Shown: piece after piece, positions 1 through 64,000 of the stretch
How positions within the stretch are numbered: the stretch's first letter is position 1
Layout: the number at the start of each line of letters is the position of its first letter
Assembly: GCA_002694685.1 (NCBI GenBank)
Contig: NZMW01000004.1
Location: forward strand, 492,632-556,631
Direction of reading: 5' to 3'
DNA length: 64,000 nucleotides
Origin: Balneola sp.
GTDB taxonomy: Bacteria; Bacteroidota; Rhodothermia; Balneolales; Balneolaceae
Notes under the pieces: model-generated
Database searches by the model: none
What the model was told of the DNA's origin: nothing
Seen by the model: only the letters and a program-made list of their open reading frames with translations
Position numbers and translations under genes: made by a program

Positions 1-1135
1 TATTGCCACGCATACTCATCATTTTTTCATCATGAGTCATAGTATTTGTAGGGTAAGCAATACGCACAACTTCACCGCCTAAAAAGAAGGGGGCTATTTT
101 CTGCCATTCCGGACTTAACATCACCATTCTCCAGCTTTCTTTTGCAACAGGAGGGATGGTTAACAGGTCTCTTTCTTCCAAAAAAGTAACGGCTTCCTCG
201 GCAAGATCCTTAACAAGAGGCGGTTGCTCTCCGGCCGGCACATACGTTTTTTTGACGTGCTCCAAAGCTGCCTTCCAGTCATCGCCATACCCAATTTCGC
301 GAGATGCTTTAAGCATTTCATTGTACGTCCAGGCATATTGCTCATTGGCGATATCAATCAGTTGCTGAGGATTGTAGGAAATCATCTCAAAACCTAATCG
401 TCTGATAATTTCTTCTTCCCCAATCGGGCTTCCCACGATTCCGCTTTCATCGGTCTGCTCTTTCTCCTGATCAAAGTGATTCTGAACAGCCTCTTCATAT
501 TCTTCGAGTGATGTTTCTAAGGCATTGAAAGGTTCTTCTACCCACCAGGTAAAGTCAGGATCGTAGCCATAATAGAATTCATAAGCCTCTTCGATGGCTT
601 CTCTTCGTTCTTCAATGATATTGGCTAGAAAGCCCGCATCTTTTTTTGAGAAGACGGTGGTGTTTTTCAAAGCGGCATGTAGAGCTTCGGTTTCAGTATT
701 CCACGCATTGAACCAGTTCGCTACTTGTTTGCCTTCCATAGAAACGCCGGATCTTCTTTGGGTAATGAAATCCATAACGGATTGGGGGGCAGGGATATAT
801 TTTTTGAGTTCATTAAATCTCTTTTGATCTGCCTGAAGGAAATACTGAGAACGTTCGAGGTCGTTTTTTAAAAGGAGGTAGTCAACTTGAGAAGATCGAT
901 CCAATTCGCGAAAATTGATTTCACCTAAGCGGTTCAGCCAATCACTATATAAATCAGAAAAGCGGGATATATACTGCTCTGAATGTTCAACGGCATACTT
1001 TCTTGAAAGAGCTCCGGCATCTTCACGATAGATGGTAATTAAGTCTTCCACTGAAGACGATACCTGAGCTGATAGCTCTTTTTGAGGAGTGAATGCCAGA
1101 ACGGCGGCGACTGAGAATAGAATTAAATTCTGCAT
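1..1135 (-). CDS. Secreted DUF885 family putative metallopeptidase (3' end outside window)
   Basis: The frame is open from ATG at 1135 to the window edge, giving the first 378 residues. The first ~24 residues (MQNLILFSVAAVLAF..., ending LSAQ) look like a short signal peptide, although the usual basic n-region is missing, so export is likely but not certain. The rest is helical and ends in a MMSMRGN segment, which in DUF885 proteins lies directly before the conserved HELIPGHH zinc-site motif; that motif would fall just outside the window. DUF885 proteins are predicted zinc peptidases of an M32-like fold; the substrate is unknown. The gene is divergent from leuS with 306 bp between the starts. 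Family call is from motif memory and the catalytic site is not visible. Confidence 0.75.
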   Translation of the reverse strand, partial: MQNLILFSVAAVLAFTPQKELSAQVSSSVEDLITIYREDAGALSRKYAVEHSEQYISRFSDLYSDWLNRLGEINFRELDRSSQVDYLLLKNDLERSQYFLQADQKRFNELKKYIPAPQSVMDFITQRRSGVSMEGKQVANWFNAWNTETEALHAALKNTTVFSKKDAGFLANIIEERREAIEEAYEFYYGYDPDFTWWVEEPFNALETSLEEYEEAVQNHFDQEKEQTDESGIVGSPIGEEEIIRRLGFEMISYNPQQLIDIANEQYAWTYNEMLKASREIGYGDDWKAALEHVKKTYVPAGEQPPLVKDLAEEAVTFLEERDLLTIPPVAKESWRMVMLSPEWQKIAPFFLGGEVVRIAYPTNTMTHDEKMMSMRGN

Positions 1136-1441
1136 AGATAAATGATAGCTTGAAAATTGACTGATCTATATAAAGAAAAATATAGCAGAACTGCTATGGA
1201 TGGGTGTAAAATGATTTTTTTCAAAGAAAAGAAATTGAGGTAATCATTTAATCCTACCAATCAAGTTCAAATACCGTGTGTAAGAATTGTATCAGTTGTT
1301 GAACCATGATTTATTGGATTATAGGATATCCATGGTTATATCATTTACAACCTGCAATTATCCACAAAATCCATTTCAAAGGTTAGGTAGGATTGTCTTA
1401 TCTTTCAGGCTCCTAAAATTTTGAAATTCAAAAACGCTTAA
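1136..1441. other. Divergent intergenic region, DUF885 gene / leuS
   Basis: This 306-bp AT-rich stretch must carry the divergent promoters. It holds a tight palindrome at 1182-1197 (ATAGCAG-aa-CTGCTAT), 47 bp before the DUF885 start, which could be an operator or a small hairpin in that gene's leader, and one isolated consensus DnaA box, TTATCCACA, at 1358-1366. No RNA gene or small ORF with a good start is evident, and leuS has no clear Shine-Dalgarno sequence. Confidence 0.4.
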
Positions 1442-3973
1442 ATGCACTCCTACAAACCGGAAAACATCGAGACCAAATGGCAAAAGTACTGGCTCGAGAA
1501 TAAGACCTTTGAAACACCTACCGACAAGTCGAAGCCTAAGTATTATGTGCTGGATATGTTCCCATATCCAAGTGGAGCGGGGCTGCATGTTGGTCACCCC
1601 GAAGGTTATACGGCTACGGATATTATTGCCCGTTACAAGCGTATGAAAGGCTTTAATGTGTTGCACCCGATTGGCTGGGATGCATTTGGATTGCCTGCGG
1701 AACAGTATGCGGTTAAAACCGGCACGCACCCGCGCATCACCACAGAGAAAAACGTCAATAAATTTCGGGAGCAACTACAGGCTATCGGCTTTAGTTATGA
1801 TTGGGATCGTGAAGTGAATACCACCGATCCGGATTACTACAAATGGACGCAGTGGATTTTCCTTCAGCTCTATAAAAAGGGATTGGCTTACGAAGATGAA
1901 GTAGCCGTAAACTGGTGTCCAGAGTTGGGAACCGTACTTGCCAATGAGGAAGTAATTGACGGGAAAAGCGAAGTCGGTGGTTATCCCGTTGTCCGCAAAC
2001 CGATGCGGCAGTGGGTGTTGAAGATCACGGAGTATGCTGAAGAACTATTGCAGGATTTAGAAGATCTGGACTGGCCGGAATCGCTCAAGGAAATGCAGCG
2101 TAACTGGATTGGGAAATCAATTGGAGCTGAAGTTGATTTCAAGATTGCCGGTCATGAAGAGAGAATAAAAGTATTTACAACTCGCCCTGACACTATCTTT
2201 GGGGCTACATATATGGTATTGGCTCCTGAGCATAATCTGGTCAAGAAAATAACTACTGAAGAACAAAAGCAGGCCATTGCTGATTATCAGGAAGAAGCAG
2301 CTAAGAAATCTGATCTGGAGCGACAGGAACTCAGCAAAGATAAAACCGGCGCTTTTACCGGGGCCTATGCTATCAATCCAGCCAATGGGAAAGAGATTCC
2401 GATTTGGATTGCTGACTACGTGTTGGCAAGCTATGGAACCGGAGCCATTATGGCTGTTCCCGGGCAGGATGAACGTGACTGGGAATTTGCTGAAAAATTT
2501 GATCTTGAAATCGTTCGTACTGTTGAGCCTCCTGAAGATTTTGATGGAAAAGCCTACACTGGTGAAGGACCAGCGATCAATAGTGAATTCTTGAATGGAT
2601 TGAATATTGAGGATGCCAAGAAAAAAATTATTCTTTGGCTGGAAGGAAAAGGAGCAGGTACAAAATCTGTGAATTACAAACTTCGTGACTGGTTGTTTTC
2701 ACGCCAGCGCTATTGGGGAGAGCCTTTCCCAATCATTCATGTGGATGGCGAACATAAAGCACTGCCGGAATCAGAACTGCCTGTTACCCTTCCTGAAGTT
2801 GACAAATATCAGCCAACAGGAGATGGAGAACCCCCACTAGCAAATGCCAAGGAATGGATTGAAACTACCGATCCTAAAACCGGCAAAACAGCCATTCGGG
2901 AAACCAACACCATGCCTCAGTGGGCGGGCTCATGCTGGTATTATCTCAGATACATTAGTCCTGAATTTGACGGAGGTCCCGTAGATCCGGATTACGAAAA
3001 TTATTGGATGCCGGTCGATCTGTATGTCGGAGGAGCAGAACACGCCGTACTTCATTTACTCTATGCCCGATTCTGGCATAAAGTGCTGCATGATATTGGA
3101 GTAGTATCTACAAAAGAACCATTTCAGAAACTGGTAAATCAGGGGATGATACTCGGTGAAATGGAGTTCACCGGTCCCGATGGAAAAAAAGTAGATGATA
3201 GCAAGGTAGAGAAGAAAGGCGATGATTTTGTTTTAAAAGGAACGGATACAAAGTTAGAAGCCCGAGCTCATAAAATGTCTAAAAGCCGTGGCAATGTGAT
3301 CAACCCGGATAATATCATTGCGCAATATGGAGCTGATTCTCTTCGGTTGTATGAAATGTTTATGGGCCCACTGGAGCAGGTCAAACCCTGGAGTACCAAA
3401 GGTGTGGAAGGGGTAAACCGATTCCTGAACCGCGTATGGCGATTATTAGTTGACGAAGATTCAGGCGAGATTTCCGATAAGGTGAAGGACATCGAAGCTG
3501 AGAAAAAGCACCTGAAGCCTTTGCATGAAGCCATTAAAAAAGTGAGTGAAGACATTGAAAACCTTCGATTCAATACGGGTATTTCCGCCCTCATGATTTT
3601 TGTGAACGAAGCGAATGGCTGGGATGAAGTCCCGTTGTCAGTAGCAAAAGAATTTGTTCAGATTTTGAATCCTTTTGCGCCCCATATCACGGAAGAACTG
3701 TGGCGAATGCTGGGTAATGAAGATACGCTTGCCTACGAAGACTGGCCTCAATTCAATGAAGAATATCTGAAAGCAGATTCCATCACTTACCCCGTACAGA
3801 TAAATGGAAAAGTGCGTGCAGATATTGAAGTGGACGCCGATAAAGCCAAAGACAAAGACTATGTGTTGGGCTTAGCTAAAGAAGAGGAAAACGTAGCTAA
3901 ATATCTCGAAGAAGGTAATTTAGTGAAAGAAATCTTTGTGCCGGGTAGAATAGTGAATTTGGTGGTGAAGTAA
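1442..3973 (+). CDS. leuS: Leucine--tRNA ligase
   Basis: Class I aminoacyl-tRNA synthetase that charges tRNA-Leu in the cytoplasm. The 843-residue product has the HIGH-type signature HVGH at residues 49-52, the CP1 editing domain with the [10 protein letters not shown] motif, a [17 protein letters not shown] segment typical of bacterial LeuRS, and the KMSKS loop at residues 611-615, followed by the anticodon-binding helical domain. Length is in the usual bacterial range (about 800-930). The start ATG at 1442 is placed so that the protein begins with the family's typical Y-x-P-x-x-I-E-x-K-W opening. It is a single-gene unit, with a strong hairpin terminator 14 bp after the stop. Nothing looks broken. 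Confidence 0.99.
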
Positions 3974-3986
3974 ACTTCATAAAAAA

Positions 3987-4011
3987 GGCTCCGACGCAGA
4001 GCATCGGAGCC
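3987..4011. terminator. Bidirectional terminator between leuS and gltA
   Basis: A perfect 8-bp stem GGCTCCGA (3987-3994) / TCGGAGCC (4004-4011) with a 9-nt loop. It is preceded by AAAAAA and followed by a weak T-rich run, so it can serve leuS on the plus strand and the convergent gltA on the minus strand. Confidence 0.85.
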
Positions 4012-4061
4012 AGTTTCTTAATTCAGTGGGATTTTAAACCCTACAAATCTATAATCAGTTA

Positions 4062-5231
4062 CTACCGCTCTTCAACGGATGTCCATTCCAGGCCTTTTTC
4101 ACCAACGTAAAGGGCACGTGGACGTATTAGGCGGTTATTAGCCGCTTGCTCCATGAAGTGACCGGTCCATCCTGAAACACGACTCATCGTGAAAATACAG
4201 GTGTATAAATCCGGCTCAATTCCGATAGAGTAATACACGGTAGCTGAGAAGAAATCCACATTAGGATCAATATCTTTTTCTTCCTTCATAGTATTCAACA
4301 TATCCATTGACCATTCATAAAGCTGCTCATGTCCGGTTTCTTCGGAAAGATCTTTAGACATTGTTTGTAGCAATCGGGCACGTGGGTCAAAGGTTTTGTA
4401 AACACGGTGACCAAATCCTGAAAGCTTCTCTTTATTAGCTAACTTTCTTTTAGTGAATTCAACGGCGTCCGCAGTATCGGGATCTTTATCCAACTCAAGA
4501 AGGGTATTCATAACGGCTGTATTTGCTCCACCGTGAAGTGGTCCTTTAAGAGCACCGATAGCACCGGTGATGGCAGAATACATATCAGACTGAGTAGCAC
4601 AAATGGTGCGGGCGGTAAACGTTGAAGCATTCATCCCATGTTCTGCATGAAGAATCAGGCAAAGATCCATGGTTTTCTCTGCTTGTGTTCCGGGCTTCTC
4701 GCCATTCAACATATATAAGAAGTTGAAAGCTGTGCTTCCCTCTTCAAGAGGGGCTACAAAATCTTTTCCTTTTCGGGCACGATCAAAAGCGGCGATAATG
4801 GTAGGTATCTTGGCTGTAATATCAATAGCCTGACCTTCAAAAAGTGTGTCATCAAACTTACCGTGGGTATCATCAAAATCAGCAAGCATGGATACAGCAG
4901 TTCTAAGAACGGCCATGGGCTCTGCACTTTTATCCGTTGCCTGAATGTAATCCAAAACCGGCTGCGGAAGAGAACGATGTTCAACTAATAATTTCTTTAA
5001 GCTTTCCAGTTCTTCTGAATTTGGAAGCCGGTCATTCCACAATAAAAAGCAGACCTCTTCAAAAGTCGCATTTTCTGCAAGGATATCAATAAGATAACCT
5101 GAGTAAATAAGTTCGCCTTTCTGTCCGTCAATAAAGCTTTTAGTGGTTGAGAACGCGATTATGCCTTCAAGTCCTTTATTGATATAAGGGTATTGTTGCT
5201 CGTCAAAGCCTGTGTGAATGCCTTCTGACAT
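4062..5231 (-). CDS. gltA: Citrate synthase
   Basis: Condenses acetyl-CoA and oxaloacetate to citrate, the entry step of the TCA cycle. The 389-residue protein is of the short bacterial/archaeal type. The catalytic residues are all present: His233 in LHGGANTAV, His275 in GFGHRVYKTFDPRA, and Asp326 in NVDFFSA; the HAEHGMNAS segment (residues 195-203) and the C-terminal GHFMEQ motif are also typical. A closely related 2-methylcitrate synthase cannot be excluded from sequence alone, but there are no prp genes nearby. It stands alone, convergent to leuS, with a 411-bp upstream region. Confidence 0.95.
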   Translation of the reverse strand: MSEGIHTGFDEQQYPYINKGLEGIIAFSTTKSFIDGQKGELIYSGYLIDILAENATFEEVCFLLWNDRLPNSEELESLKKLLVEHRSLPQPVLDYIQATDKSAEPMAVLRTAVSMLADFDDTHGKFDDTLFEGQAIDITAKIPTIIAAFDRARKGKDFVAPLEEGSTAFNFLYMLNGEKPGTQAEKTMDLCLILHAEHGMNASTFTARTICATQSDMYSAITGAIGALKGPLHGGANTAVMNTLLELDKDPDTADAVEFTKRKLANKEKLSGFGHRVYKTFDPRARLLQTMSKDLSEETGHEQLYEWSMDMLNTMKEEKDIDPNVDFFSATVYYSIGIEPDLYTCIFTMSRVSGWTGHFMEQAANNRLIRPRALYVGEKGLEWTSVEER

Positions 5232-5642
5232 TTAGTACTCCAATATTTGGTTAAAGAATAATATGCTCGAAAAGAGCCAACTTAACGCTGTCTGCAATTT
5301 AATATGCTAAGCGTTTTGAGTTGGTAAAAAGTTCCATTTCTCGTGTGAGAAGAGCATTGAATATAGTAAAATGACTGCACAATTTTAAGTCAAAAAAGTT
5401 AAATCTATTTTAAGAAACTAAAGTTATTTGAAGAATTCATGAAGATAGGGTTTCTATTGTAACCGCTTTTCCAGAAGATACAGTCTATTTTTTGGGAGAT
5501 AACTTCATATCGTTTTTAAAAACCTCCTTCCAGCTGTACTAATAGCCATGTTTCTGTTAAAGGGGGATTACGTTACTTCACCAAATCGTAACATTGAAGT
5601 AGGTGAACCGTAACTCGGAATGAATAAAAAAAAAGACTAGCT
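5232..5642. other. Intergenic region upstream of gltA and the DUF2306 gene
   Basis: A 411-bp AT-rich region holding the promoters of two divergent genes. Visible structure is limited to a small inverted repeat GCTCGAAAAGAGC (about 5263-5275) and an imperfect hairpin around GTTACTTCACC (about 5571-5581) / GGTGAACCGTAAC (about 5602-5614) near the DUF2306 gene. No RNA gene or convincing ORF is seen. Confidence 0.35.
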
Positions 5643-6155
5643 ATGGAATCTTATCAATTTGATCTCTTAGGTTTTTTCCACTTTGGCTTTGCTATCCTTT
5701 CCATGTTTTTAGGCGCTCTGATTATCTTTATGAGAAAAGGCACTTTTGTTCATAAAGTAATTGGCTATTTCTACGTGCTGTGTATGATTGGCTTAAATGT
5801 GACGGCCCTGATGATCTACAAACTCTTTGGATATTTTGGACCCTTCCACGTGTTTGCGCTCATAAGTTTGGGAAGTATCTTTGGGGGATTTATTCCGGCG
5901 TATCTAAAAAAACCAAAGGATACATGGTTGGAATATCACTACGAATTTATGAATTGGTCAGTGGTAGGATTGTATGCCGCTTTTTGGTCAGAGACCTTTA
6001 CCCGCTTCTTTAATTTCGGAGAATGGCTCGGCTTCTGGATTTTAGTAGGAGTAGCTACAGCATTAACCGTAGCCATTGGAGGATATTTCATTAAAAAGAA
6101 GAAGGGCTATTTTATAGATAAATTTAGTTCCAGAGTAATCAAGAAAGAGAATTAA
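5643..6155 (+). CDS. DUF2306-type multi-pass membrane protein
   Basis: A 170-residue protein with four or five hydrophobic segments (about residues 10-30, 38-58, 66-84, 104-118 and 128-148). Histidines sit at membrane boundaries (FHFGFA near residue 13, the HKVIGYFYV segment near 42, GPFHVF near 62, EYHYEF near 98). The H-x-x-x-G-Y-x-Y-V-x-x-M block is the hallmark of DUF2306 membrane proteins, whose function is unknown; the conserved histidines suggest heme or metal binding, which is inference. The tail is lysine-rich and cytoplasmic. The gene is convergent with mazG, only 9 bp between the stops. Confidence 0.7.
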   Translation: MESYQFDLLGFFHFGFAILSMFLGALIIFMRKGTFVHKVIGYFYVLCMIGLNVTALMIYKLFGYFGPFHVFALISLGSIFGGFIPAYLKKPKDTWLEYHYEFMNWSVVGLYAAFWSETFTRFFNFGEWLGFWILVGVATALTVAIGGYFIKKKKGYFIDKFSSRVIKKEN

Positions 6156-6164
6156 GGAAACAGA

Positions 6165-6932
6165 TTAAGAAGGCAGGTCTTTAGCCTCGTTCCATAACAC
6201 ATCCATCTCTTCCAGGGAAGCATCTTTGAGGGCCTTGTTTTGTTCTTTTAACTTCTCCTCAATATATCTGAAGCGGTATTCGAATTTAGAGTTGGTTTTG
6301 CGAAGACTATCTTCGGCGTTTAATTCAAAATATCTACTCACATTCACCATAGAGAAGAGTACATCCCCAAACTCGTCCGCTAGCTCATCCGGGTCGTTTC
6401 GTTCAAGAGCATCCCGAAATTCATGAAGTTCTTCATCCAGCTTTTCCCAGGCTAATTTCCATTCGGGCCAGTCAAAACCGACATTAGCTGCTTTTTCCTG
6501 CATCCGTTGTGCGCGGATTAAAGCAGGGAGTTGTGCCGGTAATCCATCAAGCGTAGATTTCTTGCCTTCTTTCAGTTTGATGTTTTCCCAATTCTCGGAA
6601 ACCTGACCTTCTCCATCAACTTCTGTATCTCCAAAAACATGCGGGTGCCTACGGATAAGCTTTTCCATCAGCGTGTAGATTACATCACCAATATCAAAGG
6701 TCTCGGTTTCAGTGGCCATTTTTGAGTGAAACACTACATGGAGCAATAAGTCGCCCAGCTCCTTTTTAAACTCATCGAAATCCTGATTATCCAAGGCATC
6801 AATAGCTTCATACGCTTCTTCAATCAAATTGTCTTTAATAGACTCGTGTGTCTGTTTACGATCCCATGGACATTCTTTTCTCAGAATAGCGACGAGTTCT
6901 ACAAGATCCTCAAACTTCCGGCTTGGCTTCAT
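6165..6932 (-). CDS. mazG: Nucleoside triphosphate pyrophosphohydrolase MazG
   Basis: Hydrolyses (d)NTPs to NMP and pyrophosphate, a housecleaning enzyme of the all-alpha NTP-PPase fold. The 255-residue protein has two MazG repeats. The first carries the metal-binding set E38, E39, E42 and E58-x-x-D61, followed by the RRHPHVFGD motif near residue 95; the second, around residues 170-215, keeps EE-x-x-E and DEFGD, so both sites look intact. The CPWD motif at residues 21-24 is typical. The leader between this gene and the upstream minus-strand gene at 7010 holds an inverted heptamer repeat array that would end up in the mRNA if the genes are cotranscribed. Confidence 0.97.
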   Translation of the reverse strand: MKPSRKFEDLVELVAILRKECPWDRKQTHESIKDNLIEEAYEAIDALDNQDFDEFKKELGDLLLHVVFHSKMATETETFDIGDVIYTLMEKLIRRHPHVFGDTEVDGEGQVSENWENIKLKEGKKSTLDGLPAQLPALIRAQRMQEKAANVGFDWPEWKLAWEKLDEELHEFRDALERNDPDELADEFGDVLFSMVNVSRYFELNAEDSLRKTNSKFEYRFRYIEEKLKEQNKALKDASLEEMDVLWNEAKDLPS

Positions 6933-6937
6933 ACAGA

Positions 6938-7007
6938 AATGTTAAGTGTTAAATTTTGAATGTTAAATGCGTTCAAATTTAACACTTAACATTGAGCATT
7001 TAACATT
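6938..7007. repeat. Inverted arrays of heptamer repeats, pseudoknot-like
   Basis: The 70 bp between mazG and the next gene are almost wholly built from 7-bp units: TGTTAAG, TGTTAAA, TTTTGAA, TGTTAAA (6940-6967), then in reverse GTTCAAA, TTTAACA, CTTAACA, TTGAGCA, TTTAACA (6971-7005). This gives a perfect 19-bp inverted repeat, 6938-6956 with 6975-6993, and a second perfect 12-bp inverted repeat, 6959-6970 with 6996-7007, interleaved with the first. In RNA the two stems are arranged like an H-type pseudoknot, although both may also switch register because the units repeat. Confidence 0.85.
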
Positions 7008-7009
7008 AA

Positions 7010-8278
7010 TTACGTTTTCTTCTTCTTCTTTTTGGCTGCGGGGAAGAGGATGTTGTTCAGGATAAGTCTATAGCCCGGACTGTTGGGGTGCAGGGCTAAA
7101 TCTGTGGGGGGGTCATTGACACGGTGAGTATAATCTTCAGGATCGTGCCCGGCGTAAAAGGTGAAGGTGCCTCTGCCATAATTTCCATGAATATATTTTA
7201 CCTGCTCACGTCCCGGAGACTCTCCCAAAATAACGACCGAAGATTTTACTTTTTCTTTTCGGAAGGCTGTGGTCTGACCGTAGAAACCTCGAACACTACT
7301 CACATGATTCTGAGTAAGCATGGTTGGAACCGGATCCCATTTTGCTGAAAATTCAAAAAGCGTAAAAAAGTCCAGCGATTGATCCACCCGATTAATACTG
7401 ACGGGCACATCAATATTTGCATGCTCATACTCACTTGGATTGAGAACGATGCTGAAGTTTTCGAAAGCCAGTGATTTGCTAAAATCCAGTTTCTGCTGAG
7501 CGTTTGGGTCGGTCGGATCTCCGTCAAATTGTTCGGGCGCTATATCAATACCTTCAGCTGCAAGGGCGATATCAAAGGTGTCGGTTCCCGAGCACATTGC
7601 AAAAAGGAATCCACCATTCCCCACATATCTTTTAATGGTTCTGGCAACTTCTTTCTTCTGTTCACTCACGGAAGAATACCCTAGATTTTGTGCCATTGCC
7701 TCCATCTGCTTAACCTGAGCAATATACCATGGCATATTGCGATAGCTGGCCCAAAATTTCCCATATTGTCCGGTAAAATCTTCATGGTGAAGGTGAAGCC
7801 AGTCATATTCATCAAGCTTGCCTTCCAAAACCTCAACATCCCAAATCTTGTCATATTCAACTTCAGCATAAGTAAGAGCCAGTGTTACGGCATCATCCCA
7901 CGGAAGGGCTTGGTCGGGTGTGTAAACGGCAATTTTCGGGGATTTCTCTAAATTAACAACAGCCGTGTTGCTGCTATTGCTCTCTACTTCGGCGATCAAC
8001 CTTTGGGCTTCAGATGCAGAAATTGTTTGCAGGGATACGTTACGAAGCCGGCTTTTTCTGATGATATCATTTTCAGCCTTTGCAAGGAAGCTTCCTCCTC
8101 GATGATTGAGTAGCCATTGTGCAGTGTAACCATCCGTAATGTGATTGAACATCACACCGTATGCTTTCAGGTGGTTGGTTTGAGAAGCATCCATCGAAAT
8201 GAGTACATGCTGTTGGGCTACAACCGCGAAGATTGGACTCAACACAAATATAAAAATGGTCAATGTTCTCTTGATCAT
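7010..8278 (-). CDS. Secreted GATase-like protein (often mislabelled asparagine synthetase B)
   Basis: A 422-residue protein with a clear signal peptide (first ~21 residues, ending VVAQ) and an odd C-terminal KKKKKKT tail. Families like this in Bacteroidota are, as I recall, deposited as 'asparagine synthetase B', but I see neither the N-terminal Cys2 of class II amidotransferases nor the SGGxD ATP site. Instead a GNGGFLFAMCSGTDTFD segment looks like a class I amidotransferase/ThuA nucleophile elbow, and YGRGTFTFYAGHDPEDYTH resembles the ThuA C-terminal histidine motif. So the fold is probably GATase1/ThuA-like; the substrate is unknown. It starts 1 bp after the stop of the TPR gene, so the two are translated as one operon with maf. 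Confidence 0.6.
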   Translation of the reverse strand: MIKRTLTIFIFVLSPIFAVVAQQHVLISMDASQTNHLKAYGVMFNHITDGYTAQWLLNHRGGSFLAKAENDIIRKSRLRNVSLQTISASEAQRLIAEVESNSSNTAVVNLEKSPKIAVYTPDQALPWDDAVTLALTYAEVEYDKIWDVEVLEGKLDEYDWLHLHHEDFTGQYGKFWASYRNMPWYIAQVKQMEAMAQNLGYSSVSEQKKEVARTIKRYVGNGGFLFAMCSGTDTFDIALAAEGIDIAPEQFDGDPTDPNAQQKLDFSKSLAFENFSIVLNPSEYEHANIDVPVSINRVDQSLDFFTLFEFSAKWDPVPTMLTQNHVSSVRGFYGQTTAFRKEKVKSSVVILGESPGREQVKYIHGNYGRGTFTFYAGHDPEDYTHRVNDPPTDLALHPNSPGYRLILNNILFPAAKKKKKKT

Positions 8279-8279
8279 A

Positions 8280-10154
8280 TCAGGAATTTTGATTGGTTAT
8301 ATCAGTTAGACGCTCTCTTGCATATGGCGCATAAAAACCTTGTGGGTACTGCAGAATAAGCAATTCATAAATATCCGAAGCAGAAGCGTTAGAGCCATCA
8401 AAGAAACAATCTTCTGCGGATTCACAATTATCCCCAGTTACTTGCTCGGCTAATTTTGCCTGTTCCCAAAGCAATTTTTCTTTAATTGGAGTTTGACTAA
8501 CCCCTGTTAAAAAAGAACTAAGCTGAGCGAATTTCAAAGCCTTATCAATATGGGAAGATTCAACAAAAAATAACAACGCATCATCTTTAAGGGGTGAGAA
8601 ACCGGATTCTTCTATGATAGCCAAAAATTGGTCTGCACTTTCTTTAGTCCCACCATTATTCTCATTGAAAACCGCATCCGCAAAAATGGAGAGTTTTTCA
8701 CCCGTGGTATCAACTGCTGTTCCTTGTTGCAGCCAGAGGCGGAGTTCGAGGGCATCGTTTGCATAATAGGACGTATTTTGCCTTCCCAGTGATTTTAGCT
8801 GTATTCCCGCAAATTCATAATCCCCGCCATAAAAGTCCGTTAAAGCAAGGAAATAGCGTGTTTTTTCAGCTAACTCTCCAATTTCAGCTTGTTTATTTGC
8901 TCTTGTGAAATTGATACGAGCCTGAGTGAATTCTCTGTTTGCAAGATGAATGCGACCTTCCAGGTAAGGTATCTCCGGAGAATCACGGGTTCCAGGCAGA
9001 CTTTTCAATTTCTTCAAAGCTGCCCGAGCTTTTTCTAAATCAAAAATATGATCGAGCGAAAGTTCGGCCCGCTTTAGCTGCACGCTACCCATCCCGCTAT
9101 AACTATTGGTTTCATTTTCAATAGAATCAAGCATAGCTGTTGCAAGCTGATAGAGGCTGTCTCGCTGATTGGTAAAGTCAAGATTATAATCATCAATATA
9201 TTTGGCCCATTTAGAATACGTATTAGCCAGTTCTTCTAAACCCCTCCATTTTATTTCGCCAAAGCTTTTGTCTGTATAATAGGTGAATGCATCACGAGCA
9301 AGCTCAAACTCATTGTTATCGACTAACTGCCTACCCAGATTGAAAAGAGCGTAATTATAAGATTCGGAACGACTTTCATATTCAGTTGCTGAAGCCAGGG
9401 CCCGCCGGTAAAGTTTGTTTTCCTGAAGCAACCAGATCTGAAGCTGATAAAAGGTCTGGTAACTTGGACTGGATACGGAAATATTTTCTAAACGCTCATC
9501 AAGCTCAATAATAGTAATGTCATTCAGAATGGGATCATTATACCTAAGAAGACTTCGTTGTATAAAAGAGATCTGATTTGGCGAAGCTTCAAGCAGGTCC
9601 AACCATTCCCGAATAGCAAATTCATATTCTCCTGCCCGCATGTACGCATTGGCTATATCTCCAAAAAACAATCGTTCATTTTGGAAAACTTTTCGCCCCA
9701 TTTTATAGACATCAACAGCATCCATGTATTCCCTTCGACTGATCATGGTTCGTGCTGTAGAAATATAAAGCTGATGTTGCAGAGAATGCTCTTCCAAATT
9801 GGAATACCAGATTTCCCTTGCTGTTTCTATTTCTTCCTTGAAGTGATAGAGTTCACCCAAACGAACTTGTACCTGGCTATCAAATTCGGGCTGACCTTCA
9901 TAACGCCGGGCAACCTGAAGTCCTTCATCATACTGCTTTAGCTGGATAAGGCAATCAATAAGCCGGTCTGCATATACATAAGTTTCTGGATTTTCCTTAT
10001 ACAATTCCTGAAGGAGAGGAAGGGCATCCCCATACTTCTGTTGCTGCATAAGCCGAGTAGCTAACTGAAACTCGCTATTATTCTGAGCCATAAGCGAACT
10101 CCCCAATAAACTGAAAAGTACGCCCAAAGCAAGGTATCTAACTATATTTCTCAT
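8280..10154 (-). CDS. Secreted tetratricopeptide-repeat protein
   Basis: A 624-residue protein with a signal peptide (first ~23 residues, ending SLMAQ), then helix-turn-helix repeats of TPR type from about residue 28 to 480, for example QQQKYGDALPLLQELYKENP. The C-terminal part (about 500-624) is also helical, with a YPQGFYAPYARERLTDI segment like that of TPR/tol-pal-associated repeats. It presumably acts in the periplasm as a scaffold, perhaps for its downstream partner, the GATase-like protein, whose start follows 1 bp after this stop. Its own start overlaps the maf stop by 4 bp. Function is unknown. Confidence 0.8.
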   Translation of the reverse strand: MRNIVRYLALGVLFSLLGSSLMAQNNSEFQLATRLMQQQKYGDALPLLQELYKENPETYVYADRLIDCLIQLKQYDEGLQVARRYEGQPEFDSQVQVRLGELYHFKEEIETAREIWYSNLEEHSLQHQLYISTARTMISRREYMDAVDVYKMGRKVFQNERLFFGDIANAYMRAGEYEFAIREWLDLLEASPNQISFIQRSLLRYNDPILNDITIIELDERLENISVSSPSYQTFYQLQIWLLQENKLYRRALASATEYESRSESYNYALFNLGRQLVDNNEFELARDAFTYYTDKSFGEIKWRGLEELANTYSKWAKYIDDYNLDFTNQRDSLYQLATAMLDSIENETNSYSGMGSVQLKRAELSLDHIFDLEKARAALKKLKSLPGTRDSPEIPYLEGRIHLANREFTQARINFTRANKQAEIGELAEKTRYFLALTDFYGGDYEFAGIQLKSLGRQNTSYYANDALELRLWLQQGTAVDTTGEKLSIFADAVFNENNGGTKESADQFLAIIEESGFSPLKDDALLFFVESSHIDKALKFAQLSSFLTGVSQTPIKEKLLWEQAKLAEQVTGDNCESAEDCFFDGSNASASDIYELLILQYPQGFYAPYARERLTDITNQNS

Positions 10155-10750
10155 GTATCCATGATATTTAATTCCGGCATGAAAGTCTTCATTTCTCTAT
10201 AAAACCTGTTGAGGGGGAAACCTACCACATTGTAATAGTCGCCTTCTATTTTTTCTACAAACAACGCGCCCAGATCATCTTGAATTCCGTAAGCACCGGC
10301 TTTATCGAGAGGGTTTCCGCTTTTAGCGTACGCCCGTATTTCCTCTTCAGCTAACGTACTAAAAGTAACTTTTGTTTGCTCATGAAAAGTCTTTGAACCC
10401 TCAATTTGGCCATTTTTATTAGTTTTAACAAAAGCCACTCCGGTAAGTACAAGATGTGTGGTATCACTAAGGTTTAGCAAAAATTCAGCAGCTTCATCTT
10501 CATCCCGGGGCTTCCCGATAACTTCATTATTTAACACAACAAGGGTATCTGAGCCTATAATCAATGAATCCGGAAATGAGTGAGCGACATCATTTGCCTT
10601 CTGAAGTGCTAAATCTTCTACCAACAAGGAAGGCTCTTGTTCGGAACTTACTTCATCTACATTGCTGGGGTGAACCTCAAAGTCGAGACCTATTTGTTCG
10701 AGCAGTCTTTTCCTTCTGGGGCTTTGGGAGGCCAGAATAATTCGTGGCAT
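10151..10750 (-). CDS. maf: Maf-family nucleotide pyrophosphatase
   Basis: Hydrolyses non-canonical or modified nucleoside triphosphates (dTTP/UTP-type activity in YhdE-like members). The 199-residue protein begins with ILASQSPRRKRLL (Ser-x-Arg-Arg-x-x-Leu-Leu motif, residues 5-17), has Asp68 in IIGSDTLV, the DKAGAYGIQ motif and a GDYYNVVGFPL motif near the C-terminus, all hallmarks of the family. It is first in an operon whose next gene overlaps its stop by 4 bp (ATGA). The DKAGAYGIQ/GDYYNVVG form is the general Maf/YhdE type rather than YceF. Confidence 0.95.
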   Translation of the reverse strand: MPRIILASQSPRRKRLLEQIGLDFEVHPSNVDEVSSEQEPSLLVEDLALQKANDVAHSFPDSLIIGSDTLVVLNNEVIGKPRDEDEAAEFLLNLSDTTHLVLTGVAFVKTNKNGQIEGSKTFHEQTKVTFSTLAEEEIRAYAKSGNPLDKAGAYGIQDDLGALFVEKIEGDYYNVVGFPLNRFYREMKTFMPELNIMDT

Positions 10751-10842
10751 ATGGTATTTTGTACTTTTGGGTTTAGCAGATAATTAAATAACTTAGCGAA
10801 CCGTTCAATCAAAAATTCTATTTACAAAGGTAATAAAACGAC

Positions 10843-11091
10843 ATGGCAAAACGAGGACGTAAAACGTCAGATCATGAACCGATGTTTTTTTCTGCATATA
10901 ATTATAAAATGATCGGGATCGCAATCCTGCTGATCGTTGTAGGTTTTACAGCTATGTACCTTGAGAATGAAGTCAAAGGCTTTATTTCTTTGTTCATATC
11001 TCCCATCGTGGTTATGGCGGGGTACATTTTAGTCATCTTCGCCATCATGAAACATGACCGTGACGAAGAACCTGAAGCCGCTTCAAGTTAA
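10843..11091 (+). CDS. DUF3098 family small membrane protein
   Basis: An 82-residue protein with two membrane segments (about residues 24-42 and 51-70), a basic N-terminus (MAKRGRKTS) and an acidic C-terminus. The FFSAYNYKMIGIAILLIVVGF and SPIVVMAGYILVIFAIM pattern is that of DUF3098, a Bacteroidota family which, as I recall, usually sits between ftsX and uppP in a cell-envelope cluster. Here it leads an operon with a DUF92 protein 3 bp downstream. Function unknown. Confidence 0.75.
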   Translation: MAKRGRKTSDHEPMFFSAYNYKMIGIAILLIVVGFTAMYLENEVKGFISLFISPIVVMAGYILVIFAIMKHDRDEEPEAASS

Positions 11092-11094
11092 GAG

Positions 11095-11922
11095 GTGTTT
11101 GACCGCTGGGTAAATATCTTTTTTTCGCTTGCACTGGTCTTTGTATTTATTCTCTTTGGGGATACTCAGGATCATAACCAAATTTTAGTAGGGATTTTCC
11201 TCGCTATACTATTGTCCGGAACGGCCTTCATCTTAAACTGGCTCACTATTGATGGAGCTATCTCTGCAAGCATATTTGGAAGTTTTGCCTATGGTCTTGG
11301 AGGAATGCCTGGGGCAGCGGTTGTTCTGGGGTTTTTTATTTCCGGCTCATTTCTATCGAAAGACCTTATCTCAAAAGAAGGCTTTTTAGAAAAAAAATTC
11401 AGAAGGAATGCCAAACAGGTATGGTCAAACGGATTTTGGTTTGCTCTTTGGATATTGATTTGGTTTCTGTCAGGTGTCCACGCTTTCCTGTTCGCAGCGG
11501 TTACGGCTATAGCGGCTGCGGCGGCGGATACCTGGGCTACCGAAGTAGGTGGTAACAGGGTAAAGGGAAAGACATGGTTGTTTCTGGATTGGAAAAAAGT
11601 ACAACCAGGAACAGATGGTGGAATAAGTATTTATGGGACACTTGCCGCATTTACCGGTGCTGTTTTTATTTCATTAGTGCTTTTTCTTTTTGACTCGAGT
11701 ATAAGTTTAGTGGCAATTACAATAATTGCCATAGCAGGTTTCCTTGGTAGCATGATTGATTCTTACATTGGTGCCCGGTTCCAAAATTCGGAATACACAA
11801 TACCCGGACTTTATTTAATTGGTGAAGAGAATCTGTATGTTAGCAACAATTTTGTGAACTGGATTTCTGCAGGAATAGCTTCCTTAATCACATTGATTTT
11901 AATTTTAATTATTGGCGTATGA
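11095..11922 (+). CDS. DUF92 family membrane protein (possible prenyl-phosphate kinase)
   Basis: A 275-residue, mostly hydrophobic protein with about seven membrane segments. It has the family's signature parts: DGAISASIFGSFAYGLGG near residue 60, a conserved AAAAADTWATEVGG motif near residue 145, and a GSMIDSYIGARFQ motif near residue 220. The family includes the plant phytyl-phosphate kinase VTE6, so a CTP-dependent lipid phosphate kinase role is plausible but unproven for the bacterial members. The start codon is GTG at 11095, 3 bp after the DUF3098 stop, and the ATG of the next gene overlaps this stop by 4 bp, so the three genes are one operon. Confidence 0.8.
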   Translation: MFDRWVNIFFSLALVFVFILFGDTQDHNQILVGIFLAILLSGTAFILNWLTIDGAISASIFGSFAYGLGGMPGAAVVLGFFISGSFLSKDLISKEGFLEKKFRRNAKQVWSNGFWFALWILIWFLSGVHAFLFAAVTAIAAAAADTWATEVGGNRVKGKTWLFLDWKKVQPGTDGGISIYGTLAAFTGAVFISLVLFLFDSSISLVAITIIAIAGFLGSMIDSYIGARFQNSEYTIPGLYLIGEENLYVSNNFVNWISAGIASLITLILILIIGV

Positions 11923-13220
11923 AATGGTATAAGAAACTACACTGGCAAATTATTATTGGTTTGATTTTAGGTCTGATTTGGGGCCTTTTAGCCAGCGTTA
12001 CAGGTTTGAATGAGTTCACCACGGATTATATCAAACCATTTGGGACTATTTTTATAGCCATGCTGAAGTTAATTGCAATGCCGCTCGTACTAGTGTCATT
12101 GGTCGTGGGGGTTACCAGCCTTAACGATACGACTAAGCTTTCAAGAATGGGGCTGAAAACGGTTTCTATTTATGCTGTTACTACCGTTTTTGCAATAACC
12201 ATTGGGCTTGTAGCTGTTAATGTACTTCAGCCCGGAAAGACCCTTCCTGCCGAAACCACTCAAAAACTTCAGGAAAGTTATAGCGCATCAGTAGATGACA
12301 GAAGCGCCACTGCTGAGTTGGTCCAAAACAGAGGCCCGCTTGATGTACTTGTAGATATCGTGCCCGAGAACTTTTTTGAAGCTGCTTCTAATAACTCCAG
12401 CATGCTACAGGTTGTATTTGTAGCCATTTTATTGGGAATTGGTATTATCCAGATTGGAGGAAGTAAGGCGAAAACATTAGTCGATGTTTTTGATGCATTC
12501 AATGATGTAATCATCCGAATTGTAGAACTCATCATGCTTACAGCACCTTATGGGGTGTTTGCTCTGATGGCTTCACTGATTATCGATTTAGCGGGGGATG
12601 ATTTATCTCAGGCTTTCGAGCTTTTATACGCCCTTGGGTGGTATTGTCTGACCGTTATTTTGGCGCTAATTGTCCATGTATTTGTGGTGTATGCCAGTCT
12701 CTTCAAATTCACCAGCGATATGAAATTATCTACGTTTTTCAGAGCTATACAACCGGCTATGTTGCTTGGCTTTAGTACCAGCTCTAGTTCTGCAACATTA
12801 CCTGTTACTATGGAAAGGGTAGAGAAGAACCTTGGAGTAGAAGACGAAGTTGCAAGTTTTGTGCTACCGATTGGTGCTACAGTAAATATGGACGGAACCA
12901 GTTTATATCAGGCAGTGGCAGCAGTATTCATAGCTCAGGCATTGGGAATGGACTTAACAATCGCCCAGCAGCTTATGATTGTATTAACAGCAACAGCTGC
13001 ATCTATTGGAGCTGCAGGAGTGCCTGGAGCCGGTATTGTGATGTTAGTTATTGTTCTGGAAGCTATACAGGTGCCAACAGCAGGTATTGCTCTTATTTTA
13101 GGAGTTGATCGTATTTTAGATATGTGTCGTACAACGGTTAATATAACGGGGGATGCGGCAGTATCTGTGGCTGTTGCCTCTTCAGAGGGGCGCTTAGGGT
13201 CTCCTAATTTGGATGATTAG
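11919..13220 (+). CDS. Dicarboxylate/amino acid:cation symporter (DAACS family)
   Basis: A 433-residue secondary transporter of the GltP/DctA/SdcS type that takes up C4-dicarboxylates, glutamate or aspartate with Na+ or H+. It has the family's serine-rich hairpin FSTSSSSATLP near residue 287, the NMDGTSLYQ motif in TM7 near residue 325, and the second hairpin region AASIGAAGVPGAG near residue 365. The C-terminal DRILDMCRTTVNITGDAAVS motif carries the substrate-carboxylate binding Arg (RTTVNITGD), which is the pattern of both glutamate and C4-dicarboxylate members; the exact substrate cannot be called. It overlaps the DUF92 stop by 4 bp. Confidence 0.93.
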   Translation: MKWYKKLHWQIIIGLILGLIWGLLASVTGLNEFTTDYIKPFGTIFIAMLKLIAMPLVLVSLVVGVTSLNDTTKLSRMGLKTVSIYAVTTVFAITIGLVAVNVLQPGKTLPAETTQKLQESYSASVDDRSATAELVQNRGPLDVLVDIVPENFFEAASNNSSMLQVVFVAILLGIGIIQIGGSKAKTLVDVFDAFNDVIIRIVELIMLTAPYGVFALMASLIIDLAGDDLSQAFELLYALGWYCLTVILALIVHVFVVYASLFKFTSDMKLSTFFRAIQPAMLLGFSTSSSSATLPVTMERVEKNLGVEDEVASFVLPIGATVNMDGTSLYQAVAAVFIAQALGMDLTIAQQLMIVLTATAASIGAAGVPGAGIVMLVIVLEAIQVPTAGIALILGVDRILDMCRTTVNITGDAAVSVAVASSEGRLGSPNLDD

Positions 13221-13307
13221 AATTTAAAAAAAGGCGAAAATTTATATGCCTTTATGCCTGAAAATATGTTAATTGTAAGAACATCAATCTGAGGTAACAA
13301 GGTGCCT

Positions 13308-16160
13308 ATGGCCAAAAAGTTACTATCTAAAAAACTTCAGCAATCTATACATATCGCCCTCTTTCTCATCGTTGCCTCTTTAGGTTTCAAGGCAACGGCG
13401 CAAACTGTTCTGTTGCCGGGAGATGTGGTTATTGTATCAGCAAATGCAGATACACAAGCAGTCGATTTTATTCCACTGATCGATATTGATAGAGGTACAA
13501 CCGTTTACTTCTCAAATGGTACGTGGGATGACTCTGCCAGGGTCTTATCTGGGCAGGAGCTGCAAGTTCGGTTTAATGAAAATATTCAGGCAGGTACAAA
13601 TCTGCATGTTAATAGTACAGATGACCCACGGTTTACGGTATCGGGTGAGCTGCAATTAGAAGGGGGAACCTTTCGATTATTTGCCTATCAAAAAGAGGAA
13701 AGTATTCATCGCTTTATTTTTGCTTTGGGCTGGGGTAAAGGACATATCTGGAATAATGAGAGTGAAGCAAATGGTGGATCTGATATACCAGTAAGCTTAA
13801 AAGAAAATGAGCATTCTTATTTAACGTTGGGTGACGCTGCAAATCACCAATATTTTATCCGTAATGGGGCTAGTGGAACCCGGAAACTACTGCTTAAATT
13901 TGTATCAGAGCCTTCCAACTGGAGAAGCAATGAGACATCTCCGTTCGCTAATTTTGGTACTTCTTTTAACCTATTGACTCCTCCCGTAGTGCTATTTGAT
14001 CAAAGTGTTTCTACTGTTGAGGAATCTGATTCTGTTGCCACATTTAGTGTTGCCATATTCGAACATGATGGCTCCAGACTTTCAGTGGATGTGGTTTTTG
14101 ACTCACTTCGAAGTATTACCAGTTCCTCAGACTTCAGTAATTATAAAACCAGAAGATTGAACTTTACCGGTTTGATTGGAGATGGCGTTTATGAAGTTAA
14201 TGTGCCCTTAAAAGACGATGATGTTTATGAGGGTAGAGAGACCGGGATTTTTACCTTAGATAATCTTTCCAAGGGCAATTTTGGTGACTTCCTTTCGCAT
14301 AGTCTCATCGTGTTAGATGATGAGATCCCTGAGGTACTTATTGCAGAGGTTTTGAATTCTTCTGATGGGGAAGGATATGTTGATATGAAGAATACAGAGG
14401 ATGGGGTTGTTTCACTAAGTGGATGGTCGTTGGAATCAGGAAATCAGAAATATGTTTTTGATGAGAGAGCAGTTTTATACCCTCTTGAAACAATCAGATT
14501 TAGGGATTCCTCAAAACCTGCAGAGGGTGATACCTCGCAATCTGTAATTGTATCAGGTTTAAAAGATCCACTGCTCCGAAGAATTGGAGGGAATATTACT
14601 CTTAGAGATTTTGAAGGAAATGAAATTTTTACTTCTCAGTATAGCAGGGTTCAAAACGCCAAACCAACTAGCCTAAAGCAAGAAGATTCAATACCAGAAA
14701 GTAAGGCTGAGGATGTGATATCAGAACAAGGATTTCAGCAAGACGCCACAGCGCAACAAATTTCTTTATTAAAGGGGAATTCTCAGGGCTGGAAAGTAAT
14801 GGTTAACCCTGAAGGATTTAGCGAAGCTTTTCCTGAAAAGGAATTATTTAGCTGGAGCGAGGAACAGCAAAAATTTATCAAAGCCGAAGAAAGCTTAGCG
14901 CAAGAAGCCGAAAGTGAAATTCTGTTCGGATATTTTGAGGCTGAAGAACTTGAAAAGTTATCGGAGTGGCAGCAGACAGAATCAGCTCAGAAGGTAATGC
15001 CTGAGTCAACGAGTCTTTCTTTCACAGTTTCCGGAACGGACGAAAATGGAAATGAAGTATTTGATGGTCTTGAAGGACTAAACTTAGTGTACAATAACCT
15101 AAGCGAAGCCTTCAAAGTAGATCGGCTTTTAGAGCTTATGGCAACTGAATTTCCTGATCTTTCTTTGGATCAAAATGTATATAGCATCCACCAAAACTCT
15201 AAGGGTGAGGTTAACTTCAAACCACTAAATGAGAAGGATGAAGTAGCCCCGGGTGCTCCGTTTTGGATTTTATTACAAAGCCATCAACAGGCTACGGAGA
15301 TCACCTTAGATCAAGACCGACTGCTGCAGCCTTCCGAAGAAGTTACAGACGAATCCGCTGAAGAAACTCGAGGACTGCTTGAAATAACTTTATCTACAGA
15401 GGAGAAGGAGGAGTCTTTAAAAATTCATTTTACTGATGGAGGCACTATAAAAAGTACGAAGGATTTAAACTCATACTCTGCAGTATTTTTAGACCAATCA
15501 GATTTTTTGAATATTGCTTTTAGTCAAGGTGATGATTATTTCAGTGAGCTAACTCTTTCCTCAGGAATGGAACAGTCTTTAGAACTGCCCGTTACTTTTA
15601 GTACAACTTCGGGTGGAAAATATACGCTATCAGTTTCGGCTTGGGATGAAATTCCCGCTGACTGGGAAGTATTTATAGAAGATATCAGTAACGAGAAAGA
15701 GTATAGCTTGAGGAAAGATTTCTCAATCAATTTTGAGCACACACTCCCGGTCAGCAATACAGAGACTGAAAATGATTCAGATTCTGATGTTGACGATCCC
15801 TCACTTGAACCCTATACTACCAAAGACAAATTTGTTATACATATCAGGCCCAAAGGTTCTGAAGCTGAGAATGATGAAGGTACAGATACCCGGCCAAGAG
15901 AAGTAGAACTTCATCAAAACTTCCCAAACCCATTTAATCCGGCAACTACAATTTCATTTTACCTGCCTGAATCCGAAGAGGTTCGGCTTTCTGTTTTTAA
16001 TATTGTGGGACAGCCGGTAGCGGTTATTGCTGAAGGAACTATGTCGGCAGGGGAGCATCAATTTGAGTGGAATGCTACTGACCGACCAAGTGGAATGTAT
16101 ATTTATCAACTAGAAGTCGGAAAAAATGTTATGACCCGAAAAATGACATTAGTAAAATAG
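13308..16160 (+). CDS. Secreted Calx-beta / lamin-tail protein with T9SS sorting domain
   Basis: A 950-residue secreted protein. The signal peptide spans about residues 1-32 (KK-rich start, ending KATAQ). Then come an N-terminal beta domain (to ~220), a Calx-beta domain (~225-345, with the typical DDDVYEGRET motif), a lamin-tail-like domain (~345-455; LSGWSLESG and a YPLETIRF motif), a long acidic Glu/Ser-rich region, and a C-terminal Por/type A sorting domain (last ~80 residues: NFPNPFNPATTISFYLPE, GMYIYQLEVG, ending MTLVK). It is probably a surface or released adhesin/scaffold; no catalytic motif is seen. A GTG at 13302 behind GAGG at 13291 is an alternative start two codons upstream. Confidence 0.8.
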   Translation: MAKKLLSKKLQQSIHIALFLIVASLGFKATAQTVLLPGDVVIVSANADTQAVDFIPLIDIDRGTTVYFSNGTWDDSARVLSGQELQVRFNENIQAGTNLHVNSTDDPRFTVSGELQLEGGTFRLFAYQKEESIHRFIFALGWGKGHIWNNESEANGGSDIPVSLKENEHSYLTLGDAANHQYFIRNGASGTRKLLLKFVSEPSNWRSNETSPFANFGTSFNLLTPPVVLFDQSVSTVEESDSVATFSVAIFEHDGSRLSVDVVFDSLRSITSSSDFSNYKTRRLNFTGLIGDGVYEVNVPLKDDDVYEGRETGIFTLDNLSKGNFGDFLSHSLIVLDDEIPEVLIAEVLNSSDGEGYVDMKNTEDGVVSLSGWSLESGNQKYVFDERAVLYPLETIRFRDSSKPAEGDTSQSVIVSGLKDPLLRRIGGNITLRDFEGNEIFTSQYSRVQNAKPTSLKQEDSIPESKAEDVISEQGFQQDATAQQISLLKGNSQGWKVMVNPEGFSEAFPEKELFSWSEEQQKFIKAEESLAQEAESEILFGYFEAEELEKLSEWQQTESAQKVMPESTSLSFTVSGTDENGNEVFDGLEGLNLVYNNLSEAFKVDRLLELMATEFPDLSLDQNVYSIHQNSKGEVNFKPLNEKDEVAPGAPFWILLQSHQQATEITLDQDRLLQPSEEVTDESAEETRGLLEITLSTEEKEESLKIHFTDGGTIKSTKDLNSYSAVFLDQSDFLNIAFSQGDDYFSELTLSSGMEQSLELPVTFSTTSGGKYTLSVSAWDEIPADWEVFIEDISNEKEYSLRKDFSINFEHTLPVSNTETENDSDSDVDDPSLEPYTTKDKFVIHIRPKGSEAENDEGTDTRPREVELHQNFPNPFNPATTISFYLPESEEVRLSVFNIVGQPVAVIAEGTMSAGEHQFEWNATDRPSGMYIYQLEVGKNVMTRKMTLVK

Positions 16161-16235
16161 TGAACAGATTTCGTGTGATATCAGTTATTTCTAACAAGAA
16201 TCAATAATAAATAAGGAGATTACTCTTTACCTATC

Positions 16236-17057
16236 ATGCAGTTTAAAACAATTCAAGGGGTGGAAGTGCCCGAAATAGGACTCGGAACACACCGATTAAT
16301 TGGCAGAGAAGGCGAAAATACCATTAAGTTGGCGCTTAACCTCGGCTATCGACACATTGATACCGCTCAAAGTTATAAGAATGAAAGAGAAGTGGGGGGG
16401 GCTATAAAAAGATCACATGTTGATCGGGAAGAGATTTTCCTTACCACTAAAATCTGGCATACTCATCTGGAGAAAGAGGATGTTCTTAAAATAGCCGAAG
16501 ACTCCCTCCGGGAACTTGATACTCCCTATGTGGATCTTCTGTTGGTTCACTGGCCCAATCCTGACATTGATATTGAGAAGACAATGGAGGCCTTTCTGTC
16601 GCTTCGAGATCAGGGAAAAGCATTGAATATTGGTGTCGCTAACTTTCCTATGAAATTACTGAAAGAAGTGAATGAAGAATTAGCGGCCCCGATTTTTTGT
16701 AATCAGGTTGAGTACCACCCATTCCTGAGTCAGTTTGATCTGCTGGATTATGCTGCCGAAAAAGATCTTTTGTTTACTTCTCACTCACCGCTTGCAGATT
16801 CAAAAGTAATGGATCATCCATTACTTCAAGAGCTAGGAGAGAAGTATGGTAAGTCACCGGCTCAAATTGCTCTTCGTTGGTTGATTGAGCAGGAGCAAGT
16901 GGTTGCAATACCAAAAGCTTCTACAGAGCAGCACCTGAAAGAGAATATTGACGTGTACGATTTTGCTTTGGAAGATGATGACTTTTATGCCATCGACGAC
17001 ATTGACAAGTCAACGCGTTTGGTAGATCCTGATTTTGCCCCCGAGTGGGATAATTGA
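16236..17057 (+). CDS. Aldo/keto reductase
   Basis: A 273-residue NADP(H)-dependent oxidoreductase with a TIM-barrel fold. The catalytic tetrad is complete: Asp42 (HIDTA), Tyr47 (QSYKNE), Lys72 (TTKIWH) and His105 (LLLVHWP). Further family motifs are GVANFPMKLL near residue 135, NQVEYHPFLSQ near 155, and the cofactor-binding IPKAST near 225. It is of the 2,5-diketo-gluconate reductase/methylglyoxal reductase type; the substrate is unknown. An AAGGAG at about 16212 is 18 bp before the ATG, rather far for a ribosome site. It ends at a shared terminator with the convergent LLM gene. Confidence 0.95.
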   Translation: MQFKTIQGVEVPEIGLGTHRLIGREGENTIKLALNLGYRHIDTAQSYKNEREVGGAIKRSHVDREEIFLTTKIWHTHLEKEDVLKIAEDSLRELDTPYVDLLLVHWPNPDIDIEKTMEAFLSLRDQGKALNIGVANFPMKLLKEVNEELAAPIFCNQVEYHPFLSQFDLLDYAAEKDLLFTSHSPLADSKVMDHPLLQELGEKYGKSPAQIALRWLIEQEQVVAIPKASTEQHLKENIDVYDFALEDDDFYAIDDIDKSTRLVDPDFAPEWDN

Positions 17058-17080
17058 AGGCTTTAATTTTGGGAACAAAA

Positions 17081-17110
17081 AAGCCCTGCTAATTTCACTT
17101 AGCAAGGCTT
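17081..17110. terminator. Bidirectional terminator between aldo/keto reductase and LLM genes
   Basis: A 12-bp stem with one mismatch, AAGCCCTGCTAA (17081-17092) / TTAGCAAGGCTT (17099-17110), loop of 6 nt. AAAAAA lies before it and GGGTTTT after it; this fits convergent genes ending at 17057 (plus) and 17135 (minus). Confidence 0.8.
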
Positions 17111-17134
17111 GGGTTTTCGGGGTACAAAAATAGT

Positions 17135-18169
17135 TTATGAATGTAAGGGTGATGCTTCTTTACTGATTAACCCTTTCATCATTTCAGCAAAAAGCTGATG
17201 TGATTTTAGTCGCTCCTCATAATCAAATATATAGGAAGCAATAAGCACTTCGTTAACTTCCGTTTGTTTGATAAAAGCTTGAAGCTCATTTTCAATTTTA
17301 ATTGGATCACCAATGAAAGAATAAGCCAGCATCTGGTTGAGAGCCATTTTGTATTGAATTCCCATAATAGTTGAGAGATCATCGACCGGGGGAGGAAGTG
17401 GTTCTCGTTCACCGGTTATGATGCCTAAAAACATCTGCTTCATAGACGTAGAAAGATACTCCGCTTTTTCGTTGCTGTTGGCAGCTATCATATTAATACC
17501 AGCCATAATATAAGGTTCGTCAAGTTGTTTTGAGGGCTTGAAGTTTTCGCGATATATGCGGATAGCCTCATGTAGCTGTTGGGGAGCAAAATGACTTGCA
17601 AAAGCGTAAGGTAATCCTAATTCAGCTGCTAAATGAGCACTATCGGTACTGGAACCTAGAATCCACAAGGGAACTTCGGTGCCTTCTCCGGGGAATGCCC
17701 TGACGTTACTGTCATTTTCTGCTGATAGGTATTTTCGAAGCTGTTTCACATTTTCAGGGAAATTATGTACTTGCTGTATGCGATCGGGGCGAATAGCATG
17801 AGCCGTAGCCTGGTCGGTTCCCGGCGCACGACCTAATCCCAGATCAATACGGTTGGGGTACATAGTTGCCAGTGTTCCAAACTGTTCAGCTATAACCAGC
17901 GGGGAGTGATTGGGAAGCATAATGCCACCTGAACCTACCCTTATAGAGGTTGTTGCTTCTGCTACATGGCCCAGTAAAACAGTGGTTGCTGAACTGGCAA
18001 TATGTTTCATATTGTGGTGTTCAGCCATCCAAAAGCGATGGTAACCCTGTTCTTCAGCATGTTGTGCTAAATCACGGCTTTGCTGAATGGCCTGAGCTGT
18101 AGAACTTCCCTTTGTAACTACAGCAAGATCCAAAACGGAATACGGAATATTTGTGAGATTAATACTCAT
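17135..18169 (-). CDS. LLM-class flavin-dependent oxidoreductase (luciferase-like monooxygenase)
   Basis: A 344-residue TIM-barrel flavoenzyme of the bacterial luciferase-like family, using FMNH2 to oxygenate a substrate. Typical parts are [22 protein letters not shown] (cofactor-proximal loop, about residues 46-66), [25 protein letters not shown] (~77-100) and [14 protein letters not shown] (~107-120), matching the MsnO8-type subgroup. It starts at the base next to the stop of the upstream RND permease (zero spacing), so it is the last gene of the tetR-tolC-adaptor-RND operon. The substrate is unknown; modification of the exported compound is a guess. Confidence 0.92.
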
Positions 18170-21100
18170 TTATGAAGCTTCTACTTTGTTGAATTTTCTT
18201 TTGAACCAAATCTTGGTATTTACACCGATATAATACATAGAAGGAACAAGAAAGAGAGTGAGAAAAGTTGCAAAACCAAGACCGTAGATAATAGTCCAGG
18301 CAAGTGGACCCCAGAACGAAGCATTATCACCACCGAAGTATAAGTTGGGTTCAAAGCTGGCAAAGAGGCCATAAAAGTCGATGTTTAGGCCGATAGCCAA
18401 TGGGATAAGCCCGAGGATGGTAGAAGCTGCTGTTAGGAGTACAGGATTTAAACGAGTAGCTCCTCCTTCAATCACAGCGTCTTTCAGACTGGACCCTTCA
18501 TTTCTTAAAATGTCGATGTAGTCAATTAGGATAATTCCATTCTTAACTACGATTCCCGCTACAGCGATGATACCCATCCCTGTAAGTACTACCGAGATAT
18601 CCATTCCGAAAGTAGCAAAACCAATAAACACTCCAATCAAACTGAAAATTACCTGAGACATAATGATCAGGGATTTTCCAATAGAATTGAACTGGGCGAC
18701 CAGAATCAGGAATATTAATCCAACAGCTGCAAGCAGGGCAACCATCAAGAACTGTCCGGTTTCAGCCTGTTCTTCTTGTTCACCGGTGAGTGAAATTTCA
18801 TAGCCTTGGGGAATTTCGAAATCCTGTAGCGATTCTCTGATCTGCGTATTAATCTCATTAGCGTTATATCCTGACAATACGTTTGAGGAGAGGGTAACCA
18901 CTCGCTCAAGGTCGATTCGGTTAATGGCCCCATAGCTGGATTCAAAGCGAGGAATTGCCACTGCAGATATCGGAATATTACCGGTTGGGGTAGCAACGGT
19001 CATGTTCATGAGATCGGTTATGTTGCTGCGGTCTTTTTGCTGTAACCGCAACCGAACATCATATTCATCCTCATCTTCTCGAAATGTTGAAATGGGAGAT
19101 CCTAACAACGCAGTTCGGATAGCCGTCCCAATCTGCACATTACTGATCCCATAGCTGTTCGCTTTTTCATTATCGATATCAATGATGAGTTCGGGATTGT
19201 TGACCTGAAGATCAGACCTCAATTCTTCGATACCGGCAATGTCCTGATCCTGAATGTAGTTTTTGAAGTTTTCAGTGAGGCTAATGAGCTGTTCAAATTC
19301 ATCTCCTGTAATTTCAATATTGATGGGTTTACCCGTAGGTGGACCTGATTGTTCTTTATCCACCGTAATCGTAGTTCCGGGAATACCTTGTACGTTTTCC
19401 CTGATTTCATTCAATAACTCCTGAGTGGAAACGCCATTGCGGTTTTGATAATCAACAAATTCTACGCTTACTTTACTTTTGGTGGCGGAAGGAGTTGGGT
19501 CACTGCTACTGGGAGGATTCGCTCCAATAGCTACATTTGAAATTACGGACTTAACGATGGGATTATCTCGACCAATAACTTCATATACCCGTTCTTCGAT
19601 CTTTTGATTGATCCGGTTGGTTTCATCTAAATCGGTACCGGCAGGCATCTCGTTGTAAACGTATACAAAATTAGGTTCTCCGCTGGGGAAAAAGACTACT
19701 TTCGGAGACACAATTCCCAATAAGAAGAAACTGAATACAAGAAATATTACGGCAGAGACCAACGTGTACCAAGGCCGAAATCCAACCAAAATCCATTTGA
19801 TAGCATCGTGGTAAGCTTGCTGTAGTTTTGGTAATGCAGATTCGTTGAATTTTCTTATCAAAGGCTTCAGTATAAAACGCTCTAATAACCATAGTAGGTA
19901 AAGGAAGATGAGGATATTGGCCACAAACATTCCGCCAGTCAGATAGAATATCACAGCAAGTGCACCAACTACTGCTGATGCGATCCACAAGAACGTGTTG
20001 TTATGGCTGTCGTCTCCGTTTATGTGTTCTTCATCTTCACTAATAAAAGAAACCGCAAAAACGGGATTCATGATGAGCGCCACGAGTAATGAGGCCACCA
20101 ATGTTAAGATCAGCGTGACCGGCAGATAGAACATAAACTGACCGATAATTCCACCCCAGAATAACAAAGGGAAGAAGGGGGCAATGGTCGTTAGTGTTCC
20201 AGTAATTACAGGAAGAGCAATTTCTCCCGCTGCTTTTTTGGCAGCATCCATTTTACTTAGCTCGCCTTTGGTTACATGTCGATAGATGTTTTCTACGATT
20301 ACAATGGCGTTATCTACCACAATACCCAGACCAAGAATGAGGGCAAAAAGTACGACGGTGTTGATTGAAAAATCGATTACCGGCATTACTGAAAAAGCGA
20401 TAAGGGTAGAAAGTGGAATAGCGAGTCCTACAAAAACCGCATTTTGAACCCCCATGATGAACATCAGCACCAAGACCACAAAAAAGAAGCCAAGGATTAC
20501 GGTGTTGAATAAGTTGGAAACGCTGTCTTTGGTGTCTTGAGAACGATCGCCTGTTACAGTGATATTCAGTTCATCCGGAAATTGATTTTCCTGCAAATCC
20601 TTAAGAATAGCCATACTGGCTTCAGAAGTTTCAATCAGATTTCCACCACTTTTTTTCTTTACGTTGATGGTAATAACCGGCTCACCATATAGACTTGCAT
20701 AACTTTCACGGTCAGCAAAATCATCTTGAATCTGGGCGATGTCTTTCAGGTAAACTTCATCCCCAAGGTTATTTTTGATGATGAGGTTTTCCAGGTCGCT
20801 GGCTTCTTCAATTTCACCATCAACCCGAACCGAACGCTCCATAGTGCCGAGGTCAAGCTGACCCGCAGAAACGGTCATGTTTTTGTTAGTAACCGCAGTA
20901 CTGATGCTATTGAAGGTAATTCCAGCAGCCTGCATTTTTTGTAAGTCTACATTAATCTGGATTTCACGTTCCAGTGCGCCCACAATTTCTGCTTCGTTTA
21001 CATCGGTCAGGCTTTCAATTCGGTCCTGAATTTCATCCGCAAACTCCTTCAGTTCCACCAAATCAAAGTTACCGGAAAGGTTGATGTTCAGGATTGGCTG

Positions 21101-21523
21101 ATCATCAAGGTTGAAATCACTTACCTGCGGTTCCTGCGTAAGTTGTGCCGGAAGTTCAGCCCGGGCTTTATCAACGGCATCGTTAACTTCCTGCTGTGCA
21201 ACCAGTTTGTCTTTGCTGGTTTGAAATTCCACGGTTATGATTGAAGTGGCCTGCTTAGACACACTGCTTATCACATCAATGCCATCAATACCCTTTAATT
21301 CCTGCTCAATGGGGCGTGTGATTACGTTTTCGATATCAGCGGGTGAAGCACCTGCATACACCGTTACAACGTTAAAAATAGGGATTTCTACTTCGGGAAA
21401 GCTCTCTTTAGGAAGCGTGATGTACGAATAAATACCAATAATCGTAATCAATACCGTAAGCAAATACACGGTAGTACGGTTATTGATCGAAAGACTCGAA
21501 ATTTTAAACTCTTTGAAATTCAT
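18170..21523 (-). CDS. RND efflux permease with extra loop membrane segments
   Basis: A 1117-residue inner-membrane proton-driven pump with the RND layout: TM1, periplasmic porter domain, TM2-6, a central loop, second half. The N-terminal INNRTTVYLLTVLITIIGIY and TM4 motif GLGIVVDNAIVIVENI are typical. Residue 404 is Asp and 405 Asn, where E. coli AcrB has Asp-Asp. The central loop (about residues 500-585) contains two added hydrophobic stretches, more than in standard pumps of ~1030-1050 residues. It follows the adaptor (20 bp after its stop) and is followed at zero distance by the LLM monooxygenase. Substrate unknown. Confidence 0.93.
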   Translation of the reverse strand: MNFKEFKISSLSINNRTTVYLLTVLITIIGIYSYITLPKESFPEVEIPIFNVVTVYAGASPADIENVITRPIEQELKGIDGIDVISSVSKQATSIITVEFQTSKDKLVAQQEVNDAVDKARAELPAQLTQEPQVSDFNLDDQPILNINLSGNFDLVELKEFADEIQDRIESLTDVNEAEIVGALEREIQINVDLQKMQAAGITFNSISTAVTNKNMTVSAGQLDLGTMERSVRVDGEIEEASDLENLIIKNNLGDEVYLKDIAQIQDDFADRESYASLYGEPVITINVKKKSGGNLIETSEASMAILKDLQENQFPDELNITVTGDRSQDTKDSVSNLFNTVILGFFFVVLVLMFIMGVQNAVFVGLAIPLSTLIAFSVMPVIDFSINTVVLFALILGLGIVVDNAIVIVENIYRHVTKGELSKMDAAKKAAGEIALPVITGTLTTIAPFFPLLFWGGIIGQFMFYLPVTLILTLVASLLVALIMNPVFAVSFISEDEEHINGDDSHNNTFLWIASAVVGALAVIFYLTGGMFVANILIFLYLLWLLERFILKPLIRKFNESALPKLQQAYHDAIKWILVGFRPWYTLVSAVIFLVFSFFLLGIVSPKVVFFPSGEPNFVYVYNEMPAGTDLDETNRINQKIEERVYEVIGRDNPIVKSVISNVAIGANPPSSSDPTPSATKSKVSVEFVDYQNRNGVSTQELLNEIRENVQGIPGTTITVDKEQSGPPTGKPINIEITGDEFEQLISLTENFKNYIQDQDIAGIEELRSDLQVNNPELIIDIDNEKANSYGISNVQIGTAIRTALLGSPISTFREDEDEYDVRLRLQQKDRSNITDLMNMTVATPTGNIPISAVAIPRFESSYGAINRIDLERVVTLSSNVLSGYNANEINTQIRESLQDFEIPQGYEISLTGEQEEQAETGQFLMVALLAAVGLIFLILVAQFNSIGKSLIIMSQVIFSLIGVFIGFATFGMDISVVLTGMGIIAVAGIVVKNGIILIDYIDILRNEGSSLKDAVIEGGATRLNPVLLTAASTILGLIPLAIGLNIDFYGLFASFEPNLYFGGDNASFWGPLAWTIIYGLGFATFLTLFLVPSMYYIGVNTKIWFKRKFNKVEAS

Positions 21524-21543
21524 TGCTTATGCTCGCTCTATAA

Positions 21544-22611
21544 TTAATTTTCTTCCTGAATGGAGATCGGCTGCCCGTTAGACAGGTTGGCATAGCCGGA
21601 GGTGATCAGAAGCTCCCCAGCCTGCAATCCTTCGCTAATAACCATGTCGTTTTTATAGCTCTGGGCGGTGGTTACCTCTCTTCGTGTAGCAATCCAGCCT
21701 TCGTTGGTTTCTTCCGCTACAAACACATGATTTTTATTATTTGCTTTCTGGACGGTGTTTAAGGGAATCACGATTTGATCGGTCAGCGTCACGTCATTAA
21801 TCCTGATTTTCGCCATCATGTTGGGACGAATTTGTTCCATATTGTCTGGCAGATATATTTCCACTCCAAATGTTCGGTTTGAAGGATTAATTACTTTACT
21901 CACCACATCCAACCTTTTGTTGATAGGGGAGATATCTAGGCTTGGGAAAGAAACTTGCACACTATCTGTCTGGTCAACCCGGGTGATATATGCTTCAGAA
22001 ACAGAAGCTGTAACTTTTAAAGCCTCAGAATTAGTTAACTGAAAGACCGGAGTTCCTGGTCCCACCGTTTCCCCAACTTTCAAGTCAACCTGATTTACGG
22101 TTCCTGAAATCGTAGCCCGGATGGTATAATTTTCATATTGCTCATTTAACGTTGCCAGCTGGTTTTTGGCTGATTCATACTGGGTTTTGGATTGAAGGAG
22201 TTCAATTTCGGAACCTACATTTTGGTCGCGCAAATTTTGTTGACGCTCATACACTGTTTTTGCCAGTTCCAACTGTGTTTTCACTTCCTGAAGTTGACTT
22301 CGTGTAATTTCGCCATCCAGCTTTGCAAGGATATCGCCTTTTTTAACATCCTGACCTGCACGTACCCGAATTTCTTCAACGGTAGCTGTGGTTTTGGGAG
22401 TAATCATGATGGTTTTATCCGACTCCACATCTCCCTGAATGCTTATATAATGGTGGAATACGGAAGGTTGAATTTCCTGAACATAAACCGGAGTTGTATT
22501 CTTCGGGACTTCACTTTCGCCGGTTTCAGTGTCTCCGCCGTTTCCACAGCCGGTAATCAGTAGAACTAAGGCGAGTATCGATATTTGAGATTTCATTTGA
22601 GTGAGTTTCAT
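21544..22611 (-). CDS. RND efflux adaptor (membrane fusion lipoprotein)
   Basis: Periplasmic adaptor of the HlyD/AcrA type linking the RND permease to TolC. I place the start at ATG 22611, 1 bp after the tolC stop, which gives 355 residues and a lipoprotein signal (LLITGCGNGG lipobox, Cys24). A longer frame reaches 22767 but would overlap tolC deeply and lose the signal. The lipoyl-like half-motif (TVEEIRVRAGQDVKKGDILAKLDGE) is near residue 70, followed by a coiled-coil hairpin (about 95-140) and beta-barrel domains. It is encoded between tolC and the permease. Confidence 0.92.
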   Translation of the reverse strand: MKLTQMKSQISILALVLLITGCGNGGDTETGESEVPKNTTPVYVQEIQPSVFHHYISIQGDVESDKTIMITPKTTATVEEIRVRAGQDVKKGDILAKLDGEITRSQLQEVKTQLELAKTVYERQQNLRDQNVGSEIELLQSKTQYESAKNQLATLNEQYENYTIRATISGTVNQVDLKVGETVGPGTPVFQLTNSEALKVTASVSEAYITRVDQTDSVQVSFPSLDISPINKRLDVVSKVINPSNRTFGVEIYLPDNMEQIRPNMMAKIRINDVTLTDQIVIPLNTVQKANNKNHVFVAEETNEGWIATRREVTTAQSYKNDMVISEGLQAGELLITSGYANLSNGQPISIQEEN

Positions 22612-22612
22612 G

Positions 22613-24124
22613 TTATTTGAGTTCAATATTTTCTTTGATGTCTTGAATGTCTTGCCCCACAAAAGGCACTTGTCCAACGGCCTGATCGTATTGGGCTTTG
22701 GCCGACAAATAGCCGGAAACCATTTGGGCGTAATTAATTTCAGCCTGACGCAGTTGTAAGTTGGCATCCGTCACTTCCTGCTGTGAGCCCAGTCCGTTTT
22801 GATAGCGTACTAAAGCTCGTTCATATCCACGTTCAGCTTGCTGTAATGCTTTTTTTAGCGCATCACTTGTTTGTAAAGCCTCGCGGACGCCCTGCTTGGC
22901 AGTAAAAATTTCTTTGTTGGCTTTTTGTTTAGCTTGATAAAGTTGAAGCTGTGTATCTTTAATCTGAATTTTAGCCTGCTGAATGGCAGCATCTCTTTGA
23001 AAGCCCTGAAAAATAGGAAGCTGAATTCCGAGTGATAACGTTTGTGAACGGGCCCGGGAATCATCTGTTCCAAAAAATTGAGGAGTTCCGGGCTGAGAAG
23101 CAGTCCAGTTCAACCCATAATTTGCTACAATATTGGGTAGATATGTACTCCGCTGAGCATCCAGCTGTTTGCCTTGCAGTTTTTTCTGAATATCAAGTAT
23201 TCTGAGATCTCCGCGAAGATCCATGGCCTGTCTTAAAGCCACAGAATCACTTTCTAAAACCAGTGGGGTTAAGCTGTCAATATGCTTCAGTTCTTCATTA
23301 TCACTTGTTTCGACTGTATTGGTGTAAATGTCATAGGTACTCAAATCACCTTTAATACTGATAGAAAGCTGTACCGGAAGCCCCATCACATCCAGTAGCT
23401 CTTGAAGCGCATTCTGAACACCGAATTGAGCTCTTGTAAGCTGAGGCTTCAGGTTACTAAGCTGAACTTCCAGCTGCAGGACGGCATATTCATCTGTAAA
23501 TCCTTGTTCATACAATTTTCGGGCATCTGACAGATTTTTTTCAATCCGCTCAATTTGGGATTCAGACAATCGAAGCTGTTCTTTAGCCACCAAAGCCTGG
23601 TAATATGCAATCCTGGTTTGCGTAACAATGCCCTGGGCAGTAGCACGCATACTTTCAGATTGAGCTGCCTTATATAATTCCGAACTGCTAATGCCTACAA
23701 AAGCCTGTCCGCTAAAAATAGTTTGGGAAACCGTAAAGCCTCCTTGCCAATTGTTATCCGTTCCGAATGCAACGGGAACCAGTTCATTGGGATCCGCATT
23801 GGGATCAAAAATGACAGCGGGAATAAAGTTTACAGGCACTTCGAGATTTCGGGTGTAATTTGCTGAAGCAGCGATATCCGGCATTACATTACTCCATGCT
23901 GTACGTATTTGCTGGTCAGCATCCCGAACAGAAAGCAGTGACCGTTTCATCTGGGTATTATTGGCCAGAGAAATTTGAATGGCTTGTTCTAAATTCAGCG
24001 TTTGGCTTAGTGAGTCAGCTATATTTTCTACAGGTTGGGAAAAAGAAGCGGATGTGAATCCAAAAGTTATGATCATTATGAACACTCCCAGTGTGTTAAA
24101 GGAGTGGGGTAAAGTTCGTTTCAT
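22613..24124 (-). CDS. TolC family outer-membrane efflux protein
   Basis: About 503 residues, with a signal peptide (roughly residues 1-30, ending SFSQ) and two OEP (outer membrane efflux protein) halves with long coiled-coil helices, for example AIQISLANNTQMKRSLLSV near residue 47. It should form the trimeric outer-membrane channel for the adaptor and permease encoded next. I chose ATG 24124; an in-frame TTG at 24136 would add four residues. The tetR gene ends 46 bp upstream and the adaptor ATG follows 1 bp after this stop. It might also serve the neighbouring two-permease pump, which has no OMF gene of its own. Confidence 0.93.
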   Translation of the reverse strand: MKRTLPHSFNTLGVFIMIITFGFTSASFSQPVENIADSLSQTLNLEQAIQISLANNTQMKRSLLSVRDADQQIRTAWSNVMPDIAASANYTRNLEVPVNFIPAVIFDPNADPNELVPVAFGTDNNWQGGFTVSQTIFSGQAFVGISSSELYKAAQSESMRATAQGIVTQTRIAYYQALVAKEQLRLSESQIERIEKNLSDARKLYEQGFTDEYAVLQLEVQLSNLKPQLTRAQFGVQNALQELLDVMGLPVQLSISIKGDLSTYDIYTNTVETSDNEELKHIDSLTPLVLESDSVALRQAMDLRGDLRILDIQKKLQGKQLDAQRSTYLPNIVANYGLNWTASQPGTPQFFGTDDSRARSQTLSLGIQLPIFQGFQRDAAIQQAKIQIKDTQLQLYQAKQKANKEIFTAKQGVREALQTSDALKKALQQAERGYERALVRYQNGLGSQQEVTDANLQLRQAEINYAQMVSGYLSAKAQYDQAVGQVPFVGQDIQDIKENIELK

Positions 24125-24169
24125 GAGTGAGTTCAAAATTTGATTGGGTATTCTTGTTTATTAAAAACA

Positions 24170-24823
24170 TTAATTACTTGAAGGTATACTGAACTGTATA
24201 TCCAGATACTGTTCCATCAGTTTGGGAATGGTTAAACTGTATTCATCCAGGATTTGTTGAACTTTTTGATTTGGGTCAGACAGGTAAAATTGAAGCATTC
24301 CATTCATTTGGGCTCCAAGCATCAGCGCAATAACTTTGGGCGGGGTATCGGTTTTAATACTTCCATCCTGTATTCCAATTTGTATAGACCGTACAATGAT
24401 CATAAGTAACTCATTCTGCAGGAGCCGGCACTCCTCAACCACTTCATGTTCTTCATCCAGGTCGTTCATTCTGGTTTGCTCATATATCATCATGGCACGG
24501 GTAAAGGTGCGATGCTCCGTAAGAAATTCCAGAAAAGTCAGCATCATCTTTTTAACAAGATCTGCGCCTTTCTTGTCCTCCTGGATAATTTCCAGAAATT
24601 GGGTGTGAAGTCTGCTTAATCCTCTTTTCTTAATGGCCTGATGCAGCGTCGATTTATCTTTGAAGTATAGATAGAGGGTTCCTTTGCTTAGCTCAGCCAG
24701 TTCAGCGATTTCTTCCATCGTGGTTTTTTCAAACCCCTGACGGTTGATCAGCTCAATAGCAGCTGTCAAAATCTGATCTTTCCTGCGTTTGCGTTCGCGC
24801 TGTTTACGCTCTTTGGTTCCCAT
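24170..24823 (-). CDS. TetR/AcrR family transcriptional regulator
   Basis: A 217-residue repressor, first gene of the tolC-adaptor-RND-LLM operon. Residues 1-15 are strongly basic; the helix-turn-helix is at about residues 32-55, with the family pattern EEIAELAELSKGTLYLYFKDK. The C-terminal ligand domain (about 75-210) is helical with no recognisable ligand. Position and the perfect 20-bp palindrome 24877-24896, 53 bp upstream, suggest it represses its own operon and is released by a pump substrate. That mechanism is inference from the family. Confidence 0.93.
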   Translation of the reverse strand: MGTKERKQRERKRRKDQILTAAIELINRQGFEKTTMEEIAELAELSKGTLYLYFKDKSTLHQAIKKRGLSRLHTQFLEIIQEDKKGADLVKKMMLTFLEFLTEHRTFTRAMMIYEQTRMNDLDEEHEVVEECRLLQNELLMIIVRSIQIGIQDGSIKTDTPPKVIALMLGAQMNGMLQFYLSDPNQKVQQILDEYSLTIPKLMEQYLDIQFSIPSSN

Positions 24824-24876
24824 TTCACTAACTCTTAGTCATAAGGTGACTGACACTTGTTATTTATTGTTCAGTA

Positions 24877-24896
24877 AGTTTACTAATTAGTAAACT
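24877..24896. promoter_or_regulatory. Perfect 20-bp palindrome, likely TetR operator
   Basis: AGTTTACTAATTAGTAAACT is its own reverse complement over all 20 bp and lies 54 bp before the tetR start. TetR-family operators are usually palindromes of about this length with an AT-rich centre, and autoregulated TetR genes keep them in this position. Candidate operator for the efflux operon. Confidence 0.6.
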
Positions 24897-25092
24897 AAAT
24901 AAACATAGTGAATTTTAATTTAGATTTGAGGTGCTCAAGGCGGGTTATAAAAGTTCATTAATCCCTGGAAATGCTATTTAAAGGGAATGAAAGCAGTTTA
25001 GTGTATCACAGAAGGGAAGGGAGAGAAGCTCGCCAAAAGTTCAGTTAACATTTTTTTAATGAACGTACAGTCACTTTTTGTGCGAACGAATA

Positions 25093-25563
25093 TCAGAGTT
25101 TATTTTCAGACTTGTATTTCTGAATCAAATCTTTGGTCTGTCGGCTGATAAATTGGTGAAAGTGATTAGCGCGTTTCAGTCGTTGCGTATCAGTTTCTTT
25201 CTCTTCCTGAACCAGCTTTAAACCCTTTGCAGTTATTTTTTCCAGATCGAGAGAAAGCTGAAGCTGCTTCTCCATAAAGTCGACCAGTGAACCTTCTTTG
25301 AGTTTAAAGTAGATTTGGCGTTCTCCTTTAACCCGTATTTTTTCGATGAGCCCTCGCTCCAGCAGCATCCGCGTAGTATTGCTTACCGAGGCTTTACTGA
25401 TATCCAGATTATCCATCAGATCCGGGAATGATTGGTGGGGAGGATCACAGATGAGCAACCAGCCAAGAATTTGTCCATATATTCTTGGATGACCCAGCTC
25501 TTCAATTTTCATGCTGAAGTCTTCTACAAAGTCAATTTTCTCTGAATAGGAATCCGGGGCCAA
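25093..25563 (-). CDS. GbsR/MarR-like winged-helix regulator
   Basis: A 156-residue DNA-binding protein. GHPRIYGQILGWLLICDPP (about residues 23-41) is typical of the GbsR branch of the MarR superfamily, followed by a winged helix (about 45-90; LDISKASVSNTTRMLLERGLIEKIRVKG) and a helical C-terminal part for dimerisation. The start used is TTG at 25563, which keeps the N-terminal helix expected in the family; the next ATG would remove 17 residues. It lies 78 bp downstream of the thioesterase gene and upstream of the tetR operon, so it may be the regulator of the two-permease efflux operon. Ligand unknown. Confidence 0.75.
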   Translation of the reverse strand: MAPDSYSEKIDFVEDFSMKIEELGHPRIYGQILGWLLICDPPHQSFPDLMDNLDISKASVSNTTRMLLERGLIEKIRVKGERQIYFKLKEGSLVDFMEKQLQLSLDLEKITAKGLKLVQEEKETDTQRLKRANHFHQFISRQTKDLIQKYKSENKL

Positions 25564-25641
25564 TGGTTTTATTTATTTAAATCGTTGTGTATAGATAAAA
25601 TGATAAATAGAAATTTTGTGTGTTGCTAACAAAGTTTACCA

Positions 25642-26370
25642 TTAGCTACATTTAGCTAAAGCCAGGATGTTACCATCCTGGTTTTTTAGTTGATGGGTAA
25701 ATTTACGAGGCTCGTGTTCCATGCGTTGGGATGTGATGATATCCCCGACTTTACTTTCTCGCATAAATATGATGTCCATATTCTTTATGAGGTAGGCTTT
25801 TTCTTCGTCATAACTTTCCATCACCCATTCTACAAACCGGGCATTATTGACATGATTATTCATATCTAAATCGGACTTACGAACCACAAACTTCTTCTCC
25901 ATGTCCGGTTCATCAAAAGACTCAATTTTGTCTGACTTGATGGGCATTACATGCTCGAGATCTGTAAGCCTCAGATCCAAAACTTCCTGCGGCATTCGGG
26001 TGGGGCGTCGGGTTTTCATGTTGATCATCATCCAGTAGCTGAGACATGCCCCGATTTGGTTTTCCTCTTCATCCAGTATACGGTAATCACGATAAGCTCG
26101 TAAAGCATCACCGGCAGCCGGCCAGGTTTCTATGGTAATCTTTTCCCGCCAGTTTGGATAGCGCTCCATTTTGATATCCATTCGGTGCAAGACCCAGGTA
26201 AGGTCTTTTTCCTGAAGTTGGGTGATATCAAAGTCTAGTTTAAGGGCGTGATTTCCTGCTACTTCCTGAAAAAGTCCGCAAACAGCCTGCAGTGTAATTT
26301 GTCCACCTGCTCCTACTTCGCTGGCACGGATAGTAAAGTTCTCAGAATGCTTTGTAATGTCTTCTGACAT
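25642..26370 (-). CDS. Acyl-ACP thioesterase (FatA/FatB type)
   Basis: Hydrolyses acyl-ACP to release free fatty acids; 242 residues with two hot-dog domains, the length of bacterial FatA/FatB homologues. Asp169, Asn171 and His173 in the D-x-N-x-H motif (DLDMNNHVNN) match the catalytic set I know from plant FatB, and Glu205 sits in FMRESKVGD where plant enzymes have Glu-Cys; here the next residue is Ser. It is 63 bp downstream of an RND permease in the same direction, an uncommon context for this enzyme. Confidence 0.88.
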   Translation of the reverse strand: MSEDITKHSENFTIRASEVGAGGQITLQAVCGLFQEVAGNHALKLDFDITQLQEKDLTWVLHRMDIKMERYPNWREKITIETWPAAGDALRAYRDYRILDEEENQIGACLSYWMMINMKTRRPTRMPQEVLDLRLTDLEHVMPIKSDKIESFDEPDMEKKFVVRKSDLDMNNHVNNARFVEWVMESYDEEKAYLIKNMDIIFMRESKVGDIITSQRMEHEPRKFTHQLKNQDGNILALAKCS

Positions 26371-26433
26371 GGATAAGTATAGGTTTCAATTCACCTAAAA
26401 CATAACCTAAATATTGCATTGATGTAAGAGCGA

Positions 26434-29400
26434 TTACTTCGCAGCGTGTAAAATCCGGTTGCTCCAAATCTTGATGTCATCCAGAATCACATAGATAGAA
26501 GGAAGTACCAGCAGTGTTACTACGGTGGAGAAGGTTAGTCCACCCACAATAGCACGAGCCATAGGGAAGTAGGGAGGACCTTCGCCACCAATCTGAGTAG
26601 TTCCAAAACAAAGTGGAACTAAGCCCAATACGGTTGTTGCAGCGGTCATCAAGATAGGGCGCATACGATCGCGACCGCCTTGGATAACAGCATCTCTACG
26701 GGAAAGTCCTTCGCTTCTTAAATGGTTGATGTGATCGATAAGCACAATTCCGTTATTCACTACGATTCCCATCAAGATGAGGATTCCAATGAAAGCCATC
26801 AGGTCGAAATTGGTTCCGGTGATAAAGAAGAACCAAAAGATTCCAATCACTCCATAGAAAATACAAGTGATTACACTTGTTGGGTAGATTAGGGATTCAA
26901 ATAGAGAAGCCATAATCAGGTATATGAGGAAGAATGCGATACCAATGTTAAATAACATGGTGTTCATAGCATCCATATCATTTCCAAAACTACGTCCGTA
27001 GCTCCATCCATAGCCTGCGGGATAAACGATTTGATCCATCACCTTGGAAATTTGCTCACGGGCTTCTTCGGAGGTAATATCGGCTAGGTTAATACCAATG
27101 CCTAATGAGGTCCGGCGGTTCTCGCGGAAAATGCGTCCGGCACCCGAACTTTGCTCAAAGTCAGCTAGAGAAGCGAGTTTAACTGTTTGTTCATCCCCAA
27201 TGGAGATTGGTAAGTTTTTGAGATCATCCAGAGACTGTCGGTTCACATCCTGGAAAGCAAGTACCACATCAATTTCACTTTCTTCACCCCGAATACGCTG
27301 AATCGTTTGTCCACGCATAGCACCTGAAACCATACTGGCCACGGCGGATGAAGTAAGCCCAAAATTTCGGGCCCGGTCATGATTTACGGTAAGGCGAATT
27401 TCTTCACTGCCACTTTCAGCTTCAGAACGGACATCAGCAAATCCATCAATTTGTCCGAGTCTCCATTCAACTTGTTCGGCTAATTCTTCCAGTACATCCA
27501 TGGATTCACCCTGAACAAACACCCGAACCTGCTCAGCGCTGTTTCGGCTTACGAACTCAAAGCCCGGCTGACCAATAGCTATCTTGGGGAGATCTTTTTC
27601 GATCTCTTCCTTAATCAGAGTAACTGCTTTTTTAGCATCGTCTTCATCAATCAGGTTAATGGTGGATTGGGCATATTCCGGCTGGTAATAAGTGTAGACA
27701 GATTCGATTTCAAACTTATCCTGATTCTCGTACAGATAGTCTTCAATACGATCTACGGATTCTTTAACGCGCTCAAGAGTATAATTGGCATTCAGGTTGT
27801 ACTGAAGGTTTAGTTGGCGCTCCTCAACCCGTGGAAACATATCCACGCTCATGAAAGACATAGGAATTATTCCGCTTAAAAATAGTAGCACTATAAAAGC
27901 CACAGATATCTTTCTGCGCTCCAGCAGCCAGCCAAGAAGAGCAGAATATTTCACGGATAATTTATCAATAATCGTTTTTTTCTTCGATTTCTTGGGCGGG
28001 TTAATTTTGGTAGCTAAAAGGGGTATTACAGTCAACGAAATTACCAAGGAAGCAATCAGTGCTATGATAATTGCCATTCCGATATAGTACATATGCTGAG
28101 AAATAAAGCTTTCATTCACCACATTGGGAAGAAATACAATGATTGATGTAAGCGTACCGGCTGTAACCGCAATCGATACCTCTTTAGTACCTAATATGGC
28201 TGAGTCTTTAGCACTTTTTCCATTCCTTTGAAAACGGTGGATATTCTCTGTCACAACAACAGCATTATCTACAAGCATACCGATGGCTAACATAAGTCCC
28301 ATCATTGAAAGGATATTCAAGGAGATATCGAGGAAGTAGAAAAAACCCAGTGTTACAATGAGTGAAAACGGAACGGCAGTAGCAACAATCAGAGTAGTGC
28401 CCAACTGGCGCAAGAAAATGTATAGGACAAGAATAGAGAAAAGAGCACCAATCATGCCGGAGTTAAACAACTCTTTAAGGGAACTTAAGATCCCATCAGC
28501 CTGATTAAACATCTCATAAATTTCGATACCCCGCATTTCGGGTAACTTGTTGATTTCGTCAATCTCTGCTAAAACTTCATCAACAACCTGAACGGTGTTC
28601 GCGGTTGATTCTTTGGTGATATCAAGGCCAATGGCATATTTGCGATCCAAATGCCGGGCATAATTTCGTTCCGGAGAGGTGTATTTAACTTGTGCAATGT
28701 CTTTAACCCGGATATTATTTTCAGCAATAATAATGTTTCCGATATCATCAGAACCGTTAAGATTACCTACCGGCCGAACCATGTATCTAAGCCCTGAGTC
28801 AGTAATCTTACCCGCTGAAATAGAGAAGTTTGCCTGACGAAGGGTAGTGCTCAATCTGTTTAGATCAATGTTGTATTGGGTAAGTCGGTCAGGATCTAAT
28901 TCAATACGAATTTCTTTCTTCTCAACACCATACAACGTTACTTGTCCCACCCCGGGAATGCGTTCAATACGTTTTTTTAAGTTTCTATTGAGGAGGTCAA
29001 AGGCATCCGACAAATCCCGCTCACTGGATATCCGAAGCTGTAGGGTAGGAGCATCCCCATCCTGAAATTTATTGATGGTATAATATTCGAAGTCATCAGG
29101 AAGTTGATTTCGAATACTCTCAATCTTTTCCTTTATCTCGATAGCCTTCAGGTCAATATCATTTCCCTGTTTGAAGATGACCACAACACCAGCGTTATCT
29201 TCACCGGAGTTGGAGTTAATTCTTTCCACTCCACTGATCGTCGCCAATACTTCCTCTATGGGTCGGGCTATGTTTTCATTAACTTCAGTAGGGGTAGAAT
29301 TTGGATAAGGGAGCTGCACAAAAGCACCCGGAAAGGTGATGTTTGGCATAAACTCTAAGGGAACCAGTCGTGTGGCAATCAACCCAACAACCAAAAGGCT

Positions 29401-29463
29401 TACAAAGACCATAATGGTTGTTACCGGGCGACGAATGGAGATATCGGTAATGTGCATGGACAT
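26434..29463 (-). CDS. RND efflux permease, second of a tandem pair
   Basis: A 1009-residue inner-membrane pump. It opens with ITDISIRRPVTTIMVFVSLL (TM1) and has the TM4 motif GMLVDNAVVVTENI, with Asp399-Asn400 in place of AcrB's Asp-Asp. Porter subdomains and twelve membrane segments are as expected, and the protein is close to the standard length without a long loop insertion. The start lies 3 bp after the stop of another RND gene, so the pair is translationally linked and may work as a heteromer as in MdtBC. The thioesterase gene follows. Confidence 0.94.
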   Translation of the reverse strand: MSMHITDISIRRPVTTIMVFVSLLVVGLIATRLVPLEFMPNITFPGAFVQLPYPNSTPTEVNENIARPIEEVLATISGVERINSNSGEDNAGVVVIFKQGNDIDLKAIEIKEKIESIRNQLPDDFEYYTINKFQDGDAPTLQLRISSERDLSDAFDLLNRNLKKRIERIPGVGQVTLYGVEKKEIRIELDPDRLTQYNIDLNRLSTTLRQANFSISAGKITDSGLRYMVRPVGNLNGSDDIGNIIIAENNIRVKDIAQVKYTSPERNYARHLDRKYAIGLDITKESTANTVQVVDEVLAEIDEINKLPEMRGIEIYEMFNQADGILSSLKELFNSGMIGALFSILVLYIFLRQLGTTLIVATAVPFSLIVTLGFFYFLDISLNILSMMGLMLAIGMLVDNAVVVTENIHRFQRNGKSAKDSAILGTKEVSIAVTAGTLTSIIVFLPNVVNESFISQHMYYIGMAIIIALIASLVISLTVIPLLATKINPPKKSKKKTIIDKLSVKYSALLGWLLERRKISVAFIVLLFLSGIIPMSFMSVDMFPRVEERQLNLQYNLNANYTLERVKESVDRIEDYLYENQDKFEIESVYTYYQPEYAQSTINLIDEDDAKKAVTLIKEEIEKDLPKIAIGQPGFEFVSRNSAEQVRVFVQGESMDVLEELAEQVEWRLGQIDGFADVRSEAESGSEEIRLTVNHDRARNFGLTSSAVASMVSGAMRGQTIQRIRGEESEIDVVLAFQDVNRQSLDDLKNLPISIGDEQTVKLASLADFEQSSGAGRIFRENRRTSLGIGINLADITSEEAREQISKVMDQIVYPAGYGWSYGRSFGNDMDAMNTMLFNIGIAFFLIYLIMASLFESLIYPTSVITCIFYGVIGIFWFFFITGTNFDLMAFIGILILMGIVVNNGIVLIDHINHLRSEGLSRRDAVIQGGRDRMRPILMTAATTVLGLVPLCFGTTQIGGEGPPYFPMARAIVGGLTFSTVVTLLVLPSIYVILDDIKIWSNRILHAAK

Positions 29464-29466
29464 AGC

Positions 29467-32400
29467 TTAAGCCGTTTCAGTTTCGGTTGTCACAGTATAG
29501 TTCTTACGATCAAGGAGATCGTACATCACCGGAATAACAACTAATGTGAGGAGGGTTGAGAATAACAGACCGCCAATAACTGTAATACCCATTGGGGCAC
29601 GTAATTCGGCTCCATCACCAAAGCCAATGGCAAGAGGGAGGAGGCCAAGCGTGGTCGTCATGGTTGTCATCAAGATTGGTCGCAAACGTGATTTTCCGCC
29701 TTCCTTAATGGCTTCAAGTTTCTCGGTGCCTTTCATGCGCATTTGGTTAATCAGGTCAATTAAGACGATAGCGTTGTTTACTACAATACCAGCCAGTAAA
29801 ATCAGCCCAATAAATACGACTACACTGATGGTAGTACTGGTTATATATAGCGCGAGGATTGCACCAACCAATGCAAGCGGTATAGTAAATAGGATAATAA
29901 AAGGGTGAAGCAGCGACTCAAACTGTGAGGCCATCACCAAGTAAACAAGAAATACGGCTAATGAAAGTGCAAAAATGAGGGACTGAAATGATTCAGACAT
30001 TTCCTCATTCTGTCCGCCAATTTCAGCAAAAATACCTGTTGGCAGAGTGACTTCAGATAAAGCGACATTCACGTCTTCAGCGGCTTCCCCTAAATCACCA
30101 TAATTTAGGTTTGCGGATACAATGGCTACACGCTGTTGTGCAACTCTGCGAATTTCACCGGGACCGTTAGCGATTTGGACATCTGCAATAGCGCTCAACG
30201 GAATAGGTCGTTCGCTGTTGGGATTAACAATCAATCGCTGAATCTCATCAATAGAGGCGCGGTCGGTTTCACGGGCTCGTACAAGCACATCAATTTTGCG
30301 ATCTCTCCATGAATATCGGGTAGCTACATCTCCACGGACATTGCTGACAATTCGGTCGGCCACTTCATGGACCTGAAGTCCTAATGCAGCTGCACGGTCG
30401 CGATCAAACAGAATTTGAATTTCCGGGCTCCCGTTTTCCATAGTGCTTTTCACATCTGCAAAACGGTTGTTTTCGGAAAGTTTTCGGGCGACAGCATCAC
30501 CAGCTAATTTCAATTTGTCCAGATCAAAGCCACTGATTTCAATTTCAACAGGTGTTTTGAAGGAAAAGAGGGAAGGTCTGGAAAACTTGTATTGTAATCC
30601 CGGTACCTGTTGCAGGGATGATCTCATCTGATCCATGGCTCTTTCCTCTTCGAGTGAGGATGAACCTGAAGCAAGCGTAACACTTAATTCACCCCAATTT
30701 TCACCACCTTGTTCAGGGTTGGCATCCATTTGGTTACCGGTTCCGGCAACTGCAAAAGTAGTTTGTACATTTTGCAAGCTTTTGGAATTATTCTGAACAG
30801 AGCGCAAAGCCTTATCTGTTTCTTCGATAGGAGTACCTGGAGGAAGTTTGAATTCCACCGCAAATTCGCCTTGAGATAGTTGAGGGATTAATTCTATACC
30901 AATCTGTGGAACCAATGCAATGGAACCTGCGAACATCAATAAAGCAGTAGTAAGCACGATAAATCTATTATTTAATGACCATCGAAGCATGCCTGAATAC
31001 ATTTTCTCAATAGCCTGATAGGACTTATCAAAAACCCATACAAACGGGGAGAATAGTGCTTTGGTGATTTTACCAATCCATCTAAAAAGGAATCTTAACC
31101 CACGTGTAATTAAAGTTGGGATGGTGTAGAATAAAAACATGCGAACGGCGCGCAAACCACGCCCCGCTTTAGTTTTAGGTTCTTTAAGATCCAAAGGCTG
31201 AGCCTCTGATTTTTTACCACCAATAGAAGACAACATCGGAATTAAAGTGATGGCTACAATCAGAGAAGCAAGTAATGAAAAAGTTACCGTGAGGGCCTGG
31301 TCACGGAATAATTGTCCGGCAATTCCCTGAACGAAAACCAATGGAAAGAACACAGCAATAGTCGTAAGGGTAGAAGCGATAACAGCCATACCAACTTCAC
31401 CGGCTCCTTCACGGGCCGATTCTACAATTCCTTTCCCCATCTCCCGATGTCGGGCGATATTTTCGAGTACAACAATGGAGTTATCCACCAGCATACCAAT
31501 ACCTAGGGCAATCCCTCCCAAAGACATAATGTTTAAGGAAATGTCATTGCCGTACATGAGGTTGAAAGTGGCAATAATTGAAACCGGAATAGAGACCGAA
31601 ATGATAACGGTAGTCCAGAAATTTCGAAGGAAGAGATAAAGCACAATCACAGCTAAGATACCGCCAATGATTCCCGCATTTTTCACCTCATCTACAGCAG
31701 AAGCTATAAAAACTGATTGGTCATATACTTTCTCCAGCTTCATTTCATTGGGAAGGGCACCTTTTATTTGAGAAACCCGGGCATTTATAGCGTCAGCAGT
31801 TGCTACAGTATTGGCATCACCTTCCTTGTAGATTGCAATTTCAACCGCTTCAGAACCATTGAGGCGGGTAATAGCTTCACGTTCTTTATAAGCCTGTACA
31901 ACTTCAGCTACATCTTTGAGATAGATCGTATTTTCAGGAGTAGCAGACACTACTACATTCCTGATTTGATCTACCGTCTTAAATTCATTGAGTGTGCGTA
32001 CCAGGTACTGCTGTGCTCCTTCCTCCAAACGTCCACCGGAAAGGTTTACATTTTCGGCGCCTAATATTTGAGTAACGGATTCGATAGGGATGTTCAAGTA
32101 GGAAAGTCGCTGCTGGTCAATATTGACCTGAATTTCTTCTTCAAGACCACCACTGATTTTTACCGAAGCTACTCCCAGGGCTGATTCTAAGTTCTTTTTA
32201 AGCTGTTCATCAGCTAATACACGCAGACCTTTTAACCGTGAAATAGCATCCGGACTTTCTAAATCCTGATATGACGCATAATCAACATCCGCTTCATTAC
32301 TAGTTGATTCAGGCTCTTCTTCACTGTAGTAAAGTGCATATCGCATGATTGGATCAAGCGTAGGGTCGAAACGCAACGTAACCGGTTTGTCTGCATCTAA

Positions 32401-32754
32401 AGGAAGTTGGACGGCATCAAGCTTAGCCATTACGTCAAGGTTGGCGATATTCATATCGGTACCCCAGGCAAACTCAAGCACAACGTCAGACTGACTGGCT
32501 CTTGAAATTGAACGAACTTGCTGAACTCCTTTTACTACACCAACTGCTTCTTCAACAGGCTTGGTTATCAGGTTTTCGACCTCAACCGGTGCTGCTCCTT
32601 CAAATTCAGTGCGAATGGTGAGCGTTGGATAGCTGAGTTCAGGTAATAGATTTACGTTTAATCTGGAAAGAGAGACCATGCCGAACAGCAATATGCCAAC
32701 TGTAAACATAGCGATGGTAACTTTCCGGCGTATAGAAAGGTCTATTATTTTCAT
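29467..32754 (-). CDS. RND efflux permease, first of a tandem pair
   Basis: A 1095-residue pump with the standard RND plan (IIDLSIRRKVTIAMFTVGIL at the start; TM4 motif GMLVDNSIVVLENI with Asp424-Asn425). It carries an added stretch of about 70 residues between TM6 and TM7 (about residues 515-590), rich in basic and hydrophobic residues and likely membrane-associated. The adaptor ends 12 bp upstream and the second permease starts 3 bp downstream. No TolC gene is in this operon, so it probably shares one encoded elsewhere, possibly the one at 22613-24124. Confidence 0.94.
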   Translation of the reverse strand: MKIIDLSIRRKVTIAMFTVGILLFGMVSLSRLNVNLLPELSYPTLTIRTEFEGAAPVEVENLITKPVEEAVGVVKGVQQVRSISRASQSDVVLEFAWGTDMNIANLDVMAKLDAVQLPLDADKPVTLRFDPTLDPIMRYALYYSEEEPESTSNEADVDYASYQDLESPDAISRLKGLRVLADEQLKKNLESALGVASVKISGGLEEEIQVNIDQQRLSYLNIPIESVTQILGAENVNLSGGRLEEGAQQYLVRTLNEFKTVDQIRNVVVSATPENTIYLKDVAEVVQAYKEREAITRLNGSEAVEIAIYKEGDANTVATADAINARVSQIKGALPNEMKLEKVYDQSVFIASAVDEVKNAGIIGGILAVIVLYLFLRNFWTTVIISVSIPVSIIATFNLMYGNDISLNIMSLGGIALGIGMLVDNSIVVLENIARHREMGKGIVESAREGAGEVGMAVIASTLTTIAVFFPLVFVQGIAGQLFRDQALTVTFSLLASLIVAITLIPMLSSIGGKKSEAQPLDLKEPKTKAGRGLRAVRMFLFYTIPTLITRGLRFLFRWIGKITKALFSPFVWVFDKSYQAIEKMYSGMLRWSLNNRFIVLTTALLMFAGSIALVPQIGIELIPQLSQGEFAVEFKLPPGTPIEETDKALRSVQNNSKSLQNVQTTFAVAGTGNQMDANPEQGGENWGELSVTLASGSSSLEEERAMDQMRSSLQQVPGLQYKFSRPSLFSFKTPVEIEISGFDLDKLKLAGDAVARKLSENNRFADVKSTMENGSPEIQILFDRDRAAALGLQVHEVADRIVSNVRGDVATRYSWRDRKIDVLVRARETDRASIDEIQRLIVNPNSERPIPLSAIADVQIANGPGEIRRVAQQRVAIVSANLNYGDLGEAAEDVNVALSEVTLPTGIFAEIGGQNEEMSESFQSLIFALSLAVFLVYLVMASQFESLLHPFIILFTIPLALVGAILALYITSTTISVVVFIGLILLAGIVVNNAIVLIDLINQMRMKGTEKLEAIKEGGKSRLRPILMTTMTTTLGLLPLAIGFGDGAELRAPMGITVIGGLLFSTLLTLVVIPVMYDLLDRKNYTVTTETETA

Positions 32755-32766
32755 GGGAGTACCCGC

Positions 32767-33822
32767 TTACAGATTGGTAATTACATTTACTTTTGAGCTG
32801 TCTTGCAGGCTTCCCTGCCCAATGGTGACCACCATTTCACCGTCCTCAAGTCCATCGATAACCTCGATATTCATTCCATTCACATATCCGGTGCGAATTT
32901 GTTTTTTGAAGGCCAGCGAGTCTTTTATCACATATACGCTTTGGGCTAAATCTTGAGACATTACCGCAGACTTGGGAATCATTCGGGTATTTTCGCGGGT
33001 GTCATATACAATTTTAACGCGGCCAAACATTCCGGGTCTCAACATGTCTTTGGTTTCATCTACAAAGATGGTGACTTTAAACGTCCCGGTTTCTGAATCA
33101 ACGACAGGACTGATTCGCTCTACGTGGCCCAAAAATGTTTGATTTGGAAGGGCATCAACTCTGAGTTCAGTTCTTTGATCTTTTCTGATCTTAGCCATTT
33201 CATGTTCTGGAATATGAAGAATAGCCTGTAGCGGACTAAAGTCAGTTACCCGATATACCTGCTGATCAGTACCAATCATATTTCCAACCTTCACATATCG
33301 TTCTGAAATCACGCCGCTGATAGGAGACTTAATAGAAGTATGCTCTAAGTTGAGCTGAGCCAGTTCATAGGCTGCTTTTTGAGACTCAAACTCATATTGA
33401 GAGTTTTGGTATGCTTCTGCAGCGATCAGGTTTTTCTCATACAGTTCTTTATTTCTCTGAAAGTCGTTTTGAAGACGGTCGAGAGTAGCTTTTGCGCGGG
33501 CGGCCTCAATTCGATATTGGTCATCTTCAATTTTTGCGATGACCTGACCTGCCTTAACCTGATCTCCTTCTTCTACATAAATTTCACGGACAATACCACG
33601 AACTCTGGCAACAACAGTGGCCTCTTGTTCAGCTTCGAGGGTAGCGGTATTGGCATAGTAAGCTGAAATATTACCACGGCTTACATTGCTGACTTCAACT
33701 GGAATAACCAGTTTTTCGTCTTCATTATTTTGATCTTGATTATCTCCATTGCTGCAGGCAGAAGTGCCAATTAACAGTGCAATAAGTAGTAAGGCAGAAA
33801 GGGGGTAGCTAAATTTTTTCAT
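32767..33822 (-). CDS. RND efflux adaptor (membrane fusion lipoprotein)
   Basis: A 351-residue lipoprotein adaptor with lipobox LLIGTSACSNG (Cys23), an acidic linker (residues 25-37), a lipoyl-like motif AEQEATVVARVRGIVREIYV and EGDQVKAGQVIAKIEDDQ (about residues 65-105), a coiled-coil hairpin (about 105-150) and beta-barrel. First gene of the operon adaptor, RND, RND, thioesterase; a 183-bp upstream gap holds its promoter. The adaptor and both permeases are read in the same direction with small gaps, so one operon is likely. Confidence 0.93.
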   Translation of the reverse strand: MKKFSYPLSALLLIALLIGTSACSNGDNQDQNNEDEKLVIPVEVSNVSRGNISAYYANTATLEAEQEATVVARVRGIVREIYVEEGDQVKAGQVIAKIEDDQYRIEAARAKATLDRLQNDFQRNKELYEKNLIAAEAYQNSQYEFESQKAAYELAQLNLEHTSIKSPISGVISERYVKVGNMIGTDQQVYRVTDFSPLQAILHIPEHEMAKIRKDQRTELRVDALPNQTFLGHVERISPVVDSETGTFKVTIFVDETKDMLRPGMFGRVKIVYDTRENTRMIPKSAVMSQDLAQSVYVIKDSLAFKKQIRTGYVNGMNIEVIDGLEDGEMVVTIGQGSLQDSSKVNVITNL

Positions 33823-34005
33823 GGGAGTGTGTTAAAACCTATTTTGTTATTTCCAACACGGCACACTACGACATGACTAATTCTTTGTTTCGATAGAAGT
33901 GAAGTAATTGGCAGGGTTGGATGCTATTAACTACACTAAACCCAGTTGAAAAGGTTACATACATCAAGAAAAAGGAAGGAAGTATTTCTTAAGAAATTTT
34001 TTCGA

Positions 34006-34989
34006 TTACCTTTCGTGAGCAGCGATTATTTTGTCCATCATGGTGTTGGTGTCGGGATTCACAATCATCCGTTCTTCTTTTTCTTCAAACCAAGCCAGTG
34101 TCTCTTTAATACCTTCGCTGAAAGGAATAGTAGCTGTATAGTTAGGGACCAACTGTTTGATTTTGGAATTATCGAAGATGGCACAATGAGCTTTGTCGCC
34201 AAGTAGGCCGTCAGCTTCTCCGGGAGCTATTCTTGAAATGAAATCGGAAGAAATATGGACAGCATTTAGCTCTACTCCGGCAGCGTTGGCAACCGCTTCG
34301 TAAATTTGATTCCAGGTGAGGACTTCATCGGAAGTAATATTGATGGCTTGACCCAATGAACGCTGATTACCCAACAATCCTGTAAATCCTTTTGCGAAAT
34401 CCCGGGCATGCGTAATCGTCCAGAGAGAAGTGCCGTCGCCGTGGATAATCACTTTCTTGCCTTTCTTCATACGGTCAATGATGGTGTACTCAGTCCACCC
34501 CCCAATAGCTACCGGAATTCTAGTATCATAAGTATGTGAAGGTCGTACGACAGTAACTGGGAATTGATCTTCCCGGTAGGCTTCCATCAAAAGTTCTTCG
34601 CAAGCAATTTTATCTCTGGAATATTCCCAAAAAGGATTTGAAAGGGGTGTTGATTCATCAATAACCGGCATGCTTGGAGGCTTTTGATAGATAGAAGCTG
34701 AACTGATAAAGATATATTGCTTCGTCTTTCCTCTGAATAGCTGCAGATCGTTTTGAATATGTTCGGGGATGAAAGCAATCCAGTTTACAACTACATCCCA
34801 TGTATGTTCTTGTAAAGCTTTCTTGGTCTCTTCCAGATTATAAATATCTGCTGCGATGGTTTTAGCACCGGGAATATCTGCATCTGTCTTACCCCGGTTC
34901 AATAAGTATAAATCAATGCCTTTAGATAAAGCTAATTTACTAACTGATCTGCTTATGTTGCCGGTACCGCCGATGAAGAGGACTTTCAT
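34006..34989 (-). CDS. NAD-dependent epimerase/dehydratase family (extended SDR) protein
   Basis: A 327-residue Rossmann-fold enzyme. The N-terminal GGTGNIS motif (residues 7-13) binds NAD(P), and the catalytic YSRDK motif (Tyr-x-x-x-Lys) lies near residue 123, with the active-site Ser in ISSASIY near residue 95. The C-terminal half is like isoflavone-reductase/mRNA-processing CSP41-type SDRs rather than a sugar epimerase with a known substrate, so I give no reaction. It lies 50 bp from the stop of the hybrid kinase upstream and is not clearly linked to it. Confidence 0.88.
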   Translation of the reverse strand: MKVLFIGGTGNISRSVSKLALSKGIDLYLLNRGKTDADIPGAKTIAADIYNLEETKKALQEHTWDVVVNWIAFIPEHIQNDLQLFRGKTKQYIFISSASIYQKPPSMPVIDESTPLSNPFWEYSRDKIACEELLMEAYREDQFPVTVVRPSHTYDTRIPVAIGGWTEYTIIDRMKKGKKVIIHGDGTSLWTITHARDFAKGFTGLLGNQRSLGQAINITSDEVLTWNQIYEAVANAAGVELNAVHISSDFISRIAPGEADGLLGDKAHCAIFDNSKIKQLVPNYTATIPFSEGIKETLAWFEEKEERMIVNPDTNTMMDKIIAAHER

Positions 34990-35039
34990 TGAGTTATATT
35001 TTAGAGATTTAAGTCACTTAAAATATATAGATAGTCTGT

Positions 35040-37055
35040 TTATTCAATCATCTTTTTAGGCAATTTGACAATAAACTCGGTTCCTTCACCTTCTTTGGTG
35101 TTTACTTTGATAGTGCCTTGATGGAGATCGATCATCTCCTTACATAAAAGCATTCCAAGTCCTGTTCCTTTTTCCTGATTGGTACCCTTTCTTTTTGGCC
35201 GGGATGAGGGGTCAAATAAACGAGCTCTTACCTTTTCAGGCATTCCAATTCCATAATCTTTAATAGAGATGACCGTATCAGTTTCTGTTTCAGAAATGGT
35301 AATATCGATCTCACTTTCAGGTTCAGAAAACTTCAAAGCATTTGAAATTAAATTCCGGAAAATGGTAGAAACCATTGAGGAATCAGCATTTATTTCTGCA
35401 GACGTCCTGTAATCTGTGTTTATAGTTATTTGTTTACTTTCTGCAGTAGATTTGAACAATGAGAGGACTTTATTGATCTCAGAGGTTAGTTCAAATTTCG
35501 AGTAATTTGGTTCAAGCGTATCTCTTTTCAGGCGTGTCCAACCTAGTAGATTCTCAAAAAGCTGATGCGCTTGACGAGATGATTGTTGAACCATTTCTAG
35601 CTTGTGAGTAAAATCATCATCCAGTTCGGAATAATCTTCTGCCTCATACATAAGCAGCTCGAGCATGCCGGTAATTCCAAAAAAGGCTCCTTTCAAATCA
35701 TGCCCGATAATTGAGTAGAGTTTGTCCTGAGTTTCAGTCAGGTTTTGGAGCTCTTTATTCTGAAGATTAATTTTTTGCTGATATTCTTTTTGTTTCGTTA
35801 TATCCTGAAAAGTCCCATGGAGTTTGTAAGCTTTACCTTCCGCAAATAATGCTTTTCCAATAGCACGCACCCATTTTTTTGTTCCTTTAGCACTTGTGAA
35901 GGGTAACACTAAATCGTAGGGCTCTCCGGTTTCAAGGGTTACTTTAAGGGATTCCTGAAGGGTTTCTTGTGCTTCTTTTGGAAAGTAACTAAGACCTTCA
36001 TCTAAGAAAACTTCTGATCCAATTTCTTTCTCATGGATACGGTAAACTTCATCGGTCCAAAATAATTTCCCGGATTCCAGATTAATTTCCCATCCTCCTA
36101 CATTTGCCATTTTCTGTGCTTGAGCAAATAATATCTCAAGATTCTTTTGTTTTGATATGTCTCTGGAAGTAGTTTGGAGGCTGACTACTTCACCCTCTTC
36201 ATCTGTAATAATTTCAGTTGCGGTATCAAACCAGACATAAGAGCCATCTTTTTTTCGAATTCGATAATGGAAATTTCTGGATGGATCTTTTTCGAGTGCC
36301 TTTTGGTGAGATTCTGATTTGATTCTTTCTTGGTCTTTTGGGTGAAAGAATTCATAAGGGTTTTTACCTACAAGCTCTTTAGGTGTATATCCCAGAAGGT
36401 TTTCGACAGAGGGGGAGACAAATTTATAAGTGCCGTCTGGATCATGTAAACAGATCATATCGGCGGAATTCTTTGAGATCAGCCTGTAAAGCTCTTTTTG
36501 GTCCTGAAGTTGCTTTTCTACTTGTTTACGTTTTATGATACCACTAATCCATTGCGAAAGCAGTTTGATTAAATTTCTGTCTGCCGCAATAAAACCATCT
36601 TTTTTGGGCTTAGAACTCGAAAAGTTAAGCGTGCCATAAATGTCATCGTCAACAATAATGGGAATACCGATGTAAGATTCTAGCTCAAAGAATTCGTAAC
36701 AAGGATGGCGACTCCACGGGCTTTCTTTCATGTAATCAATGGCGATTGCCCGGTTGCTTTCTAACGTGATGGCACAGAAAGTATGGCCTAGTTTAAATTT
36801 TTGGCCATTTTCCAACCCATTATGTTTAGCATAATGATGCTGTATTATATACGTCTGATCAACAACTTTACTGATAATCCCTATTTCCATTCCCAAAAGT
36901 TGGGTAGAAAGTTTAAGAGCATTATCGAGCTGGATATCCAAATTAGTATCTGTCTGAGATACAATTTGATACAGTAAACGCTGTCTTATTTCTGCCTCTT
37001 CAATATTCTCAATTTTGAAGAGGTCGTTTTGCCCTTCCATCATATATAATACCAT
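35040..37055 (-). CDS. GAF/PAS sensor histidine kinase
   Basis: A 671-residue soluble signalling kinase, no membrane segments. Domains in order: GAF (about residues 40-175), PAS with PAC (about 185-305), second PAS/PAC (about 310-425), HisKA with phospho-acceptor His452 in IIGHDLKG, and HATPase_c (about 545-671) with the N-box NLISNALKFS, DYGIGMP and GTGLGMLLCKEM. All catalytic boxes are intact. No response regulator is adjacent, so it is an orphan. The start may be ATG 37055 or 37040-37043 (MMEGQND); the signal sensed is unknown. Confidence 0.93.
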   Translation of the reverse strand: MVLYMMEGQNDLFKIENIEEAEIRQRLLYQIVSQTDTNLDIQLDNALKLSTQLLGMEIGIISKVVDQTYIIQHHYAKHNGLENGQKFKLGHTFCAITLESNRAIAIDYMKESPWSRHPCYEFFELESYIGIPIIVDDDIYGTLNFSSSKPKKDGFIAADRNLIKLLSQWISGIIKRKQVEKQLQDQKELYRLISKNSADMICLHDPDGTYKFVSPSVENLLGYTPKELVGKNPYEFFHPKDQERIKSESHQKALEKDPSRNFHYRIRKKDGSYVWFDTATEIITDEEGEVVSLQTTSRDISKQKNLEILFAQAQKMANVGGWEINLESGKLFWTDEVYRIHEKEIGSEVFLDEGLSYFPKEAQETLQESLKVTLETGEPYDLVLPFTSAKGTKKWVRAIGKALFAEGKAYKLHGTFQDITKQKEYQQKINLQNKELQNLTETQDKLYSIIGHDLKGAFFGITGMLELLMYEAEDYSELDDDFTHKLEMVQQSSRQAHQLFENLLGWTRLKRDTLEPNYSKFELTSEINKVLSLFKSTAESKQITINTDYRTSAEINADSSMVSTIFRNLISNALKFSEPESEIDITISETETDTVISIKDYGIGMPEKVRARLFDPSSRPKRKGTNQEKGTGLGMLLCKEMIDLHQGTIKVNTKEGEGTEFIVKLPKKMIE

Positions 37056-37154
37056 TGATTCCTAGACTAAATTTAAACAAAAACCTTTCGATAGACCACT
37101 TAGGTTTTCCTTATCGGCACTAGTCCAATGATCATTAAGTTCAAAACAAAAAAA

Positions 37155-37184
37155 AGCCACAAATCATATTTCAGATTTGTGGCT
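37155..37184 (-). terminator. Terminator downstream of the UPF0173 hydrolase gene
   Basis: A perfect 11-bp stem AGCCACAAATC (37155-37165) / GATTTGTGGCT (37174-37184) with an 8-nt loop. On the minus strand the stem is followed by a T-run (the plus strand has AAAACAAAAAAAA before it), so it ends the gene at 37205-37909 and insulates it from the kinase gene. Confidence 0.88.
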
Positions 37185-37204
37185 AGGGAGGGAAATCAAA
37201 AAAG

Positions 37205-37909
37205 TTATCCCAGGAAATTAGATCCTAATTCCGGTATTAATACTTCTGTATCGGTAAGATCTTCCAGAATAGCTTTAAATTCTTCAGGATCTCCAACCAA
37301 TGGTGGCCATGTTCCATAGTGTATTGGCACTGCTATTTTTGCACCGATCATTTCCACGGCATAAGCAGCTTCTTCATGTCCCATGGTGAAGTGGTCTCCA
37401 ATTGGGGCTAATACTACATGAGGGCGATAGAGTTCGCCATAAATTTCAAGGTCAGCAAAAATATTGGTATCACCCATATGGTAAACGCATATGTCATCTT
37501 CAAATGAGAGTATAAGACCTCCGGGATCACCAGCGTATTTGCCTTTGAACGAAGAGCTGTGGTTGGCTGAAACAAGGGTCACAGAAAAGTCATCAAAATG
37601 AACGGTTCCGCCTTTGTTAAATCCAACAGCTTGGTCTTCAGATAATCCTTCTTCCTGCAGAAGTCCAACCAATTCTAGGTTAGCAACGACCTTACAGCCT
37701 GTGTTCTTAGCGATTTCAACGGTATCCCCAACATGATCTTCATGGCCGTGAGTTAATAATACATAATCAGCTTCTTTGACTTCTTTAAATTCATCTGGCG
37801 TAGTCGGGTTGTCTTTGAGAAAGGGATCGATATAAATAATCTTTCCACTTTGACTTTCCAGTTTAAAAGCTGAGTGTCCCAGCCAATGTGCTTTAACTTG
37901 TGTATCCAT
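37205..37909 (-). CDS. UPF0173 metal-dependent hydrolase (MBL fold)
   Basis: A 234-residue metallo-beta-lactamase-fold enzyme. The first metal motif is THGHEDHVGD (His54, His56, Asp58, His59); other metal ligands are the Asp in HMGDTNIF (about residue 147) and His in PIHYGTWPP (about residue 208). This pattern, with the GHEEAAYAVEMIGAKIAVPIHYGTWP segment, is that of the UPF0173 family, whose natural substrate is not known. Single gene with its own terminator. Confidence 0.93.
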   Translation of the reverse strand: MDTQVKAHWLGHSAFKLESQSGKIIYIDPFLKDNPTTPDEFKEVKEADYVLLTHGHEDHVGDTVEIAKNTGCKVVANLELVGLLQEEGLSEDQAVGFNKGGTVHFDDFSVTLVSANHSSSFKGKYAGDPGGLILSFEDDICVYHMGDTNIFADLEIYGELYRPHVVLAPIGDHFTMGHEEAAYAVEMIGAKIAVPIHYGTWPPLVGDPEEFKAILEDLTDTEVLIPELGSNFLG

Positions 37910-38089
37910 AATCTCTTTAATTTGTTGGTTTAGTTAAGTCTCTTTCAATATCTACTTATGTAAATGGAAACGAAAGGAAAATGATTCGTTGTTTTTTTAA
38001 AAATCGTTGAGCATAAAACTTCTAACTCAATAGTTATATAAAGAAACTAAAATCATGATATATTTAAAGGGTAATTAATAAAAGGTTAA

Positions 38090-38482
38090 ATGAGCATCTT
38101 TAAGACTTTAGGTAATATGTTTAGCACCAAGATGGAAGTTGAAGAAAACTTTGGCTGGCATAACATTTCTACCCCGGAAGAGGTGACTGATGTTTTGGCT
38201 GCATCTAACGAAAAGCCACAGGTAATCTACAAGCATAGCCCAACGTGTGCAATCAGTTACCTGGCTCTTAAAAACCTTGAAGGCATTTCGGATGACTACA
38301 GAAAAAAGGCAGAGTACCACATAATTGATGTGGTCGGGCAACGTTCTCTCTCAAATCACATTTCTGAAAAATTGGCGATTCGTCATGAGTCTCCACAAAT
38401 GTTTGTTATAAAAGAAGGAGAAGTTATCTGGAATGGTTCTCATCATCAGGTTAAATCGAACGTGATTTCTGAGTTGCTCTAA
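38090..38482 (+). CDS. ytxJ: Bacillithiol-system bacilliredoxin YtxJ-like
   Basis: A 130-residue thioredoxin-fold protein of the YtxJ family (single active-site Cys), which reduces bacillithiol mixed disulfides on proteins in bacteria that make bacillithiol. The active site is HSPTCAIS with Cys53; the more usual form has Pro after the Cys, so here Pro is replaced by Ala. The residues around FVIKEGEVIWNGSHHQV form the typical thioredoxin C-terminal strand pair. It suggests the organism uses bacillithiol; the synthesis genes are not in this window. Next gene is 58 bp downstream. Confidence 0.85.
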   Translation: MSIFKTLGNMFSTKMEVEENFGWHNISTPEEVTDVLAASNEKPQVIYKHSPTCAISYLALKNLEGISDDYRKKAEYHIIDVVGQRSLSNHISEKLAIRHESPQMFVIKEGEVIWNGSHHQVKSNVISELL

Positions 38483-38539
38483 GGTTAGTCAGTTTAGGTT
38501 ATCGCTATTTAGGCGGTTTTTTAAGGAAGGACAAAAAAA

Positions 38540-38794
38540 ATGAAGAATACCATCACGTGGTTGTGTGGAATACTTATCGGAGGTCTGTCAGGTTATGGAA
38601 TTGGAGTGCTCCAAACTTCCAATCCTTACCTATGGCTGGCTGTGGGAATTATACTGGGTAGCAGCATAGCCGTGACATATAACATCCATCGGGAAGATGA
38701 CGATCTGTTTGATGATCTTGAGTCAGAAGATGCTACAGAACCAGAAGAGAATACAATAAACCGTGATTCTGCTAATCGGCAAACAACTTCTTGA
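38540..38794 (+). CDS. Small two-span membrane protein, unknown function
   Basis: An 84-residue protein with two hydrophobic segments (about residues 5-24 and 28-46) joined by a short loop, then an acidic tail (DDDLFDDLESED). An AAGGAAGGA ribosome site lies about 8-16 bp before the ATG, stronger than most in this window. The last 23 bp overlap the 3' end of mtnA on the other strand. No family recognised; it may be coexpressed with ytxJ 58 bp upstream. Confidence 0.6.
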   Translation: MKNTITWLCGILIGGLSGYGIGVLQTSNPYLWLAVGIILGSSIAVTYNIHREDDDLFDDLESEDATEPEENTINRDSANRQTTS

Positions 38795-39818
38795 TATTCT
38801 TTTCAAAATCCGGTTCTACAATTCCTTTTTCAGTAATAAACCCGGTGATATATCGGTGAGGAGTTACATCAAAAGCTGGATTATAAGCCGGAGTCTTTTT
38901 AGGTGTGATGGGGGTTTTAGCAACGTGCGTTACTTCCTCTTCATCCCGTTCTTCAATCTCAATCTCGTTACCGGTTTCTGTCTCTAAATCGAAGGTAGAG
39001 AGGGGGAGAGCAACGTAAAAAGGGATTTCATTCTCTTTCGCCAAAACAGCAAGTGGGTAGGTCCCGATTTTATTGGCTGTATCGCCATTTGCGGTTACAC
39101 GGTCAGCTCCAACAACAATCATGTCAACTTTGCCCTGCTTCATGAGCGAGCCTGCAGCGGAGTCGGTGATCATATGAAAAGGAACCTCAGCTTGTTTGAG
39201 CTCCCAGGTTGTTAGCCTTGCTCCCTGCAAAAGGGGACGTGTTTCATCAACCCAAACATGAATGTCTTTGTCATCAGCATCAGCATGTAGAATCACAGAC
39301 AATGCGGTTCCATATGCACCGGTTGCCAGTCCACCTGTATTGCAGTGGGTTAAGATATTCCAGCCTTTCTTTACAAGTTTTGCTCCATTTTCACCAATCT
39401 GTTTACAAACCCGCTTGTCTTCATCGTGTATGGTTTTAGCGGTCGCAAGAATGATGTCCTTAATTTCTTCAAGGTCTTTATCCTTATTGGCATAAACCGT
39501 CTGATTGATGCGTTCCAAAGCCCAGCTAAGATTTACGGCGGTAGGGCGTGATGACTTCAGGTATTCAATCCAGCGGTTCAGTTCTACATTAAAACTCGTG
39601 AAGTTCTTGGATTCCAGATCCTGTACTCCAAGATATAAACCATAAGCTCCTGCAATACCAATGGCCGGTGCTCCGCGGACTTTAAGCTTTTTGATGGCAT
39701 CCCAAACCTGTCCGATTGTGTTTACATCAGAATAAATTTCTCGCAGCGGGAGTTGAGTCTGATCTAAAATTACTAAGTGATCTTCTTGCCAGGATATCGA
39801 TTCGTAAGCTTGTTCCAT
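38772..39818 (-). CDS. mtnA: S-methyl-5-thioribose-1-phosphate isomerase
   Basis: Converts 5-methylthioribose-1-phosphate to 5-methylthioribulose-1-phosphate in the methionine salvage pathway. The 348-residue protein has RGAPAIGIAGAYG (about residues 48-60), the catalytic Cys159 in THCNTGGLATG and catalytic Asp239 in VVGADRVTANGDTANK, all as in characterised MtnA. No other methionine-salvage gene is adjacent in the window. Its 3' end overlaps the small membrane protein gene on the opposite strand by 23 bp. Confidence 0.97.
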   Translation of the reverse strand: MEQAYESISWQEDHLVILDQTQLPLREIYSDVNTIGQVWDAIKKLKVRGAPAIGIAGAYGLYLGVQDLESKNFTSFNVELNRWIEYLKSSRPTAVNLSWALERINQTVYANKDKDLEEIKDIILATAKTIHDEDKRVCKQIGENGAKLVKKGWNILTHCNTGGLATGAYGTALSVILHADADDKDIHVWVDETRPLLQGARLTTWELKQAEVPFHMITDSAAGSLMKQGKVDMIVVGADRVTANGDTANKIGTYPLAVLAKENEIPFYVALPLSTFDLETETGNEIEIEERDEEEVTHVAKTPITPKKTPAYNPAFDVTPHRYITGFITEKGIVEPDFEKNIKKLFAD

Positions 39819-39895
39819 AAGTATTGAACGCGAATTTAAGGGGATTTGTACGTTTACAAAGAGTAAAGATGTTATCGGTTGGACTCAAGAATTAT

Positions 39896-41590
39896 TTAGT
39901 AACCGGAAGCATAGCCATCGCCACGAGGATCTACTCCGGCGCTTAAGTCTCCATTTTGTTCTATAAAGATATTATGGGCACGGCCGACTCCGGGAATTTC
40001 AAAAATGCGATGTCCTTTGGCTTCGAGTAAGGCTTTGGTATCAGGACTGAGTCCATACTGGCCAGGCATAAGTACATCCGGAAGCCACTGGTGATGAAAT
40101 CTTGTGGCGGCTGTTGCTTGTTGAGCTCTCATTCCAAATACAGCACGATTTAAAAAACTCTGTAAAGTTGCGGTTATAATTCTGGGTCCGCCCGCAGCAC
40201 CTAACACCATATCTACTTTTCCATCTTTGGTTACTATAGTGGGTGACATGCTGCTTAACATTCGTTTGCCGGGCTCTATTGCATTAGCTTCAGCGCCAAT
40301 GAGACCGTATGCGTTAGGCTCGCCGGGTTGAGCTGAGAAATCATCCATTTCATTATTAAGAAGGAATCCGGCTCCATTCACCGAAACATGACTTCCAAAA
40401 GATCCATTAAGGGTAGTGGTAACAGCCACTGCATTTCCATCGGAGTCAACAATAGAAAAATGAGTTGTTTCTGAAGATTCCATAGCCCCGGCAATTTCAC
40501 CATGGGCCAGAGAGGAAGATGGTGTGGCTTCTTCCATAGAGAAGCTTTCCATGCGGGTTGAATTGTATTCCTCACTTAATAATTCTTGCATGGGAATATC
40601 CACAAAATCAGGATCACCTAAATAGAAAGAACGATCAGCAAAAGCCCGGCGCATGGCTTCAGCAACAACATGAACATAATCAGCAGAATTATGTCCCAAA
40701 TCAGCTAAGGGGTACTCGTCTATCATTTCTAAGATTTGAGCGATAGCAACACTTCCGCTGCTTGGCGGAGGCATGATATGAAGCTCATAGTCTAGGTATT
40801 CAGCCACTACAGGATCGCGCCATTTACTATCATAATTACGAAGATCGCGATAGGTAATCATGCCCCTATATCTTTCCATCTCACTTACAATAGCGTCAGC
40901 TACGGGGCCCGAATAAAAACCTTCCCGGCCAAAGCGCGAAATGCGTTCCAGCGTTTCTGCCAAATCTTCCTGTACAAACAAATCGCCTTCTTCAAAGAGG
41001 GTTGTATCACCGGTGGTGAAATATTTGGCAGAAGCCTGATATTTATTGAAGGTATCTCTGTGGTTGTTTAAGTCCTCAGCTTGTGAATATGAGAGTATAT
41101 ATCCTTCTCTGGCTAACTTTATGGCAGGTTGAATGACTACATCTAGTGGCAAGCGCCCATATCGTTCTAACGCTTTAATCATACCGTCAACAGTTCCTGG
41201 AACACCTACGGCTAAAATGCCTTCCCAGCTTAAATCTGACTTGAATTCTCCATTACGGATATACATGTTTCTTGAAGCACTTTGAGGTGCTTTTTCTCTG
41301 AAATCCAAAGCCGCGGTTTCTCCGTTAGCCAAACGGACCATCATAAATCCACCGCCACCAATATTACCGGCTCGGGGTAAAGTAACAGCTAAAGCAAACT
41401 GGACAGCGACGGCAGCATCAACAGCATTTCCGCCACTTTGAAGAATCTCTTTTCCAATTTCGGAAGCATGTTTATCTGCAGACACCACCATTCCATTGGA
41501 ATAGCTTTTTGAATTGAATACCTGTGCGGGTAAGGATTGAGATGCGAATACAAAAGTAATAAGCAGGAAAAGTAAACGAGTGCTGGTCAT
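39896..41590 (-). CDS. ggt: Gamma-glutamyltransferase (periplasmic)
   Basis: Cleaves gamma-glutamyl bonds of glutathione-like peptides and transfers the group to water or amino acids. The 564-residue precursor has an N-terminal signal peptide (about residues 1-22, ending LPAQ), and the autoprocessing N-terminal Thr in SSETTHFSIVDSDGN (about residue 370), with TTTLNGSFGS following. The mature enzyme would consist of a large chain and a small chain from that Thr. SMSPTI and GAAGGPRI motifs of the small subunit are present. Single gene; 87-bp gap to xerD. Confidence 0.96.
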   Translation of the reverse strand: MTSTRLLFLLITFVFASQSLPAQVFNSKSYSNGMVVSADKHASEIGKEILQSGGNAVDAAVAVQFALAVTLPRAGNIGGGGFMMVRLANGETAALDFREKAPQSASRNMYIRNGEFKSDLSWEGILAVGVPGTVDGMIKALERYGRLPLDVVIQPAIKLAREGYILSYSQAEDLNNHRDTFNKYQASAKYFTTGDTTLFEEGDLFVQEDLAETLERISRFGREGFYSGPVADAIVSEMERYRGMITYRDLRNYDSKWRDPVVAEYLDYELHIMPPPSSGSVAIAQILEMIDEYPLADLGHNSADYVHVVAEAMRRAFADRSFYLGDPDFVDIPMQELLSEEYNSTRMESFSMEEATPSSSLAHGEIAGAMESSETTHFSIVDSDGNAVAVTTTLNGSFGSHVSVNGAGFLLNNEMDDFSAQPGEPNAYGLIGAEANAIEPGKRMLSSMSPTIVTKDGKVDMVLGAAGGPRIITATLQSFLNRAVFGMRAQQATAATRFHHQWLPDVLMPGQYGLSPDTKALLEAKGHRIFEIPGVGRAHNIFIEQNGDLSAGVDPRGDGYASGY

Positions 41591-41677
41591 GTATCAGATC
41601 TTATTATTGAATTTCTATTAAAATAAGAGAACTAAAGTGTAAAGCTGAACGAAAAGAATGTAAATTTATTAAGAACT

Positions 41678-42589
41678 TTATGCTCTGGGGTGAAATTCCT
41701 TATGCACCTGGTGCAGAAACGAACGATCTACATGGGTATAAATTTCGGTAGTCAGGATGGAAGAGTGCCCCAACATTTCCTGAACGGCTCGTAAATCAGC
41801 ACCGCCTTCCAGCAGATGGGTAGCAAAAGAATGGCGGAAGATATGAGGGTAAACATTCTTTTCTATTTCCGCTTTCTCGGATGCCTTTTGGACGATATTC
41901 CAAATACTCATCCTCGATAAAGCACTGCCTCTCATGCTTAAAAACACTTTATTCTTCGCTTTGTGTGCTTTTTCGGGATTAAAAAACTTCGGGCGAACGC
42001 GCTCGGTGTAATGTGAAATAGCATCTTGGGCAATTTCACCTACAGGGACCAATCGCTCTTTATTTCCTTTCCCAATCACTCTGATAAATCCAATTTCAAA
42101 AATGAGGCGATCTTGTTCGAGTCCCGTAAGCTCGCTCACACGCATTCCGGTTCCATATAACGTCTCCAAAATAGCTTTATCCCGAATTCCGGCGTTCGTA
42201 GTTAAATCCGGGGTGTCGAGGATCGCTTCAATTTCATCACGATCTAAAACTTCAGGAAGCTTGGATGCCTTTTTGGGGAGCTCTACAAGTTCGGCTGGAT
42301 TAGCTTTTGTAATTCCTTCAACCACAGCGAATTCGTGAAAACCACGGATACTCGAAATGTTCCGGGCTAAGGAGCTGGCTGACAGGAGTTCTTCATCCAC
42401 TAAAAAATTTAAAAAATCCTCAATATGGCTGAGTGTAACTCCGGATAAGTCTCCAATTTTGGTTTCAGTGGTGAGATACCGGAAGTAGCGTTCTAAATCG
42501 TTTTTGTAGGAAACTACAGAGTTCTGGGTCAGTCCTTTTTCAAGCTTAACAAACTGCAGGTACAAATCCAGTTCTTGCTTAAAAGCCAC
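41678..42589 (-). CDS. xerD: Tyrosine recombinase XerD/XerC
   Basis: Site-specific recombinase that resolves chromosome dimers at dif. The 303-residue protein has the complete catalytic set: Arg150 (TGMRVSEL), Lys174 (GKGNKERLVP), His249 and Arg252 (HIFRHSF), His275 (LGHSS) and nucleophile Tyr284 (EIYTHV); the SAM-like DNA-binding domain covers about residues 1-100. The start is 2 bp after the stop of the 7TM-HD gene upstream, so both are one operon. XerC versus XerD cannot be decided from sequence alone. Confidence 0.93.
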   Translation of the reverse strand: MAFKQELDLYLQFVKLEKGLTQNSVVSYKNDLERYFRYLTTETKIGDLSGVTLSHIEDFLNFLVDEELLSASSLARNISSIRGFHEFAVVEGITKANPAELVELPKKASKLPEVLDRDEIEAILDTPDLTTNAGIRDKAILETLYGTGMRVSELTGLEQDRLIFEIGFIRVIGKGNKERLVPVGEIAQDAISHYTERVRPKFFNPEKAHKAKNKVFLSMRGSALSRMSIWNIVQKASEKAEIEKNVYPHIFRHSFATHLLEGGADLRAVQEMLGHSSILTTEIYTHVDRSFLHQVHKEFHPRA

Positions 42590-42591
42590 AA

Positions 42592-45000
42592 TTACTCGTT
42601 TGTTTCTTCTTCCTGATGTTGCTCGGAGCCATTTTCAGAAGCGTTTGCTCGTTGAGCCTCAGCTGCTTTTTCTTTGGCCCGCTCATCTTTTTCACGCTCT
42701 TTGTCTTCAGGATACTCAACCCGGCTATGATACACACCAACCAAAATATTGAGGAAAGTTTCTTTAATAATCTGTAGGTGGCGAAATGTAAGTGGGCAGT
42801 GGCTAAGCTGACCTTCAGCAACACGATCGTCTACCATGCGGTTGACTAAGTTTTCGAGCTTACTGTAGGTCGGATTTTTCATAGCCCTAGAAGCTGCTTC
42901 AATTCCATCAGCTAAAAGCAAGATACCCGTCTCTTTTGTAGAAGGAAGCGGACCTTCATAGCGAAACTGGTCTTCCTGAAGCATGCTTTTCATATCGTCA
43001 TCTTCTTTAGCTTTTTCAAAGAAGTAGCGGATAACAGAGGTGCCGTGATGGGTTCTCACAAAGTCGATAATAATCTCTGGAAGGTCTTCATCCTCAGCCA
43101 TTTTAACGCCCTCACTGACGTGCGCTTTAATGACCATTGCACTCATCTGGGGCTTCAGCTTGTCATGCTCATTCACCCCTTTAGTTTGATTTTCAACAAA
43201 ATATTCGGGCTTCACCATTTTGCCAATATCATGGTATAAAGCACCCACACGGCATAAAAGGGAGTTGGCTCCAATGGCTGAGGCAGCTGCTTCCGATAGG
43301 TTTGCTACCTGAAGACTGTGGTGGAAAGTACCCGGCGCTTTATTCATCAGTTCTTTGAGCACCGGCTGGTTGGTGTCGCCAAGTTCAATAAGCGTGAAGT
43401 CGGTTGTGACGCCAAAGAGCTTCTCAAAAAGAAGGATAATAGGGTAGGTGAACAGGATAAATACCGAACTGATTGCGATGTACATCAAATCAGAGGCAAA
43501 CATCTCCCAGCCACTGAGTGTAGCAACTTTGAAAGATCCCACCACCAACACATAAGTAACGAATACAATACCGGGAGTTGTAAAGAAGAACTGTGAGCGG
43601 TCTTTGATATCCCGAACCGAGAATACTCCCAAACTACAAGCGGCAAAAGTAGCCACTACAAACTCAAAGCTATTCCCATTTACTAATCCTAAAAGTGTTG
43701 CGAGTGTGATGGATGAAACAAGACCAACCCTCGAATCAAAAATAATGGTAAGGACAATGGGAGCTATGGCGATCGGAATAATGTAAGGATCAGCTATGTC
43801 AAGGTAATTGACGAGGCCTGAGCCAAACGAAACCAAACCCATGATCAGGAAAACGAGTAAGAAGAGTCCATTATCGGAAGTGATGTTTCTTCGATATAAA
43901 TAGATGTACATGAAGAACACAAAAGTCACCGCGATGATGATCACTATTTGCCCTGCAAAACGGACCCATTTCTCAATATTGGTAGCATTTTCTGAACGAG
44001 CCTCAGCAAGGCTTTTCAAAATATTGGCACGTTCGGGGGTAACAAGATCTCCGCGGCGTACAATAACCTGTCCCTGAGCAATAGCACCTTTACTCTCCGA
44101 AATAGTTGATAAAGCCTCTTCTAAACGAGCCTGAGTGTCCTCTTCATTATATTTATAATTTGGGATGATGACTTTATTGTAAAGCTCTATGGCTAGTTGA
44201 GTCAGGCTATCGGGAAAAGTTCTGTTAAGCCTGAACTGCATGTATTCATTTGCTTCCCGTAAGTCTCTGACCCGCGCCAAGTCCACAGACTGCTCTGTGC
44301 TTTCAACAGTATTCCTAATGGTGATTTTACCGGTATTAAGATTGCTCTTATTCCTGTTGATAATGCCCTGACTCATCAACTCATCAATTAACGACTCCAG
44401 CTCTTGTTTTACATTCACCCCTAAAAATTGATTTGGAGGAAGATTCAGTTGCTGAACACGGTCGTAACTATCAAGTAATACTTGCCAGGAGGGCTCGGTG
44501 AGTTGAACTTCAGTTTGGCTTAATTCCTGAGCAAACCTAGTGCTGTCATCATAGGCTCTTTCCTGTTCAGCTCTTTTTGAAGATTGCCAATCCGTATAAC
44601 TTTCGAGTACAGGTTGTATATCGCGATAGATAGAGTCAAGCCGGGCCTGTACGGTAATGGGAACATTTGTATCAACCCTGAAAATAGGGGCTGTTTTCTG
44701 CCGAATGTCCTCACGTTCATTTTCAAGCTCTTCAACCGTTTTGTTTAGAGCAAAAGTAAAAGGAGCCGTTAAATCAGGATTTCTCCAAGGCTGGCCTTCC
44801 GTATAGTTCAACCCGGAGTTAACTGGATTTCGGGGAAGTGAAAAGGCACTTAGTGCTATAAAAAAAATCAGGATGGCAATCCGGATGTACGGATTCCTTT
44901 TCAGTGAATACCTTTCCTGTTCCTTCTTTTTCTTGTCACCAATAAGAGGGGTAAGCTCTTTCCTCTTTTGGCCTAATCCGATTTTTTCGAGAAAGCTCAT
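42592..45000 (-). CDS. 7TM-HD phosphodiesterase (PgpH-type, c-di-AMP)
   Basis: An 802-residue membrane protein with one N-terminal membrane segment (about residues 33-50), a large periplasmic 7TMR-HDED sensor domain, seven membrane segments (about 335-530), and a cytoplasmic HD domain. The metal-binding HD set is complete: HSLQVAN, His590-Asp591 in YHDIGK, KAHVSEG and THHGTS. Characterised relatives (PgpH) hydrolyse cyclic di-AMP. The acidic/Glu-rich tail (about 770-802) is likely disordered. It starts 199 bp from the divergent rsmA gene and is followed by xerD 2 bp downstream. Confidence 0.9.
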   Translation of the reverse strand: MSFLEKIGLGQKRKELTPLIGDKKKKEQERYSLKRNPYIRIAILIFFIALSAFSLPRNPVNSGLNYTEGQPWRNPDLTAPFTFALNKTVEELENEREDIRQKTAPIFRVDTNVPITVQARLDSIYRDIQPVLESYTDWQSSKRAEQERAYDDSTRFAQELSQTEVQLTEPSWQVLLDSYDRVQQLNLPPNQFLGVNVKQELESLIDELMSQGIINRNKSNLNTGKITIRNTVESTEQSVDLARVRDLREANEYMQFRLNRTFPDSLTQLAIELYNKVIIPNYKYNEEDTQARLEEALSTISESKGAIAQGQVIVRRGDLVTPERANILKSLAEARSENATNIEKWVRFAGQIVIIIAVTFVFFMYIYLYRRNITSDNGLFLLVFLIMGLVSFGSGLVNYLDIADPYIIPIAIAPIVLTIIFDSRVGLVSSITLATLLGLVNGNSFEFVVATFAACSLGVFSVRDIKDRSQFFFTTPGIVFVTYVLVVGSFKVATLSGWEMFASDLMYIAISSVFILFTYPIILLFEKLFGVTTDFTLIELGDTNQPVLKELMNKAPGTFHHSLQVANLSEAAASAIGANSLLCRVGALYHDIGKMVKPEYFVENQTKGVNEHDKLKPQMSAMVIKAHVSEGVKMAEDEDLPEIIIDFVRTHHGTSVIRYFFEKAKEDDDMKSMLQEDQFRYEGPLPSTKETGILLLADGIEAASRAMKNPTYSKLENLVNRMVDDRVAEGQLSHCPLTFRHLQIIKETFLNILVGVYHSRVEYPEDKEREKDERAKEKAAEAQRANASENGSEQHQEEETNE

Positions 45001-45073
45001 CTAAATAAGTGTATGCAAAAATGAATGCTTTAAGATTACCAAGCTGAACTTAAGGTACAAATCTATTTAATAG

Positions 45074-45192
45074 TGACCAATGACCAATGACCAATGACCA
45101 AATCTATAATTTTATTTTTTGACTTTAGGAACCTTAAACGCAACCTTAGGTCAATCGTCAATCGTCAATCGTCAATCGTCAATCGTCAATCG
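45074..45192. repeat. Two short tandem heptamer arrays upstream of rsmA
   Basis: Four exact copies of TGACCAA at 45074-45101 and six exact copies of TCAATCG at 45151-45192, with 49 bp between them. The second unit read in register (CGTCAAT) matches the reverse complement of the first (GGTCATT) at five of seven positions, so the arrays look like a decayed inverted pair. They lie between the divergent 7TM-HD and rsmA genes, 6 bp before the rsmA start. Such exact copies can change number by slippage. Confidence 0.9.
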
Positions 45193-45198
45193 TCGCCA

Positions 45199-45972
45199 AT
45201 GTCATTCAGAACCAAAAAAAGCCTGGGGCAACATTTCTTAACCGACCAGGTTGTCGTTTATCAAATTATTGATGCCATAGTCGCAGGAAAAGAGGATCGT
45301 GTAATTGAAATTGGCCCGGGAACGGGAGCTTTAACAAAGTGGCTTGCCGAGAAGTTTGATAATCTGCATGCGATAGAACTTGATCAGCGTGCGGTTAACG
45401 TCCTCAAAGAAGAAGTGAGTAACATCACAATTCACCAGCAAGATGTGCTTAAGGTAATTTGGCAGGAAATGGTAGAAGCCGATAAAAACAATGTGGTGAT
45501 CGGAAACCTTCCGTATTACATAACGACGCCCATTCTATTTGACCTGCTTGAAAACCGAACGTTGTTTACAGAAGCCATCCTGATGATGCAGAAAGAAGTA
45601 GCTGAACGATTGGTTGCAGACCCGTCATCCAAACAATATGGTATCCTCAGTGTGCAAACCCAGCTATTTTGTACACCTGAAATTTTATTTGAAGTGAGCC
45701 GTCACTCATTCAGCCCACCTCCAAAAGTGACGAGCGCAGTTATCAAATTGAAGTTCGATAAACCAAGCCTCCCTTATGCTGATGATACGCTGAAGAGAAT
45801 TGTAAGAACCGCCTTTAATCAGCGCCGCAAAAAATTAAGTAATTCTTTGAAGCCTGTATTGGGAGATTATCTTCCTGAAGGTTACAACTTTGATGACAGA
45901 GCCGAGCATTGGGAACCTGAAACCTATGCAAAGTTGGCAGAGCATCTAGAGCAGACTGACAACTTATCTTAA
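45199..45972 (+). CDS. rsmA: 16S rRNA dimethyladenosine transferase
   Basis: Dimethylates A1518 and A1519 of 16S rRNA during 30S assembly. The 257-residue protein opens with SFRTKKSLGQHFLTD, has the SAM motif VIEIGPGTGALT (about residues 37-48) and the catalytic NLPYYITTP (about 106-114), complete for the KsgA family. The start at 45199 gives the usual N-terminus; an upstream frame from 45094 runs through the heptamer arrays and adds a 35-residue repeat extension without family support. It is followed by the groES promoter region after 167 bp. Confidence 0.97.
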   Translation: MSFRTKKSLGQHFLTDQVVVYQIIDAIVAGKEDRVIEIGPGTGALTKWLAEKFDNLHAIELDQRAVNVLKEEVSNITIHQQDVLKVIWQEMVEADKNNVVIGNLPYYITTPILFDLLENRTLFTEAILMMQKEVAERLVADPSSKQYGILSVQTQLFCTPEILFEVSRHSFSPPPKVTSAVIKLKFDKPSLPYADDTLKRIVRTAFNQRRKKLSNSLKPVLGDYLPEGYNFDDRAEHWEPETYAKLAEHLEQTDNLS

Positions 45973-46045
45973 CAAACGAAGCCTTTCTACAATAATCCTG
46001 CTAAAAGAGAGCAATAAAGCAGTGGTTTGAATTTTTCAGATCGTT

Positions 46046-46061
46046 TGGTACGGAACTTGCA
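46046..46061 (+). promoter_or_regulatory. Sigma-54-like (-24/-12) promoter of groESL
   Basis: TGGTACGGAACTTGCA matches the sigma-54 consensus TGGCACGNNNNTTGCW at every constrained position except the fourth (T for C), with GG and GC at the required 10-bp spacing. It lies 78 bp before the groES ATG, leaving a leader of about 65-70 nt. No CIRCE element is visible. The call rests on sequence alone. Confidence 0.6.
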
Positions 46062-46139
46062 CTAAGTGTGTTGGAAACGAAGAGGCTTGTCCTCAAGAAA
46101 ATATGAAACCATTAATCAAAACTAACAGGAGTCATAAAC

Positions 46140-46427
46140 ATGGCTAACATTCAACCTTTAGGCGACCGCGTGTTGGTACAGGCAGAACCTGCCGAAGAGA
46201 AAACCAGCTCAGGTATTATCATCCCCGATACGGCTAAAGAAAAACCGCAGCAAGGAACTGTAAAAGCGGTAGGTGCCGGAAAAGTGGAAAACGGCAATAA
46301 AATTGAGATGACCGTTAAAGAAGGCGACAAAGTTCTTTACGGCAAGTATGCAGGTACAGAAGTAACTCTGGAAGGAGAAGAGTACCTCATTATGCGCGAA
46401 TCTGATATTATGGGAATTGTTTCGTAA
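46140..46427 (+). CDS. groES: Co-chaperonin GroES
   Basis: A 95-residue cochaperonin, one subunit of the heptameric lid on GroEL. It starts [14 protein letters not shown] and has the mobile loop (about residues 18-32, [13 protein letters not shown]) and the roof region; [13 protein letters not shown] closes the chain, all in the canonical order. Start at ATG 46140; groEL follows 49 bp downstream in one operon. Confidence 0.99.
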
Positions 46428-46476
46428 CCCACCTTTTCAAAAGAATTAAATCACAAACTTAAAATTATAGATAATT

Positions 46477-48147
46477 ATGTCTGCTAAGTTAGTTCACTAC
46501 GATATAGAAGCTCGCGACGCGTTAAAGAAAGGCGTTGACAAGCTTGCCAATGCTGTTAAAGTTACGCTTGGACCTCGTGGACGCAATGTTGTTATTGAGA
46601 AATCATTCGGAGCTCCAACAGTAACCAAAGATGGTGTTACTGTAGCTAAAGAAATCGAGCTTTCCGATAAGGTTCAAAACATGGGCGCTCAGATGGTAAA
46701 AGAAGTAGCTTCCAGAACCAGCGATAACGCCGGTGATGGTACTACAACAGCTACTGTTCTTGCACAAGCCATTCTAAGCGAAGGTCTCAAAAACGTAACT
46801 GCGGGCGCAAACCCAATGGACTTAAAGTCCGGTATTGAAAAAGCAGTTAAAGCAATTGTTGAAGATCTCGCCAAAATGAGTCGTGACATTGACGACCGTA
46901 AAGAGATTGCTCAAATCGGTACTATTTCAGCCAACAACGATGAATTCATTGGTAACTTGATTGCCGATGCAATGGAAAAAGTTGGTAAAGATGGTGTAAT
47001 CACTGTTGAAGAAGCCAAAGGAACTGAAACCTATCTGGAAACAGTAGAAGGTATGCAGTTTGACCGTGGCTACCTTTCTCCATACTTCGTAACTGATTCT
47101 GAGAAGATGGTTACAGAAATGGAAGATCCTTACATCCTGATTTTCGATAAGAAAATTTCTTCGATGAAAGATCTGCTTCCAATTCTAGAGAAAGTAGTAC
47201 AAAACGGAAACCCACTGCTTATTATCGCTGAAGATATTGAAGGCGAAGCATTAGCTACATTAGTAGTTAACAAGCTGCGTGGTTCTCTGAAGATTGCTGC
47301 TGTAAAAGCACCAGGATTTGGCGACCGCAGAAAAGCAATGTTAGAAGATATTGGTATTCTTACAGGTGGAACCGTGATTTCTGAAGAACGCGGATACAAG
47401 CTTGAAAATGCTACTCTTGATTTTCTAGGCCGCGCATCTCGCGTAACTATCGACAAAGACTCAACAACTATTGTTGATGGAAACGGTGAAGAAAAAGATA
47501 TTCAGGCTCGAGTAAATCAGATTAAATCTCAGATTGAGAATACAACTTCTGATTACGACCGTGAAAAACTACAGGAACGTCTCGCTAAATTAAGCGGCGG
47601 TGTTGCAGTACTTTATATCGGTGCAGCCTCTGAAATTGAAATGAAAGAGAAAAAAGCTCGTGTGGAAGATGCATTACATGCAACACGCGCAGCTGTAGAA
47701 GAAGGTATTGTACCTGGTGGTGGCGTGGCTCTGCTTCGTACCATTAAGTCTCTTGACAAGATCAAAGGCGACAATGCTGACGAAAACGTTGGTGTCCAAA
47801 TTATCCGCAGAGCATTAGAAGCTCCTCTTCGTACAATCGCAAACAACGCAGGTGCCGAAGGCGCAATCGTTGTTCAGAAAGTACTTGAAGGCAAAGATTC
47901 ATTTGGTTACAACGCTCGTACCGAAGTGTACGAAGACTTGATCAAAGCTGGTGTAATCGATCCTACTAAAGTAACCAGAACAGCGCTGCAAAATGCTGCT
48001 TCTGTATCCGGATTGATGCTCACCACTGAAGCTGTTATCTCTGAGAAGCCTTCTAAAGGCGACGATGATGATAGTGGCGGAGGCGGCATGCCAGGTGGCA
48101 TGGGCGGCGGAATGCCAGGAATGGGAGGCATGGGCGGAATGATGTAA
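46477..48147 (+). CDS. groEL: Chaperonin GroEL
   Basis: A 556-residue ATP-driven chaperonin (tetradecameric rings) that folds proteins with Gro[32 protein letters not shown] and [12 protein letters not shown] (Asp87 region) form the nucleotide-binding site; the C-terminus carries the glycine-methionine tail [10 protein letters not shown] of Group I chaperonins. No truncation or substitution stands out. The copy is followed by a hairpin terminator; no second groEL lies in the window. Confidence 0.99.
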
Positions 48148-48180
48148 ATCATCTTCTCTCATAAATCTCTGACAAGATTT

Positions 48181-48215
48181 AAACCTCGATCATTAAGTTG
48201 GTCGGGGTTTTTTTA
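48181..48215 (+). terminator. Terminator downstream of groEL
   Basis: AAACCTCGATC (48181-48191) pairs with GTCGGGGTTT (48201-48210) through a G-T wobble and a small bulge, with a 9-nt loop, and is followed by a run of seven T. A Rho-independent terminator for groESL. Confidence 0.8.
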
Positions 48216-48270
48216 TTACTTGAAGGATTCATTATAATCTCCTGTCTTCCAATCCATTAAACCAACAAGT

Positions 48271-48693
48271 ATGAAACCATTTCTAAGAAATAGCCTAGCT
48301 GCTCTGGCCGGTATTATAGTAGGTGGAGTTGTTAATATGGGGATCATCATGATAAGCGGATCCATTATTCCACCACCAGGTGGGGCAGATGTCACCACGA
48401 TGGAAGGGCTGCGGGAGTCTATGCATCTCTTTCAACCCAAACATTTTTTAATGCCGTTTTTAGCCCATGCTTTAGGAACATTAGTCGGGGCTTTTTTGAC
48501 GGCTTATTTTGTAGTATCCGAACCAAAGAAATGGGCACTTTTTATTGGCTGTTTTTTCCTATTGGGTGGTGCAACTAATGTAGTTATGCTCCCAGCCCCG
48601 CTTTGGTTTAATATCGTTGATATTGTAGGAGCCTATATTCCAATGGCCTATATCGGCGCAATTTTAGCATTGAAATTTCCAAATAAAGAATAG
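48271..48693 (+). CDS. Conserved small membrane protein, unknown function
   Basis: A 140-residue protein with four hydrophobic segments (about residues 8-26, 64-82, 88-105 and 115-132) and a short PPPGGADVTTMEGLR stretch before the second segment that faces one side of the membrane. I do not recognise a named family. Together with the DUF3224 gene 5 bp downstream it forms a likely two-gene operon after the groEL terminator. Confidence 0.65.
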   Translation: MKPFLRNSLAALAGIIVGGVVNMGIIMISGSIIPPPGGADVTTMEGLRESMHLFQPKHFLMPFLAHALGTLVGAFLTAYFVVSEPKKWALFIGCFFLLGGATNVVMLPAPLWFNIVDIVGAYIPMAYIGAILALKFPNKE

Positions 48694-48698
48694 AATAC

Positions 48699-49088
48699 AT
48701 GAAGGTGACCGGGAAATTTGAAGTAAAGCTTAACCCCATTGATGGATATGCGGAAGGCAAGGGTGGTATTACTCTTAACCGGATGTCTATTGATAAGACA
48801 TTCCACGGTGATTTGGATGCCACCAGTAAAGGAGAAATGCTTAGTGCCATGACTCCGGTAAAAGGATCCGCAGGGTACGTAGCTATGGAGCAGGTGACTG
48901 GGAAGCTATCTGGAAAGAGAGGTGGCTTTGTGCTGCAGCATTTTGGGATAATGGATAAAGGTAATGATCGCCTCGTATTGGAAGTAGTACCTGATTCTGG
49001 TACGGATGAATTAGAAGGGCTTACTGGTAAAATGTCCATCAATATTAAGGATGGGAAGCACTTTTATGAATTTGAGTACGAGCTTTAA
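48699..49088 (+). CDS. DUF3224 family protein
   Basis: A 129-residue beta-rich cytosolic protein that matches DUF3224 in length and pattern: a YVAMEQVTGKLSGKRGGFVLQHFG core (about residues 65-88) and an LTGKMSINIKDGKHFYEFEYEL end. The family has a beta-barrel fold (allene-oxide-cyclase-like) and unknown function. It starts 5 bp after the membrane-protein gene. Convergent with the DUF1801 gene, 8 bp between stops. Confidence 0.8.
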   Translation: MKVTGKFEVKLNPIDGYAEGKGGITLNRMSIDKTFHGDLDATSKGEMLSAMTPVKGSAGYVAMEQVTGKLSGKRGGFVLQHFGIMDKGNDRLVLEVVPDSGTDELEGLTGKMSINIKDGKHFYEFEYEL

Positions 49089-49096
49089 GTCTTTAG

Positions 49097-49690
49097 CTAT
49101 TTTTGATACTTATCGTTAAGCCCTATTCCTTTTTCAATCATCGGAGTGATTTTCTGTAACCTGCGCTTTTTGGTTGCCTCTTGCTTGGCGGTTGAAATGT
49201 ACTCTGCATATTCACGCTGACGACCCGGAGTCAATTTGTCGAATTGGGCTTTAAGTTTTTTGTTCACAGAAAGTGATTCTCCTAATAAAGAAGGGATGTT
49301 GGCTTTCCTTTTGGTATCAATTTTAACTTCCTTTCCAGCTTTTTGATTGGCAATCGCCTGTTTTAAGAACTGGTTTATGATTCCATCATTGATATCTGCA
49401 AAATCCTCAAAACGCAGTTGCCGCATAGCTTTAGTTCTGCCTTTCTGAGCATTATGAAGATGCCCTTCAGGATCATCAAGTAAAGCGCCGTTAAAGAACC
49501 AAAGTCCGAAGTGTGCGTTAAAAGCTCCAATTCCAACAACATTCTTACCATTTAGAGAATAAACGGGCTGCCCCCATTTTATGCTAACGTCAAGTTCAGT
49601 TTCAAAAATCAAAGAATGAAGGTGATTCAGGCTCTTTTCCCACTTCTCATGCTTTGAGATGTATTCGTTAACGGTTTTTATTTTTGCCAT
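49097..49690 (-). CDS. DUF1801 / YdeI-type protein
   Basis: A 197-residue protein. The N-terminal half (about residues 10-110) is DUF1801-like (KWGQPVYSLNGKNVVGIGAF and FGLWFFNGALL) and the C-terminal half (about 140-190) is a bacteriocin-protection YdeI/OmpD-associated domain (FDKLTPGRQREYAEYISTAKQEATKKRRLQK). The combined protein is known in several bacteria, with function unclear. The gene lies 23 bp from the protease gene stop, separate promoters cannot be judged. Confidence 0.8.
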   Translation of the reverse strand: MAKIKTVNEYISKHEKWEKSLNHLHSLIFETELDVSIKWGQPVYSLNGKNVVGIGAFNAHFGLWFFNGALLDDPEGHLHNAQKGRTKAMRQLRFEDFADINDGIINQFLKQAIANQKAGKEVKIDTKRKANIPSLLGESLSVNKKLKAQFDKLTPGRQREYAEYISTAKQEATKKRRLQKITPMIEKGIGLNDKYQK

Positions 49691-49713
49691 TATGCAAAGC
49701 CTTAATTGAAACT

Positions 49714-52700
49714 CTATTTCATTAAAACCATCTTTTTTGAGTCAACAAAAGATCCGGCTTCAATTCTAAACAGATACACTCCGCTCGATAAATCTACGGC
49801 ATCAAAATTTACGGTATGAAATCCAGCCTGCCGGCGTTCATTGATTAACACATCCACAAGTTGACCAAGCACATTGTAAACCGATAATTTCACTGTAGCT
49901 GTTGTTGGAAGCCCAAACTGAATGGAAGTAGTTGGGTTAAACGGATTCGGATAGTTTTGTTGGAGGGTGAATTCCTGAGGTACGTCAGGCTCTTCAATGG
50001 AAACGGTACTTCGTTTGCTGAAAACTAATTTATATTCATTTAGATTTTCCTTCTTGAAAGAAACTGGAAACCCATTTTTCTGAATTACTGGGTTGGGGGT
50101 ATAATCCAATGAGACTGATTTATTGAGCTCAATTTCCTTAGACCAATCCCCATTAGATATAGAGATATCTACATACTCGAGTCCGGAAATATCCGTAAGG
50201 GTAAACTCGACAGACTCTGCAATATTAGAGTTGATGTTAAGAGGCAGTTCCAGTGTTTGATCAAATTCGGGAAGGGCATTGATATCTAATTCTGTACCAT
50301 CAGAAGCCATTGTTGAGGTGTAGATGTAATCCGCAGAAAGAGGAAGAAACTCTAAAGCATCAAATGAATCTTTAGCTTCAGTAGCCTGATTATTGAATAC
50401 TACCCAGGCACTATTACTGAGGTTAAATTTTGGGTCTTCAACTTCAAAACGAGCAAAGATTTTCTGATTGTCTTTTCCATAAAAATCACCTCCGGAGGAG
50501 ATATCCCCCGTATCAAAAGAAATAGCTGGTCCGCTTGATATCGAAGCCGAAGATTGAACAAAGAATCCCTGGAAAGCTTTGATCAGTCCGTTTGTAATGT
50601 CACCAATACCACCTACATAAGACTCCCACGAACTGGCATTGGGATCATAGATATAAATTGCATCTTCAAGTTCGGTAGTTGAAACATTATCCCAATCAAT
50701 AGTAGAGGGGTATGGATTTCCCACCATAGTGAGCCCATCTGCATTTTGGTTTACAGAGGGAGTTGCAGAACTAACCGTTGTGCCCGAAATCGGAAGCAGT
50801 TTTGGAAAGCCTTGTGAAGTTGAATCTCCATAGACCGTTTCATCAAATACGTAAACGAGAAATGCATCACCGGAGGAGAGGGTGGTGTCTAAATCTGCTA
50901 CAGGATTCCAGCCAACATTAGTGGTTCCAGTAAAAGTTTTATCCCAAGTCCAAACGACCGGGCCTCCATTCGTAACATCGGCGTTGGTTGCTCCCTGAGT
51001 ATGAAGTGGTTCAAGGAAGTCCATAAGGTTTACATCGGTAGGTGCAGCAAGCAAACGAAAGCCTGCCTGACCGGTAAGTTCTAAAGCAAATTCACCATTG
51101 GAGTTGAGATTGTTGGGATCGATGCGAAGATCTACTGGAATAGTCAGGGAATCATTATTAGGATCGTTGGTTGTGAGGTAAATATTACCATCATAAACAC
51201 CCTCATCGTATCCATTGCCATAAAAAGTAACAGTCATGGTATCGGTTTCGCCGGGGCGGATCGTCATGCTGTTGTCGCTGATTGTGAGAGCAGGTCCATA
51301 TAAATCTTCGGCTGTGATTCTAAGATCATCTATATAAACATAATTAGAAGAACCTGAGGCTTGAAGAGAGATCTCGAATATTTCTGGAAATGTAGATTCA
51401 CTAGACCTGGTTCTAGTTTCACCTTCGTAATTGTACACAGCTTCTCCACCATTATCGGTACTTATATCAACAGATACATCATACCAGGAACCAGCAGAGT
51501 AAGAATCACCACTGCCAGTATAATTTGTTCCACCATTTCTGAAATAGATAGAATTGCTATCGTGAAACCATACACCTGAAGATAATTTATCATCAGCTGA
51601 CCTTGTTCTGAGAATAGCACTTACCGAACCTTCCGTATATACTTTGAAAGAAACATTGTAGCTGGAATAAGTAGAACTTGTCGACAGATAAGGAGAGTAG
51701 AGGCTAGGAAAGTTACTGGTCATTGGAATCTTTAAAGATTGTGAACCTGTAGCTGACTGAGATGTTGTGATCTCAAAATCTAAGTCGTCGTTAGTAGTTT
51801 TCCAGTTATTATAAGCTGAGTAAGTTCCGGTTTCATATCCTTCGGATTCTTCAAATCCATAGAAAATATTCAGAGGTTGCTTGATAGTTTTTCTCATTTT
51901 CAATGCCGAGGAATAGACCATTTCCCCATCCAGCTTAACTTCTAAATCTGAGTCGCCTGTGTTTTCAATAATTATATTACGAGTCGAAACACCGGATGGG
52001 AATACGGTATCTTCAATAGCAGTAGTAGAAAGTGCAATTATAGGAGGATCAACTACCGTTTCCCGGTAATCTGCTAACCAGTTTTTGGCTAATGTCATTG
52101 ATAGCGCATTATCTGAAGGACCGCCATCTCCTGTGTAAGACCCTGATGCACTATCCAAATACGCTACTCTTGGGTTAGAAAAATAGGGGATATCGGAGGA
52201 GTTTGAATCACCGTAATGCATTACCGTATTGTAATTACTTCCATCCGAGGCTTCGAAATAATAACCTGTAGAAAATTGAAACATTCCCCCCAATTCACCA
52301 GCAGCAGCACTTCCTTGAATTCTACCATGGCTATTACCAAAATTATGCCCGATCTCATGCATTAATACATAATTAAATGACATTTGCTGAACACGACTAA
52401 CCGTATATGCATTAGCAGAAGTGCCTCCAATATTTCCAGGTCGGTAGCCCAAACCTCCAGTATCTTGAATCGAATCTACAAGAGCCACCAGATCGGCTCC
52501 AAATTGATTCCGAAGGCTATGTATATCAACGGTATCAGAAGTATGTGTGCTACCGGTGTAGACATTATTTCTCATATTATCCAGCTTGTCGTCGGTTGAT
52601 GTAGCGGTAGCGTTATCAATTTCAACGTATCCAACAAAGCGGATTTTAAGCGCTAATTCACTGTTTTCAATTATGTCATTCTTAAAGCTTTCATTAAGTG

Positions 52701-53316
52701 CGAAAATTTCGTCAATATCATTTGTTATCGAATTGTTTGACCCTGATGCCCATTCTTTAGCTTTTGTCGTGTAAAGAACAAGAACATCTACGGTAGTAGT
52801 ATCGCTGTAGTCATCTAAATCATAATTGGGTATAGCATATTCCCCACCGGTATTCATCACCGACTTTTGAAGAGAATTATTAACGGTTGCAACTTCATCC
52901 AGTGAGCATTGATGGGCTTCTTCCGTAATCGGAAAAAATTGATACTCGCCATTCTCACTTGCTAAACGATATGGCTGGCCATCAAAATGCATAATTCCGG
53001 TTAGCTTGCCTTCTTTAATCATCAGGTTACTGTAGCTGTTTCCCTGAACAGGGTGTCCGGTTACTCCGGTGTATCCAAAGCTAAATTGATTGACACGTTT
53101 AACAGTTTGCCTGAAGCTCTTTCCATCAAGACGATATTCCAGGCTACTTCCTTTTCGAAGATTGTTAAGGATTCGTTGTTCATTAACATCAACCTGATAC
53201 TGAACTTCTCCGCTTGTTTTTGCTTTTGCTTTAGTGAATGAAAAATCCTGAGAAAAGCCTTGGAGAGTAAATCCAAATACAAAAAGGAGTGAGAGTACTG
53301 TTTTAAAGAGCTGCAT
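49714..53316 (-). CDS. Secreted metzincin metalloprotease with T9SS sorting domain
   Basis: A 1200-residue secreted protease. Residues 1-22 are a signal peptide (ending GFSQ); a propeptide-like region runs to about 150; the reprolysin-like catalytic domain (about 160-410) has the zinc site HEIGHNFGNSH (His320, Glu321, His324, His330) and a Met-turn in YNTVMHYGD. Then come Ig-like/CARDB-like and MAM-like beta domains (about 420-740), a further beta region, and the C-terminal Por/T9SS sorting domain (last ~85 residues, QNYPNPFNPTTSIQFGLP and ending KKMVLMK). It is probably released or surface-anchored to digest proteins. Confidence 0.9.
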   Translation of the reverse strand: MQLFKTVLSLLFVFGFTLQGFSQDFSFTKAKAKTSGEVQYQVDVNEQRILNNLRKGSSLEYRLDGKSFRQTVKRVNQFSFGYTGVTGHPVQGNSYSNLMIKEGKLTGIMHFDGQPYRLASENGEYQFFPITEEAHQCSLDEVATVNNSLQKSVMNTGGEYAIPNYDLDDYSDTTTVDVLVLYTTKAKEWASGSNNSITNDIDEIFALNESFKNDIIENSELALKIRFVGYVEIDNATATSTDDKLDNMRNNVYTGSTHTSDTVDIHSLRNQFGADLVALVDSIQDTGGLGYRPGNIGGTSANAYTVSRVQQMSFNYVLMHEIGHNFGNSHGRIQGSAAAGELGGMFQFSTGYYFEASDGSNYNTVMHYGDSNSSDIPYFSNPRVAYLDSASGSYTGDGGPSDNALSMTLAKNWLADYRETVVDPPIIALSTTAIEDTVFPSGVSTRNIIIENTGDSDLEVKLDGEMVYSSALKMRKTIKQPLNIFYGFEESEGYETGTYSAYNNWKTTNDDLDFEITTSQSATGSQSLKIPMTSNFPSLYSPYLSTSSTYSSYNVSFKVYTEGSVSAILRTRSADDKLSSGVWFHDSNSIYFRNGGTNYTGSGDSYSAGSWYDVSVDISTDNGGEAVYNYEGETRTRSSESTFPEIFEISLQASGSSNYVYIDDLRITAEDLYGPALTISDNSMTIRPGETDTMTVTFYGNGYDEGVYDGNIYLTTNDPNNDSLTIPVDLRIDPNNLNSNGEFALELTGQAGFRLLAAPTDVNLMDFLEPLHTQGATNADVTNGGPVVWTWDKTFTGTTNVGWNPVADLDTTLSSGDAFLVYVFDETVYGDSTSQGFPKLLPISGTTVSSATPSVNQNADGLTMVGNPYPSTIDWDNVSTTELEDAIYIYDPNASSWESYVGGIGDITNGLIKAFQGFFVQSSASISSGPAISFDTGDISSGGDFYGKDNQKIFARFEVEDPKFNLSNSAWVVFNNQATEAKDSFDALEFLPLSADYIYTSTMASDGTELDINALPEFDQTLELPLNINSNIAESVEFTLTDISGLEYVDISISNGDWSKEIELNKSVSLDYTPNPVIQKNGFPVSFKKENLNEYKLVFSKRSTVSIEEPDVPQEFTLQQNYPNPFNPTTSIQFGLPTTATVKLSVYNVLGQLVDVLINERRQAGFHTVNFDAVDLSSGVYLFRIEAGSFVDSKKMVLMK

Positions 53317-53420
53317 GTTCTTGATGGTATGTATAATATTCTTAGTAGTATTACTTTAAGGAAAACCCATTCTAGTTACAACAAATCTAAAGCTTTCTAA
53401 TGATAGAGTAGGAACAAAAA

Positions 53421-53447
53421 AAGCCCGTCAGTAATGCTGACGGGCTT
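53421..53447. terminator. Terminator of the 2-oxoglutarate dehydrogenase gene
   Basis: A perfect 11-bp stem AAGCCCGTCAG (53421-53431) / CTGACGGGCTT (53437-53447) with a 5-nt loop, flanked by AAAAAA before and TTTTT after. On the minus strand it ends the E2-E1 gene (53473) 26 bp after the stop; it could also act on the plus strand. Confidence 0.9.
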
Positions 53448-53472
53448 TTTAGAACATGTAATGAGTTTGGAT

Positions 53473-56400
53473 TTAGACGACCATCGCATCTTCAACCAGC
53501 TTGTCTTGCTCGGCTTGATGGATTTTCTTCTGGCCGGCAGCAGGCGAAGCGGAAGCTTGACGACCTGCATAAGTTAACTTCTGACCATCTTGCAGCAGTT
53601 CCATAAATCGAGGTGCTACAAAGTTCCATGCTCCCATATTCTTAGGCTCTTCCTGACACCAAACGATATCTTTGATGTTTTTGAAGTCCTTCAATTGCTC
53701 CTGAATTTCGTCATCAGCAAATGGATAGAATTGCTCAAGACGTGCAATGGCAACATCATCAATTTCATTTTGCTGACGATATTTCAGTAGATCGTAATAA
53801 ACTTTACCAGAGCAAATAACCAATCGCTTCAGCTTTTTAGCATCGGTAAAATCATTGTCTATGATGAACGGCTGAAATTTTCCATCCGCTAAGTCATCCC
53901 GGCTGGAGGTAGCCATAGGGTGGCGTAGTAAACTCTTGGGCGTCATTAAGATAGCAGGACGTTTTTTCTCCTGAAGCGTTTGACGGCGCAGCATATGATA
54001 GTACTGAGCCGGTGTAGTTACATTCATCACCTGCATATTGTCCTCAGCACAAAGCTGGAGGAAACGTTCGAGTCGGGCAGAGGAGTGTTCGGGTCCCTGA
54101 CCTTCATAACCATGAGGCAAGTTCATAACCAACGCTGATTTCTGTCCCCATTTGGCTTCACTGGCAGAAATAAACTGATCGATGATAACTTGAGCGCCAT
54201 TCACGAAATCACCAAACTGAGCTTCCCAAATGACAAGCGCATCTAGTTTTTCAGCACTGTAGCCAAATTCAAAACCAAGGGCTGCGAATTCACTGAGCAA
54301 GCTATTGTGCACATGAAATTTAGCCTGATCTTCGGAAAGATTATTTAGCGGGGTGAACTTTTGATTAGTTTCGGTCCCATGAAGTACAGCATGTCGGTGA
54401 GAGAAAGTCCCTCGTTCAACATCTTGCCCAGTTAAACGAATAGTTTTACCTGATTTCAATAAAGAACCGAAGGCCAGCAGTTCAGCAAAGCCCCAGTCAA
54501 TTTTCTTCTCGTTGTTATTTACAATTTCAGCTCGCTTAGCAAGTTGCTTAAGAAGCTTTGGATTGGCGTCAAAATCTTTAGGGACCGTATTTAGCTTGAC
54601 CGCAATTTCTTTAAGGTCTTCAGCCGGATAAGTGGTATCCGGATATGCATTCCAATCCTCTTGAGGGGTTTCCGTACGATCGATGAGGTTATCGGTAATC
54701 TCAAGATTTGGTGCTTTTTTAGCATCCTCAAACGCTTCCTGAAGCAGCTGATCAAATTCATCAAAAATCTGCTGAGTTTCTTCTTTGGTGAGCTCACCAT
54801 TCTTAACCAAATGCTCGGTATATAAATCCCGAACCGGAGCATGATCGTTAATCTCTTTATACATGCCGGGTTGAGTAAATGCAGGCTCATCACCTTCATT
54901 GTGCCCGTGTTTACGATATCCGATCAGATCTATAATAACATCTTTGCCAAACTTCTGGCGATAATTGAGGGCCATTTGGATAGCATGAACAGCAGCTTCC
55001 GGAGTATCTCCATTCACGTGGAAAATCGGAGCTAAAATCATCTTGGCTAAGTCAGAGGCATACTCGGTTGAACGTCCGTCTTTAGGTAATGTCGTAAAAC
55101 CAATCTGATTGTTGATGATGATATGCATTGTTCCGCCGGTCTTATAACCTTCCAGCTGAGACATATTCAACGTCTCAGCAACAACGCCCTGACCTGCAAA
55201 AGCAGCGTCGCCGTGCATAAGCACAGGAACAACTCTTTTTGCTGGATCTTCTTTTTCATGATGATCCTGCATGGCACGAACGGCGCCTTCAACTACAGGA
55301 TTAACCGCTTCGAGGTGAGATGGGTTTGGCATCAGCTGCAGTTCAATTTCTGAACCATTGGCTGTTTTATGAGTTCCTCTTGCGCCAAGGTGATATTTTA
55401 CGTCACCGGAGCCTTGGATAGAATCGGGGTCTACATTTCCTTCGAACTCGGCAAAAACGCGATGGTAAGGTTTGTTCATTATGTTTACCAGCATATTCAG
55501 CCTTCCGCGGTGAGCCATGCCCATGAACATTTTCTCAATTCCATGATCACCAGCTTTTTCAAGCATGAAGTGAATCATGGGGATTAGGGAATCGGCACCC
55601 TCCAATGAAAATCGCTTGTGCCCGATGTACTTCTTATGGAGGAATTCCTCAAAAGCCATAGCTTGATTCAGCTTATGCAGAATTTCTCGCTTATGATCTT
55701 TACTAAGCTGGGCATTATTTCCCGTTGACTCCATACTTTCACGAAGCCATTTTCTTTCTTCCAGATCAAGCAGGTGCATATATTCAACGCCAATATTTCC
55801 GCAATAAGTATCACGGAGCAGGCTGATAATTTCACGAAGTGTAGCACGCTCTTTTCCTCCTAAACCGCCGCAATAGAATTCACGGTCAAGATCCCACAAC
55901 GAAAGTCCGTAGTATTCAAGGTCTAACTCGGGATTTTTGCCTGGCTCTTTTTCCAAAGGATCAAGATCGGCAAGTACGTGCCCGCGCATGCGGTACATAT
56001 TGATGAGTCTCCATACGCCTACAACCCGGCTGTCATGCTCAAGGGTATTTGCTCCACCAGAAAGCGGGCCGGAATATTTATCCTGTCCGTAGGGTAAAGG
56101 CTCGTAAGGGATGTCGAGGTCAGAAAAAATCTGATCATAAAAATCTTCTTGTCCACTGAGCAGCTCATCCATTCTCTTAAGGAACATGCCAGATTCAGCA
56201 CCCTGAATGACTCTGTGATCATAAGTAGAAGTCACCGTCATCACTTTACTGACACCCAGTTGATTCAGAACGTCTTTCGACATGGCTCTGTATTCAGCAG
56301 GATAATCAATAGCTCCTGTAGCAATAATAGCACCCTGAGTTTTCATTAGTCGGGGAACAGAAGAAACGGTACCTATGGTGCCCGGATTTGTGATGCTTAT

Positions 56401-57132
56401 AGTTGTTCCTTGAAAATCTTCTATTTGAAGATTACCATTTCGGGCTTTGTCAATGAGTTCAGCATACGCATGCAGAAACTCTTTGAAGTTCATTTTATCT
56501 ACGCCCTTGATGTTAGGAACAACGAGATTTCGGGAACCGTCACGGCTTTCAAGGTCAACGGCAACCCCAAGGTTTACAGAATCAGGAACAACCCGGTAGT
56601 GGTTTCCATCTTTATAGAGGTAGGAGCAATTCAGGCTTGGGAAGTCTTTTAATGCACGGATAATTGCCCAGGCAATAAAATGCGTGAATGAAGCTTTGGG
56701 TTCATTCCGTTTTAGTAAATGTCGGTTAATGATGGTTCGGTCTTCAACCATCATTTTAACTGGAAGTACACGAAGTGAGGTAGCCGTTGGTACCTCCAAA
56801 CTTTCGTCCATGTTTTCTACAATCTTGGTAGCAACCCCTTTAATTTTTTCCAGCGACGCATTCTTGGGAGCTTGAACTTCTTTCTTTGGTTCCTTTTTGG
56901 TTTCAGGTTGCTTTTGAGCAGTGCTTTCAGATCCATTTGAAGGTTGAGCAGAAGTTTTTTGCTCAGAGGGTTGAAGTTCATCCGGCTCAGTAGCATCAAC
57001 AGGTTTGCCTTCTAATTCATCAAAGTATCTTTTCCAGTGAGCAGGGACGGAACCGGGGTCTTGCTGATACTGGTCATAAAGTTCTTCTACGAGGGCTGAG
57101 TTAGGGCCAAATACAGTTTCAAGTGATTTCAA
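53473..57132 (-). CDS. kgd: 2-oxoglutarate dehydrogenase E2-E1 fusion (OdhA/Kgd type)
   Basis: A 1219-residue multifunctional protein. Order: an E1-type N-terminal segment (residues 1-32), a disordered Pro/Gln/Glu/Lys linker (about 45-90), an E2 succinyltransferase catalytic domain (about 95-335) with His306 in TYDHRVIQG, and the thiamine-diphosphate E1 domain (about 360-1219) with HRGRLNML, HGDAAFAGQG (His640), HIIINNQIGF and GTFSHRHAVLHG. There is no lipoyl domain, as in actinobacterial OdhA/Kgd, so lipoyl must be supplied by another E2. Converts 2-oxoglutarate to succinyl-CoA (or semialdehyde) in the TCA cycle. Single gene; no FHA-type OdhI inhibitor nearby. Confidence 0.93.
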   Translation of the reverse strand: MKSLETVFGPNSALVEELYDQYQQDPGSVPAHWKRYFDELEGKPVDATEPDELQPSEQKTSAQPSNGSESTAQKQPETKKEPKKEVQAPKNASLEKIKGVATKIVENMDESLEVPTATSLRVLPVKMMVEDRTIINRHLLKRNEPKASFTHFIAWAIIRALKDFPSLNCSYLYKDGNHYRVVPDSVNLGVAVDLESRDGSRNLVVPNIKGVDKMNFKEFLHAYAELIDKARNGNLQIEDFQGTTISITNPGTIGTVSSVPRLMKTQGAIIATGAIDYPAEYRAMSKDVLNQLGVSKVMTVTSTYDHRVIQGAESGMFLKRMDELLSGQEDFYDQIFSDLDIPYEPLPYGQDKYSGPLSGGANTLEHDSRVVGVWRLINMYRMRGHVLADLDPLEKEPGKNPELDLEYYGLSLWDLDREFYCGGLGGKERATLREIISLLRDTYCGNIGVEYMHLLDLEERKWLRESMESTGNNAQLSKDHKREILHKLNQAMAFEEFLHKKYIGHKRFSLEGADSLIPMIHFMLEKAGDHGIEKMFMGMAHRGRLNMLVNIMNKPYHRVFAEFEGNVDPDSIQGSGDVKYHLGARGTHKTANGSEIELQLMPNPSHLEAVNPVVEGAVRAMQDHHEKEDPAKRVVPVLMHGDAAFAGQGVVAETLNMSQLEGYKTGGTMHIIINNQIGFTTLPKDGRSTEYASDLAKMILAPIFHVNGDTPEAAVHAIQMALNYRQKFGKDVIIDLIGYRKHGHNEGDEPAFTQPGMYKEINDHAPVRDLYTEHLVKNGELTKEETQQIFDEFDQLLQEAFEDAKKAPNLEITDNLIDRTETPQEDWNAYPDTTYPAEDLKEIAVKLNTVPKDFDANPKLLKQLAKRAEIVNNNEKKIDWGFAELLAFGSLLKSGKTIRLTGQDVERGTFSHRHAVLHGTETNQKFTPLNNLSEDQAKFHVHNSLLSEFAALGFEFGYSAEKLDALVIWEAQFGDFVNGAQVIIDQFISASEAKWGQKSALVMNLPHGYEGQGPEHSSARLERFLQLCAEDNMQVMNVTTPAQYYHMLRRQTLQEKKRPAILMTPKSLLRHPMATSSRDDLADGKFQPFIIDNDFTDAKKLKRLVICSGKVYYDLLKYRQQNEIDDVAIARLEQFYPFADDEIQEQLKDFKNIKDIVWCQEEPKNMGAWNFVAPRFMELLQDGQKLTYAGRQASASPAAGQKKIHQAEQDKLVEDAMVV

Positions 57133-57475
57133 TGGATATAAACCTCTAAGGGATTTTGGCGGCGATTTAAAATAGTAGTAGATGCATACTCAATTTTTTC
57201 AATTAATGTATGCCTCTGTTAAATTCAATAACACTAAAATTAAGGATTACATTCTTAAAAAACGATATTTTATATGATTGCTATTTCAAAGACTTAGAGT
57301 AGTTGAATAGTAAATATTTGTTGAACCTTTAGTTTTCATCGAATGCATTAACTACATTAATAAAAGAATTTAAAGGGAAGGCGTTTTTATTATGAGCATA
57401 AGAGTTTATAGACTCGGAAGAATTCTTTCCTGCGCTGAAATTCATGTTGATAAATTTTAGACAGAAACTTCCAAG
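57133..57475. other. Intergenic region, divergent 2-oxoglutarate dehydrogenase / PAS kinase
   Basis: A 343-bp AT-rich stretch with the divergent promoters. It has a small hairpin GCATAC (57184-57189) / GTATGC (57208-57213) near the dehydrogenase start. At 57392-57460 lies a 22-codon ORF (ATG to TAG) behind an AAAGGGAAGG ribosome-site-like stretch; the frame is the same as the kinase, see the findings. No RNA gene is evident. Confidence 0.4.
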
Positions 57476-59668
57476 GTGCAGTTATTGAAAGGATTGAAAA
57501 AAAAGCTACTATCCGAAATCCCTTGCTGGTTAGCCAGTTCAAAGAATTCATACGTTTTAGTAACAGATGAAATAGGTGAAATTCTATTCGCTAACGACTA
57601 TTACAGAGAGGAATTCCTCGCCCATTCCCAATCCCCTCCCGCCAATTTTACGGATATCCTTCACCCCTCAGATATTCCTGAAATGAAAAACGGAATGCTG
57701 GCTTGTACCAATAATGGAAGGAAAAGTCCCTACACCATCATAAATAAGAGTAGGGTAAGCAACTCGAATAACTACAAAAGCATTAAGTGGGAGTGCAGTA
57801 TTTTTGACTCATCAAGTGAGGGCAAGCCTTTGCTGATACATTTAGGCCATGATGTGGTGATTATGGAAAATGAGTCAGAATATAAATCCAAGACAAGTAA
57901 TTCATTAAATGAACTAATTGATGATCTCCAGATTGGAGTGGTAATACAGGATGTAAATTCGAATATACTACTGTCTAACCAGAAAGCTGAAGAGCTATTG
58001 GGGGTTAGTAAAAATGATTTACATGGACGGCCTGCAGATCATGAGGAGTGGGAAATCATCAAAGAGGATGAAACCGAATTCCCCACACAAGAATTACCAG
58101 TGGCACAAGCCATAGCTACCAAAAAATACGTCCATGACGTTATGATGGGAGTTTATAATCCAAAGAAGGAGGATTATTTATGGTTTTTGGTAGACTCGAA
58201 TCCTCAATTAAATGAAGAGGGAGAAGTAGAGCGTGTTGTTACTACTTTTATTGATGTTAGTGATAGAATAAAAGCCGAGAACGCCATCAAGAAGCAACAA
58301 CAACAGTTGCAGATAATGATGAATCACGCCCCGATGGTGATTTTTTTGAAAGACATTTCGGGCAAATATTTGTTCTTCAATAACCTTTATAAAAGTTTCT
58401 TAGGAAAAGATTTAAAGCCCGGTATTACCGATTATGACATTTTTGACAAAGACTTTGCCGATTGGTGTAAAAACAAAGACCGAGAGGTTATTGAAAATGA
58501 CAAGATTATCAACTTTAAACACCGAATTGGTGAGCAGGTTTTTGATGAAACTAAATTTCCTATAAAAGACAGTAATGAGAACGTTTATGCTTTGGGTGGT
58601 TTTTCTCAGAATATCACCAAACAAAAGAAGGAAGAGGAGAGGCTTAAGCTGCTCGAAAAAGTAATCACGAGTACGGAAGATGCTGTCCTGATTACAAAGG
58701 TGGAGGGTACGGATATTTCTGAGTTTAAAATCATGTACGCAAATCAGGCTTTTTATAATCTTACAGGGTACAGTGAGGAAGAGGTAATGGGGAGAAACCC
58801 TCTTTTCCTTCAGGGTGAGAATACCGACAAACAGAAGTTGCTAAGGTTAAAGAAGGCACAAGAAAACCTAGAAGCCTGTGAACTTCAAATAATTAATTAC
58901 AAGAAAGATAAAACAGAATTTTGGGTGAACCTAAGGCTGGTACCTGTTACAGACGAAGAAGGAAATTGTACCCACTGGATTTCAGTTCACCAAGATATAA
59001 CTGAAAGGGTAAGGCAGGAAAAGGTTTTAAAAAAGGCGCTTTCGGAAAAAACGACCCTGCTCTCCGAAATCCATCACAGGGTAAAAAACAACTTGGCCAT
59101 CGTTTCTGGTTTGCTAGAACTGCAGAGCATGGAGGTTGAAGACCCGATCAAAATTCCACTAAAGCGAAGTATAAACCGTATTCAGTCTATCGCGATGGTG
59201 CACGAGTTGATGTATCAAACGGAGCAATTATCTTCAGTGAACCTTAAGAACTATCTGGATAAACTGATCCCGGGTATTTACAGAACCATGCAGTCAGATA
59301 AAGAGATTAAAATTAATCAGAATGTGCAAAATTGTAAGGTAAACATAAATCAGGCCATACCGCTCGGTCTACTGATGAATGAACTACTGACCAATTCCTT
59401 TAAATATGCTTTTCAGGAAACTGATGTCGGACAAATTAACATTTCGATAGAGATCGAAGATGGGAAACTCGACTTTAGTTATAATGATAGCGGACCAGGT
59501 TTTAAGCATGATAATGATTTTAAGGATACAAACAGCCTTGGGCTAAGTCTTATTAATGCCCAACTCGAACAGCTTCACGCTGATTATCAGGTTAATACCG
59601 AAGGTCGCTTTGAACTTTCATTTAGCTTTTCCATTTCAAAAAGAGGACCACACTCTAACATTCGTTAA
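57476..59668 (+). CDS. Multi-PAS sensor histidine kinase (HisKA_2 / HWE-like)
   Basis: A 730-residue cytosolic kinase. Four PAS regions follow each other (about residues 18-125, 140-262, 273-380 and 390-510), then a HisKA_2 dimerisation domain with the acceptor motif EIHHRVKNNL (His533-His534), and a HATPase_c domain (about 630-725) with NELLTNSFKYAF and DSGPGF. The last PAS (GRNPLFLQG at residues 439-447; NYKKDKTEFWVN downstream) looks LOV-like but has Pro442 where photoactive LOV domains have Cys. The start used is GTG 57476. Orphan: no response regulator next to it. Confidence 0.88.
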   Translation: MQLLKGLKKKLLSEIPCWLASSKNSYVLVTDEIGEILFANDYYREEFLAHSQSPPANFTDILHPSDIPEMKNGMLACTNNGRKSPYTIINKSRVSNSNNYKSIKWECSIFDSSSEGKPLLIHLGHDVVIMENESEYKSKTSNSLNELIDDLQIGVVIQDVNSNILLSNQKAEELLGVSKNDLHGRPADHEEWEIIKEDETEFPTQELPVAQAIATKKYVHDVMMGVYNPKKEDYLWFLVDSNPQLNEEGEVERVVTTFIDVSDRIKAENAIKKQQQQLQIMMNHAPMVIFLKDISGKYLFFNNLYKSFLGKDLKPGITDYDIFDKDFADWCKNKDREVIENDKIINFKHRIGEQVFDETKFPIKDSNENVYALGGFSQNITKQKKEEERLKLLEKVITSTEDAVLITKVEGTDISEFKIMYANQAFYNLTGYSEEEVMGRNPLFLQGENTDKQKLLRLKKAQENLEACELQIINYKKDKTEFWVNLRLVPVTDEEGNCTHWISVHQDITERVRQEKVLKKALSEKTTLLSEIHHRVKNNLAIVSGLLELQSMEVEDPIKIPLKRSINRIQSIAMVHELMYQTEQLSSVNLKNYLDKLIPGIYRTMQSDKEIKINQNVQNCKVNINQAIPLGLLMNELLTNSFKYAFQETDVGQINISIEIEDGKLDFSYNDSGPGFKHDNDFKDTNSLGLSLINAQLEQLHADYQVNTEGRFELSFSFSISKRGPHSNIR

Positions 59669-59682
59669 GAGTTCACTAAATT

Positions 59683-59712
59683 CTAATTGCTCCTGCGAAT
59701 GAGAGCAATAGA
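59683..59712 (+). terminator. Possible terminator after the PAS kinase
   Basis: ATTGCTC (59686-59692) pairs perfectly with GAGCAAT (59703-59709), loop of 10 nt, and TCT/AGA extends the stem across a one-base bulge. It lies 15 bp after the kinase stop. There is no T-run, so an intrinsic terminator is only weakly supported. Confidence 0.3.
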
Positions 59713-59806
59713 AAATAAAGCCATTCAGAAGCTTTAATTCGCTTTCGTCAAGCCCTATATTCAAGTTCTGAAAATTCAGACTAAAGCAGATCAAAAAAAT
59801 TAAGGA

Positions 59807-61606
59807 ATGAGCGAAAATTCAGCTAAGAAAAAGACCGGCGCAGAAAATATTAATTGGGACTTATCCGATCTTTATTCATCAAACGAAGACCCTCAACTAG
59901 CCAAAGACAAAAAGAAAGTTTTAGAACAAGCTGAGGCTTTTGGTAACAAGTATCGAGGAAAAGTCTCTGAGTTGGATGCAGGTGCATTCAAGGGCATGCT
60001 GGATGAATACGAAGATATTTTAGATTTAGCCGGAAAGTTAGGCTCTTTCGCATATTTGCAATGGTCAACCGATACCACCAATACGAGTTATGGAAAGCTG
60101 GTTGCTGAGTCTAATGAGCTATCATCTGAAGTGAGTCAAAAACTGGTTTTCTTAGATGTAGAATGGCTTGAAATTCCGGATGAAGATGCTCATAAGCTGA
60201 TCGAGAGTGAAGAACTTAGTAAGTATAAGCATTACCTGGAGAGTTCTCGACGGTACAAAGAACATGTGCTCGAGGAAAAGCAAGAGCAGATTTTGTCCGC
60301 GAAATCAGTTACGGGTAGAAGTGCGTGGGTTCGCTTTTTTGATGAAACGCTGGGCTCAGCCAAATTTGAACTCGATGGTGAAGAACTTAGTGAGCAAGAA
60401 GTACTTAGTAAGCTACATGAAAGCGACCGTGATTTAAGGATACGTGCACATGCTTCTCTTACTAATAAATTTAATGATCTTAGCCGCTCATTGACCTTTG
60501 TATTTAATACCCTCCTGGCTGACAAATCGACCAATGACAAGCTGCGTAAGTACGATAGCTGGATTGACTCCAGAAACCTCTCCAATCAAACCGATAAGGA
60601 AACGGTTAACGCTCTTGTTGATTCCGTGACTTCAAAGTATGATTTGGTTCAGCGGTACTACAAACTCAAGCAGCAGTTGCTCGGGCTCGACGAAATGAAG
60701 GATTATGATCGGTATGCCCCGATTATGAAAAATGAGGCAACGATAGATTGGACTTCGGCAAAAGAAATGGTGCTGGATTCTTACACCAATTTCCATCCAC
60801 AGATGGGGAAAATTACCGAAGAGTTTTTTGAAAAAAGCTGGATTGATGCAGCCATTAAACCTGGCAAAAGAGGAGGTGCGTATTCGGCAGGTACAGTTCC
60901 GTCTGCTCACCCATATGTTTTTATGAATTTCGATGGAAAAATAAGGGATGTGCAAACACTGGCTCATGAACTTGGGCACGGTGTACATCAGTACTTATCG
61001 AGACAGCAAGGAGTTCTCCAATCTTCTACTCCGTTAACTACCGCTGAGACGGCATCTGTATTTGGTGAAATGCTGGTTTTCCAGAAGTTGATGAAAGAGC
61101 TGGATGATCCAAAAGAAAAACTAGCTCTTCTAATAGGCAAAATTGACGATACCATAGCTACCGTTTTTCGTCAGATTTCCATGAATCGTTTTGAGCATGC
61201 CATGCATACAGCTCGCAGAGAAGAAGGCGAATTGACAACCGAACGGTTTTCAGAACTTTGGATGGAACAGCAAAAAGCTCTTTATGGGGATTCAGTTTCA
61301 CTCACCGATGAGTATGGAATTTGGTGGAGTTACATTCCTCATTTCTTGCACACCCCGGGTTATGTTTATGCGTATGCATTTGGGGAGTTACTGGTTCTGG
61401 CCCTCTATGAGGAATACACTCAAAGACCTGATGGATTCTCAGATCGCTATCTGGAATTATTGAGTGCTGGAGGTTCTGAATGGCCTCAAGACTTAGTGGC
61501 TAAAATGGGTCTGGATATTACTCAGCCTGATTTCTGGAACAAGGGACTGTCTTCTTTCGAACGAATGGTGGAAGAAGCAGAAGAAATGGCGAGAGTGATA
61601 AAGTGA
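59807..61606 (+). CDS. pepF: Oligoendopeptidase F
   Basis: Cytosolic zinc peptidase (M3 family, subfamily M3B) that degrades short peptides. The 599-residue protein has the HEXXH zinc site HELGHGVHQYL (His387, Glu388, His391) and the third ligand Glu about 25 residues later in TAETASVFGE. The N-terminal part (about residues 1-190) is the helical lid seen in PepF. ATG 59807 lies 10 bp after an AATTAAGGA stretch that may be a ribosome site. The stop lies inside an octamer repeat (GTGATAAA), part of the inverted array downstream. Confidence 0.95.
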   Translation: MSENSAKKKTGAENINWDLSDLYSSNEDPQLAKDKKKVLEQAEAFGNKYRGKVSELDAGAFKGMLDEYEDILDLAGKLGSFAYLQWSTDTTNTSYGKLVAESNELSSEVSQKLVFLDVEWLEIPDEDAHKLIESEELSKYKHYLESSRRYKEHVLEEKQEQILSAKSVTGRSAWVRFFDETLGSAKFELDGEELSEQEVLSKLHESDRDLRIRAHASLTNKFNDLSRSLTFVFNTLLADKSTNDKLRKYDSWIDSRNLSNQTDKETVNALVDSVTSKYDLVQRYYKLKQQLLGLDEMKDYDRYAPIMKNEATIDWTSAKEMVLDSYTNFHPQMGKITEEFFEKSWIDAAIKPGKRGGAYSAGTVPSAHPYVFMNFDGKIRDVQTLAHELGHGVHQYLSRQQGVLQSSTPLTTAETASVFGEMLVFQKLMKELDDPKEKLALLIGKIDDTIATVFRQISMNRFEHAMHTARREEGELTTERFSELWMEQQKALYGDSVSLTDEYGIWWSYIPHFLHTPGYVYAYAFGELLVLALYEEYTQRPDGFSDRYLELLSAGGSEWPQDLVAKMGLDITQPDFWNKGLSSFERMVEEAEEMARVIK

Positions 61607-61723
61607 TATAGTGAGGTTGCCGGTTTATATCTTAAAGATCGTTAAATACAGAACCGGCAGTACAAACAGATTTGGGTGAAATATCACCATATCCAACACT
61701 CTATCACTTTATCACCAAATCAC
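61595..61723. repeat. Inverted octamer repeat arrays after pepF
   Basis: The left part repeats GTGATAAA, GTGATATA, GTGAGG from 61595 to 61616, covering the pepF stop codon (61604-61606). The right part is the inverse, CACTCTAT, CACTTTAT, CACCAAAT, CACC, from 61697 to 61723. Left 61595-61612 pairs with right 61698-61715 at 17 of 18 positions, 85 bp apart. The transcript could form a long stem that buries the pepF stop. Confidence 0.8.
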
Positions 61724-61774
61724 CTAAAAATTCCTTACAATTCAATTCGACTAACAGTTATTAAAACATAGCAA

Positions 61775-63238
61775 ATGTCTTTAGATCGTCAAGAAAAAGC
61801 TCTTCGAGAGTACAAACAGATTCTGCAAGATCTGGTACACCTGCTGCGGACTTCAACAAAAGTTCAGCTATCCTATTTATGTTGGGTAAATAAATCCCGG
61901 CAGCAATTTGTCTGGGAAACCAACAGCACAGGTTTGCCCAATGTCATGTTCCAGGATCGTGTGGCTTTTGAAAACCACTTTCTCAATGAGTTTAAAGATA
62001 CAGAAGAGATTGTACAGCTGGTTGTTGGAGAGGATATTCCAAAAGCTAAACTAATCCACTATTTTGACTTCGTTCAGGCTAAGCATATTCTCATAATCCC
62101 ATTTATTAATAAGGGTGAGACCGTTGCGCTAACGGTTTTAGAAAGTGAGCAAGAAATTGATCAGGAAGAAATCCATGACCGGATTATGTCCTACAATAAT
62201 GCCTTGGTAAGTGTTTTGGACACCTATCTTGAGGTTGTTGATTTACATGAACAGCAACAGGAATGGGATGATTACGAACAATCGCTTGCACAGATTGACT
62301 ACCGGGCACATCGGGTTGAAATTCTTACCAAGATGATCAACGAAATGCAGAAGAATTTACCCAACGGTGGTGCAGTTTTACTGGCTCCGGGCATGGAATC
62401 CTGGAATGTAGTCTTACGATCCCGAAGTACTAATACAGCCCCTAAACTGGGTCTTCAGCTGGAAGAAAAGAGCGTTGCATATGAGGCTCTGGAAAAAGGT
62501 GAGCCCGTTTTTACGATGCACTTCAATAATAACCCGCGGCGCATCACCTCTCATGAAAAAAGAACGGAAGGTGCTACCTATGCTATCCCGGTTATGATTC
62601 ATGATCGCCGGCAGGGTGTGGTAGTTTGTTATGATAATGATCCGCTTACTTTCAAAGAATCGACCAAGCATAAACTTTCAAATTTAGTTCGGATCGCAGC
62701 GCTAAGTATTCAATCATCCGTAAAAAAATCCGGAATGATAGAGGAATTATTGACTCAGAACTTTGGGGCATTTATGCCTGAGCTCTGGGAAGTGGCTCTT
62801 AATAATGAACTGTTTAAAGCCAAAAGTGGGAATCAGGAAAAGACCTGGTTAGTATTAATAGCCCCTGATGATGTATCCGGCCTGAGAACAAAATATCGTT
62901 TGGAAGACCTTCAGAAAATTCAAACCGATTTTGTCACAGTCTTGAATCCCACCCGATATGGTGTTCCCGGTTACGTAGGTTACAATTCCGATTATGTATA
63001 TGCGGTTCTTATTCAAAGTGATGATGAAGAAGCCGTGGTTTTCTGGATGGAGAAAATGAAGTCAAAGCTAGAAGCTGGGATGAATCTTTCTATAGGCGGA
63101 ACCCTGCGGGCTCAATTTAAAGCCGGGTATACTCAGCTTAATGATGAAAACGGGAATGCTTATCAGGTGATTGAAAAGGCTAAAAAAGCATTGTCTAAAG
63201 TGATGAATGATAATGAGGCAGAGTTGGTGGAAGGTTAA
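61775..63238 (+). CDS. GAF-domain protein with degenerate GGDEF-like C-terminus
   Basis: A 487-residue cytosolic protein. Two GAF-like domains are suggested by the alpha/beta pattern (about residues 10-155 and 190-330), with a helical linker rich in Gln/Glu between them. The last 130 residues follow a GGDEF layout (strand WLVLIAPDDV; helix; YNSDYVYAVLIQSDDEEAV; strand-turn FKAGYTQLND; final helix AKKALSKV), but the GGDEF signature itself is replaced by YNSDY, so no diguanylate cyclase activity is expected. Domain names are inferences from pattern. The stop overlaps the deoB start by 1 bp (TAATG), so the two genes are translationally coupled. Confidence 0.65.
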   Translation: MSLDRQEKALREYKQILQDLVHLLRTSTKVQLSYLCWVNKSRQQFVWETNSTGLPNVMFQDRVAFENHFLNEFKDTEEIVQLVVGEDIPKAKLIHYFDFVQAKHILIIPFINKGETVALTVLESEQEIDQEEIHDRIMSYNNALVSVLDTYLEVVDLHEQQQEWDDYEQSLAQIDYRAHRVEILTKMINEMQKNLPNGGAVLLAPGMESWNVVLRSRSTNTAPKLGLQLEEKSVAYEALEKGEPVFTMHFNNNPRRITSHEKRTEGATYAIPVMIHDRRQGVVVCYDNDPLTFKESTKHKLSNLVRIAALSIQSSVKKSGMIEELLTQNFGAFMPELWEVALNNELFKAKSGNQEKTWLVLIAPDDVSGLRTKYRLEDLQKIQTDFVTVLNPTRYGVPGYVGYNSDYVYAVLIQSDDEEAVVFWMEKMKSKLEAGMNLSIGGTLRAQFKAGYTQLNDENGNAYQVIEKAKKALSKVMNDNEAELVEG

Positions 63239-64000
63239 TGGGTAACGCGTACATAATAGTTGTAGATGGATTAGGAGTAGGCGCTCAAGAAGACGCTGTT
63301 GAGTACGGCGACCAATCCATGAATACGTTAGGACATGTTTCTGAGCAAACCGGGGTTCAACTACCGAATCTTCAAAAAATGGGAATCGGGAATATCATTC
63401 CTTTACCATCTGTATCGGAAAATGAAAACCCGATAGCAGCATTTGGAAAACTAAGGGAAGTTTCTGCTGGGAAAGATTCAACCACCGGTCACTGGGAAAT
63501 AGCCGGTATCCAACTTGATAAGCCTTTTCCAACCTATCCCAATGGATTTCCCCAATCTGTTATTGAAGATTTTTGTGAAGGAATTGGTGTTGAAAAAGCT
63601 CTTTGCAATAAACCGTACTCGGGAACCGATGTTATTCGTGATTACGGAGAAGAGCACCTCAAAACTGGTAACCCAATCGTTTATACTTCTGCCGATAGCG
63701 TATTTCAAGTAGCTTGTCATAACGATGTAGTTTCGGTTGAAAAGTTATACGAGTGGTGTGAATTTGCTCGAAATGAAATTTGTATTGGTGAGCATGAGGT
63801 AGGGCGTGTGATTGCACGTCCATTTACAGGTGAGCCGGGAAATTTTGAACGCATCTCAGACAAACGGCATGACTATTCATCCATCCCCCCAGAGAATAAT
63901 CTGGTTCAAAAGTTGTATGATTCAGGCATCAAAACATACTCAATTGGTAAAGTTGCTGATTTGTTTGCCGGGAACGGATTTACTCAATATCGCCCAACCA
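63238..64000 (+). CDS. deoB: Phosphopentomutase (3' end outside window)
   Basis: Interconverts ribose- or deoxyribose-1- and 5-phosphate in nucleoside salvage. The window holds the first ~254 residues. YIIVVDGLGVGA (Asp10 metal ligand) and GKDSTTGHWEIAG (residues 78-90, with the phosphorylated Thr83 by homology) identify the family. The start ATG overlaps the upstream stop (TAATG). No stop or break is seen to the window edge. Confidence 0.95.
   Translation, partial: MGNAYIIVVDGLGVGAQEDAVEYGDQSMNTLGHVSEQTGVQLPNLQKMGIGNIIPLPSVSENENPIAAFGKLREVSAGKDSTTGHWEIAGIQLDKPFPTYPNGFPQSVIEDFCEGIGVEKALCNKPYSGTDVIRDYGEEHLKTGNPIVYTSADSVFQVACHNDVVSVEKLYEWCEFARNEICIGEHEVGRVIARPFTGEPGNFERISDKRHDYSSIPPENNLVQKLYDSGIKTYSIGKVADLFAGNGFTQYRPT

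Follow-up and report, generated by a model that had tools for sequence, protein, structure and literature searches.

Among the described tandem repeats built on a 7-bp unit are the heptanucleotide repeats of Calothrix, which we take to be those named STRR. They share the tandem 7-bp organization with the arrays considered here, but no foldback arrangement appears in the passages of PMC4692102 that describe them. The GGGAATC heptamer repeats of Xanthomonas, as presented in the corresponding passages (Rehm et al. 2015, PMC4692102), are intergenic 7-bp tandem units that occur in 70 and 75 convergent inverted pairs, the type of pair being usually kept. Both the intergenic 7-bp units and the inverted pairs recall the arrays of Balneolaceae, and pairs called 'convergent' in that text would, if we understand the term correctly, put G on the 5' arm, as in the Balneolaceae foldbacks. 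Nevertheless, the Xanthomonas repeats are described there as G-rich, built on one unit and studied as quadruplexes, whereas those of Balneolaceae are AT-rich, come in many unit spellings (hereafter dialects) and form close foldbacks behind stop codons; an identity with the GGGAATC/G-quadruplex type was discarded, the units being AT-rich with an arm G+C of.21. Another parallel is the P6b stem of the Nostoc trnL intron, which is built on 7-nt repeats (TDNGATT or NNTGAGT); in the part of PMC4476775 concerned with this stem, one repeat class is said to have repeatedly replaced the other at the same place, and stem length to vary by repeat units on one or both sides. This is, however, one cyanobacterial intron and not a dispersed intercistronic class. 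The TAACTGA repeats of Beggiatoaceae, cyanobacteria and Bacteroidetes (MacGregor 2015, PMC4679880) likewise form intergenic 7-bp arrays, often adjoining start codons, with other heptamers mixed in, and they are missing from some close relatives; but the relevant passages give the main genome 169 direct sets, one indirect set and one unit, while the Balneolaceae arrays are inverted and use many units. Identity with TAACTGA was also rejected, neither its unit nor its direct orientation being found, with related heptads present at mazG and rsmA of some relatives. Among the literature matches listed for heptamer-type repeats, no inverted heptads of Balneolaceae or Bacteroidetes occur beyond the passages of PMC4679880, and foldbacks of the AT-rich, multi-dialect kind behind stop codons are described in none of the matches listed. 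As far as the passages of these sources go, inverted heptamer arrays are thus known from Xanthomonas and Nostoc, and the Balneolaceae form is an AT-rich, multi-dialect variant.

The window analysed here is the whole stretch of 64,000 nucleotides from Balneola sp. Within it, mazG is separated from a co-directional upstream gene by a gap of 77 bp (6933-7009), nearly all of which is filled by an inverted array of heptads (Table 1). The 422-aa product of the upstream gene has no Pfam-A or NCBIfam match at E 0.001, and this gene adjoins mazG in many Balneolaceae. When cut in register, the array reads AATGTTA, AGTGTTA, AATTTTG, AATGTTA, AATGCGT, TCAAATT, TAACACT, TAACATT, GAGCATT and TAACATT, that is, five forward-like units with 4-7 of 7 matches to AATGTTA followed by five reverse-like units with 5-7 of 7 matches to TAACATT. 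An earlier note on this DNA had counted nine units, four in one direction and five in the other; the heptamer make-up that it described holds, but the units number ten. Tandem Repeats Finder independently returned period 7 at 6937-6969 and 6977-7007, and neither the tandem score nor the foldback score was reached by any of 100 dinucleotide shuffles. A search for Rfam matches at the gathering score gave none in the window.

Table 1. Coordinates of the mazG spacer and of the two further inverted arrays in the window.
Feature	Position	Strand	Basis
mazG, nucleoside triphosphate pyrophosphohydrolase	6165..6932	-	ORF/family match
Inverted heptad array, ten 7-bp units	6938..7007	.	Repeat finding, cut in register
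19-bp perfect inverted repeat, arm 1 (3' arm in mazG mRNA)	6938..6956	.	Repeat finding
19-bp perfect inverted repeat, arm 2 (5' arm in mazG mRNA)	6975..6993	.	Repeat finding
12-bp inverted repeat, arm 1 (supposed second pseudoknot stem)	6959..6970	.	Repeat finding
12-bp inverted repeat, arm 2	6996..7007	.	Repeat finding
Predicted promoter-like -7 element TAAATTTG, fitting TANNTTTG, at loop edge	6974..6981	-	Consensus given in the relevant part of PMC6847099
Upstream co-directional gene, 422 aa	7010..8278	-	ORF
Forward TGACCAA array, x4, upstream of rsmA (other dialect of the class)	45074..45101	.	Tandem Repeats Finder
Reverse GTCAATC array, x6.4, ending 4 nt before rsmA	45150..45194	.	Tandem Repeats Finder
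rsmA	45199-45972	+	ORF
Forward 8-bp array AGTGATAA, 2.6 copies, overlapping 3' end of pepF	61594..61614	.	Tandem Repeats Finder
Reverse 8-bp array CACTCTAT, 2.4 copies, partner of 61594..61614	61697..61715	.	Tandem Repeats Finder

Repeat finding also bore out the two perfect, interleaved inverted repeats of 19 and 12 bp: one arm of the 12-bp repeat lies inside the loop of the 19-bp repeat and its partner outside, which is pseudoknot geometry. The earlier note had seen here the geometry of an H-type pseudoknot, and as a regulatory element in the mazG leader such a structure is a rival to be weighed, the interleaved geometry being real in the window. The spacer RNA is more stable than shuffled sequences (z = -5.2 for 96 nt and -5.4 for 77 nt, with 0 of 200 shuffles as stable in each case), and so is the element folded as DNA (z = -5.9 for 96 nt, again 0 of 200). 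Its preferred fold, however, is a nested hairpin (-20.5 kcal/mol for the 77 nt), the minimum-energy and the centroid structure alike under a folding model that carries no pseudoknot energies. Designating the window's own genome G000 and its relatives G001 and so on, the most similar ortholog, that of G004 (73 of 77 positions identical in the alignment), keeps the 19-bp stem intact but pairs 10 of 12 positions in the 12-bp stem, with two mismatches, so that conservation or covariation of both stems is not seen in the relatives; most other species, moreover, carry other spellings. The interleaved pairing is probably a by-product, because the forward units of an inverted tandem array have many possible partners among the reverse units. 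The RNA pseudoknot was therefore rejected and appears to us highly improbable.

When a 151-bp query around the element was compared with G000, it gave 19 BLAST matches at 12 places including itself, and most of the places inspected lie in short gaps between genes. Gaps between open reading frames were then surveyed in eight Gracilimonas-like genomes, altogether 643 gaps (95.7 kb). G000 contributed the window and 400 kb, G006 contributed 460 kb, and six other congeners 40-60 kb each, taken around mazG; apart from 400 kb of G006, the stretches of relatives were centred on mazG, and the gene contexts depend on open reading frames called by a simple method. At period 7 a tandem score of 10 or more was found in 38 of the 643 gaps versus 2.9 in shuffles, at period 14 in 24 versus 2.5 and at period 21 in 17 versus 1.3; period 8 was weaker (14 versus 2.8), and the other periods of 3-20 gave 0-6 gaps. 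By a joint test of foldback and lag-7 identity, heptad foldbacks occupy 27 of the 643 gaps, while five shuffles gave 1, 2, 5, 2 and 2. The mazG spacer accounts for five of the 27, each in a different species, so that 22 remain without mazG. A looser control taking the best lag among 4-11 was less clean, with lag 7 in 26 gaps, 11 in 13, and 8 and 9 in 9 each. In the two most-sampled genomes the density is 17 (G000) and 24 (G006) per Mb, while the 60 kb of G004 yielded none by the joint test. A scan of 464 kb without division into genes and gaps gave 11 foldbacks with a lag-7 identity of at least.6; nine of them fell in gaps, and one of the two others is the G004 mazG spacer, lying inside a miscalled frame. 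The two marks of the heptamer-array kind (TAACTGA, GGGAATC, Calothrix), over-representation of a 7-bp unit and a dispersed, mainly intergenic location, are both present, and the 11 further places in the genome together with the survey uphold the suggestion that the element belongs to a class and is not one accident.

The units vary from place to place and include AATGTTA, ATTCAAA/ATTAAAG, AAAGTGA, TGACCAA/GTCAATC, AGTATTG, TTAGCAG, the 8-bp GTGATAAA and others. In a wider set of 100 elements, which is mostly BLAST-found with dialects A and B (dialect labels being assigned by eye throughout) and includes orthologs, the median arm is 24 bp and the median loop 12 nt, with a G+C of.21 in arms and.38 in loops. 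The exact dialect-B pattern occurs in 17 of 296 genomes of the phylum, scattered, and its reversed control in 5. Upstream of rsmA the window holds the same plan in other units, as had been proposed, with a loop of 43 nt and a foldback score reached by 0 of 100 shuffles. The inverted short-repeat plan also recurs at pepF, where the earlier note had placed an element after the gene; the units there are of 8 bp, and the reading frame of pepF, ending at 61606, runs into the first copy at its 3' end. Further octamer arrays of GTGATAAA/TATCACCA occur at L218 12247, L222 16048 and L146 923, as a sister class of period 8.

Our preferred account, which we hold tentatively and at somewhat less than even confidence, is that the mazG spacer belongs to a genome-wide intercistronic class of 7-bp-unit foldbacks, made by slippage and template switching and kept for its hairpin. 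The strongest rival, a doubtful but serious possibility, is that heptad slippage and template switching within hairpins make and homogenise such foldbacks in free spacer DNA with no function at all. The over-representation of 7-mers in many bacterial genomes, for which slippage has been proposed (Mrazek 2007, as told in the passages of PMC4679880 at issue), is in keeping with this purely mutational origin, and so is the multitude of dialects. Gene context bears on both. The share of gaps that hold a heptad foldback is 21 of 408 where the flanking genes are co-directional, 4 of 94 where they converge and 2 of 141 where they diverge (p =.09 for divergent gaps against all others); the occurrence of foldbacks in all contexts speaks for the mutational origin, and their presence in convergent and divergent gaps counts against the preferred account. 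Within co-directional gaps the position is distinctive. The 21 survey foldbacks lie a median of 2 nt behind the stop and 14 nt from the start, 16 versus 4 being nearer the stop (p =.012); without mazG (n = 16) the distances are 3 and 19.5 nt, with 12 versus 3 nearer the stop (p =.035). The wider set agrees (n = 72: 3 nt behind the stop and 14 nt before the start, 52 versus 16 nearer the stop; without mazG, n = 65: 3 and 16 nt), while 31 non-heptad foldbacks lie 37 nt from the stop and 58 nt from the start, 17 versus 14. A preference of stop codons for the 5' arm was not upheld (36 elements versus 21, p =.06, in a count biased by gap calling).

A stop-proximal position, with fewer copies in divergent gaps, would also suit AU-rich bidirectional transcription terminators; hairpins resembling terminators, present outside the family in some of the hppD-hmgA spacers, speak for this reading as well. 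Against it, a consensus scan for a GC-rich stem followed by a T-run found no site in 6938-7007, the G+C of the arms is as low as given above, and a complete stop of transcription between hppD and hmgA would be unexpected. We regard terminators as a poor candidate, with very little probability left to them.

The arms, furthermore, have a polarity. In the 100 elements the G of arm G-C pairs lies on the 5' arm in 290 pairs and the C in 67 (83 elements versus 9), and in the 27 survey elements the figures are 98 versus 27 pairs and 21 versus 3 elements; the bias persists without mazG, both in the survey (89 versus 26 pairs, 16 versus 3 elements, p =.004) and in the wider set (77 versus 8 elements), and 52 non-heptad foldbacks show none (152 versus 175 pairs, 20 versus 24 elements). 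Since a foldback has the same reading on either strand, the direction of transcription cannot account for this polarity. The pertinent part of PMC8794818 links template switching to a surplus of G-C and U-A pairs in the stems of RNAs. The G-C bias seen here fits that asymmetry, but A, not T, is commoner on the 5' arm (907 versus 755), and non-heptad foldbacks show the same (354 versus 258); the polarity, equal for both strands, partly resembles the asymmetry ascribed there to template switching and in this respect favours the mutational origin.

The comparison of mazG between species drew on 110 loci, namely 80 named contigs and the 30 best among the matches to 57 related genomes, 54 of which had one. 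Of these loci 80 (L019-L067, L084, L099-L128) were analysed, the other 30 being more distant; dropping eleven duplicate assemblies left 69 rows. Where another gene lies upstream of mazG, scores were taken over the 90 nt preceding mazG instead of a gap. All 24 rows of the Gracilimonas-Balneola clade carry tandem heptads, and 22 carry a foldback reached by at most 3 of 100 shuffles, the two failing this level being L109 (11 of 100) and L103 (55 of 100). Among more distant rows with at least 40 nt, tandem heptads were seen in 6 of 33 and foldbacks at the same level in 2 of 33; the remaining 12 rows have less than 40 nt, most of them no spacer at all. Three dialects, labelled by eye in 21 rows, require 5 changes on the best MazG tree against a possible minimum of 2, and the well-supported branches alone force at least two dialect changes per dialect. 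Shuffled labels need 7.4 changes on average and as few as 5 in 3 of 200 cases; the dialects are therefore inherited but have switched. The spacers of G000 and G004 agree at 73 of 77 bases, as against only 33 of 75 fourfold sites of mazG, and G001, G005 and G007 have other mazG dialects although their MazG is at least as similar. RNAalifold on 13 dialect-A spacers gave a weak consensus (-0.85 kcal/mol, with compensatory cells in 4 of 15 pairs), in our opinion because the arms pair in shifted registers.

A second site, between hppD and hmgA, behaves similarly. Where hppD lies upstream, tandem repeats are found in 12 of 12 family rows and foldbacks in 10 of 12 (at most 3 of 100 shuffles), and the dialects, again by eye, are B in G000, G004 and G008, A in G001, G005 and G007, and others in G002, G006, G014 and G019. 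The RNA of these 12 spacers folds with z from -1.2 to -6.1, three being weak (-1.2, -1.2 and -1.7). Three more family loci, 52-53% identical, have no adjoining hppD, and G003 gave no match. Outside the family nine loci have hppD upstream, two of them without a spacer; all seven spacers above 20 nt fold (z -2.4 to -7.4, one spacer being 471 nt long), yet tandem heptads are seen in none of the six scored, one of which passed the foldback test. At mazG and at hppD-hmgA, then, spelling differs between species in both arms together. This regular occupation of the same spacer (22 of 24 and 10 of 12 family rows), as well as the presence of folded spacers of another make at hppD-hmgA outside the family, tells against foldbacks arising as a mere by-product.

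The dispersed, similar copies might also suggest a mobile element of REP or MITE type copied into gene ends, the more so as the genome holds five Y1_Tnp transposase genes. However, most of the sites compared are shared. At 7 of 10 further G000 loci of this dialect an array lies between the same homologous flanks in another species, in a comparison of loci already fetched as array hits, in which absences are therefore unsampled; at an eighth (L012/L159) the interval is common and the content differs, at L010 the array of the other species (L160) lies on the opposite side of the shared gene and thus at a different site, and L011 has no partner among the array-hit loci compared. Over whole alignments, ortholog arrays are.61-.97 identical (mean.77) and arrays of the same dialect at different sites have a mean of.62 and a maximum of.83 (n = 210), so that the ranges overlap. 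Nor did the 3.2-4.5 kb surrounding the five Y1_Tnp genes contain any heptad foldback between genes. With no transposase linked to the repeats and 7 of 10 loci shared with another species, the REP/RAYT or MITE candidate was rejected, and a mobile origin seems very unlikely.

Several other observations were made at these loci. At L015 near 6878 the arms differ from those of L191 and L200 at 1 of 69 bases (G000 versus G001/G007), and the loop of G000 is 23 nt shorter, so that loop length changed while the arms were kept. A dispersed GC-rich REP-like repeat, GACGCAGAGCG / CGCTCTGCGTC, occurs in L013 near 6350-6420, L218 15727-15916, L224 4264-4621 and L282 3189-3261; in L013 it seems to lie within the 3' arm of a heptad foldback whose G006 counterpart is uninterrupted, and in L282 a copy pair is about 0.6 kb from a Y1_Tnp gene. 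Just beyond the array of L014, near 7066-7089, stands GGGGGTGTTCTGGATTCGACGGGT, which we presume to resemble the start of tmRNA.

How closely some sites are conserved bears on a further alternative, namely that the tandem heptads are sequence-specific sites for a DNA- or RNA-binding protein. Same-dialect ortholog arrays are.77-.99 identical where aligned, while fourfold sites of the flanking genes agree at.30-.47, and heptads adjoin the start of rsmA in 9 of 9 genus members, there in several dialects; for the TAACTGA repeats near start codons, the passages of PMC4679880 in question propose such binding. At rsmA an inverted partner (at most 3 of 100 shuffles) is present in 4 of the 9, and a fifth, G003, has a separate foldback nearby. 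The strong conservation favours binding sites, exceeds what a hairpin alone would need, and in this respect counts against the preferred account; it likewise counts against a by-product without function, since ortholog arrays are more conserved than fourfold sites. On the other hand, the dialect differs between species at the same gene, and many dialects coexist in one genome, which leaves binding arrays improbable.

Substitutions within a dialect cut both ways. Substitutions are half as frequent in paired columns (56 of 535) as in unpaired columns (56 of 282), which speaks against a functionless by-product. In contrast, among the pairs compared within dialects 212 show no change, 4 have compensatory changes, pairing survives a one-sided change in 13 and is broken in 31, and 18 have gaps; the 31 broken pairs compare with 34.7 expected by permutation (sd 1.8). 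The covariation proposed as a check in the earlier note is hence weak base by base within a dialect, but across dialects both arms do differ together. Mismatches in the arms, read on the sense strand, are G-U in 68 and A-C in 51 cases, without significant bias (p =.14; mazG 16 versus 21; hppD-hmgA 9 versus 3, p =.15); selection on sense RNA is unsupported by this test, because G-U is not favoured over A-C. Both the weak compensation and the lack of significant strand bias among wobble mismatches favour the mutational by-product.

At mazG the loop has a feature of its own. In the relevant part of PMC6847099, the Bacteroidota -7 consensus is given as TANNTTTG and the mean leader of Flavobacterium johnsoniae as 33 nt. 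The predicted element TAAATTTG straddles the loop edge in G000 and G004, with TAAATTAT close by at mazG of L106, and a start 5 nt past TAAATTTG would give a mazG leader of about 37 nt that holds the 3' arm alone. TAnnTT is found on the sense strand of the loop in 20 of 23 mazG foldbacks and on the antisense strand in 2; one TAnnTT-type motif ends 31-42 nt before the mazG ATG in 23 of 23, many rows having more TAnnTT in their AT-rich arms. As a Bacteroidota sigma-A promoter (TTTG/TANNTTTG) the site has the -7-like part, the -33 TTTG not being evident by eye. Over the broad stretch from -75 to -28 the strands are not separated (sense 22 of 23 versus antisense 18 of 23), and in the mazG rows without a foldback the same stretch gives 17 versus 8 of 31. 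A promoter in the loop was dismissed as a general rule and kept for mazG only, as TAnnTT is sense in 16 and antisense in 13 of 72 co-directional foldbacks, and in 10 and 13 of 65 without mazG. In G003, where mazG is divergent from its neighbour, the motif and the 3'-arm heptads persist without a 5' arm; G021, likewise divergent, has both arms, and so does G026, where an unrelated co-directional gene lies upstream.

For the class as observed, with its period of 7, stop-proximal position, arm polarity, shared sites and differing dialects, the account that we prefer, a foldback kept for its hairpin, would work as follows. Repeat slippage may add or remove heptads. Template switching, which the part of PMC8794818 dealing with it presents as a means by which hairpins arise and are repaired, may act inside the hairpin and copy one arm onto the other. 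Through these two processes a site could be re-spelled in few steps and yet still be a foldback. A hairpin of about 20 bp between cistrons would be useful in the mRNA, its sequence being largely free; it might protect or process the 3' end of the upstream message, or keep the downstream start out of read-through translation. At several places the spelling has changed and the fold has been kept, which suggests that what counts is chiefly the hairpin and less the precise sequence. At mazG, where the loop would carry the -7 element of the gene, RNA reading through from the upstream gene would fold across the leader, and RNA from the gene's own promoter would start in the loop, hold the 3' arm alone and stay open. 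In IS10, read-through transposase mRNA is subject to fold-back inhibition; the likeness, by analogy only, is that at mazG, too, the read-through RNA would fold and the own-promoter RNA could not, gene and element being different. A bolder formulation, rather unlikely as a whole, is that Balneolaceae keep hairpins and not sequences at fixed intercistronic places, slippage and template switching providing a sequence-free maintenance with wholesale re-spelling, and that mazG has a read-through-proof leader with its promoter in the loop.

These arrays touch on the old question of how paired RNA stems change their sequence without passing through broken intermediates. With tens of foldbacks per genome, orthologs and several spellings per site, they offer replicate cases by which slippage, template switching and selection could be separated. 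If the hairpins act between cistrons, they would be an overlooked feature of the operons of these marine bacteria; if they are without action, they would show how mutation by itself is able to mimic a conserved RNA structure and its covariation.
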